Source of the DNA: Cinnamomum chago | Lineage: Eukaryota; Streptophyta; Magnoliopsida; Laurales; Lauraceae | Direction: 5' to 3' | DNA: 64,000 nt | Assembly: GCA_038049695.1 (NCBI GenBank) | Contig: CP142456.1 | Span: 78,205,422-78,269,421 of the forward strand | In this document: positions 1 to 64,000 of the stretch, piece by piece | Position numbering within the stretch: position 1 is the stretch's first letter | Layout of the letters: the number at the start of each line of letters is the position of its first letter | Made by a program: the position numbers and the translations under genes | Notes under the pieces: model-generated | What the model was told of the DNA's origin: nothing | The model's input: the letters and a program-made list of their open reading frames with translations, nothing else | Databases searched by the model: none

Positions 1-1174
1 GTATGTGAAAATGGTCTCAAGTCTCAACCCAGCAAATGTAGCTTTGGGCCTGGGCCTCCTTGCTAACCACATGGTCCACTCCTAGTCTTGAATTTTATTG
101 TCAGCTAATAAAATATGTGGCAGATCTGTTATTGCCAACAACCCTAAGTTGAGCCTTGAGGAGTACTTATCTACATTGCATCTGAATCAGACATTGAGTC
201 CCAGTTTCAGCCCAGAACTTCAGATCCATTGAGTAATGGCTTGGGTTTTGGATTATGGCTCTTACAATTGGTTTAGAAGTAGCTATGGGCTGGGTAAACT
301 GAACCTTGAAATTCAGGCCTACAAAAGAAAACTCTGACATTTATAAAACATTAACATGGCTGGGTCAAGCCCAATATTAGACAGGTCCAACCTATGAGAC
401 AGAAGATCAACACAATCAATTAACTGCTCTACACAATAGCAAGACCCGTTTATGAATTGGAACCTAAAACAGGTTTCAAATCCAGTTTCTTTTTCTTTTT
501 TACAAGTAGGAACCTCTGGAGAATTGGAAAATCGGATGCCCATTTGCATCTCTAGTCCCCACCCCCAGACGATAACAACAAGAAGGAAAAAAAAAAGGAA
601 CATATGTGTTAATATTCTTATCTTTATTCTATGTGAAGTCACAGATAAAGTATTGTTAAGGAGGTTATGGGTCTGTACTTCTAAAGTCTAGCCATGCTTG
701 ATATGGGGTGGCCATATCAGACCGGACTAGGCCGGCCATGAACACCCATAGATTGCTGGGGTGGAAAAAGAAAACATAAACAATCCATAAATTATCATGC
801 CATCTTAATGAGTTAATTAATAGACTGGGCATGGGCTTAAAAATCTAATTGAACTTGGTCCAGACCTGAGCAATACATAACAAATGGGCTTGGCCTCATA
901 TGAATCGGAATCATTTATAGAAAAAGAAAAAAGAGAGGGAAAAAGTGAGATTGAATAGGAGTGATTGCATTCATGCCTTCTTCCTTCTCATCACCACTCA
1001 ATAATGGATTGTAATTGGGCGTCTTATCCTTTGAGTTCAAATTAATGGTTGAACCATTGGAGTAAAGGTGTGATTAGTCTTAAAAACTAGAGAGGAATAA
1101 AATTTTGGACCAAGATCCATCACCAAAATGACCCACGTTAATGACCCACCATAAGAACGTGGAATTCATCATTT
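1..1174. other. intergenic, no gene recognised
   Basis: AT-rich sequence with short frames on both strands that show no family motif, no plausible splice pattern and no long coding stretch. I see no RNA gene or clear transposon end here. Confidence 0.5.
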
Positions 1175-1816
1175 TATGCAAAAATATGTTTTTTTTTTTT
1201 GGTAACCCAATTAAGGGAGCTGGGACCCAAGAAAGAGCATGCACAAGTGAGAAAGAAGCCTGTACAAGCCGGAAGAAGGCCCACACAAGTGGGAAAATGT
1301 GGCGTACCCAGGCAGCTAGGTAGGAATGTAAATGGATACCCGATTCTACGATTACCCGAAGGTTCTGACCCGTTAAAAACCGGGTCTGGGTCCTTATTTA
1401 GGTCTTGATAAGTAAATGGGTCCGGGTCCAGTTCCACCTTGGTTCAGACCCGTGGACCCGAGACCCGATATATTACCTCAATTTTTGAAAATCTCTCTTA
1501 AAAACCATGTTTTTTTTAATATCATTCCCTACCTAAACCCAGACTCGGATCCAGACCTGTCCCATATATGGTTCCAGTTCCGGAGCCAAGAAATCGGTTC
1601 CGAAACGGTTTTGAGTCCTGATCCAGTTCCACGTTCTCCTTATTGGTTCCGGTGACCCAAAACCGCAACCGACCCGTTTACAATCCTACTGTTAGGTGAG
1701 AATTGGGAAGAAGGCCCACACAAGTGGAAAAATGTGGCGTACCCAGAACAGTCAGGTGAGAATTGCTGCTACTTACCAGTGAGGTAAGTGGCAATTCTCT
1801 TATGCGCAAATATGTT
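1175..1816 (-). mobile_element. tRNA-derived SINE (family A), minus strand, split by a MITE
   Basis: Read on the minus strand, a tRNA-like head (about 1800 down to 1700) leads into a body with repeated CCACTTGTGTGG-type blocks and ends in a poly-A tail, seen as T's at 1189-1200. A 16-bp target-site duplication flanks it (1175-1190 and 1801-1816, 14 of 16 identical, core TATGC..AAATATGTT). Two related copies lie at 18551-18744 (+) and about 53643-53830 (-). A hAT-type MITE interrupts the body at 1321-1688. Part of the body, from AAGAAGGCCCACACAAG to the next AGGTGAGAATT, is duplicated on both sides of the MITE. Confidence 0.75.
1321..1688. mobile_element. hAT-type MITE nested in the SINE
   Basis: The ends are TAGGAATGTAAATGG on the left and the inverted TTTACAATCCTA on the right. 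The flanking 8-mers CAGCTAGG (1313-1320) and CTGTTAGG (1689-1696) match at 6 of 8 positions, which fits an aged 8-bp hAT target duplication. The interior is rich in GGGTCC/GGTTCC motifs and has no coding capacity. The same element occurs in inverse orientation at 19038-19420. Confidence 0.7.
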
Positions 1817-4140
1817 ATATGTTCATTTGTTGCGCCCAATATCTCGGCCAGGACCCAGATGGAAGGTAAGGCTCGGGACCAGCTATTTTTCTAAAATACC
1901 ATTTTGCCTAACAATGTAATTCCAAGTTGAGGTGTCTTTTACTCATTTAAGCATGACCAACACCTCAGCCCAGCCATTTTGAATGTCAAACCCAAAAAAT
2001 TAGGTCCAGGCACAGTTCATTGGCAAAACGCCCATTATGGTGCTTAGGGTGAGTCGGGCCAGGCACAGGCTTGGTTAGCCCTTGTTAGCCCCACCTTTTT
2101 ATAAACTCATGCAGTACAAGTATTCTTCTCAAGGTAGAAACGTCCTGAATCCACTCCCATCTAAGTCCTTACCTCATATCATATGGAATGTCAAGATTAT
2201 TAAAGGGATTGTATTGATCAAAGGTGAAACCCATGGAGCCGAATTGCAGATGCAATCCGCTCGTAGAACATTTTCCCCATTTCAGGCAGTCAAGACTATG
2301 AGAACAGGTAAGTTCAAAGCATGGACCAGGAACCCACCTTGACTCACACCTATACTGGCCTGTACTCGACCCAACTTGTGATGAGTTTATTGTGCCAAAC
2401 TAGCCTAATGTTTATAAAAGGATTGATTGAAATTTTGTAATTTCAATCCAAGACTGAGGCACAAGTAGTTGGACTTCTCTAGTAGCAGAAATTTAAAACC
2501 ATCCCATCCAACCACAACCATCAGAAAACCCCAATGTGTGTCTGTAGTAAGAGCTCTCTTTATGTTACAGAAACTCAGTCCCTTTCATTTTTCAACCCAG
2601 GAAATTGCTTAGGAAACTACCCAAGCTTCCTGTATCCAGGACCACAGGGTCCACAAGGGCAGAGTGATACACAATAGAAAATGAAATGGTTCCAAATTTC
2701 AAACATCCCTCACCCAATTCAATGTAACTTTGGCCAACAAGAAAAGGTCCACATTAAGAATGTGGAATTCACCCCACATGCACCAATAATATATATGTTA
2801 ATAACTTTATTTGTTCCACCTAATAACGGGCCAGGGCCCATCTGTAACGTATGATTTCGGCCGAGCCCTTTTCTAAAATGCCATTAGCCTTAACACATGT
2901 AATGCCAGGTTAAGGTGTTTTGTAGGCCATTTAAGCATGATCAATCAACACTTAGACCGGCCACTTTGAACACCGAAGCAAAAGTTTAGGCCGGGCCGAT
3001 TTCATGGGCTAAACAAGCATTATGAAGCATAGGGTGGGTTGGGCCAGCCACTGTCCGGGTTCACCTATGGAAAGCCTCATGTTTTAGGTGCAAGTTTTCT
3101 TCCCAAGGTTGAAATGGGCCTGGGTCCAGTCGATATCTGCCAGATTGTAGTGGGCTTGGGTATAAAATGTGCCTGCGGATGGGCTTCTAGACAAGTCGTG
3201 TTCAGTAGAGAGTCCAAGTTCTGGCATTTTCATGGGAATGGTATGAACAAGCGGGACGTTTTTATGTGGAAAAGGTTTTTTATTATTTGGCGTGAATGCT
3301 TTTTCAGAAAAAAAAATAGTAAAAAAGATTACAAATTTTCACAAATTCTCAAAAAAGTATCTCAGATGAAAGGGTAGGAAAATTACTTGGAAGAGACAAA
3401 AACGTTCCCCAATATACATGTGAGACTATTTGTGCTAGGGAATTACTCTAATCACTCCTAACAATAAACAAATGTGTAAATTAGTTATTAATGGGACTGC
3501 GTGGGGTGGAGCGGCCAAAACCAGATCTTGCCTTTAACCTAACTCGGGTCAAAATTTATAAACCCTCACCTACTCGAGAATTGACAAAAACACTACCAAA
3601 CCATCCCTCATCCGGATTAGGGACATGTGGCGTGTAAGTTTGAAATCGAATCAGTGATATAAAGAAATATATATATATATACATACCAAACTCACCTTTA
3701 AATAGAGCAGGTCATCTGTTTAACCCAACCCCATTTAGGGTCTCAACTCCATAATCTCTAGCTCTCTAAGTTTAATGGTTGTAGAAGATAGAAATTTTAG
3801 AATTTCAATCCAGCATTGATACAGGCATGCAGACATTCCTTGACTTTCAAAAAATCAATACACATGCCAAAATTTAAAACCATGCCGTGCAACCACAACC
3901 ACCAGAAAACCCCAATATGTCTCTGCGTCTCTGGTACTATATCTCCTCATGTAACAGAAACTCCATCCCTTCCTATTCAAGTCAGGGAATTGCTTAGGAA
4001 ACTTCCCAAGTCTTCCTGTATATTCAGGACCACAAGGGCAGTGGTACAAAATAGACAATAAAATTATTCCAATTCGCAGACACCCCAGACCCAATTCAAT
4101 GCCAACATTGGCCAGCAAGAAAAGGTCATATTGACAGTTC
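1817..4140. repeat. diverged tandem segmental duplication, two units
   Basis: About 1817-2780 and 2790-4140 are two diverged direct copies. Shared blocks in the same order include the CATTTAAGCATGA region (1950 and 2930), the GGGCTTAGGGTG/GCATAGGGTGGG region (2040 and 3030) and the AATTGCTTAGGAAACT region (2605 and 3990). The second unit carries extra sequence, including 3190-3790. No frame is conserved between the copies, so I treat this as non-coding or fully decayed sequence. Confidence 0.65.
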
Positions 4141-5008
4141 AAACATGTGACTCTCAGACAAAATAAATAAATAGATAGCTAAGGATGCTCTATTCAAACT
4201 CCCAACAGAAACAAACACAAGGAAGAATTCTTGACCCACCAAACAAGACCACCTTCCTAACATTTCATGGAGCATTGATTCAAGGCTGGAAGTAAGACCC
4301 AACAGCCATCATCTGTCAAACTGACCACCAAACAGGACCACCTCTCCTGATAATTAATTCATAGCTCATGGTTAGACTTCAGAATGCAAATGTTTATTTT
4401 TCTCTTTTGTAGTGTATTTATTATTCCAAGTCCATCTTCCAAACACTTCATAGCTCATGTTTATACTTTGAAATTATTGGGTTCACTTTTCTCGGAGTGG
4501 GTTAGTGTGTCTGTTTTTCCAAGTATTAGCCATGTGATTTTGGTTTGTGCTCAGTCAAAATTCAAGAGTAGACCCTGTCTCCTTTCTCCCATCAGTGTTA
4601 AATTACCTTTATGGCAATTTCTCATCGTAGGGAAAATCAAGTGAGATTTTCCGACAAATTCATTTTCCCCCTCAAGATGGAATTTGAGAATTTTTCATAT
4701 GAAATAACGTGGTCGAGAACATAAAATTTCAATATAAGAAAAAGATTTGTATAACTGTTTATCCATAACCGCAGAATAGAGTGCTTAAATTCTCATCATT
4801 CATGAACAGTATTTGTTTTATTTGAATAAATATAATTCCACTATTATGTTTGGATTTGATAAAATAGCATGAAAAACAAGTATTTGGGCTCTTGTATAAG
4901 GTCAAATTTGTGTAATGTTGGAACTCTGCATTTTGTGTCTTCCAATTTTGTGATTCAGCATAAAAGCGATTTCAAACCAATGAAAAATGGTTTTCCTTTT
5001 TTACTTTC
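4141..5008. other. intergenic, no gene recognised
   Basis: AT-rich sequence without recognisable coding exons or transposon termini. Two short similar phrases with ACCAAACA.GACCACCT occur near 4236 and 4325. Confidence 0.4.
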
Positions 5009-5160
5009 TATATAATGGAGGGTGTCTCAACCCTTTGATCCGGACTAATCCCTGCGGGGATAGGGGAAGCCAGGTAAATCTCATATGGCCCCAATGTGAT
5101 AGCGTAGTTTCGAACCCTCAACCTCCGGGAGCAAACTGTGGTTTTAGGCCAACTTAGGGC
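5009..5160 (-). mobile_element. SINE family B, minus strand
   Basis: On the minus strand it reads TTGGCCTAAAACCAC, then GGTTCGAAAC (a box-B-like tRNA motif), then a conserved tail ending GGGTTGAGACACCCTCC. Related copies lie at 10176-10326 (-), about 43640-43850 (-) and 51179-51338 (+). The shared phrases TAGTC..ACCCAAAGGG..GAGACACCCTCC define the family. Confidence 0.6.
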
Positions 5161-6760
5161 CTGTTTCTTTACCATGATTTTAAAAACCCATGTTTGGAGG
5201 AATTTTAAATTCTCAAAAAATTGTCCCCTTCTGTGAAATTCCAAATCCCTTGTCTTGGTAGGGCATTTGAAATTCCAACCAAATGTCACAGAGAACGGAA
5301 TTTCATGAATTTCAAAAGCTCATTTAATTTGAGATATTTTTGGTAGCTGGAACTTGAAATTCCGGTGAAAGAAATAGAAAAGTTCAAATGTCCGCGAACA
5401 AGATGTCAAATAATGTCCAAAAAATCCGACCATAACAAACTCTTGTCAGGAATCCTAATAAATAAATAAGCCCTTTAGAAAGGTTTTATGTGGTTGAGCC
5501 TGCAATAGAAATGCGATACGTGAGCCCCATCACTGAACATGTTTAATATTAGACCCCACTTTTGGAAAAGCATCTTCACCCTTTACAAAGGCACTACACA
5601 GACCTGCTCTTCCCAATGCCCTAATGACCAACTGCCATCACCCCCAATGTGATATGCATGTGAAGCCATGAAGTTGTTTTTTTTTTTTTTTTTTTTGTAG
5701 AAATGTGAAGCCATGGAGTTAAAGGGGAAGATAAGATATTACATTTCCCTGCCATGGATGTTTTAAATGGCTACTGCATACATCTTGAAGCACGTGAATG
5801 CACCGCATACATTCACCTTAAACTACTCTACCAAATGAATCTTCCTTGGCCACATACTTCATGCACATAGTCAATATATGAATCTGTCCTTAGATTTCAT
5901 GCATGCAGCATGCATCCATTGTACTTTGACTTATGAATCCGCTCAAGATGTTTCCATGTGACATCTTGATTGGGCTGTCAATGGGTTAGCTTTGAAAGGG
6001 AGTGGTCCGGGCCAGTAAGGATGCCGGGTTCGGACGGACAGATTACGAGCTTGACATGGACCTCCAATATGGATTTGACCTAGTCCTGCAAGGCATTGGG
6101 AGGCATTGGGAGTTCTCATCATCTCAACCTCTTTTATATTTGCAAATCCCCATAGAAAAATGGATGATTTAAGAATTCTAATTAGGGGACGACTTTTAAA
6201 AATTTACAAAATCGCTAGACATGAATTCCCATAATGCTAAAGAAACAAGCCATAAGAGTATAGCATAAGCTTGAGTGTGGTGCATTATTTTGGGTTGTTT
6301 GAACTCAGTGCTAGAAGATTTGAGCTCAAACAAATTTAAGTTGAAACAATCTCACGTAATAAAAGAGCAATTTGTGAATTAAGCACATGCAAATACGAAT
6401 CAGCCACATGAGTCTCACCTATAGATGAGCGACACAATAAAAATTCGACCCCAGCAAATATTTCATAATTCCTACTTTGATCATAAGGCTGTCAAAGTCT
6501 AAGAGAGCTGATATATATTTGTTTGTTTTTCCTAACCTCTACCTTCTTTTATGTGGTGGATCAATTGACCATATATTAACATGATAAATGTGCTCCATTC
6601 GCCCTATTGAAATTAGAAAAATCTTAAGACAAACCCTAACCGATTAGTATTTCTCAATAATAGAAGATTAAATGTTGATATTGTAATCTTCCATAATTGT
6701 TTATCCTGATTTCAACACTTCTTATTGCTGTTTACCAAAAGGAAGGAAAAAACAACACAA
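5161..6760. other. intergenic, no gene recognised
   Basis: No gene is supported. A T-run of about 17-18 bases lies near 5679-5697 and may be the tail of an old minus-strand retroelement. The CATGCATG-like phrases near 5900 are not interpretable alone. Confidence 0.4.
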
Positions 6761-6767
6761 CTTCTTA

Positions 6768-6980
6768 ATGCCAAGTTTACTACACCTCCAAAGTGGCCTT
6801 TCCATCTATCAACGACAATGGTTTGCCGAGTTGGTTGGCAACCCAACATGTCACCTGCTTGCTAAGGATCGTTCCTGGATAATCCACAGTTTGTATGCTC
6901 TTCCTACTTGTGTGGGCTGTCGTTCACACTTTGTGTGCTTTTCTTTCCACTTGTGTGGGGCTCTCTTAAATCTTTAGCAC
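6768..6980 (+). mobile_element. possible degenerate SINE related to family A
   Basis: The stretch contains several CACTTGTGTGGG-like blocks similar to the body of the SINE copies at 1.2-1.8 kb and 18.6 kb, ending shortly before an A-rich AAAATAAAATAAAATAAA tail at about 6995-7021. The tRNA-like head is poorly preserved, so assignment is tentative. The short open frame across it is a by-product. Confidence 0.35.
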
Positions 6981-7453
6981 TCAGGCACTGAATTAAAATA
7001 AAAGAAAATAAAATAAAATAAATATTCGTTTGGGTCCATGAATCTTTGGTGAGCTTGAAAGAACTTGTGGTCTACCATTAACCCATACCAATTCTAACAG
7101 TTCAGATTATGATAATTCGGATTGTTGGGTTTTTATTCTCCAAATTTAGGTTTATTTGTTCATGTGTTTTCGCCATATGGATAAATTCTGGTGACATTAT
7201 AATCGGTTAAAAGATCAGATGAAAGCATCTAATTAAGAAATCTTAAGACTTCTAGGAGCATAGGTCATTGCTCAATGATCGAGTCATGTGCAAAATTAAA
7301 TTAAATTAAATATTCCTATTATGATAATTGGACTACATATTATAATAGTAGTAGTTAAATGCCTTCGCTAAATGACACCCATGTTTTGTATTGTTCTCAC
7401 TTTTTTTTTTCTTTTTGTTCAGCGTATTCTTAATAATTGGGAGCATAAGTTTA

Positions 7454-8425
7454 AGAGCTTTCTGTATATACCCACCTAAGGTTTGTAGGATTTGTAAATA
7501 GGCCCATGAGGTTTTAGTATTTACAAATATGCTCCTATATTTTCATTTTAGTACCTCTGTGTCCCCAAAATCAATAATCTTCAAACCACCCTAGGTTTTT
7601 ATAGCAAAATAACATTTTTGTCCATCTCTTTTATCCTTGTATGTAAAATTTCAAAGGTTTGGACTCAAATTTTTTTTATAAAGCATGTATCATTATCAAT
7701 TGCACTTAGTAGGATAGAATAACCCTATATAAATTCACTTTTTTTTTATTATCAATAGAGGGCCTATTTCATTAAATCCAAATTAATCATTACGACAATC
7801 AACACATGTACTTATATCAGATTATGATTTATCCAATCCATACATGACCCACTGTTGGATTGATGAAAGTTTCAAAATATATGATTATACTTCATGTGAA
7901 GATGGTGTAAAAGAAATATTGGAGGAATGAGCATACTTAAAATATATATATTAATTTTTAGAATTTGCAGGGTGATGTTTGGTTCTATGTAAAAGAAATG
8001 TTTGGGGAAGGGGCAAATGTCAAAAAATATATATAATAATTTATAGAATCTGGGCAGGGGAATGTGGTAAATTTAAACTTTTCTTAGATATGGGTGGGGG
8101 GCTTTAGTCCCTAAGCCCTTGTACCTGGGTCCACCCTTCATCATGTGCATGAGAAAGTCATTGAGAGAGAAACCATTGAGACTTGAGATAAAATAATGAT
8201 ATTTTTGTAAATAATAATATAATCATTTCTGTTTAATGGATGTAAATGCAAAGCTGTCATAAATATAAAAATCCATGGTGGCTACCCATTCTTTTTAGAA
8301 ATATTGATTTTGAGGACATCAAATGTATTAAAAAGAAAAAGCAGGGGCCTATTTACAAATACTAAAATCTCAGGAGCCTATATACAAATCCTACAAACTT
8401 GATGGGGGTGTATACAAAAAGCTCT
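7454..8425. mobile_element. 972-bp foldback DNA transposon (non-autonomous)
   Basis: The two ends are long imperfect inverted repeats of about 75 bp. The left end starts AAGAGCTTTCTGTATATACC and contains GTTTGTAGGATTTGTAAATA; the right end is its complement, closing TATACAAAAAGCTCT. The interior has no coding frame. A second copy, lacking its outer left end, lies at 47111-47846 with long stretches of high similarity. I could not find a convincing target duplication, so the superfamily is undetermined. Confidence 0.7.
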
Positions 8426-9300
8426 ACATTCAATTGTATGTTAATTATTAGATTAAGGAAATCATGTGGGGAAGTTGTTTCTTGTAAGTAACAACTCAAA
8501 GGTCATGGCCATTGTCGTTAAGATAAAGAATTCCTTTTATAGTATTTAGCTATTCACACATGGAAAGACCCCAGTTGCGCACCACGTATTAAAATATGTA
8601 GTGGGGCCCATCTGATAATCCATCCAAATATATTATGGACTACACCTTGTTGGTTACCGAGCCCATGTTTGATACACATTCGGATAAAATGAGCCATTTG
8701 ACCCGCTATGTAATTCGTTTTGGACGATAAAAACTTGTTGGCCCTTTAACGAAGTGGTTGAGATAATGATTCGAGCCTGATGGGACCACGCACACGGCAT
8801 TGACGAAGAGCAACAATCCATTTTTCCATTCTATTAATATTAAAATATTATACATTAAAGCTGATGTCTAATATTTAAGACCCCTATTCATATAAAAATC
8901 CCAAAATAGTAAGACACTGCACCAAATAAAGAAGAGGAAGTACAGTATTTCCCCTGTGAACCAAGAAATCGGTTTCGGGTTCATTTCCACCTTCTTATTA
9001 ACGGGTCCATATCCATTACGATCCAGGACTAGAACCAACCGTTTACATCCCTAATCACCAGATGAAATGGGTCCCACAGATGAAAACTATCAATAACTTT
9101 GATCCTCAACCGTTAATTAAGTGGGCCGGAGATCTTGAAAGTGTGGACACGTTTCGTTTGGCACTAATCACCAGAAACATCAAAGCAGGACCATCGATTT
9201 AAAAAAATGTGTCTGCCATTACTGCCGACACGACTCAGTACGGAAATGGTTGCTGAGCTCCAATTAGGGAAAGACACGAGACTACAGATTCCGTGCGCCG
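8426..9300. other. intergenic with a truncated hAT-type MITE end
   Basis: At about 8960-9053 there is one end of the element seen at 1321-1688, ending CGTTTACATCCCTA with the shared ATCGGTTTCGGGTTC phrase. The other end is absent. The rest shows no gene. Confidence 0.5.
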
Positions 9301-9333
9301 CGCGCTATTTAAAAATCAAAACCGCAGCGCAGA

Positions 9334-9504
9334 ATGAGCGCAGGCGATAAAGCAGCAGTTAATGGGCATTCATTCGGCCCCAAGGACGAAAGAGGCAGGC
9401 ACTCCATGTACCACCCGAATTTGAATGACTCTACACCTGTACAATCATTAATGCTGTATTGGAAAGTTTTTGGGTCCATCATCTGTAACTGTACCGTATG
9501 GTAA
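9334..9504 (+). CDS. short ORF (57 codons incl. stop) behind a TATA-like box; unrecognised
   Basis: An ATG at 9334 opens a frame of 56 residues beginning MSAGDKAAVNGHSFGPKDER and closing with TAA at 9502-9504. A TATA-like CTATTTAAAA lies at about 9305-9314, only about 25 bp before the ATG, so transcription would start almost at the ATG. That makes a leaderless start or a start at the internal Met (9406-9408) more plausible. The first 35 codons are GC-richer than the surroundings; the last 20 look non-coding. I do not recognise it. It could be the first exon of a decayed gene. Confidence 0.25.
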   Translation: MSAGDKAAVNGHSFGPKDERGRHSMYHPNLNDSTPVQSLMLYWKVFGSIICNCTVW

Positions 9505-10175
9505 TAGAAGCATATGTTTAAGAGGATTGTAAGTAATTTTTGCAGGAAATTTGCATGTGTGATGTGCGGAAAGTATTTGAAAATTTTCAATTTTTTTTTT
9601 AAATTTTGGGTTGCCACAATGAGGAATATAAATCTTAAATAATTAAAAATATGTTTATTTTCTTTTGGGTACTCAACTAAATGGGTTGGAAACGGATAAA
9701 AACTCATTTGTTAGTGATAATATCTGTTTAAATGGTTAGGAATTTTATCACTAAAAATATAACAAATTCTCTCACAGGATGCCAAAAGAGGGATGAAAAT
9801 GTTAATAACATTGATAATGGGTAAGTAATACTATAGAAAGTAAAAATGTGATTGCATGAATTTTTAATGATTTTCCTTTATATTTGAATTAACATGGATA
9901 TCACTTTATTTAAAACAAAATGTCATTTGGGAATCATGTGAAATTAGAAATAAAAGTTTTCCATTTTAGATGAATATAGTTGTAATATTGTATTATTTTC
10001 AATATATTTCTTAAGAAAATATATCCAGTATAGTTTATATTGGAATAATGAGGGAATTTTCTCTTACAGAAATGCCGCCACCCCATTCTATTGTTTTAAA
10101 AAAATTATGACATTGTCGGATGATTCTAAAATCCCATGAATTAAATGCGCCATCAATTTTTTTTTCTTGTTGCTA
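9505..10175. other. intergenic, no gene recognised
   Basis: AT-rich sequence. The longest minus-strand frame across 9309-9707 shows no family features. Confidence 0.4.
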
Positions 10176-10326
10176 CCAGAGGGTTCCCAACCCTTTTAGC
10201 TGGAATAATCCCTCCGAACTTAGCGGGATGCCTGGTAAACTTTTCTATAATCCCGGTGTGATTGTGCAATTTCGAACATATAATATTTAAGTGCAAACCG
10301 TGATTCTATGCCGACTCAGCTACCTC
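10176..10326 (-). mobile_element. SINE family B, minus strand, degenerate
   Basis: It matches the copy at 5009-5160 in order: GGGTTCCCAACCC, then AATCCCT, GGTAAAC, the box-B-like TTTCGAAC, and GACTCAGCTACC at the head side. It is diverged and has no clear target duplication. Confidence 0.5.
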
Positions 10327-10989
10327 TGGATTAAATGTCATTAGTTAAATGATAAAGACGGAGAAAATTTAGCTAAGGTTTCGGGCACAAAGGATATTGT
10401 TAAACTCAAATAATTTCTTTATTGGTAAATTCACACGATGGTGTTTAAGTTCAACCCCATTAGGATTGCAAATTAATTACAACTTTGCAGCCAACCTGGC
10501 TTGAGTCTCATTGTGTAATTGAAATTTGATTTGCTTCTTAAATTAGGTGATTATATGGACAAATGCATGTTTTGTGGACAGTCAAACAGTATCTTAATTA
10601 ATTTGTCTACCCGAAACACAAACGTAAACTTGACCCAAATTTCATATTGGTTGACCATGAAGAACAATTTCAAACCAAACCCAATTTCCTTGCAAGTTTC
10701 AAAATTTCCCCTAGTCCAAGCCTAAATCCAGAAACACCCACACTAGCAAAAACCTTGAAAAAAGAAAAAAAAACACATGATTTCATTTAGGCCACCCACT
10801 ATTTCAAACATTTGGACTCAATTTGTTTTCACAGAACAGTGGCCCACTGTTCACACTCTCACAATCATCCAATGGAATAATAAGCTGTGGGACCCAGAAA
10901 TTCCTTTCGCAAAAACTCAACCCTCTGGATAAAGTGTGGGCCCACCATTTATTTCTCGCCTTCTACATTTTCCACATGTGTAAGTGGAT

Positions 10990-11400
10990 TGACACTTGAC
11001 AGATCATGCCCGGCAAACGTACGGTCTGGATTTAGTGGGTGAAGGTGGGCCATGCGCCGGCGAGCTGGTCGTCATCGAGGAGATTCTACGCCATTGTCGT
11101 CTAGACGGACACAGACGGTTTCTGAGACGGAAGAAGATGGAAAGAAAGCGACGTGTCACTACTACTTATTATAGAGTCTACATAGCCTTGTGAGTCTTAG
11201 GAGGCTGTTGGGAGAAATAGAGCATGTGCTGTGTGGGAGAAAAAAGTGAGAGAGAGAGAAGGTTGAGTGTAGGTTGCGTAACAGAGAAAGTCACGTGAGT
11301 CTTGAGACTTGGTATTGTTGTACTACTGCTTTTATGCGTTTGGTCATGTGTTTGGCGCACGTTTTTGTGCATTGGGGAGGAAAGGACAGCTGGATTACAC
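10990..11400. promoter_or_regulatory. GC-rich patch with G-box; possible gene or promoter relic
   Basis: The segment 11000-11160 is far GC-richer than its flanks and is open on the plus strand from 10996 to 11193 (65 residues, arginine-rich end, no recognised domain). A perfect G-box CACGTG lies at 11292-11297 and an ACGTGTC core near 11152. On the minus strand a TATA-like CTATAATAAG near 11165-11174 faces the patch. It lies about 1.9 kb upstream of the JAZ start. It could be a distal regulatory block or the remains of an unrelated gene; the sequence does not decide. Confidence 0.25.
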
Positions 11401-12479
11401 CGACTGAGTCTTAAGAAACGTCATTTCTTCGTAATAGGGTTTTTTTTTTTCCTTTTATCTTATCTTGTTGAGCTAGTAGTTATCCTTGGAGAGCCTCATT
11501 TAATTCTTGTTTATCTGAAATGGAAGGTGTGGGATTTTATGGGTCTAATCTGATTGACCCATTGATAGATGGAAAGTGGGTATTTATTTAGGTCAAACGT
11601 TGTAAAATAGGAATGAATTGAATTTGGGAGTTTTGAGGATCTTTTAGTTTTTCCTGTTTAAATTCATTATTTTTAGTGTCCTCAACTATGCACCATGTGA
11701 TGAAAAAAATAAATAAAATGGATTTAGGAGATTTCTAGTGAATTGTGTGATCCCTTAAATTTCTCACAAGGGATTTGATCTTTCATGCTTGAGAAAAAAA
11801 AAAAAAAAAAACTACCTCTCTCTATTTTTATAAAAGATCTTTTCTTTATAAGAGTATGAAATTTCCTTTTGGTGGTATGGTAAAATAAGGAGTTATCTCT
11901 TTTGAAGTAGATGTTCTAATATAAGCTCTTTGGCATTCTTTAAGTTCAAAAAAAAAAAAAAAACTATTTTTATATGCAAAGTTGTCATCTACTAAAGATA
12001 ATAAAGAAAATAATTGACTTTTCTTTTGAACCCTCCCCCATGTCCAAATGCACAAATGACTAATTTTTGATACATGGATCCCACAATCCATGGATTATCA
12101 AAATCAAGAAAGAATCTTCATAATGCCATGTATCTGCCCTCTTTTTTTTATTTTAAATTTAATATTAGAATTCCTTCCCATACAACCATTATAATATATC
12201 AAGTTAAGAGGCTTTGATTTGATTTTGATCGTTGGTTATAATTTTGACCAACGGTTACATAACTTCATTTTTTCATTAAACCACTCATGTTTCAATATCT
12301 TTTTTTGTCGGTTATAATTTTGAGCAACGGTTATGTAACTATTCATGCAACTATCCTTTCATTTTTTCCATTAAATCATTTATATTTCAGTTGTTCATAG
12401 TAACTATATAATTTTTTTGCTCTAATTTCCCTTTTTCAATTTTATTCAACTTATCCCATAAAAATAGATAATTTTTTTA
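11400..12479. other. intergenic, no gene recognised
   Basis: AT-rich with several A or T runs (for example 11794-11810 and 11948-11963). A repeated phrase GGTTATAATTTTGA.CAACGG occurs at about 12233 and 12309. No gene seen. Confidence 0.4.
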
Positions 12480-12635
12480 AAGGAAGATGTTCTTATGAGA
12501 GATATCTCTCACTTTATATGAGGGATATGGGCGGGACCTATACATTTAAATTATTGATATTGGATCAAGATGTGAGGACCCCACCTAATCTCTCATTTAA
12601 GATAAGAGATATATCTGATAGAAGTATTTTCCTTT
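12480..12635. mobile_element. MITE, family with GAGAGATATCTCTCAC ends
   Basis: Inverted ends AAGGAAGATGTTCTTATGAG and, on the right, its near-complement closing AGAAGTATTTTCCTT. The interior phrase TTGATATTGGATCAAGATGTG also occurs in the related element at 21783-21965. It belongs to the same family as the elements at 17722-17826 and 18053-18262. Confidence 0.55.
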
Positions 12636-12639
12636 TTTA

Positions 12640-13162
12640 AATATATAATTATTTATATTAAAATACTGGGATATACTGTGATCACGGATTATAGGGCTAT
12701 AGGGCTAGTCCCTCTTGATTTTGACTTTTAAATTTAAAACCCGACATTCGGCGCACATTAATGACCGTTAATTTTTAAAACTATAAGATAGAAGAGAAAA
12801 GGGGGACCCCATGCAGGCGGGCCCCACTGGGATTGTGCGTTATCAAGAAATTTAATAATATTAAATTTGTCCAGAGGAAGCATCGTGGAAGGCGTGCGGT
12901 TTTGTGACCGGGTTGGGTTCGCGTGTCGAGTCTCTTCCATTTCTCTCTCTCCCTCTCTCCCATTTCGTACTTTTTCTCTCTCTATACGTCTTTTTCTCGT
13001 GTTCGAAGCCTACACACCCCCCTCTCTTTTTAAATCTCTCCCCCCAATCTCTTGAAATCCGCACTTTCTCTTCCAATCCCAAACGGCAACCAAACAAGAA
13101 AAAACCAACGAGACAAACAACAAGAAGAAAAGAAGGAAAACGAGGAAAAGTAAAATTCAAAA
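12640..13162 (+). promoter_or_regulatory. upstream region and 5' leader of the JAZ gene
   Basis: The sequence changes from AT-rich DNA to a CT-rich tract at about 12930-13075 (TTTCTCTCTCTCCCTCTCTC), then an A-rich purine stretch up to the ATG at 13163. Pyrimidine tracts of this kind are common in plant leaders. I see no strong TATA box and no G-box within 500 bp, so the start site is not fixed. Confidence 0.45.
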
Positions 13163-16100
13163 ATGTCGAGAGCTACCGTTGAACACGATTTCTTTGGAAT
13201 CGGGCAGCAGAACATTGCGAAATCTCCTTCAATGAGCCATCTCGAACGAAGAAGATCCTTCAAAGGTACTTTTTATTCCTCCTGTTCTCCGAGTTTTCCG
13301 ATTCTTGATTTCCGATCTCTTCCGTTTCTTTGCTGAGATTTCCGTTTATTTTTTCTGGCCAGGGCTGCAAAATGCGATCTCGAAGCTTGATCCGCAGGTG
13401 CTGAAGACGGTGATAGCTTCACGAGCGGCAAATGCTGGTTTTGAGGGTAAGACAGTGGATAATGGTATGTCGCCGAAACGGGAAGCGGTTTTCCAGCAGA
13501 ACGGAACGGTTTTCGGAGTGAAGAATGTGTTTCCTTCTTCGGCTTTGCCATTTCCGTCTTCTCTGCCAGTTCTGAATCCCGTTCCCAGGTACGATACGTG
13601 CAGATCTGGAGAGAGAGAGATATAGGTAGAGATTTTTGAATTTTTGCTGATTTCTCTTCATTTTCTTTGAACTCTCAGGACTGTTTCAGAAAATCCGTCA
13701 GAAACTGCTCCGTTGACGATCTTTTACAACGGAACGGTGACCGTTTTCGACGTTTCGCGCGATAAGGTACGTTTCTTCCGAGAATATCGGTTGCCTGTTA
13801 CGATATTTTTAAAAAATCTAGTCTAATGATTTTTCGGTTTTGTATTTTGTTGTAGGCGGAGAAAATCATGAAACTGGTGGAAAATGGAAATATCGGAACG
13901 GTGGAAGCTACAGATCCGAAACTCGGATGTAACGAGCGGCAGCTTCTGGAGAAACTTAACGGAGGTTCGTTTTCGGTGTTCCGTTACTTTCTCGCGTTTT
14001 GCATTCTCGGAAACTGCAAAGAAATAGACGGCGTTAGTTTTGAGAATCTGTCCTCGAACGGGAGGTATTGATGTTTTCGTGTCTCTTCGTTGTTTCCTCT
14101 ACAGATCTGCCCATTGCAAGAAAGCATTCGCTGCAGAGGTTTCTGGAAAAGCGCAAGGAGAGGTACTTCCTTCTCCTAGGCGCACTTTAGCATAATCTCT
14201 TTACTGTTCTTTTTCAATCCTTTTCTACTGTGATTTGTTGGTGCGTTTGTGCAATTAGTGGATTCCGGAGGTACTTCCTTCTCCTAGGCGCACTTTAGCA
14301 TAATCTCTTTACTGTTCTTTTTCAATCCTTTTCTACTGTGATTTGTTGGTGCGTTTGTGCAATTAGTGGATTCCGGAGAAAGTGGGGTTTTTTTTTTCGT
14401 GCAAAACACGTTGTTTTGGGGAAATGTAAATTGATTTACCTCGGTGCACAGGGTTTCAATTTTCTATGGGAGTATAGTAATCCTGGGTTTTGGAATCTTG
14501 TTACACAAACAAGTCCTGAAAGTTCCCTCATGGGGGACTAAATAACTGGGTTGCATCTTCTTAGAAGATGTGTTTTGCACTGTGAAAATATTAATCTAAT
14601 GAGATTTGGGTTTCATTTGTTTTGCATTATGGGATTAACATGGGAAAATTGTTTAATTAGATGGTCATTTTCCGAGTTTGTAAGTGCGTATTAAGTGTTT
14701 CGCAGAGTAATTGAAGCTGCTTAACCCAATCTAAAAACTGTTAATAATATAGGAAACATTTTCATGTTGCGAAACTTTATCTTAATATCAAAATTTCCTC
14801 CTTAATGCCTGTTAATGAAGGTTAGTTTTGGAAAATCATTTGTTTTTAGCATAATAAATAAATTACCTATAAATGTGGTTACATGAAATTAAATTATAGG
14901 TAAGTTAAGTGCATCCCAACCTAGAATCTAATATCCTAGGGCCTATTTGATTACAATTATCTAGAAAATTCTTGTTGGGTTGAAAATCTCAAAATCTCTC
15001 AGAGTGATGTTTGATTTTGTGCCATTAGAACTCTTAAATTGCTAACATATAAAAATGTCCATTTCAAATGTTAGAGTGTAAAGCATTTTATTCTCTTTCT
15101 CAGTTATTCTAGAGAAGCAAATCCTAATATCCTAATATTCTTTCAAATTGTTGTTCTTAAATCAAGTCTTGCTCTGCACAGGAGCTGGGGCGGGCAGGCC
15201 CAAAGAAATGCCTTCGATAATATCTAAAAAATCGATCTTTTTATTTAATCTCTTCACTTGACCATATACTGTACCATACAAATGAAATTTTGGATCCATT
15301 GCCCTGGACATATACTCTGAAAAAATATCTGAAAGGCAAACTTGAGAAATTCAGTCGAGATTTAGGCATCCGTGGAGATTGAATGTTCTAAATTTATGTC
15401 TCATACCCATGATTTAGTACAAATCATAGCTAAAACCTAGACCATATTAACAGCTCCTTTTTCTTTAAATTTGATTTCTTTTCCCAATTTATTATATATT
15501 TACTTGCAATGCTTGTTAAAATTGAACATTTACTATTATTGATGTGGGTTTTATAAGCTGTTTTAGTAATATTATATAATTCTATTAGGTGCAGAGATGC
15601 ATGAATCATAGAGACAAATGGCACATAGTTATACGAGTTTACAACTTTGCACATAGGGAGTCCAAGTAGGTGTTCTTGTCTCTCATTGTACTCCATCTTC
15701 TTAATAAAAAATTTTGCAAGTCATCTGTAGTTTCCTACCCCCCGGAAATATCAGAGGACAGTGGTTCATTACCTACCCAGAGCTGCCTAATCACCTTTCT
15801 AATTAACAGTTCTGACCCATTAATTCCATTGTGTTGTTTTGGGTCGATCACATGGGTCAAACTGATCTGTGCCTCGAAAACTAATTATAATTAAAGGCCG
15901 GGACCTTACATAGTTGATGTGCTGAACACCCTGAGATTCGGACTATGGAATCTAGGTTTGGTTTGGGTTACTGTAGCCTGGGTTTAGGTGGTATCTTTAC
16001 ATGAATATGACCGAGACTCTTTGATTCTGTAAAACGTTTAATTTTCTCAAAAGAACACGTGATTTCATTAAAGGAGTTTGCACAACCACTGGTTTTTTTA

Positions 16101-16361
16101 GGTTTGCTTTTACTTTGATATTAGTTTAATGCTAGAAGCAATTGGAATGTGCACTCTAGTCTCTAAAATGGTGCTGGTAGGCCGGACCGAGTCTCTTTTT
16201 TAATACTAACATCAGCTGTCTACTTTTCTTGACTTTGTATGGTTTGTTTTTATTAACTCCAAAGCCTTCGTTTAAAACGTTGCAGGTTGACTTCCTATTC
16301 TCCTTTTGCCAGTTATTCCAAAGAGGCCAACGACAAGGTGATGGAGTCGGTCCGGGCATGA
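13163..16361 (+). CDS. JAZ10: JAZ10/TIFY9-type jasmonate ZIM-domain repressor, six exons
   Basis: Exons 13163-13265, 13363-13588, 13679-13766, 13856-13964, 14105-14162 and 16286-16361 join in frame with GT-AG introns to give 219 residues. Residues 26-54 (HLERRRSFKGLQNAISKLDP and following) match the N-terminal region that in Arabidopsis JAZ10 forms the cryptic MYC-interaction domain. The ZIM motif TIFYNG is at 123-128 (exon 3 into 4), and the Jas motif DLPIARKHSLQRFLEKRKER runs through 176-195, continuing LTSYSPF in exon 6. JAZ proteins bind MYC factors and the NINJA-TOPLESS corepressor in the nucleus and are degraded through COI1 when jasmonoyl-isoleucine is present. The degron reads LPIARK where LPIARR is usual. 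The Jas intron is long (2123 bp). Retaining it adds YFLLLGAL then a stop at 14188-14190. Retaining intron 4 stops at 14069-14071, before Jas. Both would resemble known stabilised JAZ10 isoforms. Confidence 0.95.
14163..14378 (+). repeat. 108-bp tandem duplication copying the Jas-intron 5' splice site
   Basis: Positions 14163-14270 and 14271-14378 appear identical as read, each starting GTACTTCCTTCTCCTAGG and ending GATTCCGGAG. The first copy begins exactly at the exon 5 donor (GAG|GTACTT at 14162/14163). The second copy recreates the same GAG|GTACTT context at 14270/14271. Use of the second donor would keep 108 nt, which carry the in-frame stop at 14188-14190. Confidence 0.9.
16056..16061. 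promoter_or_regulatory. G-box (CACGTG) inside the Jas intron
   Basis: A perfect CACGTG, the core bound by MYC2-type factors, lies 225 bp before the last exon. JAZ genes are commonly induced by MYC factors, but one hexamer in an intron is weak evidence of function. Confidence 0.25.
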
Positions 16362-17360
16362 GGAAGCTGTTAAAAAACTTCACTCTTTTCAGTCTAACAT
16401 TGACCTCGTGATTTAGAGTAGACTGCCCAATCAAGCACTCTTTGAAATTTTTTTTGCCGTTTATAGGATAGATTATCTATCTGAAACTGCCTAGTTTATT
16501 GATATTATTATTATTATAGTTAAGAAAGTTGTGGTGGTTGCATAGATTGTTGGTGTATACAATCTCATTTGGATCTTAATATGATTTCAGTTATGTAATC
16601 TCTCTTTTGATGGCAAGTCATTTCTTCCATGTAAATGTTACGTTCTTTTTAATCTCCACCCATGGATTAAAATTTGGACAGCGTGGTTTGATCTCTCCAG
16701 TATATGGTCTGGTCCTTTTGAGTTTGGGACACTGCCACAAAGTGCTATGATCTCTGAAATGTTCATGGTTTGGGGGTTCTTCAACTTGTGTTGTGATCTA
16801 AAAGAATCATTTGGAGGAGCCTTTGCTTGTTAGTTGTTACCATTCAATGGTTTCTTTGATGTTTGAGAGGGAGAACCTTGGAAATTTGATGAAACTATGC
16901 ACTTCGCATGGCACAATGTAGTTAGTTGGTATGTTTTGATTACTGATATTGTGACCCATCAGCCATTGATGGGACTTCTGGATTGATGGAAATGTGTACT
17001 CGATAGACAATCAATGGTTGGAAAGTTTAAGTGTATGTTAATCAACAATTTGGTCTCCAGACAACATAATTAATTTGTCGGAAAGGTAGATAGCCTATCA
17101 GTTTGTGGTTCCACTTGGATGCTTCAATTGTACTTCTATGAGAACAGTTGGTTTTTACGTTGGTAATAGCTTTACAGTTGAATCCAGAAGGGCGGCGGGG
17201 TCGGGGTTGCCCACAGATCTGCCCTTAGACCTGGGATAAAACCCTGAGGTGATGCAATATCACTGAACGCATCATGTGCGATTCTAAGGCCGTGGGATAT
17301 CGTGTGGCACACATCATTTTGTGCGATATCTTATGGCTTTGTGATATCATACAATTATTG
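16362..17360. other. JAZ 3' flank; no further gene
   Basis: Presumed 3' untranslated region followed by intergenic DNA. I could not fix a polyadenylation site. No coding exons recognised. Confidence 0.4.
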
Positions 17361-17513
17361 TACGAACAGTTCTTCAGAAATTATATGTTTCTACTGTTGT
17401 AGGGCAAATATCAAATGTAAGATCAGTCGTATAGTACGAACAATTCTTCAGAAATTATATGTTTTTACTATTGTAGGGCAAATATCAGATGTAAGAAAGA
17501 ACAGTCGTTTGGT
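17361..17513. repeat. 74-bp tandem duplication
   Basis: TACGAACAGTTCTTCAGAAA at 17361 recurs as TACGAACAATTCTTCAGAAA at 17435, followed in both by TTATATGTTT.TACT.TTGTAGG and GCAAATATCA.ATGTAAGA. There are two units with a few substitutions. Confidence 0.85.
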
Positions 17514-17517
17514 AAAT

Positions 17518-17715
17518 ATATATATGTGGCATATTCAAGTGCATTCATCCCTCACCATAGGGTGAGAGACATTTGCTTTCTCTCTTTGCACATGAAGATT
17601 TTTTTTCTACATATGACCATATATGACTTTTCTTATTTTACATTTGAGTATTTCCAATTATATAAGTGTCCCTCCCTCACTCTATGGTGAGAGATGGATG
17701 CACATGAATATTCTT
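17518..17715. mobile_element. MITE (CCCTCACCATAGGGTGAG family) in a TA tract
   Basis: Long inverted ends: left TTCAAGTGCATTCATCCCTC followed by ACCATAGGGTGAG, right ATGGTGAGAGATGGATGCAC, flanked by TATATATA. A second copy lies at 46918-47110. It has no coding capacity. Confidence 0.7.
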
Positions 17716-17721
17716 ATATAT

Positions 17722-17826
17722 ATATATATATGTTTATATGGAGATGCTTCTATAGGAGACATGTCTTCACCTAATCTCTCATATAAGGTGAGACATATCT
17801 CTCATAAGAGAATCTCCATATATATA
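17722..17826. mobile_element. short MITE of the GAGATGCTCTTATGAGAGAT family
   Basis: A TATATGGAGATGCTTCTATA left end and an AGAGAATCTCCATATATATA right end enclose the shared phrase ACCTAATCTCTCATATAAGG. It is abbreviated relative to 21783-21965. Confidence 0.55.
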
Positions 17827-18052
17827 TAAAAGATTAACGTTACAAAACTCTCAGGACATTTAAAAAAAAAACCCTCATCTTTTAACCAATGAAAGTGTGA
17901 CACGTATCATCAATGACACACTTATTCATTCTTTCTCGTAAATATTCTCTTAAAACTGTGGATATTTTATAGATTATCTTAAATCATTGGCTAATAGATA
18001 GGGGCAGAAACTCCTCTTTTGAGATATGAGAGTTTTTGAGAATTTCTATATT

Positions 18053-18262
18053 ATATATATATATGAGTATCTCTTACCTTACTATGAGAGGTAAGGTGGA
18101 TACCCTTACATCCAAATTCAATGCCAACAACTTAAATGTGGGGGCCCTCACCTTATCTCTCATAAGAGCATCTCCCTAAATATATAGGGAGATGCTCTCA
18201 TAGGAGCATCTCCCTATATATTTAGGGAGATGCTCTTATGAGAGATAGGAGTGAGGGGGCTC
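18053..18262. mobile_element. MITE plus inverted partial copy forming a long palindrome
   Basis: A full element at about 18053-18187 (left end GAGTATCTCTTACCTTACTA, right end AAGAGCATCTCCCTAAATAT) is followed by an inverted partial copy to about 18262. Together, about 18143-18261 is a near-perfect palindrome centred near 18202, with arms that include GAGCATCTCCCTAAATATAT and its complement. Each arm carries a smaller hairpin of its own. Confidence 0.75.
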
Positions 18263-18550
18263 ATATTTAATCCCATATATAAAGAAAGAAAAATGGCTGG
18301 AAAGGGATCTGTTTTTTATTGTTTAGTTGTTTGTTTAGTCGGCAATATTAATTATTTTTCTCCATTCCAATTTATCTAGAACCTCCTTGGAAAGGTTGAA
18401 GTTCTCTAGATCCATTTTTCTGCATCCATCCATATCCTTTTAGGCCAATTAATTATTGTGGTGACTTTTATTTGTTTATTATTTATTATTTTTTTGCAAT
18501 TAAAATTTTGTTGAACAATTTGATTAGCCAATCAACTCCTATTTGCCTGG

Positions 18551-18744
18551 GCAGGGGTTCTTACCCGAGTGGTAATAAGCGTCATTTCTTAGCTGGCAGT
18601 CTGGGGTTCATACCCCGGGTACGTCACATTTTCCCTCTTTCCGCATATGCAAGCCTACTTCCCACTTGAGTGGACTTCCTTTCCGTGTGTATGCATGCTC
18701 TCTCTTAGGTCCAGTCCCCTTGACCTAGGTAAAAAAAAAAAAAA
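18551..18744 (+). mobile_element. tRNA-derived SINE (family A), plus strand
   Basis: A tRNA-like head has an A-box-like TTACCCGAGTGGTAATAAG at 18561 and a B-box-like GGTTCATACCC at 18605-18615. Then come the family body CTTCCCACTTGAGTGGAC, TGCATGCTCTCTCTTAGGTC, and a poly-A tail at 18731-18744. It is the cleanest copy of the family also found at 1.2-1.8 kb and 53.6 kb. Confidence 0.75.
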
Positions 18745-19037
18745 TGGACACCCATTTCATCCAAATAATTGGATGGATAAGTAGAATCGATGCTGGGCAT
18801 TTGTATTCTTAAAGGGTAAGCCTGGCTCATCATACCTCAAAGGATCACATATTTTACGGACTGAGCCCTGCTCCACTTTCAGGCCTTTGGGCCTAAAGAA
18901 GTTCCATCCTAGTCAACCTGCTGTTAATGATGGAATCATGAGGCTAGCCCCATACTAGCAGTCCATGGACCTGAATCCTCATTCAATCTGGCCCAGTTCT
19001 CCTTTCAAAGATAGTAATGATTATCATTAATCACATT

Positions 19038-19420
19038 TAGGATTGTAAACGGGTCAGATCCTATCTGGGTCCATGGCAGACCCGAAACTGTTAAGGAAAA
19101 AGTGGAACAAGATCTGGACCCGGAACCGTTTTGGAACCGGTTTCTTGGCTTCGAAACCGGAACCAGAACCAGAACCAAAAACATATATGGGATGGGTCTA
19201 GATCAGGATCTAAGTAGAGAATATATTTTTTTTAAATATGGTTTTTATGAGAAATTTTCGCAAAAATGAGGTAATTTGTCGGGTCTCGGGTCCACGGATC
19301 CGAATCAGGGTGGACTCAGACCCATTTACTTATCGGAGTCTAAATAAGGACTCAGATCTGATTTTTAATGCATTAAAATCTTTGGGTAATCGAAGAATTG
19401 GAGACCCATTTACATCCTTA
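19038..19420. mobile_element. hAT-type MITE, second copy, inverted relative to 1321-1688
   Basis: It begins TAGGATTGTAAACGGGTC and ends CCCATTTACATCCTTA. The interior is the reverse complement of the copy at 1321-1688 with diverged positions (GGAACCGGTTTCTTGGCTTC, ATATATGGGATGGGTC, GGGTCTCGGGTCCACGGATC). Flanking 8-mers match only 5 of 8. Confidence 0.75.
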
Positions 19421-19799
19421 ACCCAATTATAATCCTTCTCCACAGCTGGTGATGGATGGATGGGTCTTAACTTGAAACCTAATCTTATCTACAAACGTGG
19501 AAGATGCTTTCTCAAGTGGTCTACAGGCAGCCTCAGCAGAGGTGGGTAGGTGTAGATTTTATTCATATGAGTTGGTGACCAATCTAGCCAATGTGGTTCA
19601 TCATTTACATGCCCAATGCAAACATGGTTCACATGCGTATTATAAAATTTCCGAAAAAGTCACCTTCCGTTTAATTGGATATTTGTGTCCCACGAGGAAT
19701 TCCTTGGAAAACGTGCTTTTTCCTAGCATAGAAAGAAAAATGGCCACTTTCCATTTGTGAAATCTCACTTGTAACTTTTGATTATGTTGATACTTCTTT

Positions 19800-20090
19800 G
19801 GGGCAGGCCAACCTTAGCCATGATCATAAGCTTCTTTAGTTATTCTGCCTAGGCCAACCTTAGGAATTATTTGTTCATCGGTTAACTTTATGACTGATGC
19901 TTTAACTAAGCATGGGTTGAGAGGTTTTCTATTTGGGAGGATATGATTATATAAGTTTTGAGTGGTGTTTTTGTTTGTGTTTGGTGGGAGAGGGTACAAT
20001 ATACTTGTATATTTTTCTTCCCTCATTATAATTTCATTTTTTTAATAAATGAATGTTTTTGTTACTCATACAACAAAAAAAAAAAAAAAA
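19800..20090 (+). mobile_element. 5'-truncated LINE, 3' end only
   Basis: The stretch near 19878-19915 reads VNFMTDALTKHGL, resembling the ADALAKHG motif of the RNase H domain of plant LINEs. It continues into an AT-rich 3' region with ATTTTTCTTCCCTC and AATAAATGAATG and ends in A16-17 at about 20074-20090. The frame is interrupted, so it is a dead fragment. Confidence 0.55.
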
Positions 20091-20913
20091 TTTGTGGCCG
20101 GCATGGAACTTTTGGGGCTCATTTGTTTATTGCAAGAATTGGGTGTATAGGAAACATTTGTTTGGCCAGCATGGGGCTTTTTGGCTTCAATGGTTAGATT
20201 TGTAGAGTGCTCAACCCATTTATCTTCTTATTTTATTTTTCAAGCTTTCAAGTCTTCTATGTGATTGTGATTTGGGAGATTCATCTATTGGAAACAGTAG
20301 GTAAGAAAGACTTTAGGGGATTTTGGCACATATTGATGGAGTATGTTTAAATGCAACAATGAGTTAAGGAAAGAAACTATGTGATATTTTGATTTTAGTA
20401 GAAATAGTACGGGGAGTTTTAATGAAAGAACCGTGAAACATTTTGAGAGACTTTTGGGAAGAGATGGGAATTGTGTGGCCGTCAAGTGGATGATTATTAG
20501 GGGAGAGGTTTTAGGAAGAGATTATGAATGAAAAAGAAATTGAAAGAGCTGATACAAACTCCACACTAAATTGTTGTGGATTTAAATAGGATTTAATTGG
20601 AAATTAATTTAGAGAGAAATGCATAAGTTACAAAATACATTGGAAAGTCAAAATGAATTTGTCCAGTTGAAATTAATTAAGATTGATTTCTCAATTGAAA
20701 TAAGTCTCTTTCATATATATAAATTGCAAGAACCGGATAAAGTAAAAAAGTCTCTTCTAAAGTCACTTTTAGAATAGGACATTCTCCCTTTTTTAATGTG
20801 TGTGTGATGTTTTGATATAAAAGAGAAAAGGTAATTATTTGGAAGGAGACGAATTCAACTGATACTATAGTAATGGAAAAAAAATAAAAAACCAATTATG
20901 TGGATGAGAATAT
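20091..20913. other. intergenic, no gene recognised
   Basis: No supported gene or element; frames are short and without motifs. Confidence 0.4.
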
Positions 20914-21343
20914 TAGGGGTGTAAGAGAAAACTGAAAAACCGTCTAACCGACCGAACCAAACCACGGCTAATAACCGTGTTTCACGGTTCGGTTACGATT
21001 ACGATTATTGAAATCGAAAAACCGGGTTTCACGGTTTGGTTAACCGTGTTCTCAACACACACGATTAATTGAACCGTTTCGCTAATAAGAAAAAAAACCT
21101 AAGGGCCTTAATGAAAATTACATTTTTTTTTACAATAACATATTATGCCATTCTCCAACTATGTTTTTTTTAAAAAAAAAATTTGGCACAGTAAGTTTGA
21201 TTGGTAAATGGAAAAATTTTCACAATTATTTTTAAGTGACAATTAACCATTAACCGTGTTCGGTTTTTAATGATTTTTCTTGGTTCGGTTACGGTTAACA
21301 GTTTTCCTAAAATAAGCGGTTTAACCAAACCGTTACACCCATG
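20914..21343. mobile_element. hAT-type MITE (AACCG-rich family), 430 bp
   Basis: Left end TAGGGGTGTAAGAG; right end CCGTTACACCCATG, which is its imperfect complement. The flanking 8-mers GAGAATAT (20906-20913) and GAGAAAAT (21344-21351) match 7 of 8. The interior is full of AACCG/CGGTT motifs, such as CACGGTTCGGTTACG. The region at 24840-25472 is related. Confidence 0.7.
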
Positions 21344-21782
21344 GAGAAAATGAACTATCAACCCTTCTTTCATTATAAAAACCAATGATGAGTTGTTTGT
21401 GAATGAAGACTACGGCGATGTGGGATTTTCCAACACTCTTTCTTAAGTGCAGGTCAAAGGGATTTCATTGGCGGGCCTGCCAGGTGGGTCTAGGTACAAT
21501 AAGGATCTAACCCAAAACCTGAACCATTTTTCATCTGTATTTAAGGGCCTTTTTATCTTGCTTCTTGTGCATCCAAGGATTGAAAAACTCACCGAATTGA
21601 GTCATGAAATGGTTGAGTCAAGTCAAATTCAAGGGAGACTTTGTATATATGAAAAAAATGTTATAATGATTATCTTTTTATGAATATGCAATATTAATTG
21701 AAATTGATTATCAAGAATACAAGCAAATTAATATATATATATATATATATTTATAACTTTCTAGACATTTAATTTATTTATA

Positions 21783-21965
21783 AATATGGGAGGTGCTCTT
21801 GTGAGAGACACTCTTACTTTACTATGAGAGATAGGGGTAATGATCCTCATATTTAAGTTGTTGACATTAGATATTGATGTGAGGGTTAAATGTGAGGGCT
21901 CCCACCCCTATCTTTTGTATAGTAAGGTGAGAGCGTCTCTTACAAGAGAGATCCCCCTGTAAATA
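21783..21965. mobile_element. MITE of the GAGATGCTCTTATGAGAGAT family
   Basis: Inverted ends: AATATGGGAGGTGCTCTTGT with ACTTTACTATGAGAG on the left, and AGTAAGGTGAGAGCGTCTCT ... CCCCCTGTAAATATT on the right. The interior TTGACATTAGATATTGATGT matches the sibling at 12480-12635. Confidence 0.65.
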
Positions 21966-22149
21966 TTACCAAATTATTTTGAATGAAAAGACTTCCAAGT
22001 GATCATATTCTTGGTTGGTTGGAAACCTTAGGTATGCCATTCTTCCTGCTTTGTGGGCTCTCCTTCCCTTTTTTGATGGCACTGTCGTGAGCCTTTGACC
22101 CCTTCAGTAGAGTAAAAAAAAAAAAAGAAGACCATATTGACTCTCCAGA

Positions 22150-22216
22150 ACCAAGTTTTCTTTTGATTTAGGTGAGTCAAGAACCGAGTTTTCTTTCGAT
22201 TTAGCCGAGTCAAGTC
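22150..22216. repeat. 33-bp tandem repeat, two units
   Basis: AACC.AGTTTTCTTT.GATTTAG followed by GTGAGTCAAG / CCGAGTCAAG occurs twice in succession. It lies in otherwise featureless DNA. Confidence 0.75.
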
Positions 22217-22401
22217 CCACTTCTGGTGTGGTTTGTCCCGAGTCCGGATCCCTTAGCTCAGGGTATCATTGCTATTACACAAGAACCATGTGACACTTGC
22301 TTGGAACTCCATTATAGGGCCTACATAGAAATAATCTAGGTGGAACTGTGGCAATAAATTTCAGCTCATCAAGTATTAGTTCAAAAAAAAAGTCCCACCG
22401 T

Positions 22402-22456
22402 GTAATTGAGCACCTAATGAAAACATTGTCTAATTGAGCACCTAATGAAAACATTA
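22402..22456. repeat. 28-29-bp tandem repeat, two units
   Basis: TAATTGAGCACCTAATGAAA followed by ACATT is present twice back to back. It looks like a simple slippage or short duplication event. Confidence 0.8.
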
Positions 22457-24813
22457 CAGGGCGCTGACTGAACCCATCACTTCTCATGTGGTGTGTCAAT
22501 CACTTTTCTATCCTCAGGCCTGCTCCTTTTGAACTGAAATCAGTGGGTGGAATGAAATTTATTCTATTCAGGACTCCATCTTTTTGCAAAGCTGCGGTTA
22601 AGGTCTTAAGGAATCTTTCTCTATCCACCAAAAAAGTTATATCTTTTACACTTTTAGGTTATATCTTCATTTACCAAAAAGAAACAACAACTTAGCAAAA
22701 ATGTTAAAAAATCTACTATCCCTAGACCACACCCTTATCAGATATATGGCCTCTAAATAAATACAGCCCATTTGAGTTTGACTATGAATTCTTAAAATAT
22801 TCTAATGCAGGCTAGCCATTTGATTAGAAAGGGTAAGGGCAGGTCACCTGCTTAGAGCACTTGAAATTAAATTGGTTTAAGGTGAGATGCCATTTTCTCA
22901 TGTCAGGTGGGAACCCATTTGAATCATGACACGTTTAATAGCATGTGACAGGACCACCCACCATTCAAGCTATATTAGCCTGTCAACTTCTGGTTAGGTT
23001 CAAAGGACATTGCTTCCAAACAAAACAGTATACTATTAACCTAAAAATAATATATAATCACTGCTCCTTTGGATATCTAATAACTATAGATTACTAGAGT
23101 ATAGCCATCCAATATTAAAAAGTACTTTTAAAACTGACACATACTTGCGGGCTAAGTGCTAACCACCACCGACTACAATTACAGGCTATGGTCCACAGCC
23201 AATTAAGGGACCGAATGGTTCCAACAAGCATCTTAGGTGGCCAACTTTGGTCTGGGCATGGAATTACGAAGCACATGGCCCCAGCCAAAAATAATGATCA
23301 GGTGGGCCCATGTGATTGGACAACTTGGAGAAGTATCGAACAAAACTTTCCCCCCATCCATTGATTTGCTGGTTTGGGACTTGCAGAATAGATGGTTTTA
23401 TACACATATAGCTGGTGTATGCACTTACTCTATATTGCAATCTTCCCATCAAAGAAAGAGATCAAAACAACCCACCCCCAACAAACAATCCAATACAGTT
23501 TTAGAAATGGAGAAAAAAGCAGATACAAGAAAAGATATACAGGAATGGAAATAACCCAAATAGGAAGAGTTACAAGAAAAGAGAAAATGATAGATATTGA
23601 TGGGGGTGAGAGCATCAGTTTTAAAAAGCTCGAGTTTTGAAACTTCATGGATGAAGAATCAGATATCTAAACATTTTTATCATCATCTGCTGTCAAACCC
23701 ATCTCTAAGAGAAAAATAGATAGAAAAGATAAGAACATGAAAACAGAAACAAACTAGAAAGGGAGAAATAGATAAACAGAAGATGTTGTGTATGCATCTT
23801 CTTTCTTCTGTGCTATCTATCTTTTCCTTATATAGGATGGGAGGAGGAGGAGATGGTAAATGGATTCTAGGGTTAGGGTTTTGCATTTTTTCTTTCTAGA
23901 ATATGCGTTTGCTATTATTTCTTGGTCACCTTATATTGACCACTTTGTCCACTTTATCTTGGACTGGGTTGTGGGGCTGCATATCCAGGCCCAGGCCCGC
24001 CCAAATCTAGAAAGATAGGCCTGTATACAGGCAAGTCTGACCACGTGCATGTTTGATATCTCTATTTTCAATCTTTACCTGAATGTCTCAAGTATATAGA
24101 GGTTTTAAAAAAGGAATTTGATCCGGTGAGAATTGTTCTCACGGAGTTGTGGGGCCCATTGGGGGTCCCATTTTGGGATGGAACCGGTGGGGATTGAAAG
24201 ATCTATATGGGACCACCCCGAATATCAAGTTTGATCCTAATCCCATGCTCCTAACCCCTTCATCCATAGCCGACAAGCCCAGTCCATTCATATGGATATA
24301 TAATTGATCCAACGGTCCAATTCATTCACATTAGTGCCAAACCCTGGATGTGTGACTAACAATGGAGTCCCTATCCATTGCAAGGTTTGGATTGGGTGAT
24401 AGGTGGGCCCCACCCATAGTTCTCACCTGATTATTTCCCTTTAAAAAATAAGAGCTTTGACACACGGCTCCACTCGTAAATAAAATGCCCCAGTTCTGCT
24501 TCTGAAAGTAATAGCGGTGGGATCTTTTATAAGGTACGGGCGAAAATTTTATTTATTTTTTATTTTATAGATATAACACATTTTCTGATTTTAGCCTCTT
24601 CTTTTTTTATGGACTTGTATGACTTGGGCGGAATAAGAGTAGAGATACCAAACAAAACCTAACTTACGTATTTAGTCAATTAGCGGCAATACAATGACTT
24701 CATTGGGAATCCTAAAAGGGGAAGAACCAAAAAATTTGCTTTAGGGGGCTACTATGTAGAAATAAGTTATTGGGGGTGTCCAATATAAAAACCAAGGGCC
24801 CACCCCTCAACAA
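22457..24813. other. intergenic with a minus-strand promoter-like spot near 23.83 kb
   Basis: No coding gene is recognised. On the minus strand, 23885 down to 23825 reads AAAACCCTAACCCTAG (a telo-box-like motif, AAACCCTAA) followed about 35 bp later by CTATATAAGG, a good TATA box. This arrangement is typical of some plant promoters, but I found no convincing exon or microRNA hairpin downstream on that strand. Confidence 0.3.
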
Positions 24814-24834
24814 ATATATATATATATATAATAT
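24814..24834. repeat. (TA)n microsatellite
   Basis: Alternating TA run, one of several in the window (others near 3668-3682, 17698-17712, 21730-21750, 43352-43376, 49850-49867). Confidence 0.85.
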
Positions 24835-24839
24835 TCTAC

Positions 24840-25472
24840 TATGGGTGAAACGGTTAACCGTGTGTTTTGGAAAAATCGTTAACTGAATTGTATTTTACGG
24901 TGTTCGGGGTTTAAAAACCACAACCATATCCTAAAAAATCGTTAAAAACCGAATCGCAGTTAACTGTATTAGACTGTTCGGTTATGGTTAATTGTCACTT
25001 AAAATTAATTTTTTTTTTTTTTGTGTCAAGATGCAAAATACATGTTGAAAAGTCAAAACCAAATATCGTAGATAACAAATTACATAATTCCAAAATACTA
25101 TAGTAGTACTAAAATATTCACATAGACAAATAAAATAATAAAGTGCATTTTTCCAACAAATACATCATTGATCCTTCACTTTTTCTTATTTCATTTTTTG
25201 TTCTAACAATTGGGGCTCAAAAGTTAAAGAGGTTATTTGAGTTGTAAAATTACACAATACCCTATTTTTTCTTCTTTTAAATTGGCGTGTAATGGTTCGG
25301 TTAACCTTGTGTTTTATGAAAATGATTAATCAAATCGTATTTTACTATTTGGTTCGGTTCAGTTAATAACCATAAGTAGAGATTGAAAACCAAAACTAAA
25401 TTGTGAAGCACAATTTTTCAATTTTAATAATCGTAACCGTGAAAACACATTTAACCTAGGATTTTTCAGTTT
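24840..25472. mobile_element. AACCG-rich hAT-like element, diverged
   Basis: The left end TATGGGTGAAACGGTTAACC and right end TTTTTTTAAACCCTTG resemble the ends of 20914-21343. The interior repeats GGTTAACCGTG, CGGTTATGGTTAATTG and similar motifs. I found no matching target duplication, so the limits are approximate. Confidence 0.5.
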
Positions 25473-25674
25473 TTTTTAAACCCTTGATGAATGGGATTGA
25501 CTGGCTAAACCAGGAAAACATTCCCCCAGTTTGGAAGTTTGTGGGGATTTATGGACTGCAGATAAAATTCCTATGTACGCAAGTCTAAACCACCCAAATG
25601 GCGGGCTTTAAAAATATACACAATTATGTGGAAAACTGTTTATATTTTATGTTTCCACTATAATTAACACGTAA

Positions 25675-25748
25675 GCTGGAATAGCTCAGTTGGCTAGAGC
25701 GTGTGGCTGTTAACCACAAGGTCGGAGGTTCAAGCCCTCCTTCTAGCG
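25675..25748 (+). tRNA. tRNA-Asn: tRNA-Asn (GUU)
   Basis: A complete 74-nt cloverleaf. The acceptor stem is GCTGGAA with TTCTAGC plus discriminator G. The D arm contains TAGCTCAGTTGGCTAGAGCG. The anticodon stem-loop is TGTGG-CTGTTAA-CCACA with anticodon GTT at 25709-25711. The T arm is GGAGG-TTCAAGC-CCTCC. There is no intron, and the 3' CCA is not encoded, as expected for a nuclear tRNA gene. A T6 run at 25755-25760 would serve as the RNA polymerase III terminator. It delivers asparagine in cytosolic translation. Confidence 0.97.
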
Positions 25749-25754
25749 ATTTAA

Positions 25755-25760
25755 TTTTTT
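25755..25760 (+). terminator. Pol III T-run terminator of the tRNA gene
   Basis: Six T's, seven bases after the tRNA 3' end, which is the usual position for Pol III termination. Confidence 0.8.
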
Positions 25761-26359
25761 CTTTCAAATCTTGTTCTCTAGCCTTTTCTTTTCTTATGTA
25801 GTCATTTTTTTTTTGTCAAAGCAATGAAGTGTGTGATGATTACACTCCTTTTTTCTGAATGAACCCATTGACTTGGGACAGGTTCCAAACTACAACCAAT
25901 GACCTAATCTTGAGAAATCTTGCCAGCTTGGTTTTATTGATTTGGGTTTTATTTGGGGCTTCAATCAGAAATTGCTAATATGCAGTGAATTTGAGTTGGA
26001 ATTGTTTACATTTTTCTTTTGTCCTATTACATGGGAGGAATTGAAAACTATCGGCCTAATCTATTTTCAACCCGGGATCATCTTTGGGGGCATGTTTGGA
26101 TGAGTGGTGAATTGAATTAAGGTGAGGCGAAGCTTTGACAATGGTGCAAATATTTGACAATTGATTTGGATAATGGAGGCAGATATATACATAAATTAAC
26201 CTACGGTGACCTCAGATAGATGGTACAAAGCTTTGACGAAGATGCTATGCTATTATTTTGTTTTGGGTAAATGATGATATACTAATATTAATTTATTGTA
26301 CTCTATGATATCATTGTAGTGCAAAACTTATAATATAATATATTACATACAACTTATAA

Positions 26360-26486
26360 TCCAGTAGCTAAGTTGGTGAGGCACCTCCCTCCCACCCGGA
26401 TCCCTAGCTGTAGCTGATGGGGACTTGGGTGAGTGTCTATTGGGTGTGTGTGTGAGTTTTTACCAAAGCCACCAAAAAAATTTATA
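26360..26486 (+). mobile_element. possible SINE fragment
   Basis: An A-box-like TAGCTAAGTTGGTGAGGC near 26367 is followed by GGGACTTGGGTGAGTG, a short (GT)n run, and CCAAAGCCACCAAAAAAA. The B-box is not clear. Confidence 0.35.
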
Positions 26487-26574
26487 ATGCAATGTTTATA
26501 AACTAACATATACAAAATCCAGGCTAAATGAAATTGGGTAGGAAACTATTGATTCCCTGAGTTGGGATTGAAGG

Positions 26575-26947
26575 TAGGGATGTTAATTGGGCCGGGCCTC
26601 CCAGTACGACCATGGCCTGGCATGCGGATCGCTGCAGCACGGCACGACCCTGAATGTTGAACGGCCCGGGCAGTGCTGGGCCAGGGTGCCCAGGCCCGTT
26701 GCAGGGCAGGGCCCATGGCATGGTTGAAGTTTAGTGAGAAGGTGATGGTTTGAGAATTGAGATGCCAGTGGTGAAGTGGACATAGTGGGAGATGGGTTTA
26801 GGATGAGAATGGGGTGTTGGTGGCTGTTTGGTTGGATGGATAGATAAGAGTTTTATGTCAAGGGTGGTGTAGGGTGAAGCTGGATGAAGGTCTGTAATGG
26901 CCAATGGGCTAGGGCCCTGCCAGCCAAGGCATGGTTTATCATCCCTA
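26575..26947. mobile_element. GC-rich hAT-type MITE with perfect 8-bp target duplication
   Basis: The ends are TAGGGATGTTAATTGGGC and, on the right, TTTATCATCCCTA (complement TAGGGATGATAAA). The element is flanked on both sides by ATTGAAGG (26567-26574 and 26948-26955), an exact 8-bp duplication as made by hAT transposases. The interior is rich in GGGCC/GGCCC. Frames across the GC-rich part are incidental. The exact duplication suggests a recent insertion. Confidence 0.85.
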
Positions 26948-27128
26948 ATTGAAGGTATCAATAGTTGGCTCAGAGGTTCGTTCGGCCATACTGGATCGAC
27001 AGCAACTATTGTACGAGTATAAGATATACTAGCTCTTCCTAGTGAGAATCTATTATCCACTTCTTATTGGAAAACTTAAAGACATTGTATAATGTTTTGT
27101 TTAATGAATAAGATATAAAATATTCACT

Positions 27129-27205
27129 AACCGTAGCTTAGCTGGTAATGGACATGGTTGTGTGAGTTTAAATCCCAAGAGTAGTGAAAAAAAAGAAAAG
27201 AAGGA
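27129..27205 (+). mobile_element. short tRNA-like SINE fragment
   Basis: AACCGTAGCTTAGCTGGTAA (A-box-like) and GTGAGTTTAAATCCC (B-box-like) are spaced as in a tRNA head and are followed by an A-rich tail. It is short and diverged. Confidence 0.4.
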
Positions 27206-27348
27206 AGAATAAGATATAAAACTTCCTTTTAGATTATTTTGTACATTGAAGGAGGGGGTGGACATGTAATTTGCTCATTAGATTGAGGATTCCTCTTGAA
27301 GGAAAAGAGAAAAGAAAGTGCAACTATTTGATTAGGCTTCCCTATTAT

Positions 27349-28119
27349 TGAGGAGTGGGCTCCACCCAAAGGTGAATATTGAAAAGTATTTCTACCACCT
27401 TTACTAATGCCTTGAGGCTTTGTTAGTAATAGTTAGTTAAAGAAATTCAGGATGATATTAGAGACACCTGGTCGTGACTTCAAATCACAGGAGAAACGAC
27501 TCAGCGCAAAAAAAAAAAAAAAAAAGCGTGTCGCCAAAAGTGCGTCGGCCGGATTCAACCGGAGGGATAGTAGTTTTGAGGAGTGTGCTCCACCCAAAGG
27601 GGAATATTGAAAAATATTTCTGCTGCCTCTACTAATGCCTTGAGGTTTTGGTAGCAATGATTAGGTAAAGAAATTCAAGATGGTATCAGAGACAACTGGT
27701 TGTGAGTTTGAATCCTAGGAGGAATAACTCAGTGCAAAAAAAATAAAAAAATAAAAAAAATTTGCGTGTTGCCAAAAGTGCGCCGGCCAGGTTCCATCCG
27801 AGGGGGAGTTTTTGAGTGTGCTCCACCTAAAGGGGAATATTGAAAAGTATTTATGCTACCTCTACTAATGCCTTGAGGTTTTGGTAGCAATGATTAACTA
27901 AAGAAATTCAAAATGGTCTCAGAGATAACCGGTTGTGAGTTCGAATCCTAGGAGGAATAACTCTACGCAAAATAAAATAAAAAAGGTTACGTGCTGCCAA
28001 AAGTGCGCCGGCCAGGTTCCACCCAAGGGGGAGTTTTTGAGGAGTGGGTATCACTCAAAGGGGAATATTGAAAAGTATTTCTGCTGCCTCTACTAATACC
28101 TTGATGTTTTGGTAGCAAT
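27349..28119 (+). mobile_element. tandem TRIM array: four LTRs, three internal units
   Basis: LTRs of about 100 bp start TGAGGAGTG and end AAAGAAATTCA (TG...CA): 27349-27449, 27577-27677, 27813-27910 and a truncated fourth from 28038. Each complete LTR is followed after 3 bases by a primer-binding site matching the 3' end of initiator tRNA-Met: TGGTATCAGAGA at 27681, diverged as TGATATTAGAGA at 27453 and TGGTCTCAGAGA at 27914. Each internal unit of about 127-135 bp ends in a purine tract (GAGGGGGAG at 27800, AAGGGGGAG at 28025) directly before the next LTR. There is no coding sequence, so this is a terminal-repeat retrotransposon in miniature. The fourth LTR loses similarity after GGTAGCAATT, near 28119. 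Confidence 0.85.
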
Positions 28120-29199
28120 TAATTGCCATTCACATCCCTATCTGATCCCAACTGATTTGTGAATCGATCATCGCATTTGTAGTAGAACATCGAATTTGAT
28201 TTGCTGCTTCTAAATGCTACTATAGCCCAAGGTTGGAAGACTCGTTACTCAAATACAACTCGTGTAACTATAAAATATTGACTCCGAGAGAACTTGGGAG
28301 AGTCATAATCTTTTTAAAAATGTTTAAAAATAGTTTGAATGCTTAGAAAATGAAAATACACATCTATTTACATGTTTTAAGAATAATAAAATAAAGTTAG
28401 TAAATTTATTACATTTCAATCCATCACTTTTAAATTGCTCCAAACCTCAAGCATTAATTAGCAATTACTTATATCTGACTCTGCCCAGTTTACCTTATAT
28501 TTTGTCCTTTTGTCTTTCGGCAGAATGAGGTGACTTGGCAAAGTTAAAGAGTCAACTTGCCGAATTTTCCAGCCTTACCATGGTCCATACATTTTGAAAA
28601 TATATGACTAGGCTGGACATCTGGACTTCCTAGGTCAAAGACATAAACAACTAACAGGTATTCTCAGTAGAAATTTGCGAACTGTTCTATCTTGAACATT
28701 TGTTTTCATTTTCAGAATAAATTTTAGAGCTTTCTTTCACCTGTTTACATATGGCTCCCTCAGATTTATATATTGGTCCCCTCAAGGAAAATCTCACAAG
28801 TCCCCCCCTGGTTTTGGTGTAACAGGTGTTTCAACGTGAATAATCAGAGACAACGACAATAATGATGATGATGATGATAACAATAATGGTGAAAGGGCCA
28901 ATTTAAACGGTTTAGTTCTTAGTTTTTAAGCTTATTTTACATAATGTTGAACTTATCAAGCACGCAGTCTTGCTTGATAGCTTAGAAAAATCAAGTTATG
29001 GTCCTGGAAATCAATTTCTTCATAAGATGGGAGTTTTTTATTAGTTTTTAAATGGAATGAAAGAGGTATCTGTCCTACTTCTACAGCATTTTTATTCTAG
29101 TTTTATATTTAGCCAGTCTGCTGGGCCATCCACCTCCTCTCCTATGTTATTGGGAGAGAACTGAGAAGGGATGTCAATGGACCTCCAATTATCCACAGT
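28120..29199. other. intergenic, no gene recognised
   Basis: No coding exons seen. A short (GAT)n run lies at about 28862-28880. Confidence 0.4.
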
Positions 29200-29392
29200 T
29201 CTGACTTGAAAATTTTGTGCAAGGATATATTTTCTTACCGATTGATAATCAGGTCCAATTTAATGGAATCAAAGCTCATGCTCTCGCAAAAATAGGTTTA
29301 AATTCAAATTGTGATTGGTTGTCTATTTCAGATGAAGTAGCATGTAATAATCTTTCTTGAATAAATCAAATATGTTTCCTGCAAAAAAAAAA
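29200..29392 (+). mobile_element. LINE 3' remnant
   Basis: The stretch reads ...KAHALAKIGLNSNCDWLSIS..., resembling the conserved A.ALAKIGL end of the plant LINE RNase H domain, then a stop, AATAAATC and an A-run at 29381-29391. Only the last 60 or so codons remain. Confidence 0.5.
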
Positions 29393-29989
29393 ATGATAAT
29401 ATATAAATTAACAGCTTCCTTGATTGGATAATGATTCGAACTATATTCACCGTTTGATTATCAAAAAGGAAAGCGCAAAGAAACACCTGTTATTGTCCAA
29501 TTTCTAGGCTCATAAATCAAGGGTTTGGATCATCAGAAGGGACCATGTTTCACAGGCCCATCATCCATGAAACATGGTTGAGTTGAGCAGTTTTTGTTCA
29601 AGCTCACCCCCACAGACTCCACAGCACAAAAGGTCGAGCTTGGTAGTGCTTTAGAATAATGTTCACAAGACTTACAAAGACTTTTCAAGTCAAAGACTCA
29701 ACTCGGACCAGTATAAAAAATGTTTCCTTGAAACCTAATGTCAATGTTAGTTGTATCTGTTTGGTAACCACCCTTTTGAATTATAGGGTGTGAAGATTTT
29801 CAGTTTTGATGTCAACCCATTAACAAGTAGAAGAGACAGAAAGAAAATTTTATTTTCCAGCTATGGATAGTTACAAAGAGGAGAGAGCAACAAATCTTCA
29901 TTAACTGATTGTATGTCTGAACAGCTGCCATGGATTAAGTCCTCTGGCTCGCTTTCACACTCTTTGATAAAACAACGTAGTAGTATAAT

Positions 29990-31067
29990 CTAATAGGTGC
30001 TAGCAACAGCTGCGTTCTTTGATCTATTTGCAGACAAGACCAGAAGTAGAAAGAAGACAGCAAAAGAGGCATATGAGCAGACAATCGAAGCCCCAGCTTT
30101 GTCACAAAACTTGCCAACTTGGTCACAGATAGGAGTCCATCCTGAATGGGAATTCCCCTTCTTACCTACATACCCAATTGCAGTTGCAGCTGAGGATGCT
30201 GCGAGCACCAAACCCATCATCATCTGCATATCAAACATAAACCCATCATCATCATCATGATCATCATTTGATAATTAGAATCCCCCACATATAGTCCTAG
30301 GAGCTCCAATTAGGTCCAATCCCAATACCTATGGCCTAAAACTCATACTGATCAGACCATCACACCCATCCATCATCTGAATGATCACTTGACCTTTTGG
30401 TCTACTTTTTGACTAGAATTGTCAGGTCAATCTGTTTTTCAGCATTTAGCACATTTGTGGGAGGACCCCAAGAGATGGATTGCTCATATCTCAATTAAAT
30501 GTTCCACGGCCATGTGTTTTCACTAGAACTACTCACTTAGCTGCGGTTAAATCTTATATCTCAATTGCTTTAACTGTAGGATGAACTGATGAAGTACATA
30601 TATAACAAAGAGTGTATAAAAGAGAATGGAATCACTCACCAGATCAAACAAGAACATGAAGAACGAGCTCCTTGAATTTGAGCTTTTGGAATAGACAATG
30701 ATAACAAAAGGCACAGAAAGCAGAGCATAGAAACTTGCAACAGCATTTCCAATAACAAGAAAACTGCTTGCCAAAAATAAAAGAAAAGAAAACATTCCAT
30801 CAGTCTTATAGAGGAGAGAAATCGAAGTCTCTCCAATGTGATTTTTATGGCTTATATCATCTCTTACCTGAATGAAGGAGATTGGGAGAATTTAGCTGTG
30901 ATGTAGAGTGTGTACACCTCCACTGTCTGCTTGTTTGTAGCCATGATTACTGTGGCAATCAAAGAAGTCCCAAAAGCCATTAATCTGAGCATAACTTGTA
31001 CTGAAACATATGTTTTTGAAGCTTTCTCAGATGGGTCACTCTCTATTTTTCTCTTTGTGGTCTCCAT
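29990..31067 (-). CDS. CASPL1: CASP-like protein, CASPL1 group (copy A)
   Basis: Three exons on the minus strand (31067-30868, 30763-30640, 30223-29990) join at GT-AG sites into 185 residues. Four hydrophobic segments fall at about 25-44, 68-91, 100-128 and 152-174. These carry the CASP family signatures: an arginine in the first segment (R28 in LRLMAF) and an aspartate in the third (D107 in FLFDL). The second outer loop has GW.PIC (C141) and C148. CASPL proteins are plasma-membrane relatives of the Casparian-strip scaffold proteins and form four-span membrane domains, but most have no known individual role. The product lacks the ESLP outer-loop signature of true CASPs. The intron positions (phases 2 and 0) match copies B and C. 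It diverges head to head from copy B, which is its closest relative here. Confidence 0.92.
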
Positions 31068-31177
31068 TGAAAAAAGTGAAACAAGAGGCTTAGGAAAAAC
31101 AGGGGAGGAGGGAGAAAGGAAAGAAGAGGAAAGAAGTAGAAGCTTCAGCTCTGAAGAAGAAGAGATGGTTCTTCTTC

Positions 31178-31186
31178 TTATTTATA
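31178..31186 (-). promoter_or_regulatory. TATA box of CASP-like copy A
   Basis: TATAAATAA on the minus strand lies about 111 bp before the ATG. The same motif sits about 112 bp before the ATG of copy B, so the spacing is conserved between duplicates. Confidence 0.6.
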
Positions 31187-31259
31187 GGAAAGGAGAAATC
31201 TTTAGAAGTAGTGCAAGATATTATGCAATCCAAAACCATAAATCTAATTTAAGTTAATC

Positions 31260-32039
31260 CAAACCTCAGTGTAGGACAACAAAGCAAATAGGGCTCTTTA
31301 GGATTTGTTTGGATCCAATGTAGACCATTGGATTACAAAATATAGATGTATTTTGAATCCATTATACATTTGATTACTAAATTCAGATGTTTTGTGAATC
31401 CTTTAAGCTTGTATTTTAAGAACTACACTACATAAAATTCATGTATAAGTTGATGATTTCATAAAGTTCAACAAAATAGTTTCCTAGTTCATATGGTAAT
31501 GCATGCAAGTAAAAATATAATTAAAAGGACTGTGGAGTGGCAGTGGCGTCAAGCTTTTATGGGTCAAATGCTTCCAAATGTATGTTCTTGATCTACCAAT
31601 TTTGACTTGGTCAGCCCCCAAGATGCAGTCATACACAGTTCATACAAGGCCATAGGTTGTCAGGGTTTGGGTCGGATCATCATACCCGGACCAGTTTTCT
31701 TATCCTAACCTCAATATATGTAGAGCGGGGCTCAAGGCAAGCTAAAGCCCTCGGAGGGCCTGCACTCCGTAGGTCCTACCCTACCGTACCCCAGTAGCCT
31801 AAATCCAGGGCTGGTCCCAAGCCTTAAGAGAAGAAGATTAATTTGTTAATATCCTTTTTACTAGGATTGGGCACTGAGTGTCAAGAAAGACTTTAATTCT
31901 CCTCTTTTATCTGGTCTTGGGACCACCAATTCAATGCAATTAGCAAGATGACGAATTTTTTTTTCAAAGTAGGTTGGCCTATAGTGGAGTGGAAAATATT
32001 TATTAGGTAAAAACAAGACTGCAATGAATAAATGTAGAA
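31260..32039. other. upstream flank of copy A, no gene recognised
   Basis: AT-rich with a GC-richer patch at about 31660-31830, reminiscent of the GGGCC-rich MITE interiors but without visible ends. Confidence 0.35.
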
Positions 32040-32049
32040 TGGAGAAGGC

Positions 32050-32400
32050 AAGTTAGGAATTGGAATCCATACAAATGATTCAAATGAAAAGGAATTTATT
32101 GTCAAATGGGTAGGTTTGTTTGGATGGAATTGGAATAGTATGAAGTTTTTGTCAAATGAGCCTATTTGTTTGCATGAAATTGAAATAGATAAAAGTATTT
32201 GATTCAAGTGAGCCTCTTTGTTCTTACGGGTTGGAATAAAAAGGAAACAAATATTGATTCAAGTGTGCCTCTTTGTTTGCATATATGGAATTGGATTGCA
32301 TTGGAAGTCATTGTTAATTTCCCGTGTTTCTTTGCATGAAATTGAAATGCAAAGGAATTCATTGTCAAACAGGCATGTTTGTTTGCAATCATGTTTATTT
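32050..32400. repeat. degenerate tandem repeat, unit about 60 bp
   Basis: The phrases GTTTG.TTGCATGAAATTGAAAT, GAATTCATTGTCAAA and TCAAGTGAGCCTCTTTGTT recur about five or six times with drift. Open frames on both strands are a product of the repeat. Confidence 0.65.
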
Positions 32401-35400
32401 AATATGATTATAAAAACTATTTATATATATATAGTTGAAACAAATGTTGTAAAATAAATCATGTGCAAGAGGTGTGATAAATGGGTAATTTAGTAATTTT
32501 ATAACACATATTAATATATTCACTTAAATGTTATGATAATAAATTGATTTTAAAGGGCTGGGCCGGTATTGTCCTAGTCCATCACTCAAGCTGGTCACCA
32601 AACAAAAATTGTCATACCTTACCCTTGGGCTTTTGAAGAAAAAGTCCTCATTTTGTGGGCTTTTTGAGGGTTGGGCCGGGCCGGGCCAAATTGATAGCCA
32701 TATCCACAAGACCACAACCATACATGACATGCAATATGTGAATATTAATTATTAACAACTTTCCCTTGGACAAGTAAAAATTGCGATTATTACAAGATGA
32801 GGGCCAAAATTTTTAGGAAACTTGAGTAGTTTTAGATTTGTTTTTTGAGGAAACAACATGCTCAACTGGATCATTAGAAGTTGCAAACCCGAAAAATAAA
32901 GTTTAATGTGTGAGGATTTTCAAATCTTATAGGGGGTGGTCGTATATAAAAATCTTAACAAATGAAGATTTGCATTCGTCCAAATCCTTAGAAATTTACA
33001 ATTCCCAAACATTGATTTACCACAACTTCAGAAAAACCGAAAATCTTTTCTTTACAAATTTTGTTGCCAAACGTGACTTAGGGAATGAGACATATATGTT
33101 TTGATTTTGGACATTTCGGCCATATCCAGAGCCCATATAAGATTGATTTTTGTCATGTTCCTAGATGCTTAATTCTGCTTGGCACTTGGTGCCTAATTTC
33201 AGTTTTAAAAGTAGGTCTGATTCCTCTTGGTTTGAGAATCCTCCAAACTGGCTTTGATCACTATTGTAATCTTGCTGTTCTTTCGCTTGAATTGGGTTCG
33301 AATTCAAGTACTAGTCCCTGTTAGTATTCATATATATTTCTTGCTCCAATTTTGGACCAATGTTCTGTAACATTATCCTTTTAAGCTTTCTATAGCATAT
33401 AACAAATTTTTTTTTTCACTATCCAGCTTTCATCATCATTTGTGCGTAACATTCACTGGAATCAACTAGGACACTCTAAATTCAAAACACCTACAGTTTC
33501 TTTCTGTGAAATTGAAAGCAATCGCTTTCGATCTCAGATTGTTTTCTATCATCATCTGTACGTGGAGATAATTAAAATACTGCTTATCCATTCAGTTATG
33601 ATTGCCGTATCTTCTCATTTCTTTGATCTTTACATAATATATATCATGGATGGATAAAACAAACCTAAACAAGTTGACCTGAACTAGTGAGATTAGAAAA
33701 TGATCATGTAGATTGCTCCATTCCTCAGGGAAAGTGAATGATTGGGCATTGCTGCAATGTAAACATTAAAAAAAAAAAAAACGGCTAATCAAGGTATTGG
33801 GCAAGTAAAGAAGAATTTTTGGTAGTGGGTGTGGGGGGTGTTTGTTTGCACTCTTTTAAATTTGTAAATGTTGACCATTTATAACATTTATGCATGATCA
33901 CATTTATTTGTGTTCGATCACATGCATAAATGAGGTTAAAAAATTGTGTATAAATGATGTCATTTTTATATATATGAAAAGAGTTTTGCACATAAAAAGG
34001 TGTGTGCAATCCTAAGTTAAAAAGGAACTAGATTAAAAAGCTGCCTTCCACATTTTGTACTATCAAATCCCTGTACCCACTTTATATTTATTTTTTTCAC
34101 TCTTGTGGGTCTAAATTCTGATTTCAAACTGTTTGAACTTTTTATTGACTCATCAAACATTGAAATGCTTAGTTCCATGTCTTAAACCTTCGTACATTTT
34201 AAGATATATGGAGATTTTGCTTATGTAATCCGAATCATTCAACATTTACTAATGTGAGAATACTGCTTCTAAATTAACAAATGTAGCAATATTGTGTTTC
34301 CCATCACATATGAAAAGTCGTACAGATATAAATTCCATTTTCATATGCAATGCATAAAAGAAAAATGACCCCTCAACATTTAAGGTACTTTAATCGCTTA
34401 TCTGGCTATCTAATGGACTGATCATTTGATACTTTTTTTTCGCAGTTGGTGAAACTTTCCAAGGTTGATTTTTGTAGCTATTTTGGGATTTCTTGTTTTT
34501 TGCATGTTTTTTTCTTATTTTCTTGGTAGGTTAATTTTCTCAGAAGTTTAAATCTTGGGACATTGAGGGTAAGTTTGAAGTTCAAATAAAATTTACAGTC
34601 GTTAAGTGCAATTTAGGTGAAAAATTATCTACCATTATGAAAATTTATCATGTGGGAATATCTATATGCGGATGTTATGATTTTCCATCAAAGAGGCATG
34701 GATCCAAGTAAAAACACTGGAAACTCTTTGAATTAAAGGTTCCCATTGAGACATCCACTACCCAAGCATCAGGGGCGTTTGAAAAAAATACTTTGACAAA
34801 ATTCCCAAACCCCGAGGCCAGGGGTATGTTTATTAAGAATTATTTTGAACGCTGTATGTTTACCAGCAGTGAACTGTGATTACAAAACTGCCAATTCACC
34901 TCCCTGTTCATGGCAGACGCAGTGGCCTTACTCTTCAAGTTGATTGATTGGCTAACATCAACCAGATGTTTCTACCAAAAAAAGAAAAAGTCTATTGATT
35001 GGCTGTGGAAGGACTGACTTGTAGTGGGTCCCACTCTGGACCCCATTTTATGACATTTGGACGCCCATGAAAAATGCTTATCATCAAAGCAGGATTGTGG
35101 ATGATTCACATCCATTGGATTCTCAATTCCTCATTCAAAGAAGCCACTGTTGTATCCATGTGACAGTGGAAAATATGATTAATTAGAATAGCTACCCTTG
35201 AATTTAGGCAGTAACCATCATGCCTTAGGGCCTGGTTGGAAGGGCAAGAAAGTTCAAGAAGAAGTGTTGTAATTGAAAAGCATTTTTCTCTCAAACAAGA
35301 TTTCAAGAAATTGGTATGTTGGAATTCTGACAAATGAGGGAATAATAAATCTGATTTTTTATAAAAAAAAAAAATGGAAAACTTGCTAGAACTTGGCAGA

Positions 35401-35537
35401 TACTTAACTTGAGTTTATGCTTTTTCTGGTAAAGGGAAGCCATTCAGAGCACTTATCCAATGGGCTTCACCATAGATAAGAACTAAAAACCTAATTTAAT
35501 GTAACTTAAATTAGAAGATCCCGTTTTGCAACCTTGA
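32401..35537. other. intergenic, no gene recognised
   Basis: GGGCCGGGCC-rich phrases at about 32555-32700 resemble hAT-MITE interiors but lack defined ends. The remainder is AT-rich with no supported gene. An A-run lies at 33768-33781. Confidence 0.4.
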
Positions 35538-35680
35538 GCATGGGTTGGCTCCCCACATCTTGTGTGTGAAATCCGCCCCAAATTTATCTAGTATGAATTT
35601 ATGTGGGTCTAGCGAGCGCCACCCGACAGGCTTAGTCTTGTTGGGTAAACACCTTACGAATACCCACATCATGAAAAAAT
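35538..35680 (+). mobile_element. SINE family C, plus strand
   Basis: It begins GAGCATGGGTTGGCTCCCCA and continues CATCTTGTGTGTGAAATC (B-box-like region), TTAGTCTTGTTGG, and ends TACCCACATCATGAAAAAA. The sister copy at 59666-59808 has the same order of motifs. Confidence 0.6.
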
Positions 35681-35689
35681 CCTAAATAA

Positions 35690-37670
35690 ATCAAGTGGTA
35701 ATTTGGATGTAGAGGGCATAAGTGGAGAAAACTGTCGCACTACAAATTTTTACCTGGGGATGGTTTTTTTTTTTTTTTTGACCTCATTTTCTCTGCCTTT
35801 CCTTCTCAATCAAATGTGACGATAAATATGTTTGTTTGGCAGGAGAGAAATAGGCATTGGAAACAAGTGAAGAAGAGAATTACCCATAACATTTCACTTA
35901 TTGATCGACTTACAAATTATTTGTACTCATAACGTGATGTGCCCAGCAGCGTGGAGTGTCCGTGCTGACTGCGTGATGGAGCCCATGACAATCATTTTAG
36001 AGAAAATAAAGGAACAAAAGATCCAGATGGGACCTATCTCTGTTCAAAGCTTCAAAGCCGCTCAATGTTCCTAACCCTGTTTCTAGGTGCGTGGAACTTC
36101 TTACACCAATTGAACCCCCTGATCACACTCACTACCATCTCAATATATATCTATTGAATAGTATAAAATGAGCATTTTCTTTCCAAGAACATCATTCACA
36201 GGCCCATGCTTTACATGAACTTGGGGCTTCTCCATTCTAGGTCCTTCATGGGTTCAGACCCAGAGTCTTCTTTTGCCCCCCAAAAGGTCAGACCCATTGG
36301 GAGCCCAAATGGGCAACTAAATTCTATCATCACCTTGAAATTGAAATTTGGCATAAGGCTTGAGGTGGGCAATTTGGTAATTGAGACTGTGGAGGTTACT
36401 TTTGGTGGTACAAAGTGGCAGTGGTTGCAGGGAAGAAGAAGGAAAAGAGCGAATGATAAGGATCATCACTCCACTGCCCATGGCCCACTCTATCACTTTC
36501 ACTTTCACTTCACTTCACTCGGCCAGGCCAGGCCAGCCCACAACAGCAGCAGCTCAAGGACATTTTCGGAATTAAAATAAAAAGGGATACGTACGACATG
36601 CCAGACTACATGCATGAAAGCTAACAGAACCACGCCGATTTTAAATCTGGACCGTCCATATTTTGAGATCTCTGCCTCATGCTAATGCTATACCATATGT
36701 ACTGTTGCATGCTCAAAAAGCTGATTTCAAATCATGATATGGAGGCTTCTGGTGTCTTGCATGAGCTCTTGGTGGATTGGAGCCCCACCATCATTAATTA
36801 GGTTGTGATTTAATGCTTTGGAAACTTAATTATTTGTAATTATAGGCTATTTCAGAAAAAAAAAAAAAACTAGATTTGAAGAAGATGGAGATGAAACTTG
36901 CATCAACCAATGTTCATAGACTACATAATTTAAAGGAGTAGATATATAGCTAACTAGTTTGCATTTAAAAATAGCATGAAGTTAAAGACCTTTCTACCGT
37001 TTCAAGCATTTTGGTGAACTTTCGCAAGAAATGATCAGATAAAAATATGGTCATTGATAAGTCTTATTTCAACAGTTTCTCTCAGTTCTAAGATTCATTT
37101 ACAAGTTATTTGGATGGGAAGTCCTATGGGTTCCACCTTTTCTTCCTTTCAAGAACTTCCATTGATCCAAACAGCCACCAAGTAGGTAAGGAAACTTCCA
37201 AATCTAAAAAAGATGATTTATATGGAGTATTCATGAACGTGATTGGCACACTACATCTGCTACTCATATAACTGAATCATCTCCATCTCATAGAAAATAA
37301 AAGAAGAACACAACAAACACCACAATCATACCACATTCTATACATATCTGACACAAGATAATACTAACATCAGCATCTACTATCATTCATTTGAATCATA
37401 TAAACTTTCATCATCTATCAAAGCAAAAGAAAGAAAGCTTCAAAAGGAACTTTCTGACTTCAACAAGGGATTAGTTACTATAGGGTAAGGATAAACATAA
37501 CTCAAAAGGCCTCCATACAACCTCCATCCCATATATATAAATATGTAGATATAGATAGATAGATAGATAACTTAAACTATCTGACAGAAATCAACACAAA
37601 CCAACTTCACTAACAGTCTCCACATGAACATCATATCATCCGCAGTCTGAAGAAACCCAGCAAAAATGGA
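35690..37670. other. intergenic downstream of the zinc-finger gene
   Basis: No gene recognised. A 124-residue frame at 36206-36580 has no family features. A (GATA)n run lies at about 37552-37570. T- and A-runs lie at about 35764-35779 and 36856-36870. Confidence 0.4.
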
Positions 37671-38024
37671 TTACAGATGGAGAGAGAGGTCGAGGTTGAC
37701 ATGGTCAGGGCTGGAGGGCGGTTCGGTGGATGGACCCACATGGGAATGGGCCCTGTAGGGGTCGAGCCAATGAGGGTGCAGTGTGAGGTGTGGCTCCGGA
37801 CTCGGTCCGAGTTTGGAAGTGTCCAACTTGGCCGCCTGGTAGGCGGCTCGGCGAGCCTCTGCTCTTTCCTTCTTGTGGGCGTTTTGGTGTCCTCCGAGTG
37901 CTTGGGAGGTGTAGAACCTCCTTGAACAGTAGTGGCAAGGGAAGGTGCGGGCCACTGTTCCCGATGCTCCTGCTGCTGCTTCGGAAGGTGTTTTCATGAA
38001 GGCATAGAAACCGGAGTCCTCCAT
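37671..38024 (-). CDS. single C2H2 zinc-finger EAR-repressor protein (KNUCKLES/LATE-like)
   Basis: An intronless 117-residue protein. One plant EPF-type finger occupies about residues 28-50: C30 and C33, QALGGH at 41-46, and H46 and H50 as zinc ligands. A basic stretch KKERAEARR follows. The C-terminus reads NLDLSLHL (110-117), an LxLxL EAR motif that recruits TOPLESS-type corepressors. Proteins of this class are nuclear transcriptional repressors, often in flower, trichome or meristem development. Size, single finger and terminal EAR resemble KNUCKLES or LATE FLOWERING, but flanking similarity is too short to pick one. A TATA-like TATATAAAA lies about 50 bp before the ATG (38073-38081). It sits between CASP-like copies A and B with no evident functional link to them. 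Confidence 0.93.
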
Positions 38025-38378
38025 TTCAGACTTGAGAGAGAGAGATGTGGGAGTGGGAGGGGTTTGGATGGGGTTTTATATGGGAATGTGAGGAGTAGAG
38101 AAATATGATTGGTTGAGGTGGAAAGGACAAAAATGACTATCAGTGTATATGTTGTTTATATGTGATTGGGTGTTGGGCTGGTTTCTGTTGTCCTTTTATT
38201 TTTATATTTATCTAGTGATTGGAAGAGAAAATATTTATCTCATATGTGCAGTAGGTCATTTATCTAGTTATATTGATGAGGTTTGAAAAAGAGTAAGGAC
38301 ATCAGACCTGTGCATCTGTTTCATTTAATGTGTTTGGGGGAATCTTGTGTAGAACTACTATTTTGTAATGTGCAATGT

Positions 38379-38541
38379 GCATGTAGTCTATCATGAATGG
38401 AGATGCACTATAATATCAACCATTGATTGCATTGCATGTAGTCTATATATCATGAATGGAGATGCACTATAATATCAACCATTGATTGCATTGCATGTAG
38501 TCTATATATCATGAATGGAGATGCACTATAATATCAACCAT
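38379..38541. repeat. 59-bp minisatellite, three units
   Basis: Units start GCATGTAGTCTAT at 38379, 38434 and 38493 and contain CATGAATGGAGATGCACTAT and AATATCAACCATTG. The first unit lacks a 4-bp TATA insert. It lies about 350 bp upstream of the zinc-finger ATG, so inside its possible promoter region. Confidence 0.9.
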
Positions 38542-39839
38542 TGCAAACTGTTAAAGGCCTGTCAGTTTAAAATGAATGTCTTGGAAGGCTTAAGTTTTGT
38601 GGTCACTGTGCCTAATCCATACTAACTTCGTAGAATCCTTTTGTGGTACTAACACACCATTATAGGGCTTATCATTCTTAAAGAATGGAATAGAGCAAGC
38701 TGACCTAGAAGGATGCAAATTATAAAGGGTGGGCATGTGGGCGTAGGGGTTAGGATTAGAAAATCTTCTTAATACCAACTTAATTATGTGTGACAAATAG
38801 AAACATCCATCGTCTATATTTAGCAGTACCAAGTCGACTAAAATCTAGCTTTCAGACAAAGTTGAATGCATGTCAAAATTTGCAGAGTCAATTGAGGATT
38901 CTTGGGATGGGTGCAAAGGGTTAGCTTGATAAAAGGGAGGGCCAGATGGGCCCCACAGTCCATGCTGTGCCTTTTACCCATATCTCATCACTTAAAATCT
39001 GTCAAAATTAGGATTTGGATCTTTGAAATATTCTGATTTTTCTTTTCTTGGTCAAACCACAATATTGAAATTTAATTTCTAAGTTGTTTGTGTCACTGTT
39101 TTTATTTTTCTTTGATTAAACCACAATAAAAGCAAAGGCTATAATCGTCTGCATGTGAGATTGAGCGACAGAAAGAAGCAACTGCTTTATTTAACTTCAG
39201 TTTAGCTCTTGAAGTGTCCCCGGCCCCCAGTCCTCTCTTTCTTGCTTTAGTTCTTTGGAGTTCCTGTCATCAACACATTATCATGGGCAAAAGTAGAAAT
39301 AACTACATGATCAAACATTCGGCTTCTTTAGCCAAAAGAACAAAAAAAACATTCAACTTGTATCAGTGTTTGTCCCCAGAATCTCAAGAGGATCGGAGAT
39401 TGTCCATCGATTTATGAGAAATTAACATAAATGAACATTGCTGACCATCAGGTCAAGCAATAAGATGGACATTTTTAGATGGAGAGAAGATTTCCTTTGT
39501 ACAAACCAAGGATCAACTTCACAAGGCCCCATGTAGGGGTTTCTGATAGTGCGATGATCACAATGACCTCCAAGATGTAATATTTCTTGCCAAATGAATA
39601 ACCTAGCAAGACCTCTTATAGATGGACCCAGGATCTTGGGGCCACCCAATCACACTGTATTTTGATGTTTAAATCTTTATTATTATTTCTTGCAATTAAG
39701 GTTCCAATCTTCAATATTGTGTTAATACTACATCCATGGTGAGGCCCACTCCCAAATGATTGAGCAAGTATCTTCATGTGTCCCAGTGGTGTAAAGGGTA
39801 ATTTAGGAATTTGGTAAAATAGCAAGTGGCAATATTGGA
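38542..39839. other. intergenic, no gene recognised
   Basis: No supported coding exon or transposon end. Confidence 0.4.
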
Positions 39840-40275
39840 AACTGACAGAGACTCACAGGCCTGACCTGACCCGTTCTGTGGCGTGCGTAGGCGTGTCGGA
39901 CGGCACGTAGCAGTGCGAGACGAAGAAAACCGGTACTTCTCTCTCTCTTCATTGGCTCATCACGAATGAGAGTCCCGTTGCCGTACACGTGTCCTCCCCT
40001 GCCATTGGTGGGCAGAGGACAGCTCCTGATCAACCAATCATCGAGCGAGTTCCCCGAAACGGCTCTTGTATCCACCCGAGTCGGCACGAGCAGAAAGCGG
40101 TTGCATGGCGAAAATGGAAAGCCACCGAAACGCAACGGCCTCAGACCACATCGGTATCCGAGTCGAGGCCGATTCGGTTACAGGACCCTGTATGCAACAT
40201 CATCTCCACATTGCCGTCCTAAACTCGTCCTTTTCTTTGCCTCTATTGGCTTGTACCATTTATAAGTCATGGACC
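39840..40275. promoter_or_regulatory. GC-rich promoter-like island, no attached gene
   Basis: Roughly 430 bp of clearly elevated GC in AT-rich DNA. It contains a G-box CACGTG at 39986-39991, CCAAT/ATTGG motifs at about 39950, 40002 and 40033, and a TATA-like TTTATAAG at about 40258-40265. Several frames are open in parallel (for example MAKMESHRNATASDHIGIRV from 40105), as expected of GC-rich DNA, and none shows a known domain. Just after the TATA-like motif, at 40288, a hAT-MITE-like end TAGGGTTGTAAATGGG begins. It may be an orphan promoter or first-exon relic. Confidence 0.35.
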
Positions 40276-40287
40276 CACCAGCCTCTC

Positions 40288-40620
40288 TAGGGTTGTAAAT
40301 GGGTTGGGCCCGACTCACTGCAAACCTATGCTAAATAGTGTTTAATCGAATATAGGTCCGAGCACATTGGTGCAATCGCATTTGTTAAACCGTGATGTAC
40401 TTTCAAAATCTATATGAGAATCCCGAGTCCACTGCAAAAAAACCCAATAAAAATTGTGGGTCCACCATTGAGCCCAACACTAGCTCATTTAACTATTGGG
40501 GTAGAAAATTTGGTTTGGGTTCGCGCTTGGTGCCCTTAAAATAATCTTACTTTATCCAATTTGGATTGGGATTGGGCTCAAGCTAGCTTGGCCCATAAGG
40601 GCTAATTAGTATCAAAATAA
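40288..40620. mobile_element. possible hAT-type MITE, right end unresolved
   Basis: The left end TAGGGTTGTAAATGGGTTGG matches the termini of the MITEs at 1.3, 19.0 and 26.6 kb, and the interior has GGGCCC and GGTTTGGGTTCG phrases typical of them. I do not see the complementary right end. Confidence 0.35.
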
Positions 40621-40879
40621 AGTAAAATGGGGTTAGGATTAATTGACTCATGGATGGATTCAAGGAGAACATAAGAGAATAAATTGGGGCATTAATCAGT
40701 TCATGAATATTGCTTTTCAAAATTAGGCCCATTAGAATAGCAATCTTGGTTATACTTAATCATGAAAGAAAAAATCAGGCTTACCTTTATTTTGTTGGTC
40801 ATGAGTCCAGCAGCTTATTAGTTATATCTTATTGGTGATGGACCCTGTGGTGGAACTATCCTAGCAAAATATTTATAGC

Positions 40880-40902
40880 TTTTTTTTTTTTTTTTTTTTT
40901 TT
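40880..40902. repeat. T23 homopolymer
   Basis: An uninterrupted run of 23 T. It may be the tail of a minus-strand retroelement, but the adjacent sequence is not recognisable. Confidence 0.8.
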
Positions 40903-43630
40903 GTAGCTTGCCCCTCTTAAAGAAATCTTCTCTTTTAAATAGGTAGCCCCAACGCAAAGTCCAAGTAGCATGAATACTTCTTCATTTGATTTATAGAAAA
41001 AAGCTGGAACAAGATGTTGCTCAAATGTAGAGAGTGACTGAAGTGGCCAAGTTCAACTTCCATTCCCATGACATTTGGACTCATGCAGAGTGAAAGAAGG
41101 AAGTCAGATATCTTGGAATAGGGAGCTCAGTTCATTACCATAAAACATTTATGATGTGATTTAAGGGCATTCCTAGTACTGCCAAATTCCTTTTGAGATC
41201 AATGTACGGAGCAACACACACAGCTATACCCTAATTCCCTAATACATCAGGCCATCAGAGGTTGTGGCTCAAGGCAAAAGTCCCAGTCCCAGTCCTTGAC
41301 TATGACTGACACCCAGTTTTGGGACCTTGATCACATGTTTCAATGAAGGTAAGATGTGGCCGGTGCCTTAGTCAGGCAGGCATAGGTTGGACCATAAATG
41401 ATTGAAAAGCTCAAGTTGATGAGGCGTGGAATCAGTGGCAAATCTAAAACAGTAAAACTAATGGTGACCATATCTTGTCTTGTTAGAATAGATACACCTT
41501 TGGCCTTAGGCTTTACATTTTTCATATCATAGGAGTTTTGCTTGGGTTGAGGTAATGTCTAAGGATGTCATTATAGGCCTGGTCTTTTGAAAGAATTCCT
41601 GATAGGAGTTCCCACAGTGGGGGATTTCTATCAGACAGCCAAAAATTGTCCCCTTGGAATTCCTGGATACAGTGTGTGCATTTAGCAGAATTTTGAAACC
41701 CATCCCCCTAAAAAGGTCTATTTTAGCTTTTAGAATTTCAACTTCTTTATATTTTGCTGAAATTTCCTGATGCTCAACCCAATAGAATGACAAAGGAACT
41801 CCAACCAAGAAGATCACTTTTGGAGAATTTGAAATGCTTCATATAAAAGGTTTTTTTTTTATTCTTTGAAGAAACATGACCTATTATAAAACATTAAGCT
41901 GGAAGGTTGGATTCAATTTTGACTTTACTTTTTAATTTTAGCTAGAAGTTGTTTTTTATTTCTACAACTAGTAACAAGTTATTTTCAGTTTCTATACCTT
42001 ATAGTCCCCCATTTCTTACCTACATAGAATCATATCTCTTCATGCATGCTCTAGATAAAAGTTTATTTTATTCTTTATAGTAACATGTCCTATATATACA
42101 TTACACATAGGGCTGCAAATGGGTATACAATTGTCCAAGTATCCACAATACATGATTGTTTTTTTTTTGGTTCAAACAGTAATCTACTAATCTGGTGTTA
42201 GATGATTACCCAAAATCTTAATCTTTACTATAAAAAATCAACATTTTATCAAAAGCAATCACATTATGATTATCCAATCTAATGGTAATTACTACTATGA
42301 TCGAAGCCAAACTTCATATGAAAATGGATGGACCAACTTCATATCAATTGAAAGGTTGGGTTTTATTGTATGAAAAACCAGGAATTCATGACAAATTGAA
42401 AGTGATCACTTATTATTAGATTGATCATGTTTTCTCAATCCCAAAGAGAATGTTGCACCAACTGAAGTTGATCTTAGGTCCACTGGGATATAAATGGTTG
42501 AAGCATCACACAATGAACTTAAATTCTTTTTTAGAGGTGGCCCATGAACATAAATTTAGTTGGAGTCTCTTGACTACTAACCAACCCTCTTGATTAGATT
42601 TTAAAAAAATAATGATAATAAAAATTAATAAGAATCAAAATGAAAGTAAAAAAATATTATTTTAACATTTTCTTATCTAATTTCTACATTATTTATTTAT
42701 TATTATAAAAAATTAACTTATTTTCCATTTCTTCTTGTCAACAATATCTTTTTAACAAAGCTGGCGCCTAACATTGAATATAAGATCTTCTCAAAATAAA
42801 GCTCCTCAGATGGAAATTTAAAATTCCAAGATTTTTGCTTCCATGGACGCTGATCCTACCATTAAATTGATCATATGATCAATAATGTGATTAACACAAT
42901 CTCTTGCATTGTAATTATATTATTAATCACGTTATTGAAACAATCGATCTAATCCCAATCCACCATGGTTCTGCTCTGCTATGACCCGTCTGCATCCCAA
43001 ATTGATGAGCATAAATAGGGCATGGTGCCAGATCGGAGGGGGAATAAGGGGGAGAAAAGAGCTGCACTCATCAAAGTTGGGCTCAACTGGGCCCCTTAGA
43101 GCTGTAAGGAGAACATCCTCCTACATGTCCATACTGGATTTTGTATGCATACATTGCAATGGAAAAACAAATCCTCAGGGCTGCTCGTGGACCATGCTAG
43201 CCCATGCCTGGTCTGCATTGGGCTGAATGTGGGCTGTGATTTTGGGCCTGCGGTCTAAACCTGGCTCAATTTTCTAGCACAATAGTCAAATTTTTGGGCC
43301 TGGCAACATGTTTCTTAAGGGCCCAACCTGCCATATTTAACATGAAGCATTTATATATATATATATATATATATATTTATAGTTTTTACAAACGAGCTAG
43401 GCTTTGGCCTCAAATTAGGCCCAATAATTAACCAGGCTGGGCTTAGACAGCTTTTAGCCCCGGTCCCATCTGGCCCATTAACACCTTGGTGGGATTTTGG
43501 GCATAGAAGAAGGTACTTTCGCTTTTGGGTATTCTCTTAAAATGAAATGTATGCTGCCTTAACAAAGAAGATAGTCAACTAATGCATTGATGCCGTGAAA
43601 GACTGCAGGTGTTGAAATCCAATATCTTAT
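40903..43630. other. intergenic; contains one copy of a dispersed repeat
   Basis: About 41875-42060 resembles 50535-50740 in order (CTATTATAA.A.ATTAAG, TTTTCAGTTT.TA, CATAGAATC.T.TCTTCATGCAT). Otherwise no gene. A 96-residue minus-strand frame at 41527-41817 has no family features. A (TA)n run lies at 43352-43376. Confidence 0.4.
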
Positions 43631-43639
43631 TATTATTAA

Positions 43640-43850
43640 TATTTTTTTATTAACGGAGGCTTTCCAATCTTTTGGGCTGGGCTATTTTCTCCGGACCCAG
43701 AGAAAAGCCGGTTAAAACCCTTGTGGCCCTTAGGTGGTAGCACAAGTGGACTTAACCTTTAGTTCCTGAAAGGGGGGAACCGGTGGTCGATACCAAGACC
43801 TCTAGTTCTGAAAGAGGGAAGAACTGGACGACCCCTTGGGGTTAATATTT
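43640..43850 (-). mobile_element. SINE family B-related, minus strand
   Basis: On the minus strand the order GGTTTTAACCGGCTTTTCTC, GGGCTGGG-complement and a TTAATAAAAAAATATTAAT-type tail parallels the copy at 51179-51338. Its head differs more, so this may be a related subfamily. Confidence 0.4.
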
Positions 43851-44557
43851 TATTCTTTACTAACAAAACTAACTCATGAAGTCAGTTCAGGAAGCCGAGC
43901 AATACTTTGGATAGCCTGCCTCAGGCTTCCATTTTCTATTGTTGAAGAGCCATGCCGACTAACTAACCAGGAATAAAACAATATGCATGGTCTGTTCTGC
44001 AACTCACTAGTTTCAGGTCAACCCCTTTGGCTAAGTTGGACCCATTCATACGATTATTATATTATAAAAGATACATCAGATGAGAAGGGATGATGGGTGT
44101 TTTAAGTATTAACTTTGCCTTCATGGTCCATACAAAATGATAAAGATGTGAATGAGAGATAACTTTAAAATTGCCGTATGAGAGCTATTGACCTATGGTA
44201 ATGTACTGGAGGTTATGAATTTTAAAGTGTGTTCAAGTTTATTCCAGTGAATGTAGACAAAGACAAAACCCAAAAAATAATGTTGTCGTTGTTGTTGTTT
44301 TTTTTTTTTCCCCAAGTCGAAAACATTGATCCTTATAGTATATTGCCATGTAATAACGGCTAGAAGGGCCGCGAACTATCATTTCGCCTTAAAATAAAAT
44401 TAAAAATGTAACTTAAGAAACCATTAGTACTCTTTTTAAGGTCCTTAAATTAAGCATTGTGATGATCTGATCTGACTGTAACTAATTTTTTCCTTTGAAA
44501 AATCAAGTCCACACAATGATACCCTGCTGGCAAGCAAACAATAAGAGAGACTTTTAT

Positions 44558-44920
44558 TTACCTCTCATAGGAACCGTGAAAGGGCCATGGCCCATACTCA
44601 GATTTCAAGCCAGGGTACAGCCCTACAGGGCATGAAACTTTCATGTAATTGAATTCCTTCACAACCAACTCCTCCAACCCAGTAATCCTTCGGTGGAGAA
44701 TTTCTATATGTTCCATTCCAATGTATTTTATGCTAACAAACAAGCCTAAGGGAAAAAGTGGTTTTGGTATAAGGTGGACCTGAGCCAGACTCTGACAGTC
44801 TGCACACCCCTCTGAGAACTGTACATGACGCACCGACCAAGCCAGCAAGTCGTAAGTGGTAGACAAATTATTGTCGTTTGGAAGCTTTGGACTGATAAGA
44901 GCCTGATGCAACAGCCCCAC
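44558..44920 (-). CDS. 120-codon ORF upstream of CASP-like copy B; unrecognised
   Basis: An uninterrupted minus-strand frame of 120 residues starting MGLLHQALISPKLPNDNNLS. I recognise no domain, signal peptide or clear membrane span. It ends about 40 bp downstream of a (−) GC-neutral patch and its ATG is about 260 bp from the ATG of copy B on the other strand, so it could share a bidirectional spacer or simply be a chance frame. Composition is more balanced than in neighbouring DNA, the only point in its favour. Confidence 0.2.
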   Translation of the reverse strand: MGLLHQALISPKLPNDNNLSTTYDLLAWSVRHVQFSEGCADCQSLAQVHLIPKPLFPLGLFVSIKYIGMEHIEILHRRITGLEELVVKEFNYMKVSCPVGLYPGLKSEYGPWPFHGSYER

Positions 44921-45063
44921 TACATCTCATACATACGCAACAGAGTCCCTTTGCTTTGTCTGTTCCTCTCTTGGATCTAAATTAACTTCAATTACATATG
45001 TATTTGACTTGGCAATTGGCATAATCTCTTGTTTCACCTATAATGCTTTCCCCTCTCCTCTCC

Positions 45064-45071
45064 TATAAATA
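45064..45071 (+). promoter_or_regulatory. TATA box of CASP-like copy B
   Basis: TATAAATA lies about 112 bp before the ATG, followed by a CT-rich leader. Motif and distance match copy A. Confidence 0.65.
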
Positions 45072-45182
45072 CCAACAACACCCATCTCATCTTCTCCAGA
45101 ACTGAAGCCTCTACTCTTCTCTATTCTTCCCTTACTCTCTCTTCCCTGTTTTGTCTAAGCCTCTTTTTTTCAACTTCTCTTA

Positions 45183-46269
45183 ATGGAAACCACCCAGAAC
45201 AAAATAGAGAGAAACCCATCTCAGGAAACTTATTCAAAAACATTTTTTTTAGTTCAAGTCGTGCTGAGATTAATGGCTTTTGTGGCTTCTTTGATTGCCA
45301 CAGTAGTGATGGCTACAAACAAGCAGACACTGGAGGTGTACACATTCCAAATCCAAGCTAAATTCTCCAACTCTCCTTCATTCATGTAAGATCAGGCATA
45401 AAAACCCACACTAGAATTATGTGTTATATTTCTTTTCTTCCAGATTGATTGACTTTTTTTTTTTTTTTTTTAATTTCCTGGTAAGCAGTTTCCTTGTCAT
45501 TGGAAATGCACTCGCAAGTTTCTATGCTCTGCTTTCGGTGCCATTCGTTTTTGTTGTGGATTCCAAAAGCTCAACTTCAAGGAGCTCTTTCTTCATTTTC
45601 TTACTTGATCTGGTGAGTGGTTTCATTCCTTTTGATACACTTTGTTTCCAAAGGTACTTCACTCTAGAGTTAGATAATGGACTTTGATAAAGCAATTGAG
45701 ATATACCCCCAAAAAAAAGCCAAAGTAGTTGAGAAAAGATTCGCTCTTTCCTAGATGGGTTGTTCTAGTGAAAGCACATGGTTGTGGTACACTTACTTTG
45801 AGATATGAGCAATCCATCTGTAGGGGTCTTCCCACAAATGTGGCAAACTTTGAAAATTATATTAACCTGACAATCTAGGCCACAATTAGACCAAAAGGTC
45901 AAGTGATCATCTAGATGATGAATGGGTTGTGATGGCCTGATCAGTATGAGTTTGGACCTAATTGGAGCTTCTAGCTGGGCTATTATATATTTGTGGAGGT
46001 CAGATGATGATGATGGGTTTATGTTTGATATTCAGATGATTATGGCCTTGGTGTTGGCAGCATCCTCAGCTGCAACTGCAATTGGGTATGTGGGTAAGAA
46101 GGGGAATTCCCATACAGGATGGACTCCTATCTGTGACCAAGTTGGCAAGTTTTGTGACAAAGCTGGGGCTTCAATTGTCTGCTCATATGCCTCTTTTGTT
46201 CTCTTCTTCCTACTCCTGGTCTTGTCTGCAAATAGATCAAAGAACACAACTGCTGCTTGTAGCTATTAG
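45183..46269 (+). CDS. CASPL1: CASP-like protein, CASPL1 group (copy B)
   Basis: Exons 45183-45385, 45489-45612 and 46036-46269 join into 186 residues with the same intron phases as copy A. It shares nearly all of exon 3 with A (for example AATAIGYVGKKGNSH and CDQVGKFCDKAGASIVCSYA), as well as the membrane arginine R29 and aspartate D108. The N-terminus METTQNKIERNPSQE differs by small changes and one added residue. Four membrane segments are expected with both ends in the cytosol, as in the CASP family. Intron 2 is conserved with A over long stretches (TGATCAGTATGAGTTT, AGATATGAGCAATCCATCT), which indicates a fairly recent duplication. Its individual function is unknown; a plasma-membrane role is inferred from the family. 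Confidence 0.93.
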
Positions 46270-46546
46270 CCTATTAGATTATACTATTGTTTTATGAGAG
46301 AGACACAGATAGAGATTGACAACAGAAGAGGGAAAAGGAAGAAATGGTGTTACAAAGATTTTATTCATGGCAGGTTAAAGAAGATATATGTACGTTTTAC
46401 TTTTTTTTTTCTTGATGGGGCTCTTCTTTCCTTCTGTTTCAATCTATTTGTTCTTGGGTGCTAAAATTCAATGAAGCAGACATAAGTACTACTCTTTTTA
46501 TTTATTTATATTTTGTTTCTTATCCTACACAGACCATGAAGCATAC

Positions 46547-46564
46547 GAGAGAGAGAGAGAGAGA
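46547..46564. repeat. (GA)n microsatellite
   Basis: GAGAGAGA run of about nine units, 280 bp downstream of copy B. Confidence 0.8.
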
Positions 46565-46917
46565 ACCATATTTTGTGGGATCTTACTGATGAAAAGTTTG
46601 TTAGGCTTAAATGGTCTTGGCTGGGCTTACAAAAATAGAAGGGCTAGTTATTTGGGCTATTCTTGAACAGTAGGTGTAAAACTCTTCTAACCCAACAATA
46701 GCTGACTGTGCCAAAGGCCAAAAAGTCTAGCCAGACCCATTGACATCCTTACCTTCTTGGTCTAGGAGATATGCCGTTCATGTGCTGTAATTCCAGGGTG
46801 ACACTAGACAGATGGCTCATATTGATCCGAATTTGGATTGTATTTTTGTGTCCATTGGCTGCATCCAGACCCAAAGTCGCCTAATAAGGTTTATAAATAT
46901 ATATATTTATATTTATA

Positions 46918-47110
46918 TATATGGGAAAGTTTCAAATGCATCTATCCCTCACCATAGGGTGAGAGACACTTCCCATTTTTGCACATGAAGACAAGGATGT
47001 GTTCTTCACCCTATGTACTTGAAAAGTAACTTTTGTACTTGAAAATGCCCAATTATGGAAGTGTCCCTCACCCTATGGTGAGGGATGGATGCACTTGAAA
47101 CCTCCCCTAT
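46918..47110. mobile_element. MITE (CCCTCACCATAGGGTGAG family), second copy
   Basis: Inverted ends GTTTCAAATGCATCTATCCC with TCACCATAGGGTGAG, and CCTATGGTGAGGGATGGATG with CACTTGAAACC, between TATATA tracts. It is the sibling of 17518-17715. Confidence 0.75.
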
Positions 47111-47846
47111 ATATATATACCCCCCCTAAGGTGTGTAGGATTTGTAAATATTTTAGTGTTTACAAATAGACTACCAAGCTCATTTCATTAAATCCAAATT
47201 GATCCTGACGACCATCAACACTTGTACTTATAACTGGTTATGATTTATCTAATCTATATATGACGACCCACCGTTGGATCGATGAAAGTTTCAAAATACA
47301 TGATTATGCTTCATATGTCGGAGGTGCAAAAGAAATATTAGGGAAACAAGCAAATGCAAAAAAAAAAAAAAAATTATTTAGAATTTGGGAGGGTGGTGGG
47401 GGTGGTGTTTGGCTCTATATAAAAGGGGAAGGGGCAAATGTAAAAAAATATTTTAATTTTTTGAATTTGCGGGGGGTGGGGCGATTTTAAGCTTTTCTCA
47501 TTTATGAGTGGGGGGCTTCAGTCCCAGGCCCTTGTACCTGGGCCCACCCCTGGTCATGTACATGAGAGAGTTATTGAGAAAAACCATTAAAACTTGAAAT
47601 AAAATAATGGTATTTTTGTAAATAATAATATACTCATTTTTATTTAATGAATGTAAGGGCAAAGCTGTCATTTATATAAAAATCTAATATAAATCTCTTG
47701 GTGGCTGCCCATTCTTGTTAGGAGTATTGATTTTGGGAAATAAAAGGTGTTAAAAAGAAAAAACAAGGGCCTATTTATAAATACTAAAACTTCAGGGGCC
47801 TATTTACAAATCCTACAAACCTTGGAGGGCATATACAAAAAGCTCT
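47111..47846. mobile_element. foldback DNA transposon, second copy (left end damaged)
   Basis: It is collinear with 7454-8425 from CCCCCCTAAGG.GTGTAGGATT to the closing ATATACAAAAAGCTCT. The outer left end is missing where the neighbouring MITE and TA tract meet it. The internal region matches well (CACCGTTGGATCGATGAAAG, CTTGTACCTGGGCCCACCC). Confidence 0.7.
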
Positions 47847-47849
47847 CTT

Positions 47850-48580
47850 TTCTTATAATTTTTGTAGAAAGAGGATTTCATTAGAAAAAAGGAAAAAAGA
47901 AAAGCACAACTGAACCAAAAAAATATAAGAAAAAAAAACCACCAAGTTACAAAGAAGGCAAACTCCCTCCCAATCCCACAAAATTCAATCCGAATCACCT
48001 ATCGCATTTGTTGGATTTAACACCCCTAAAAATCAAGTCATTCCTACTTTTCCACAAGACCCATCAAACAGCGAAAACCCATGATTTAGTTTGAGGGTGG
48101 ATTGGAAGGTTCACTATGTCACAATAGCCCATAAAAGGAGTTCCAGCAATCCTATAGCTTCATAGGGTTAATAGAATGGGATAACATTCCTACAATGGAG
48201 CCAAACCAAGTAGCTCTTGCATGATCTCACAAAAGGAGCATGCTCAACAGATTCATCCGAGGATGAACAAAAAGGACAAAGGGCATTCGGAGAGACATTT
48301 TTATCATGAAGATTTTTGTGTACCTAAATTGCATTATTAAAGCATTTCCAACTAAAGTATACAGATCTCTTTAAGGGAGAGGAAGACGCCACAGTGCCCT
48401 CCAATTAATGGAAGAGGTGGGAGCATTTCTATCTTTTTCATGAAAGATTGAGTAAGCAGATCGTGAGAATGATTCCCCCATGTAGATTTTGAGGATGCTC
48501 TTGACATCAGTAGGGTTATTACCTAGTAGTTGAAGGGGCTGAGTTTGGTCCTTTCTATTCTTAAGCCCGGCTGACAATTA
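47850..48580 (-). mobile_element. degenerate LINE 3' region, minus strand
   Basis: On the minus strand, translated pieces across frames read NWRALWRLPLP, SWKCFNNAI, NALCPFCSSSDESVEHA and VRSCKSYLVWLHC. This is the arrangement of the zinc-binding segment (CPFC...EHxxxxC...W) that follows reverse transcriptase in plant LINEs. Frameshifts and stops break it. The downstream part near 47880-48000 is T-rich on the sense strand, as in LINE 3' tails. Confidence 0.65.
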
Positions 48581-51178
48581 GCACAAATGGACTCACATGT
48601 TCTACAAATGGCAGTCCAGGTCAAACTTAAAGGCCCATGGACCATTTCTGGGACTTAAAATTAGGTCAAATAACTAAATGAGCTAGCTAGCTTTAAATTG
48701 CTTCGGCCCCTCCCACAAACACCCTTAGCTACTCAATTTTAATTGACAACCATAACAAAACATATGAATGATCGTATAGTACCTCCTTAAAACTATAGTC
48801 TACAAGTCAAATGGATGGTCACCAAACAAATTCAACTAACATTGACATCACAGTAGCAATTTTTAACTCAACCTGAAAGTTCAATGAGTTAGTGTATATT
48901 TTTTACTATGTAAAAACATCTAATTGTCTTAAACGCCCACCTTCTATAACCAATCCCAACCCACATACCCCCACCATCCTTTTTGATGTTCACATAGTGG
49001 GTTCATCTTGACCAATTCAGTCCATCCAAATGTAACATTGATCCAACTTTTCTCAATCTAATAAGAAGAACTTGTTTTTGTATTTTTGGGCTAAAGAGGC
49101 TGGATTTCATTGCTTTAATTTGAGGACCCTAGATCAAACTGATGTCAGAGACAACCTCTTATCTATATCCATATTTATATATCCTCTTTGGTTCTCTTAC
49201 TTCTCAAGCATCTACATGGGCCCCGCCTGAGGTTGACATTCTTAAGGAAAAATTACTAGGCTATTTCTTTTTGGCCTCTTCAAACAAAGAATCAACCCAT
49301 CCAATTGGTTTAAAGCTCAAAACACAAAAGCTAATTAAGGACAATCTGTTTAGCTGGTATCCAAGCATATTATACAGGATACATTTAAGCTGAAAGGATG
49401 ATAGGTGATTGAACACATTGTTTTTGTACTCCATGCTATGTAAGATAGATCATGAGGTTAAAAATGAGGAATGCCAAATGAGGTGGCCATGTATTCCGTA
49501 CAAATTGATTAGAGAACATCTGAATTTATAGTTTCATTGTTCATTTACACAGACTACAGCAGTAACCCTTGTTAAGCACCAGCTCCAAATATGATATGAT
49601 TAGTCATAAATGTTTAGAGAGTAAGAAATGGGAAAATTATGAGGTATTGAAGCTGTAGAGGTAACAAATAAATTTAAAAAATCAGTGGAGAGTTATTGAT
49701 ATATTGGAAAAAAATAGAGAAAAGAGCGTATTTGTTTGAATATATGTTGGGACTTCTTTTTTTTCAATTCAGAAATCTATTGGATATTTTTTGAATGATC
49801 ATATTTGTTTGTTACGCTTAAGAGGTTATGAAATCTTTTGAACAAATTTATATATATATATATATATGGGTTTTTTCTTCTTGCTTTTTTGTCATCTAGC
49901 TTTATTATATTACAGTTTTGTTACAATTTTGTTGATTATTTGATAATTAAGATATTATAATTGTTTACTTTCTATTTTGAGATAAATTATGATGAATCCA
50001 TTGTAATGTTACTTCTATATTTCTAGTGATAAGTTGTTAAATCTATATTATAATAAGCTTTTCTTCTCTCTTACATTCATAAATACATTTCAAAGATGTT
50101 TAATGAGACAATGAAGAAATTCAGAAAACCAATGACTTGAAAAAAGATATATGATAAGTAACAGAATTATATTGACAGTAATGGAAAAGATATATTTTGA
50201 AAGAAAAAATAGTTATACATTAAAAATTGAACAAAATAAGAAATAATTAAAGATAGGAAGCCAATTAACTTTTCAAGTAAGATAAAGGAAACAGCAGGTC
50301 CCACGCATACTAAATGGTTGATGTGAGGTCCTATGAGAGTCAAAATTGAAAGGTAGTGATCAAAAGTAAGTTAAAAGTCTTCCATTGTAATATATAATAA
50401 TACATTGTGGTGCCAGGTGAATATCAAAGTTAAAAGATAATAGTCAAAAAAATTGAATGGAAAACATTCACTATAATTTAAAATAATGGCTCTCAATTGA
50501 ATGTAACAAACAAAGAGGGGATATATATATAAGGGCTATTATAATATATTAAGTTAGAAGGTTTTAGATCCAATTTTAATTGTACTTCCTATTTTTTTAC
50601 TGAAAGTTATTTTCAGTTTTTACAACTGATAACATGCTCTTCCTCCACTGTCCACTAATATACTCCCCTCCTTATTGACTCACATCCCGCATGTTTCTAT
50701 CATACATAGAATCCTGCCTCTTCATGCATACCCGTGATTAGCATGAGTTTTTGTGCTAGTGCTATCTAATCTTAATAGGAGAAGATTAATGAATGTTCAA
50801 ACAGGGATTTGGATGATAAGAAATTAATGAGGTCTATTTGATAATGCTAGCTGTGCCATCCAAGCACATGAAATGGATGATGAATAAAGTTTTTTAATTT
50901 GGATTGTTCACTCCATTACATCCAATCTACCTAGTTTCTCTAGATTTCTACAACCCAAATCTCTAATTTGATAGCCTAGTGAAGTGAGGCCCATAGCCTT
51001 CCATGTGAGTTTTTTCTAAGGCAGCAAAGGGCTTTAAATTATGGTGCAGAAGGGACAAAGTATGCAGACTACAGCGCCATTGAAGAAGGCAGAAATTTAT
51101 TTCAACTACAGAACTACTACAATCTATCCTCCTTACATTGGATCCAACTGAATGATTCACAATTATGGTAAATTAAGG
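48581..51178. other. intergenic; contains one dispersed repeat copy
   Basis: About 50535-50740 matches 41875-42060 (see there). A (TA)n run lies at 49850-49867. No gene recognised. Confidence 0.4.
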
Positions 51179-51338
51179 GGGGTTGCTCAATTGGCTTTAG
51201 GACCACGGTTTATTTTTGGAGGTTGAAAGTTCAAAACTACACTGGAACCACATGGGATTTACCCGACTCCCTCTTGGCTCGTAAGGATTAGTCATACCCA
51301 AAGGGCTGAAACACCCTCCATAATAAATAAATAAATAA
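51179..51338 (+). mobile_element. SINE family B, plus strand
   Basis: The head TTGCTCAATTGGCTTTAGGA (A-box-like), then GGAGGTTGAAAGTTCAAAAC (degenerate B-box), the body GGGATTTACCCGACTCCC, and the end GAAACACCCTCC followed by TAATAAATAAATAAATAA. Confidence 0.6.
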
Positions 51339-51860
51339 TTAAAGGAGCCAGGCCCAATATGGGTATGATCAAATGATCCTAACCCTCAATTTAAGGACCT
51401 CAAAATCAGCCCCATGCTCTATATCATTCCAAATTTCTTTGGATTACTAGTCAGATCACTCTGATTTCAGGACCATTGCTCATTCACTGGACACTTGTGA
51501 TTGTGAAGGGATGATTAAGTGGGGGCCCATCTATTTAAAAAAAAAGAAAAGAGGTCATTAAGTATGATTGGCCCGTTGGAGAATTTGAATCTAACAACAA
51601 ACTTGGATCATCCCATCCGAAGTTCATGCCTCCATCCAAGATCTCTAAATCTCTATCCAACGGTGCATCCATACATTTCCCAACAGCCCCACCTGCTCCT
51701 CCCGTGAAATTGCAATGGGTCCGTTTTGAATCGGATAACCTCTCATCACTTTTTCTGGGATTCTTTCTAACTAAAAAAGATCTAAACCCACCTCTTGAAG
51801 CCTCTCTTCTTATAATCTTTTCTTCATTTTCACTCCAGTCTCTAAACTTGAGATCTTGGA

Positions 51861-53216
51861 ATGGCAACCAATCTAACTGGACCAGGGACTAGCCCATCTC
51901 AGACAGCCAAGAAATCATCTGGACCAGGTCACATTTTATTGCAGTTGGTGCTCAGAACTGTGGCTGTTGCATCTTCTTTGGCTGCCTCGATAGTCATGGC
52001 CACAAACAAGCAAAGTTTTGATTTTGTGGGTATCTTTCATACGGTAGCTGACTACAAAACATCTCCTTGTTTTCGGTAAGAAAAGAAAAAAGAATTCATG
52101 GAAAGCTCATTGAATTAGAGAAATATTCTACTACAAATCCATGAAATCTTTTCTTCTTAATGCATGCAGTTTCCTTGTGGCTGGGACTGCTGCTGCAGGC
52201 GTGTACTCTCTGATTTCACTGCCTTTTGTTTTTTTCCTCCATTTCCAAGGATCAAAGCCAAAGAAATCTTTTTTCATGCACTTGTTTGATCTGGTGAGTG
52301 ATTTGAATTGGAATTACTTTCTAATTATTATTTTTACCTTTCTTTCATTTTTTTTTATTTGTTATCATTTAGTGATGAATGGAACCTTCTAATAATTTTT
52401 ATGATTTTGCATCTGACAAGACAATGAAACGAAAAAGCTGTAGGTAACCAATTTATTTTTCCTTGTAAGATTGATATCTTCAGCATATTAAATATACACA
52501 TATCATTTATGATACATAAATATATGACAATGATGATCTTCATATGAATGGATTCTACTCTTTCACTCTTTTGATGCTGCTATGGATTTGAAAATAGATG
52601 AAGTAAAATTAACTATATATGTTTCTAATTTTTTTATTTTTCATTTATATAAGAAAAAATAAAAATTCTACAATTCCCAATATAATTCACATGGAATTCA
52701 GTTCATCCCCTTGACTGAATTGCAAGATGATTTCGATTTTCAAAACAATGCATATAGCATTGAATGGGACTTGCAAAAAACGTAGTGTGTTAGACACATT
52801 AGAGATGTGGACAGTTCGTTTGGTGGGTCAAGCACAGATGGGTCAAATTCTGAAATTTCACATTGACCAGACAATTCTAGGCCATCCATTGTAGGATAAT
52901 TCTCAGGATAGAGATGGATTAGTGTATGATATGTAGCAATAAGAGAGATTGAATGGAACTGACGTTTGTTGTATTGTTATGAGACTACTGACCCGTGGGA
53001 TGGTTTTGTGTTTGTTGTGTGCAGATGATAATGAGTTTAGTGCTGGCAGCAACTTCAGCTGCAACTGGAGTTGCTTATGTGGGTAAGAAGGGGAATACTG
53101 TTGCAGGCTGGTCTCCTATATGCGGATATGTTTCCCAGTTTTGTAATAAAACCGAGCTTGCTCTTCTGTTATCTTATGTCTCTCTATTAATCCTTTTCTT
53201 AATTTTAGTGGTGTAA
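51861..53216 (+). CDS. CASPL1: CASP-like protein, CASPL1 group (copy C)
   Basis: Exons 51861-52075, 52170-52293 and 53025-53216 join into 176 residues. Intron phases (2, 0) and the 124-nt middle exon are identical to copies A and B. Family marks are conserved: R32 in LRTVAV, D112 in HLFDL, MATNKQ after the first membrane segment, and YVGKKGN..AGWSPIC in the second outer loop. The N-terminus is longer and the C-terminus shorter, ending in LILVV without the polar tail of A and B. The sequence is clearly more diverged, so C split off before the A-B duplication. It lies 5.6 kb downstream of B in the same orientation, as expected of an older tandem duplicate. Function is unknown beyond family membership. 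Confidence 0.92.
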
Positions 53217-53642
53217 CTAGTTGAGGTTATGGGTTGACCATTTTAACTTCTCGATCAGCCCGATTAATAAATGAAATTACTAGGATTATGTTCGGGGCTA
53301 TACATTTTGTCCATAGTGCTTCACCTAACCTGACCCATTTCTACATCTACCACCACACTCAATTCATAGTGCTATTTAATTATCCGGGTTTGTGAATATC
53401 AGACACAACAATTTCCATACTCCCCATTGAGACCCACCAAGTGGATAACAAGGTGGGCCATTTACAAATTTAGGGATGGCATTTTCTGACCCGACCCACC
53501 AAGCCATTCATTTGAGAGAATTGGATCCAATTCTTGTGATCTGACCCAAGGATCCGCATTTGGAATCTGTTGTGTTTTCAAGAGTGCGAAGCTTAGACCA
53601 CATTGTCGCTTGAGAGTCACTAGTCGTACTTCTATTTTTTGC

Positions 53643-53830
53643 TTTTTGGTTACCTCAACCTAGGGATAAGGGACCCAAGAGAGCTCCACACAAGTAAAAA
53701 GAGGAAGTCCAAATAAGTGGGAAGAGAAGCCCACAAAGTGAGTAGAGTAGCATGCCTATGGATCAATCTCTAGGCAGCCGGGTGACATGTGGGTTTGCTA
53801 GCCACCTGACCAACCAGGTGATATTTGTTG
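53643..53830 (-). mobile_element. SINE family A, minus strand, diverged
   Basis: On the minus strand it carries CCCACTTATTTGGACTTCC, ACTTGTGTGGAGCTCTCTTG and GGTAACC blocks in the same order as the copies at 1.2-1.8 kb and 18.6 kb. The tRNA-like head side is near 53780-53830. No target duplication found. Confidence 0.5.
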
Positions 53831-56795
53831 TGTAGATCATCTTTGGGCCCCTTCGTCATGTGTGATCCCATCCATTGCAGTGATAGGTTTTGATCGTTGT
53901 TGTGGATGCATTGCATTATCTAGCCACAATGGCCGCTATTCTTTTTATTTAAAGCTGAATGTTGATTGAAAAAAAAAAAAACCCTTAAAAAGCCCTCAAT
54001 TCTGGCCTTAAGAGACGCCACATCAGCTTAATGTGCCCATTTGTGGATGTGTCCTTTCAAAAACACATAATATGTGCATTTTCAATCAAATGTGTTTCTT
54101 TGGTTAAATATGTGTCTTTTCAATAAAATATCTCTTCGGCCCATTTGTGTGGATGTAACCCAATTTAAAGAGATGCCTTCCAACTCTATAAATTAAGGTT
54201 ATTTTTAAATTTTTTGTATAGTATTCAAAATGAGCATAAATGCATATGAATCATTTATTTGATGTATGCTGACTTGGATTAAGCGATAAAAGATTTGGTT
54301 TTCATAATTTTTTGGTTGATTTGAATTTTTTAATTAGTTTGTTATAAATAGATTTATGAGAATGGGATATTAATTTTAATATATTATTCAGGACTTAACA
54401 TGTGCAATGCAGAGGGGCTTCATGCTAGTAGGCATATAAACAAGCTGACCGGTTCCGAAATTAATGGAACCTGAATCTTGCTGAAGCATACATTTGTACA
54501 GTACATATATCCATCTAATTAAACTAGTAACAAAGGCGAAGCCAATTCTTGAGACCGAGGCCCCAGTGGTCATTCTTCCTCAAGGTGAAGGCACCCTATA
54601 AATCTTGTAGACCAAGATGTGATTGTTTCAGAACAAATGACAAATGAAAAACAAGGACCTTGGATGATAGGCCTTGGATGGATTAAAGGAATAATAATGA
54701 TAAAATATGTAACAGGAAGAAAAATTGATTGAGAACCAATTTTTGGGGCCAACCTTTGTGGGATTGATCATGAAATTTAGAAGGGATTAGGAAATCTTAA
54801 CATGGACTAGGGGTGCATAAAATATTAGCATATATAATCCAATGATCCCATCTTACTTAAGGCCCTAAAGTTTAAAGGTTATCTATGCACTTATAAAATT
54901 GCTCAAGTAGTCACTTATAATTTTCATTTCAATTCACTCAGTAGTTTCATATCAATTCCTTTATAAATGGAATGTTATACCAGCTCTTTTTCATTAACAC
55001 TCGTCGTTTTATTTTATTTTTTTTTCGCTATATTGGGGATTCAAACTCATGCCACTATGCTCACAGAACCCATGTCCCTCCTGGTTGAGCAACAGTGGAT
55101 GCTTGATACGGCTTATATTCTAAAATATCTATTCTATAAAGAGTGTTTTGTTATAAGAGAAATTATCAAAGAGGTCATACTATAAACATTGACACGATCA
55201 TTTAAAAACTTAATGATGCAGAATCATCAATGTTTGCAGTCTCAAATTGTGATTGAGCAAACCATAAGATGAACTAAATGAACCTATTCCAATGAATTAT
55301 AAACTAAGATAAGAATTAGACAAACTGAGAAACAGGCAACTCTAATCTTAATATCTCTTCTTCATGTGGGTTCAAGCATATCCTTCCATGTGCAACAATG
55401 ATCATACATTACTACGAAAGGATATATGCTCTGTATAAGAAGCTTAAATGGGTCTTGAGATTGAATGAAATCCAATTCAAAGCATGACTAGTGGAAGGGA
55501 TTGACATTACTTGAATGGGGATGGGTGGGAGATGTTGGCATGGAATAAAGAGCCCACAAAGTGTAAAGAATAAGAATGATTGCATGAATTTCTCACATTC
55601 AAGGCATTGTGTCAGTGAAAAGAACCATCTATTTGAAGAGAACACAACTTTTTAGAAGATTTTGTGCGTCTTCCTCTTTTACCAAGGTCAGAAACCTTCC
55701 TCCACAGCACTGAGAAATGGTCAGAACATCTCTCTGGTCCATGAGGGCTTAGTGCATGGCCTTTGGAAGAGAGAAAAGGTCATGTAATGCAACACAACTT
55801 GTCTAGCGAATGTGCTACTTGTTGGGTTGAAACTGGGCCTACTTTGAGCATCCATTAGCCCAGCTCATTATTCCTTGCCAATGGTCGGGCCTCACCAACT
55901 TCATTGTCAGCACCATAAAACCCAATATTTTGGCTGACTTGTGGGTGATGAATGATGTCAAACAAATTGAGCCTCTAGACCCATATATATGAGGGTTCAT
56001 TACATTCCATTAGAAACAAAGGCCCAGAGAACCCAACCCATCATTCTATTTCTAAGCACCAATCCGAATTATAGTTTCAATATTATAGTTTCGAAACTTA
56101 ATTATCATCCTGAGTCTTTGAGCTGGACCATGTTGCAGGGCCTATACTTCAACATAAAGATCTTCATGTATTTATTATGTAACCCATTATTGAACGATGA
56201 CTTCCGAAATGTTCGTACTTAATACATAAAATATGTATAAAAAGTTCAAATATTGTTAAAAAAAACATAGGATGGATGATTGAATGTAAGTTAAGTTACG
56301 TTTTTGCATTTATGATCCATGATTACAATAAACTGTTGTTGGGCCAGCCCAGCCCAATTGCTCGAGAAAAGATCCAAGAAGATGAACATGCAAAGAAATA
56401 TGCATGAGAGGTTAACATAGTGATAACATAGTGATAAGCTGAGTTAGATTTTTGAGTTCAGCTCAGCCCAATTTCTCAGCTGAAGATCATGAGAAAGATA
56501 AAAATAAAATATATTGTGTGAAAGGTATAAGTCTTAGATAAAAACATAGGACAGCTATAAGTTGAGTAGGGTTTTTGCATTCACAATCTATGATCCGATC
56601 CAAGCTGCTCTTGGGCCAGCCCGGAGAGGCCCAGTTGCTCAAGGAAGATGAACAAAATCCAATGGTCCCTAAAGCAGTTTGTCATGAGAATATATTCCTT
56701 TATGGGTACCATTGCAGTGGATTGAAAGTTGTAGATGAGAAATAAGAAAAAGTCATTGATGTAGCAAGGAGAGGGGAACCTGATCTCCCTTTATC
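53831..56795. other. intergenic; repeats and one exon-like spot
   Basis: At 54602-54531 on the minus strand an acceptor-like TTATAG precedes a short open stretch (GAFTLRKNDHWGLGLKNWLR then stop). I do not recognise it and no upstream exon is visible. Around 56264-56650 there are two or three degenerate copies of a unit containing GGGTTTTTGCATT, ATGATCC and GGGCCAGCCC...CCCAATTGCTC. Confidence 0.35.
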
Positions 56796-56799
56796 TTGG

Positions 56800-56812
56800 C
56801 TATAAATATATA
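56800..56812 (+). promoter_or_regulatory. TATA box of the MIR169 gene
   Basis: CTATAAATATATA lies about 80 bp before the base of the miR169 hairpin, which fits a Pol II start shortly upstream of the precursor. Confidence 0.65.
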
Positions 56813-56880
56813 GAGGCCTTGGAAGGGAGAATGTGTCCCAGACCAGAATGTGGTGAAAAGGAAGAGTAGTCTTACACGAA

Positions 56881-57028
56881 GACAAAGAGCCTCTGTTTGG
56901 TAGCCAAGAATGACTTGCCTATGTCAACCTTACAGGATTTTAGAGATGTGTGATTTTGGCTTCTTTTATCTTAAATCTATGTAGGGTTCACCGGCAAGTC
57001 ATCTTGGCTAACCTGACTGGTTCTTGTC
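56881..57028 (+). ncRNA. MIR169: MIR169 microRNA precursor
   Basis: The predicted mature 5p strand, 56901-56921, starts TAGCCAAGAATGACTTGCCT and matches the miR169 family, with A instead of the common G at position 9. The opposite arm at about 56991-57010 reads CCGGCAAGTCATCTTGGCTA and pairs along the whole mature strand with one bulged base. The stem continues below it (GACAA at 56881 with TTGTC at 57024-57028) and above it (TCAACCTTA with TAGGGTTCA), leaving a loop of about 60 nt. miR169 guides cleavage of NF-YA (CCAAT-binding factor subunit A) mRNAs and is often linked to drought, nutrient and flowering responses. No protein frame overlaps it in a meaningful way. Confidence 0.93.
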
Positions 57029-57039
57029 TCTCTTGCTAG

Positions 57040-58579
57040 ACTTGCTTCTCTTCCTCTTTAAGAATTGAAGCTGTTTGAAGCTACCATGTTTGATGATATT
57101 CATATGCATATAACACCGTAATTCATGTGCTTTTGTGCAATGCTTTGGCAAGTATTCATCCAGAGCACACACTATGGGTTTGTGTACATGCATGCGCAGA
57201 CATACAAGCAGTGGTGCATTTAGGCATGCATGCGAAATGCTGAAGTCATTATATGCCTATAACCTTTTTTGTGTATTGTGTGGTAGGCAAAGGGGTCCCT
57301 TGCCATGCACAGGCATAACGCATATTTATGCACACAATCACGTTTATGAGGCCATTTTCATATGAAAATTTTTATATCCGAAGGGGCACGAAAGTGTCCT
57401 ACATCTTTCTAACTAGAGAAGCCTCAATATACGTGAAGCCTTTTCCTTATGAATTATTCAGATTTTTCATTGATCCATCAAAATCGAAAATGTTTAGTTT
57501 CACATCTTAAACATTCATAGATTTTGAAATATTGAATATCTTTTATACGTAAATCCCAACTGCTCAATATTTACTCATGCGTGCTCCCAAAACATAGTAA
57601 TGTGATTCAAATGTGTAGGTTCTACATCTACATAGACAAATTTTACCTATGGTAATCCCATTTCTATATCCCGTGCATAAAAGACTAAAGACCCCTAGAT
57701 GCTACTCTCGTACAGAAGAAGATTTGAAGTGGGGTTCAGTGAGCTATAAATGGCAGTCTACTCATCTGATGTCAATCCTCCTTTCAAGCTTAGAGAGTGC
57801 CACATACTAATTAACACAGCATACAGTGGAGGATTTATGCATGCAAGTGAATGCATAGAGACGGATGGAGAGAGGGAATGGGCAAATCTACTTGCAGGTG
57901 GCTTGACTATGTTAGGAAGGACATGTTCAAGTGCATCACCATTCCTTCCTGGGTGGATCGCATGTTTCTTTGAGGGTAAAACTGATTAGAGTGAAATTTG
58001 GCCCAAACCAACGTAAAGAATACTGTGATTTTGAGCCCCCTAGATTTTAGAGATGAGCTCTAATGGAAAATTCTTCTGCAGCCTTGTCCCACAGGATCTG
58101 AATTGAGTCTGGCTAGCCCTGTTTTTCCCTACCCAAATGAGCTTGGTTGATGGATGACTTATATGGCTTGGTTATGTACATCCTTGTGATTTGACCTGCC
58201 AACCTAATCTAGTTCGACTAATTGCACTATGACAAGACTATCCAAGTTGAACAAATACGCAATTAATGGTACGGAGTAAGATGTTCAACCCGACTAATAA
58301 ATAGGCACTCCAAGGGGTTACCCTCAAGAGTTCAACCATCAATCCACCCCTTTCTCACCCCTAGTTCATGTTTATTCTGGCCTAAGTACTTCTCCTGGTT
58401 CTCACTGGTTTAATCTCAGTCCCTATCTTATTCATCACAACCGCCCATTTCCATTAGTAGGTCTCAGTTGAGAAGTGAAATTCTCTAAATTTCTGGCCAT
58501 GAAATTTTCAGGTTGAGGGAAGGTTAGTGCTGCTTGATCACTGATGAATTATGAGGAATGCGGCCATTATAGAAAAGAG
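57040..58579. other. intergenic, no gene recognised
   Basis: CATGCATGC-type RY motifs occur at about 57188 and 57225. No further microRNA hairpin or coding exon seen. Confidence 0.4.
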
Positions 58580-58755
58580 TGATTTTTTTATTTTTTTTGT
58601 TATAACAAAGTGTTCCCGTGGTATTAATCTGTAAAGACTAATCCTCTGGATGCACGCATTCACCCCACACGTGCACCAAATAATGGAAGATTCAAACACT
58701 AGACCCAGAAAGCAAACCTTTGCCTTATGCCCAAGAGCCAACACCCAAGTGTGTC
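58580..58755 (-). mobile_element. SINE-like element, minus strand
   Basis: On the minus strand it has TTGGCTCTTGGGCATAAGGC (A-box-like), GGGTCTAGTGTTTGAATC (B-box-like), GGATTAGTCTTTACAG and an A-rich end. The GGATTAGTC phrase also occurs in families B and C. Confidence 0.5.
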
Positions 58756-59033
58756 ACAGGACCACATAATATGCTTTGTCCATATGAAGAACATGTCCTG
58801 TACACTTTTAAAGAACTGTAAATAACCGTCTGTGCTATTGATTTTCACACAAAACCAAACCCCTCTGAGATTCTAAAATCTTTATTAACAATCTTTCATC
58901 GTCAGTCAATGCCAGTTTTGTGTCCATTGATGAAAATCCTGTACTATGTCTTTAAAATATAAAAGCTCTTCATATGTAACGTCCTCATTCAAAATAATTG
59001 CAGAGGGAATGGTGTACATCTTTTAAAAGAAAA

Positions 59034-59340
59034 GTCCACATTTATATGGGTACGTTTGTACAGCTGCTTTGTCACGGAAAAAAAAAAAAAAAAAAAAAGC
59101 ATGATCATTTTCGGGAGAAGCCTTTTTCGTTGTTTGGTGCAAAATAACTTTAAATTTTCTATGGACGCACAAAATAGCTTTAAATTTTGTGCATCCATAA
59201 AAAATTTAAAGCCTCTCCCACGAGATGAAATAGGCAAAGCTTTGCGTGGACAAAAGAAAGTCCCTACACAAATATTCCCTAAAATCATGGATTTTTTTTT
59301 ATTGACCTATAGGAGAGACTATAAACCCATATGAAGACAC
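59034..59340. mobile_element. possible MITE with internal hairpin
   Basis: An A21 run lies at 59078-59098. Positions about 59148-59213 form a strong inverted repeat: CTTTAAATTTTCTATGGACG and CACAAAA on the left, TTTTGTGCATCCATAAAAAA on the right, around a short TAGCTTTAAA loop. The outer sequences CATTTATATGGGT and ACCCATATGAAG are also partly inverted. It has no coding capacity. Confidence 0.45.
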
Positions 59341-59665
59341 CCAAAAGCCTAGGTAACATTTAGGTGCTCAATGGATCCTCTTAAATGGATTTTTATTGAG
59401 GCAGTTTTGCAAAGAACATTTGTAGTGTTTGGCAAAAAAGTCGCCTCACAAATGTGTCATTTCTCCCTATCATAACCATTTATTAGGTGAGCTCGACACT
59501 CCATGCAAGCTTAACAATACAGTCACAACTCAGCAACTTTAATTTTGAAACATTCTGATACTTCATTTTTGAAATATCACCAAAAAATTTTATAAAAAAA
59601 TCACGCATGATAAAGTCATGATACAATTGGAATAACATGTTAAAAATTAAGAAAATTATAAAATG

Positions 59666-59808
59666 TCATGGGTTTGCTCCCCATGTCTTGTGTTCAAAAT
59701 CATCCCTGATCTGTCCGGAGTGGGTTTGTATGGGTTTAGTCGGCACCATCCCGGGGGATTAGTCTTGTTAGAACAAAGACCTTGGGATTACCCACATCAT
59801 AAAAAAAG
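59666..59808 (+). mobile_element. SINE family C, second copy
   Basis: CATGGGTTTGCTCCCCATGT, CTTGTGTTCAAAATCATCCC, TTAGTCTTGTTAG and TACCCACATCATAAAAAAA follow the same order as 35538-35680. Confidence 0.6.
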
Positions 59809-59809
59809 A

Positions 59810-62800
59810 AGTTTAATTAGCTAACTTTATATTTATTTTGTGTGGTTCTTTTTTTTTTTGTGATGTTTTTCCAATAAGATCGTAGAAAAATGCCAATATT
59901 TCAAAGACTTTAGTTTCACGAATGACATTTGCCACGCTGCTCTACCTATCATCTCTAAAAGTGATTGACCGTTTCTCTCTTTTTCATGAGTTTTGCTATA
60001 CTTTTATAATGAGCTTGTTTGTTTATTTTACGAATCTCTTAGAACATACTTCTAAAACTAGTTAAAATTGAAGGAATATAGTGGATATCAAGTAATTTTT
60101 TTTCTAATTAAAAAAAAGAATTTAGGGGAGTGGAATTCATTTTCCATTAAAAGAGAGATTATGAAATTCATTTTGTATTTAACGAGAGATTATTTGATAG
60201 TCATCTACCTTTTCAACTTTGGGCAATTAAAGAAATACGTTTATTGGTATTCCTATGCAAACAAAGGGGCTCTAAGAAAGATTAAAATCATTATTTAACC
60301 TAAAATTTGATCTTGCTCTACCTTTGATCAATTCTGCCCCACTGCACTCGGCACATCTTATATGTTAACACCTCAAATTGACACTCATTCAATTAAAAAA
60401 ATTTGCATAACTACAAGACTTGGAATTCGATGCCTAAAGCATGAGTTAGGATCTATAACTTAATGATGCTTATTTTCTGCTCTCCTAATCTATTAATCAT
60501 CTAGAATCATCTAGAAGGAGCCAAGAGACCAAGAGTACTTAAGTCATTAATTAATCCATTTGGTGTTACTCAAACTCACAAGTGGAAAAGGGTCAAGTCA
60601 GGTTCGGGTCAATTTAATTATCATGAGATGCGTCTAATTTGGTATCAACATTTGCACCGTTCATTTTACAAGCCTTAGATAAGATGATTATAATCTTTCA
60701 ACTAACCCCACCAAAATTATTGAACAAAAGGTGCCCCCATATTCCATGTTGAATATATGTGAATAGATGATATCACTTGTTTGAATGCTATCACAAAAGA
60801 AAGCGAAGAAAAAGGAAATGAGAATGCCCTTTCTCGACAGACAATGAAAGTGCATGGACCACAGAAAAGGCGGGAAAATCGTCCACCTTCGAATTTTCAA
60901 ACATGTGTGGACTGTGGTCAAAAGAGGAGAAAAGCTCAGCAGCACTCGGTGCGGTGGCCCTTCCCTGTTGACTACTCAAGCGACTTCAGGGAGTTCCTAA
61001 TCTTTGTATGGACAGTGTCACAGTCCCACTTTCCATGTTGTGTAACCTGTGATACTTCTTTTTGAAAAGATGGTAAAGCGGCTATGTCGCGAAATCTGTA
61101 ATCAAACAAACAAGCCACAAAAAAAAAGAGGAAACACATGAGGAGTTTAAAACCTTTCAGAAATAATACTGATTCGAAATATTCACCTTCTTGAGGTTAG
61201 TTGTTCGATTGGGTTTCTCTATTAATAGGATATGATGAATCTACAGTTGTATGTATGAAATGATTTCCTTCTATACAAACCTATATTTATTACAATAGAT
61301 CATTGATTGATTTGAAAGATGCAGAATTCCTTATATCAATAAGCTGATGAGCTGTGATATGGGATTCTTGAATGGCATGCAATAATCATCATTGACATTT
61401 GGGGAGATTTCCTTGCATACATCAAGGAACTCTTGCATATATCAAGGAGCTGGACCGGTGAAGGAATATGTCATGGCTAGAATTGCTGCATGTGAACTTT
61501 TGCATGGATATTCTTGCCACATTTGTTTTGCACCTCATTTGTCTATAGATTGCCTACATCCACAGCCAAAGAGAACTTACTCTCTTTATTTCACTCTTTA
61601 GCCCCTAAGAAAATCCCGGTACAATGACCAAAATACCTCTTACCAAAAGCCCGGTCTCTGGCTAACCCAAAAAGAAATCAAAATTTTAACTTAACATATG
61701 GGGAGTTTCTGAAGATGTTCACCTACTCACAGACGGACTGGTTCAGTGTGGGAATTTGGAATTCTCTTGTCAAATTCGTCAAATCCTTGCTGCAAACGAT
61801 CAACCCTAACAAATTCCAACAACTGAGTCTATGGCAAAATTTTGAAAAAATGTCTTGCTATCAAATAGTTGCTCATACCTTAACTCTAATACAGCTCAAA
61901 TTTTTGTATCCACCCATGGCCATGAGCCTGTTTGCTGTTTTGCATTTGTGACAGCTAAAGGCTCGGCTGGATCTTCATTAAGTTGGTCCACAAGCAACTT
62001 GGTTTACGAATGAACGAGGCTTCATGTGTTTGAATAGAATGTTCCTTGTGAGTGGTAGTTATGACCTTTATCTGGTAGTACATGTTGGACTTGGATTCCC
62101 TGTTGCAGCAATAAGCCCATTCCTGGACTACTAGCCTACCGTATATATTTAGGATATGAGAACCAAGCTTTTATATGTAAGAAGGCATCGAAAAATTAGG
62201 ATCATTAGAGGGTACCCATTGTTTGATCTAAGGTCAAGATATAAAATGATCATATAGAAACTTTTTTCACTATTCATTTTATAGTATTAGATTAGACAAT
62301 TATCAATATTCAGTGGGCTTAGTTTTTTTTTATAAACGGCTTATCCTAAAGCCCTCTTTTAATAAGTTAGAGGATCCCACAAACTTTCCTAGAAGTAAAG
62401 TTCTAAAAAACAAAAAAACAAAAGAACAAAAAAATTATTACTGCACGAGTTATGGAGAGTTTAAACTCTCGACAAACAACCATTAACAAGTTATAGACGA
62501 TACCATGCTATGCAAGGGAGAGAAATTTTATATTCTTACCCATCAAATAGGAAATCGAGTTCCTTTTTATCAAAGAAAATCAACTCATTTTCCTACTTTT
62601 CAACTCAAAAAACAAGTTGCAACAAACTACCATGAATGGGCTCCATGGAAGATCTGAAAACTTTCCTCTCCATATTAGGTACCTCTCGTTGCTTAAATGT
62701 ACCTTAGAAAGGTGATTCTTCTAGGAAAGAGGGTTTTTACAATTAAACTGACCAAACCTAAAGATCCAATCAGATTAGGGACCATGAGTCCAAATCCTCC

Positions 62801-64000
62801 AAGGACAGGGCTCTAGAGAGTTATTGTCTATCAATATAAATCCTTCAATAACGCTCACCATGACTAATAACCAAATCACTCAAAATCATAGCTCCCAGTA
62901 GTTTTTTCTTTTCTTTTCTTAAATCCAAGTTTTACTCTAATAGAATTATGCTCACGGGAAGATTAAACATGTCATTAAAAATGAGAAAACCAAAAAGTGA
63001 TAACACACCATCAATCTAACAGCAAGCACAATTTTAATTAAAGTGAAATTTGGCTCAGAGAAAACTAATATAATAGGACAGCGATTTTGAGCAAATATGA
63101 GCCCCACTAATGGATTTATGACAGTGGACTCAAGGATCCAGATTTGGGAACTATAATTCCCGTTTGTGCACCAACGAGTGGGGGCAGCTGAGCCACTTCA
63201 GTGTTCCCATGGATAAGACTGGTAGTGAACTGGATCCTCTTTCATTAACACTAGCGTGAAAAGAAAAGATTCGTGTGGGGGGTGATTATACACTCATTGT
63301 CCGTATTAGAAAGCTTTCCTACTTTGAAGAAGAAGCCTCAAGAAAGAAGCAGCACCTGTCACTCCTTTTAAGAAGAAAGAAGAAAGAGGAAGAAGGACAA
63401 GAAAAAAGGTAAGAAAGGATAGATCACAAGCATAAAGTCCAGCATTCTTTTGCCCCCATGGTCCATATAAGTTGCATGGAGGGATTTGAAGAGAGCTAAC
63501 CAAGTCAAAAGAAGGGAGAGGGAACCACCACTACTATACCCATGTAACACATGAAAAGAAGTGCAATGTGATAACATTGACCAAGACACTATATGAGTGG
63601 AAATCTTGTCATCATGGAGTGTTTACTCCTCTTTTGTTTTTTTATCTTAATCTATACAAAGCTAAAGATAATTAAAAGAAAGGGGAGAGATTATTTAGAG
63701 AGATCATCATTTGATTTTATCGATAATTAGGCACTTTGATAACTGGGTTTTTCTCAAAACTGAAATGTGCAATTCTTTTGGTGGTTCAATCCAATGCTTC
63801 CATAGTTACTAGCTGAAAATCAAATTGGGTTAAACCTCATATGTTTGGGAGTAATTCCCGTTTGGTGATTTTACTTTTAAAATCAAGTGAAATGAAGTGA
63901 AGTAAAGAGAGGGAATAAAATATAATTGGGTTATGATGGTATTTTATTTTTAGTTGTTTAGTAGGAAATCCTTTTTACTTTTTCAATGGGAAAGTGAAGT
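59810..64000. other. intergenic, no gene recognised
   Basis: No supported gene to the window end. A 94-residue plus-strand frame at 60781-61065 in a GC-richer patch (CXXC near its middle, CVDCGQKRRKAQ) has no recognised domain and no supporting splice structure. The minus-strand frames at 63306-63589 are low-complexity hydrophobic and not credible. Confidence 0.4.

Follow-up and report, generated by a model that had tools for sequence, protein, structure and literature searches.

A perfect 108-bp tandem duplication copies the Jas-intron donor of a putative JAZ10/TIFY9-type gene in Cinnamomum chago

Introduction

The splice forms of JAZ10 bear on how strongly plants damp their jasmonate responses. 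The closest described system is Arabidopsis JAZ10 (TIFY9), with the splice forms JAZ10.1, JAZ10.3, and JAZ10.4. For this gene, the available part of a review (PMC10095807) reports an N-terminal cryptic MYC-interaction domain, the use of alternative 5' sites of the last and the second-last intron to make JAZ10.3 and JAZ10.4, and COI1 binding by JAZ10.3 that is only partly impaired. Retention has been described for the JAZ Jas intron (PMC13140700, in the passages available), which divides the Jas motif into parts of 20 and 7 residues (PMC7450174, available section). In rubber tree, alternative splicing of five JAZ genes was confirmed by amplicon sequencing, and one of them, HbJAZ_29511, groups with AtJAZ10 (available portion of PMC4274682). 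An initial annotation of the DNA analysed here had attributed Arabidopsis JAZ10.3 to intron retention; this accords with the passages of PMC13140700, but not with those of the review, which name an alternative donor. If the review's attribution holds, the route proposed for the present locus is one already known.

Here we describe a gene in a 64,000-base window, meaning the whole stretch of Cinnamomum chago DNA that was analysed. The gene resembles Arabidopsis JAZ10 in its type, in its intron-split Jas motif, and in a reading frame that an alternative donor or retention would truncate, whereas it differs in that its extra donor duplicates the normal one without a mismatch and in that the motif ends in PF, not PY. 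A natural copy of the deciding donor would offer a ready-made test of competition between identical donors in a plant, and also of whether structural variation tunes a hormone brake. If the upstream donor dominates, as expected, the locus would be a simple case of a duplication hidden by splicing.

Results and Discussion

Structure and assignment of the gene

The gene model, together with Pfam and PDB matches, defines a coding region at 13163–16361 on the forward strand, with six coding exons (13163–13265, 13363–13588, 13679–13766, 13856–13964, 14105–14162, and 16286–16361) that encode 219 amino acids, and with GT...AG boundaries at all five introns. Exon 5 (14105–14162, 58 nt) carries the N-terminal part of the Jas motif and ends at the first of two donors, donor 1 (GAG|GTACTT). 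It is flanked by an intron of 140 nt upstream and by the Jas intron downstream (14163–16285), which measures 2123 nt from donor 1 and, by subtraction of 108, 2015 nt from donor 2. The coding part of exon 6 (16286–16361, forward strand like the preceding features) completes the Jas motif (LTSYSPF) and encodes the C-terminus, with the stop codon at 16359–16361. The tify (ZIM) domain PF06200 scored 48.0 bits against a cut-off of 27, and Jas_motif PF09425 scored 49.6 bits against a cut-off of 22.1, covering positions 1–25 of the 26 in the model. The gene model and both Pfam matches thus agree with the earlier description of a JAZ gene with an intron-split Jas motif. The full-length motif closes in SPF (16286–16307), where the canonical ending is PY; the TIFY 9 peptide 5t0q ends in PY.

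Seven distinct solved sequences in the PDB match the protein at E ≤ 1. The best whole-chain match is TIFY 10A (8t2i), with 50.5 bits over two stretches of a long chain, and two TIFY 9 sequences, represented in the PDB as peptides only, rank next. Comparison of the Jas stretch alone gave about 33 bits (33.1–33.2) with the TIFY 9 peptide 5t0q versus 22.8 bits with TIFY 10A, and residues 17–54 match the TIFY 9 chain 5t0f_B (30.9 bits, E = 2.1e-6), which we take to be the cryptic MYC-interaction region of JAZ10. On the strength of these peptide matches, we call the gene putatively JAZ10/TIFY9-type.

We searched the genome (1.061 Gb, 14 contigs) with residues 1–60 at E ≤ 10, and both matches among the best-scored candidates fall inside this gene; no second JAZ10-type copy was found among these candidates. 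Nor did we obtain a paralogue whose donor is present once and which could have served as an ancestral comparator: the other genomic DNA match, on contig 1, comprises 36 bases of Jas exon plus donor and belongs to a different JAZ type.

The tandem duplication at the Jas-intron donor

Tandem Repeats Finder reported an array at 14160–14378 with a period of 108, a 100% match, no indels, and a score of 438. Repeat search and script comparison showed that copy 1 (14160–14267) and copy 2 (14268–14375), each of 108 bp on the forward strand, are identical, and the head-to-tail duplication of the exon 5 donor that had been noted at first sight is therefore borne out by all three approaches. Copy 1 carries donor 1 and, at 14188–14190, the TAG that closes the retained reading frame; copy 2 carries donor 2. 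The donor GAG|GTACTT is accordingly present twice, at the junctions 14162|14163 and 14270|14271. A third GAG (14376–14378, forward strand), a 3-bp microhomology, ends the array and is followed by AAAG instead of GT, so that the donors number two, not three.

The duplication is confirmed as a feature of the assembly. That the second copy is an assembly artefact seems very improbable to us, even with 108 perfectly identical bases in a single assembly: a 108-bp unit lies well within one sequencing read, N is absent from the 64,000-base window, and other parts of the assembly contain short perfect arrays of this sort, though the same fault could underlie those too. Genome searches returned one full copy of the locus.

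Head-to-tail duplications of 10–1000 bp are known to arise from double-strand break repair (a rice study cited in the available part of PMC7407515; PMC8355091, available part), and the present one is alike in arrangement and size. For its origin we infer break repair or slippage, since the 3-bp microhomology is also compatible with the latter. The reading that we hold to be probable is that such an event copied the start of the Jas intron, the last intron of the only JAZ10-type gene that our genome searches recovered, and that the resulting duplication is recent and nearly neutral, with donor 1 dominant and donor 2 at most minor.

Frequency and age of such duplications

To place this duplication, we counted near-perfect tandem arrays (period ≥25, match ≥98%). 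Seven were found in 195,009 bases outside the window, namely one in the 110,000 bases sampled from 11 arbitrary places across 9 of the 14 contigs and six in 85,009 bases around nine other JAZ genes; the window itself holds two in its 64,000 bases. Extrapolation from the seven gives about 38,000 arrays genome-wide (15,000 to 78,000, Poisson limits) from a JAZ-rich sample; an estimate based solely on the 11 arbitrary places comes to about one quarter as many. With a mean unit of 64 bp, one unit from each array covers about 0.23% of the genome. Given on the order of 100,000 donors, some tens to hundreds would be expected to have been copied in this manner without selection. Other tandem arrays in the window lie at 17356–17496, 27348–28119, and 38389–38543, and include a perfect 59-bp unit repeated 2.6 times and a 228-bp unit repeated 3.4 times.

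The genome yielded 14 Jas matches, of which two are exons of the JAZ10-type gene, nine are comparison loci, and three (L008, L013, and L014) were left out because their Jas motif reads through without an intron; the window's own locus (L026) was excluded from every count. A Tandem Repeats Finder array at the donor (period ≥25, score ≥50) was present at none of the nine other JAZ loci with a Jas intron; at these loci, donor duplication was not seen as a habit of JAZ genes in general. When the DNA of 14160–14450 was compared with the genome at E ≤ 10, with very common words skipped, no other place was found among the best-scored candidates. The lack of another match for the repeat unit speaks against a repeated element, and a mobile element or wider repeat is unsupported, as the segment matches solely its own locus among those candidates. 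In the open-licence literature, we found no printed report of a donor duplication in a JAZ gene.

Zero differences over 108 sites correspond to upper age bounds of 0.9 to 9.3 million years at assumed substitution rates of 1.5e-8 to 1.5e-9 per site and year. Gene conversion between the copies would void these bounds; if the copies have not been gene-converted, the duplication appears to be young.

Choice between the two donors

Both Jas donors match the consensus at six of nine positions and pair with the U1 end at −5.7 kcal/mol, a rough energy computed with an 11-base U1 end lacking modified bases. They share ranks 5 and 6 in a scoring of the 130 GTs between 14100 and 16285, where the GT at 14899 ranks best. 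Among the donors of the nine other Jas introns in the genome, seven are stronger and two have energies of −5.6 kcal/mol. At such a weak donor, small changes could shift donor use.

The two donors had been described as equivalent. This holds for the doubled GAG|GTACTT core, but the equality is limited to 3 bases upstream and 108 bases downstream of the junctions (−3 to +108), and the T context differs. The T content is 0.18 upstream and 0.44 downstream of donor 1, and 0.44 on both sides of donor 2; donor 1 thus marks the transition from exon to T-rich sequence, whereas donor 2 does not. A rise in T content across the site aids donor choice in plants. Plant introns are also often recognised across the intron, a mode that would favour donor 2.

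Competition between donors has been studied in human cells (PMC9225289, to which the following statements refer as far as its available sections go). Among donors of near-equal strength, the upstream one was preferred in 60% of all competition events, a preference that holds in the long-long class of flanking introns and is stronger in the short-long class; in strict intron-definition events, the downstream donor was preferred. Before the filter for equal strength, about 60% of events favoured the downstream donor, as did most events within each of the four intron classes, and an early experiment that also showed downstream preference is cited in the introduction of that paper. When two identical strong donors competed in exon-defined minigenes, the upstream donor was used exclusively. 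When the identical donors were weak, the S and M constructs still preferred the upstream one, and the L and XL constructs mostly skipped the exon. Our reading of the 140/2123-nt intron pair as short-long is an assignment made independently of the length cut-offs of the paper, and the origin of the rule in human cells counts against applying its preference here. On balance, we expect donor 1 to dominate. Splicing would then proceed mainly via the upstream, original donor and yield the full Jas motif, and the downstream copy would be at most a minor donor.

Predicted products of the two donors

Translation of the 219-residue model agrees with the earlier statement that the upstream donor gives the full Jas motif. 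The statement that the downstream donor keeps 108 nt and runs into an in-frame stop after YFLLLGAL was also reproduced: donor 2 gives 203 amino acids ending in KERYFLLLGAL, with the stop at 14188–14190. In this product, the Jas_motif match drops to model positions 1–19 and 42.1 bits, whereas the N-terminal region matching 5t0f is retained in the full-length and the truncated forms. Because the stop lies in copy 1, retention of the whole intron gives a protein end identical to that of the donor-2 protein. Plain retention therefore encodes the donor-2 protein, so that what the duplication contributes is not a new protein but, possibly, a spliced transcript encoding one that retention would yield anyway. 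The proposed second route to a JAZ10.3-like product thus survives as far as the truncated frame is concerned, but not as the source of a new product.

The fate of the transcripts bears on how much protein could result. The stop of the donor-2 transcript precedes the last junction by 80 nt. The decay criteria quoted in the available section of PMC7450174 are a stop more than 55 nt before a junction and a 3'UTR of over 350 nt. By the first of these, the donor-2 transcript is predicted to be decay-prone. The retained transcript has no junction past the stop, but its long 3' part exceeds 350 nt, so that decay may not set donor 2 apart; nonsense-mediated decay may act on both transcripts.

These results bear on the proposal that donor 2 is substantially used and provides a structural second route to a stabilised, jasmonate-insensitive repressor like JAZ10.3. 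Several lines of evidence point that way: an identical donor with 108 identical downstream bases, a reading frame truncated as in JAZ10.3, the alternative donor in the last intron described for Arabidopsis JAZ10.3 (PMC10095807, available part), the alternative splicing of five rubber-tree JAZ genes including HbJAZ_29511 (PMC4274682, available part), and the downstream preference in the unfiltered human data (PMC9225289, available part). Against it stand the T context, which favours donor 1, and the upstream preference among near-equal donors in that same study, as well as the predicted decay from a stop 80 nt ahead of the last junction and the fact that retention already makes the same product. 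In two other rubber-tree JAZ genes, moreover, the spliced form exceeded the unspliced one by a factor of at least 500 (available part of PMC4274682), so truncated forms can be rare. Substantial use of donor 2 is rather unlikely in our estimation, and in our judgement a functional role of donor 2 is less likely than near neutrality. If the nearly neutral reading is right, donor-2 transcripts would encode the retention protein, a form that resembles JAZ10.3 in its truncation within the Jas motif; they would be likely targets of nonsense-mediated decay, and the effect of the duplication would be a quantitative nudge at most.

Two further candidate splicing options were noted in this region. Skipping of exon 5 (13964 joined to 16286) gives a frame that ends in LNGG without a Jas motif, JAZ10.4-like in content. 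A candidate intronic donor, TAG|GTAAGT at 14899–14905, matches the consensus at eight of nine positions (−10.2 kcal/mol); as the stop lies upstream of it, its use would yield the same truncated protein, and the intron had alternative donor candidates even without the duplication.

An AG|GT at the copy junction

The junction between the copies creates an AG|GT (14269–14272, forward strand), a candidate recursive or dual-specific splice site. The 108-nt segment 14163–14270 begins with GT and finishes with AG, and its removal would restore donor use at 14271. Enumeration also identified a candidate AG acceptor in copy 1 (14257–14258, forward strand), which together with donor 2 frames a candidate microexon of 12 nt (14259–14270) that is in frame and reads KRKESGFRRLTSYSPF. 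Microexons of about 12 nt are known in plants (PMC8831610, available part). Published work describes how new introns can arise when segments bearing AGGT are tandemly duplicated (available part of PMC4974935), and human tandem repeats are enriched for introns spliced at dual-use AGGT sites (available part of PMC10809524).

Comparison with these systems revealed both likenesses and differences, within the sections of the sources available. As in the Rogers model and the potato RdRp gene (PMC4974935), a short stretch is tandemly duplicated, with AG|GT where the copies meet and a GT...AG segment as the result, and the potato duplication crosses an exon-intron boundary, as here. The duplicated segment in the Rogers model is exonic, whereas only 3 of the 108 bases are exonic here, which would place the new intron inside an existing one. 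The dual-specific and recursive sites (PMC10809524) are alike in that the AG|GT belongs to a tandem repeat and the repeat unit equals a possible intron length, here 108; dual-specific sites have been described in human and recursive ones in human, fly, and mouse, whereas the present one is a candidate site.

These features raise the possibility of an intron-birth intermediate, with either two-step removal via the AG|GT at 14270 or a 12-nt microexon within the Jas motif from the AG at 14258. The position of the AG|GT exactly at the copy junction, the GT...AG form of 14163–14270, the preserved frame of the microexon, and the two published precedents are consistent with it. The acceptors, however, argue against it: the pyrimidine fraction before 14270 is 0.47 versus 0.59–0.82 at the acceptors of the five modelled introns, and the AG at 14258 falls below a pyrimidine cut-off of 0.65, whereas the AGs at 14190 and 14298 reach 0.71. 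Owing to this weak tract and the sub-threshold AG, we rate the two-step and microexon readings low, and such an intermediate is highly doubtful. The combined scheme, in which the AG|GT at 14270 serves as both acceptor and donor for two-step removal of the Jas intron, the AG at 14258 occasionally inserts four residues into the Jas motif, and donor 2 gives a truncated repressor, strikes us as a long shot. If true, one structural change would lead to three repressor forms, and an intron-birth intermediate would lie inside the hormone-sensing degron of a JAZ protein.

Neighboring genes in the window

The window also contains three pieces of CASP-like (Casparian strip membrane domain) genes, at 29993–30891 (reverse strand), 45415–46266 (forward strand), and 52114–52389 (forward strand). 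Two of the five open reading frames scanned (29993–30274 and 45922–46266) pass the Pfam cut-off and three fall below it. The genes at 29993–30891 and 45415–46266 are oppositely oriented and appear similar on visual inspection. An open reading frame at 37674–38075 (reverse strand) encodes one C2H2 zinc finger, presumably of the plant QALGGH type, and a C-terminal LDLSLHL, which we take to be an EAR-like motif.
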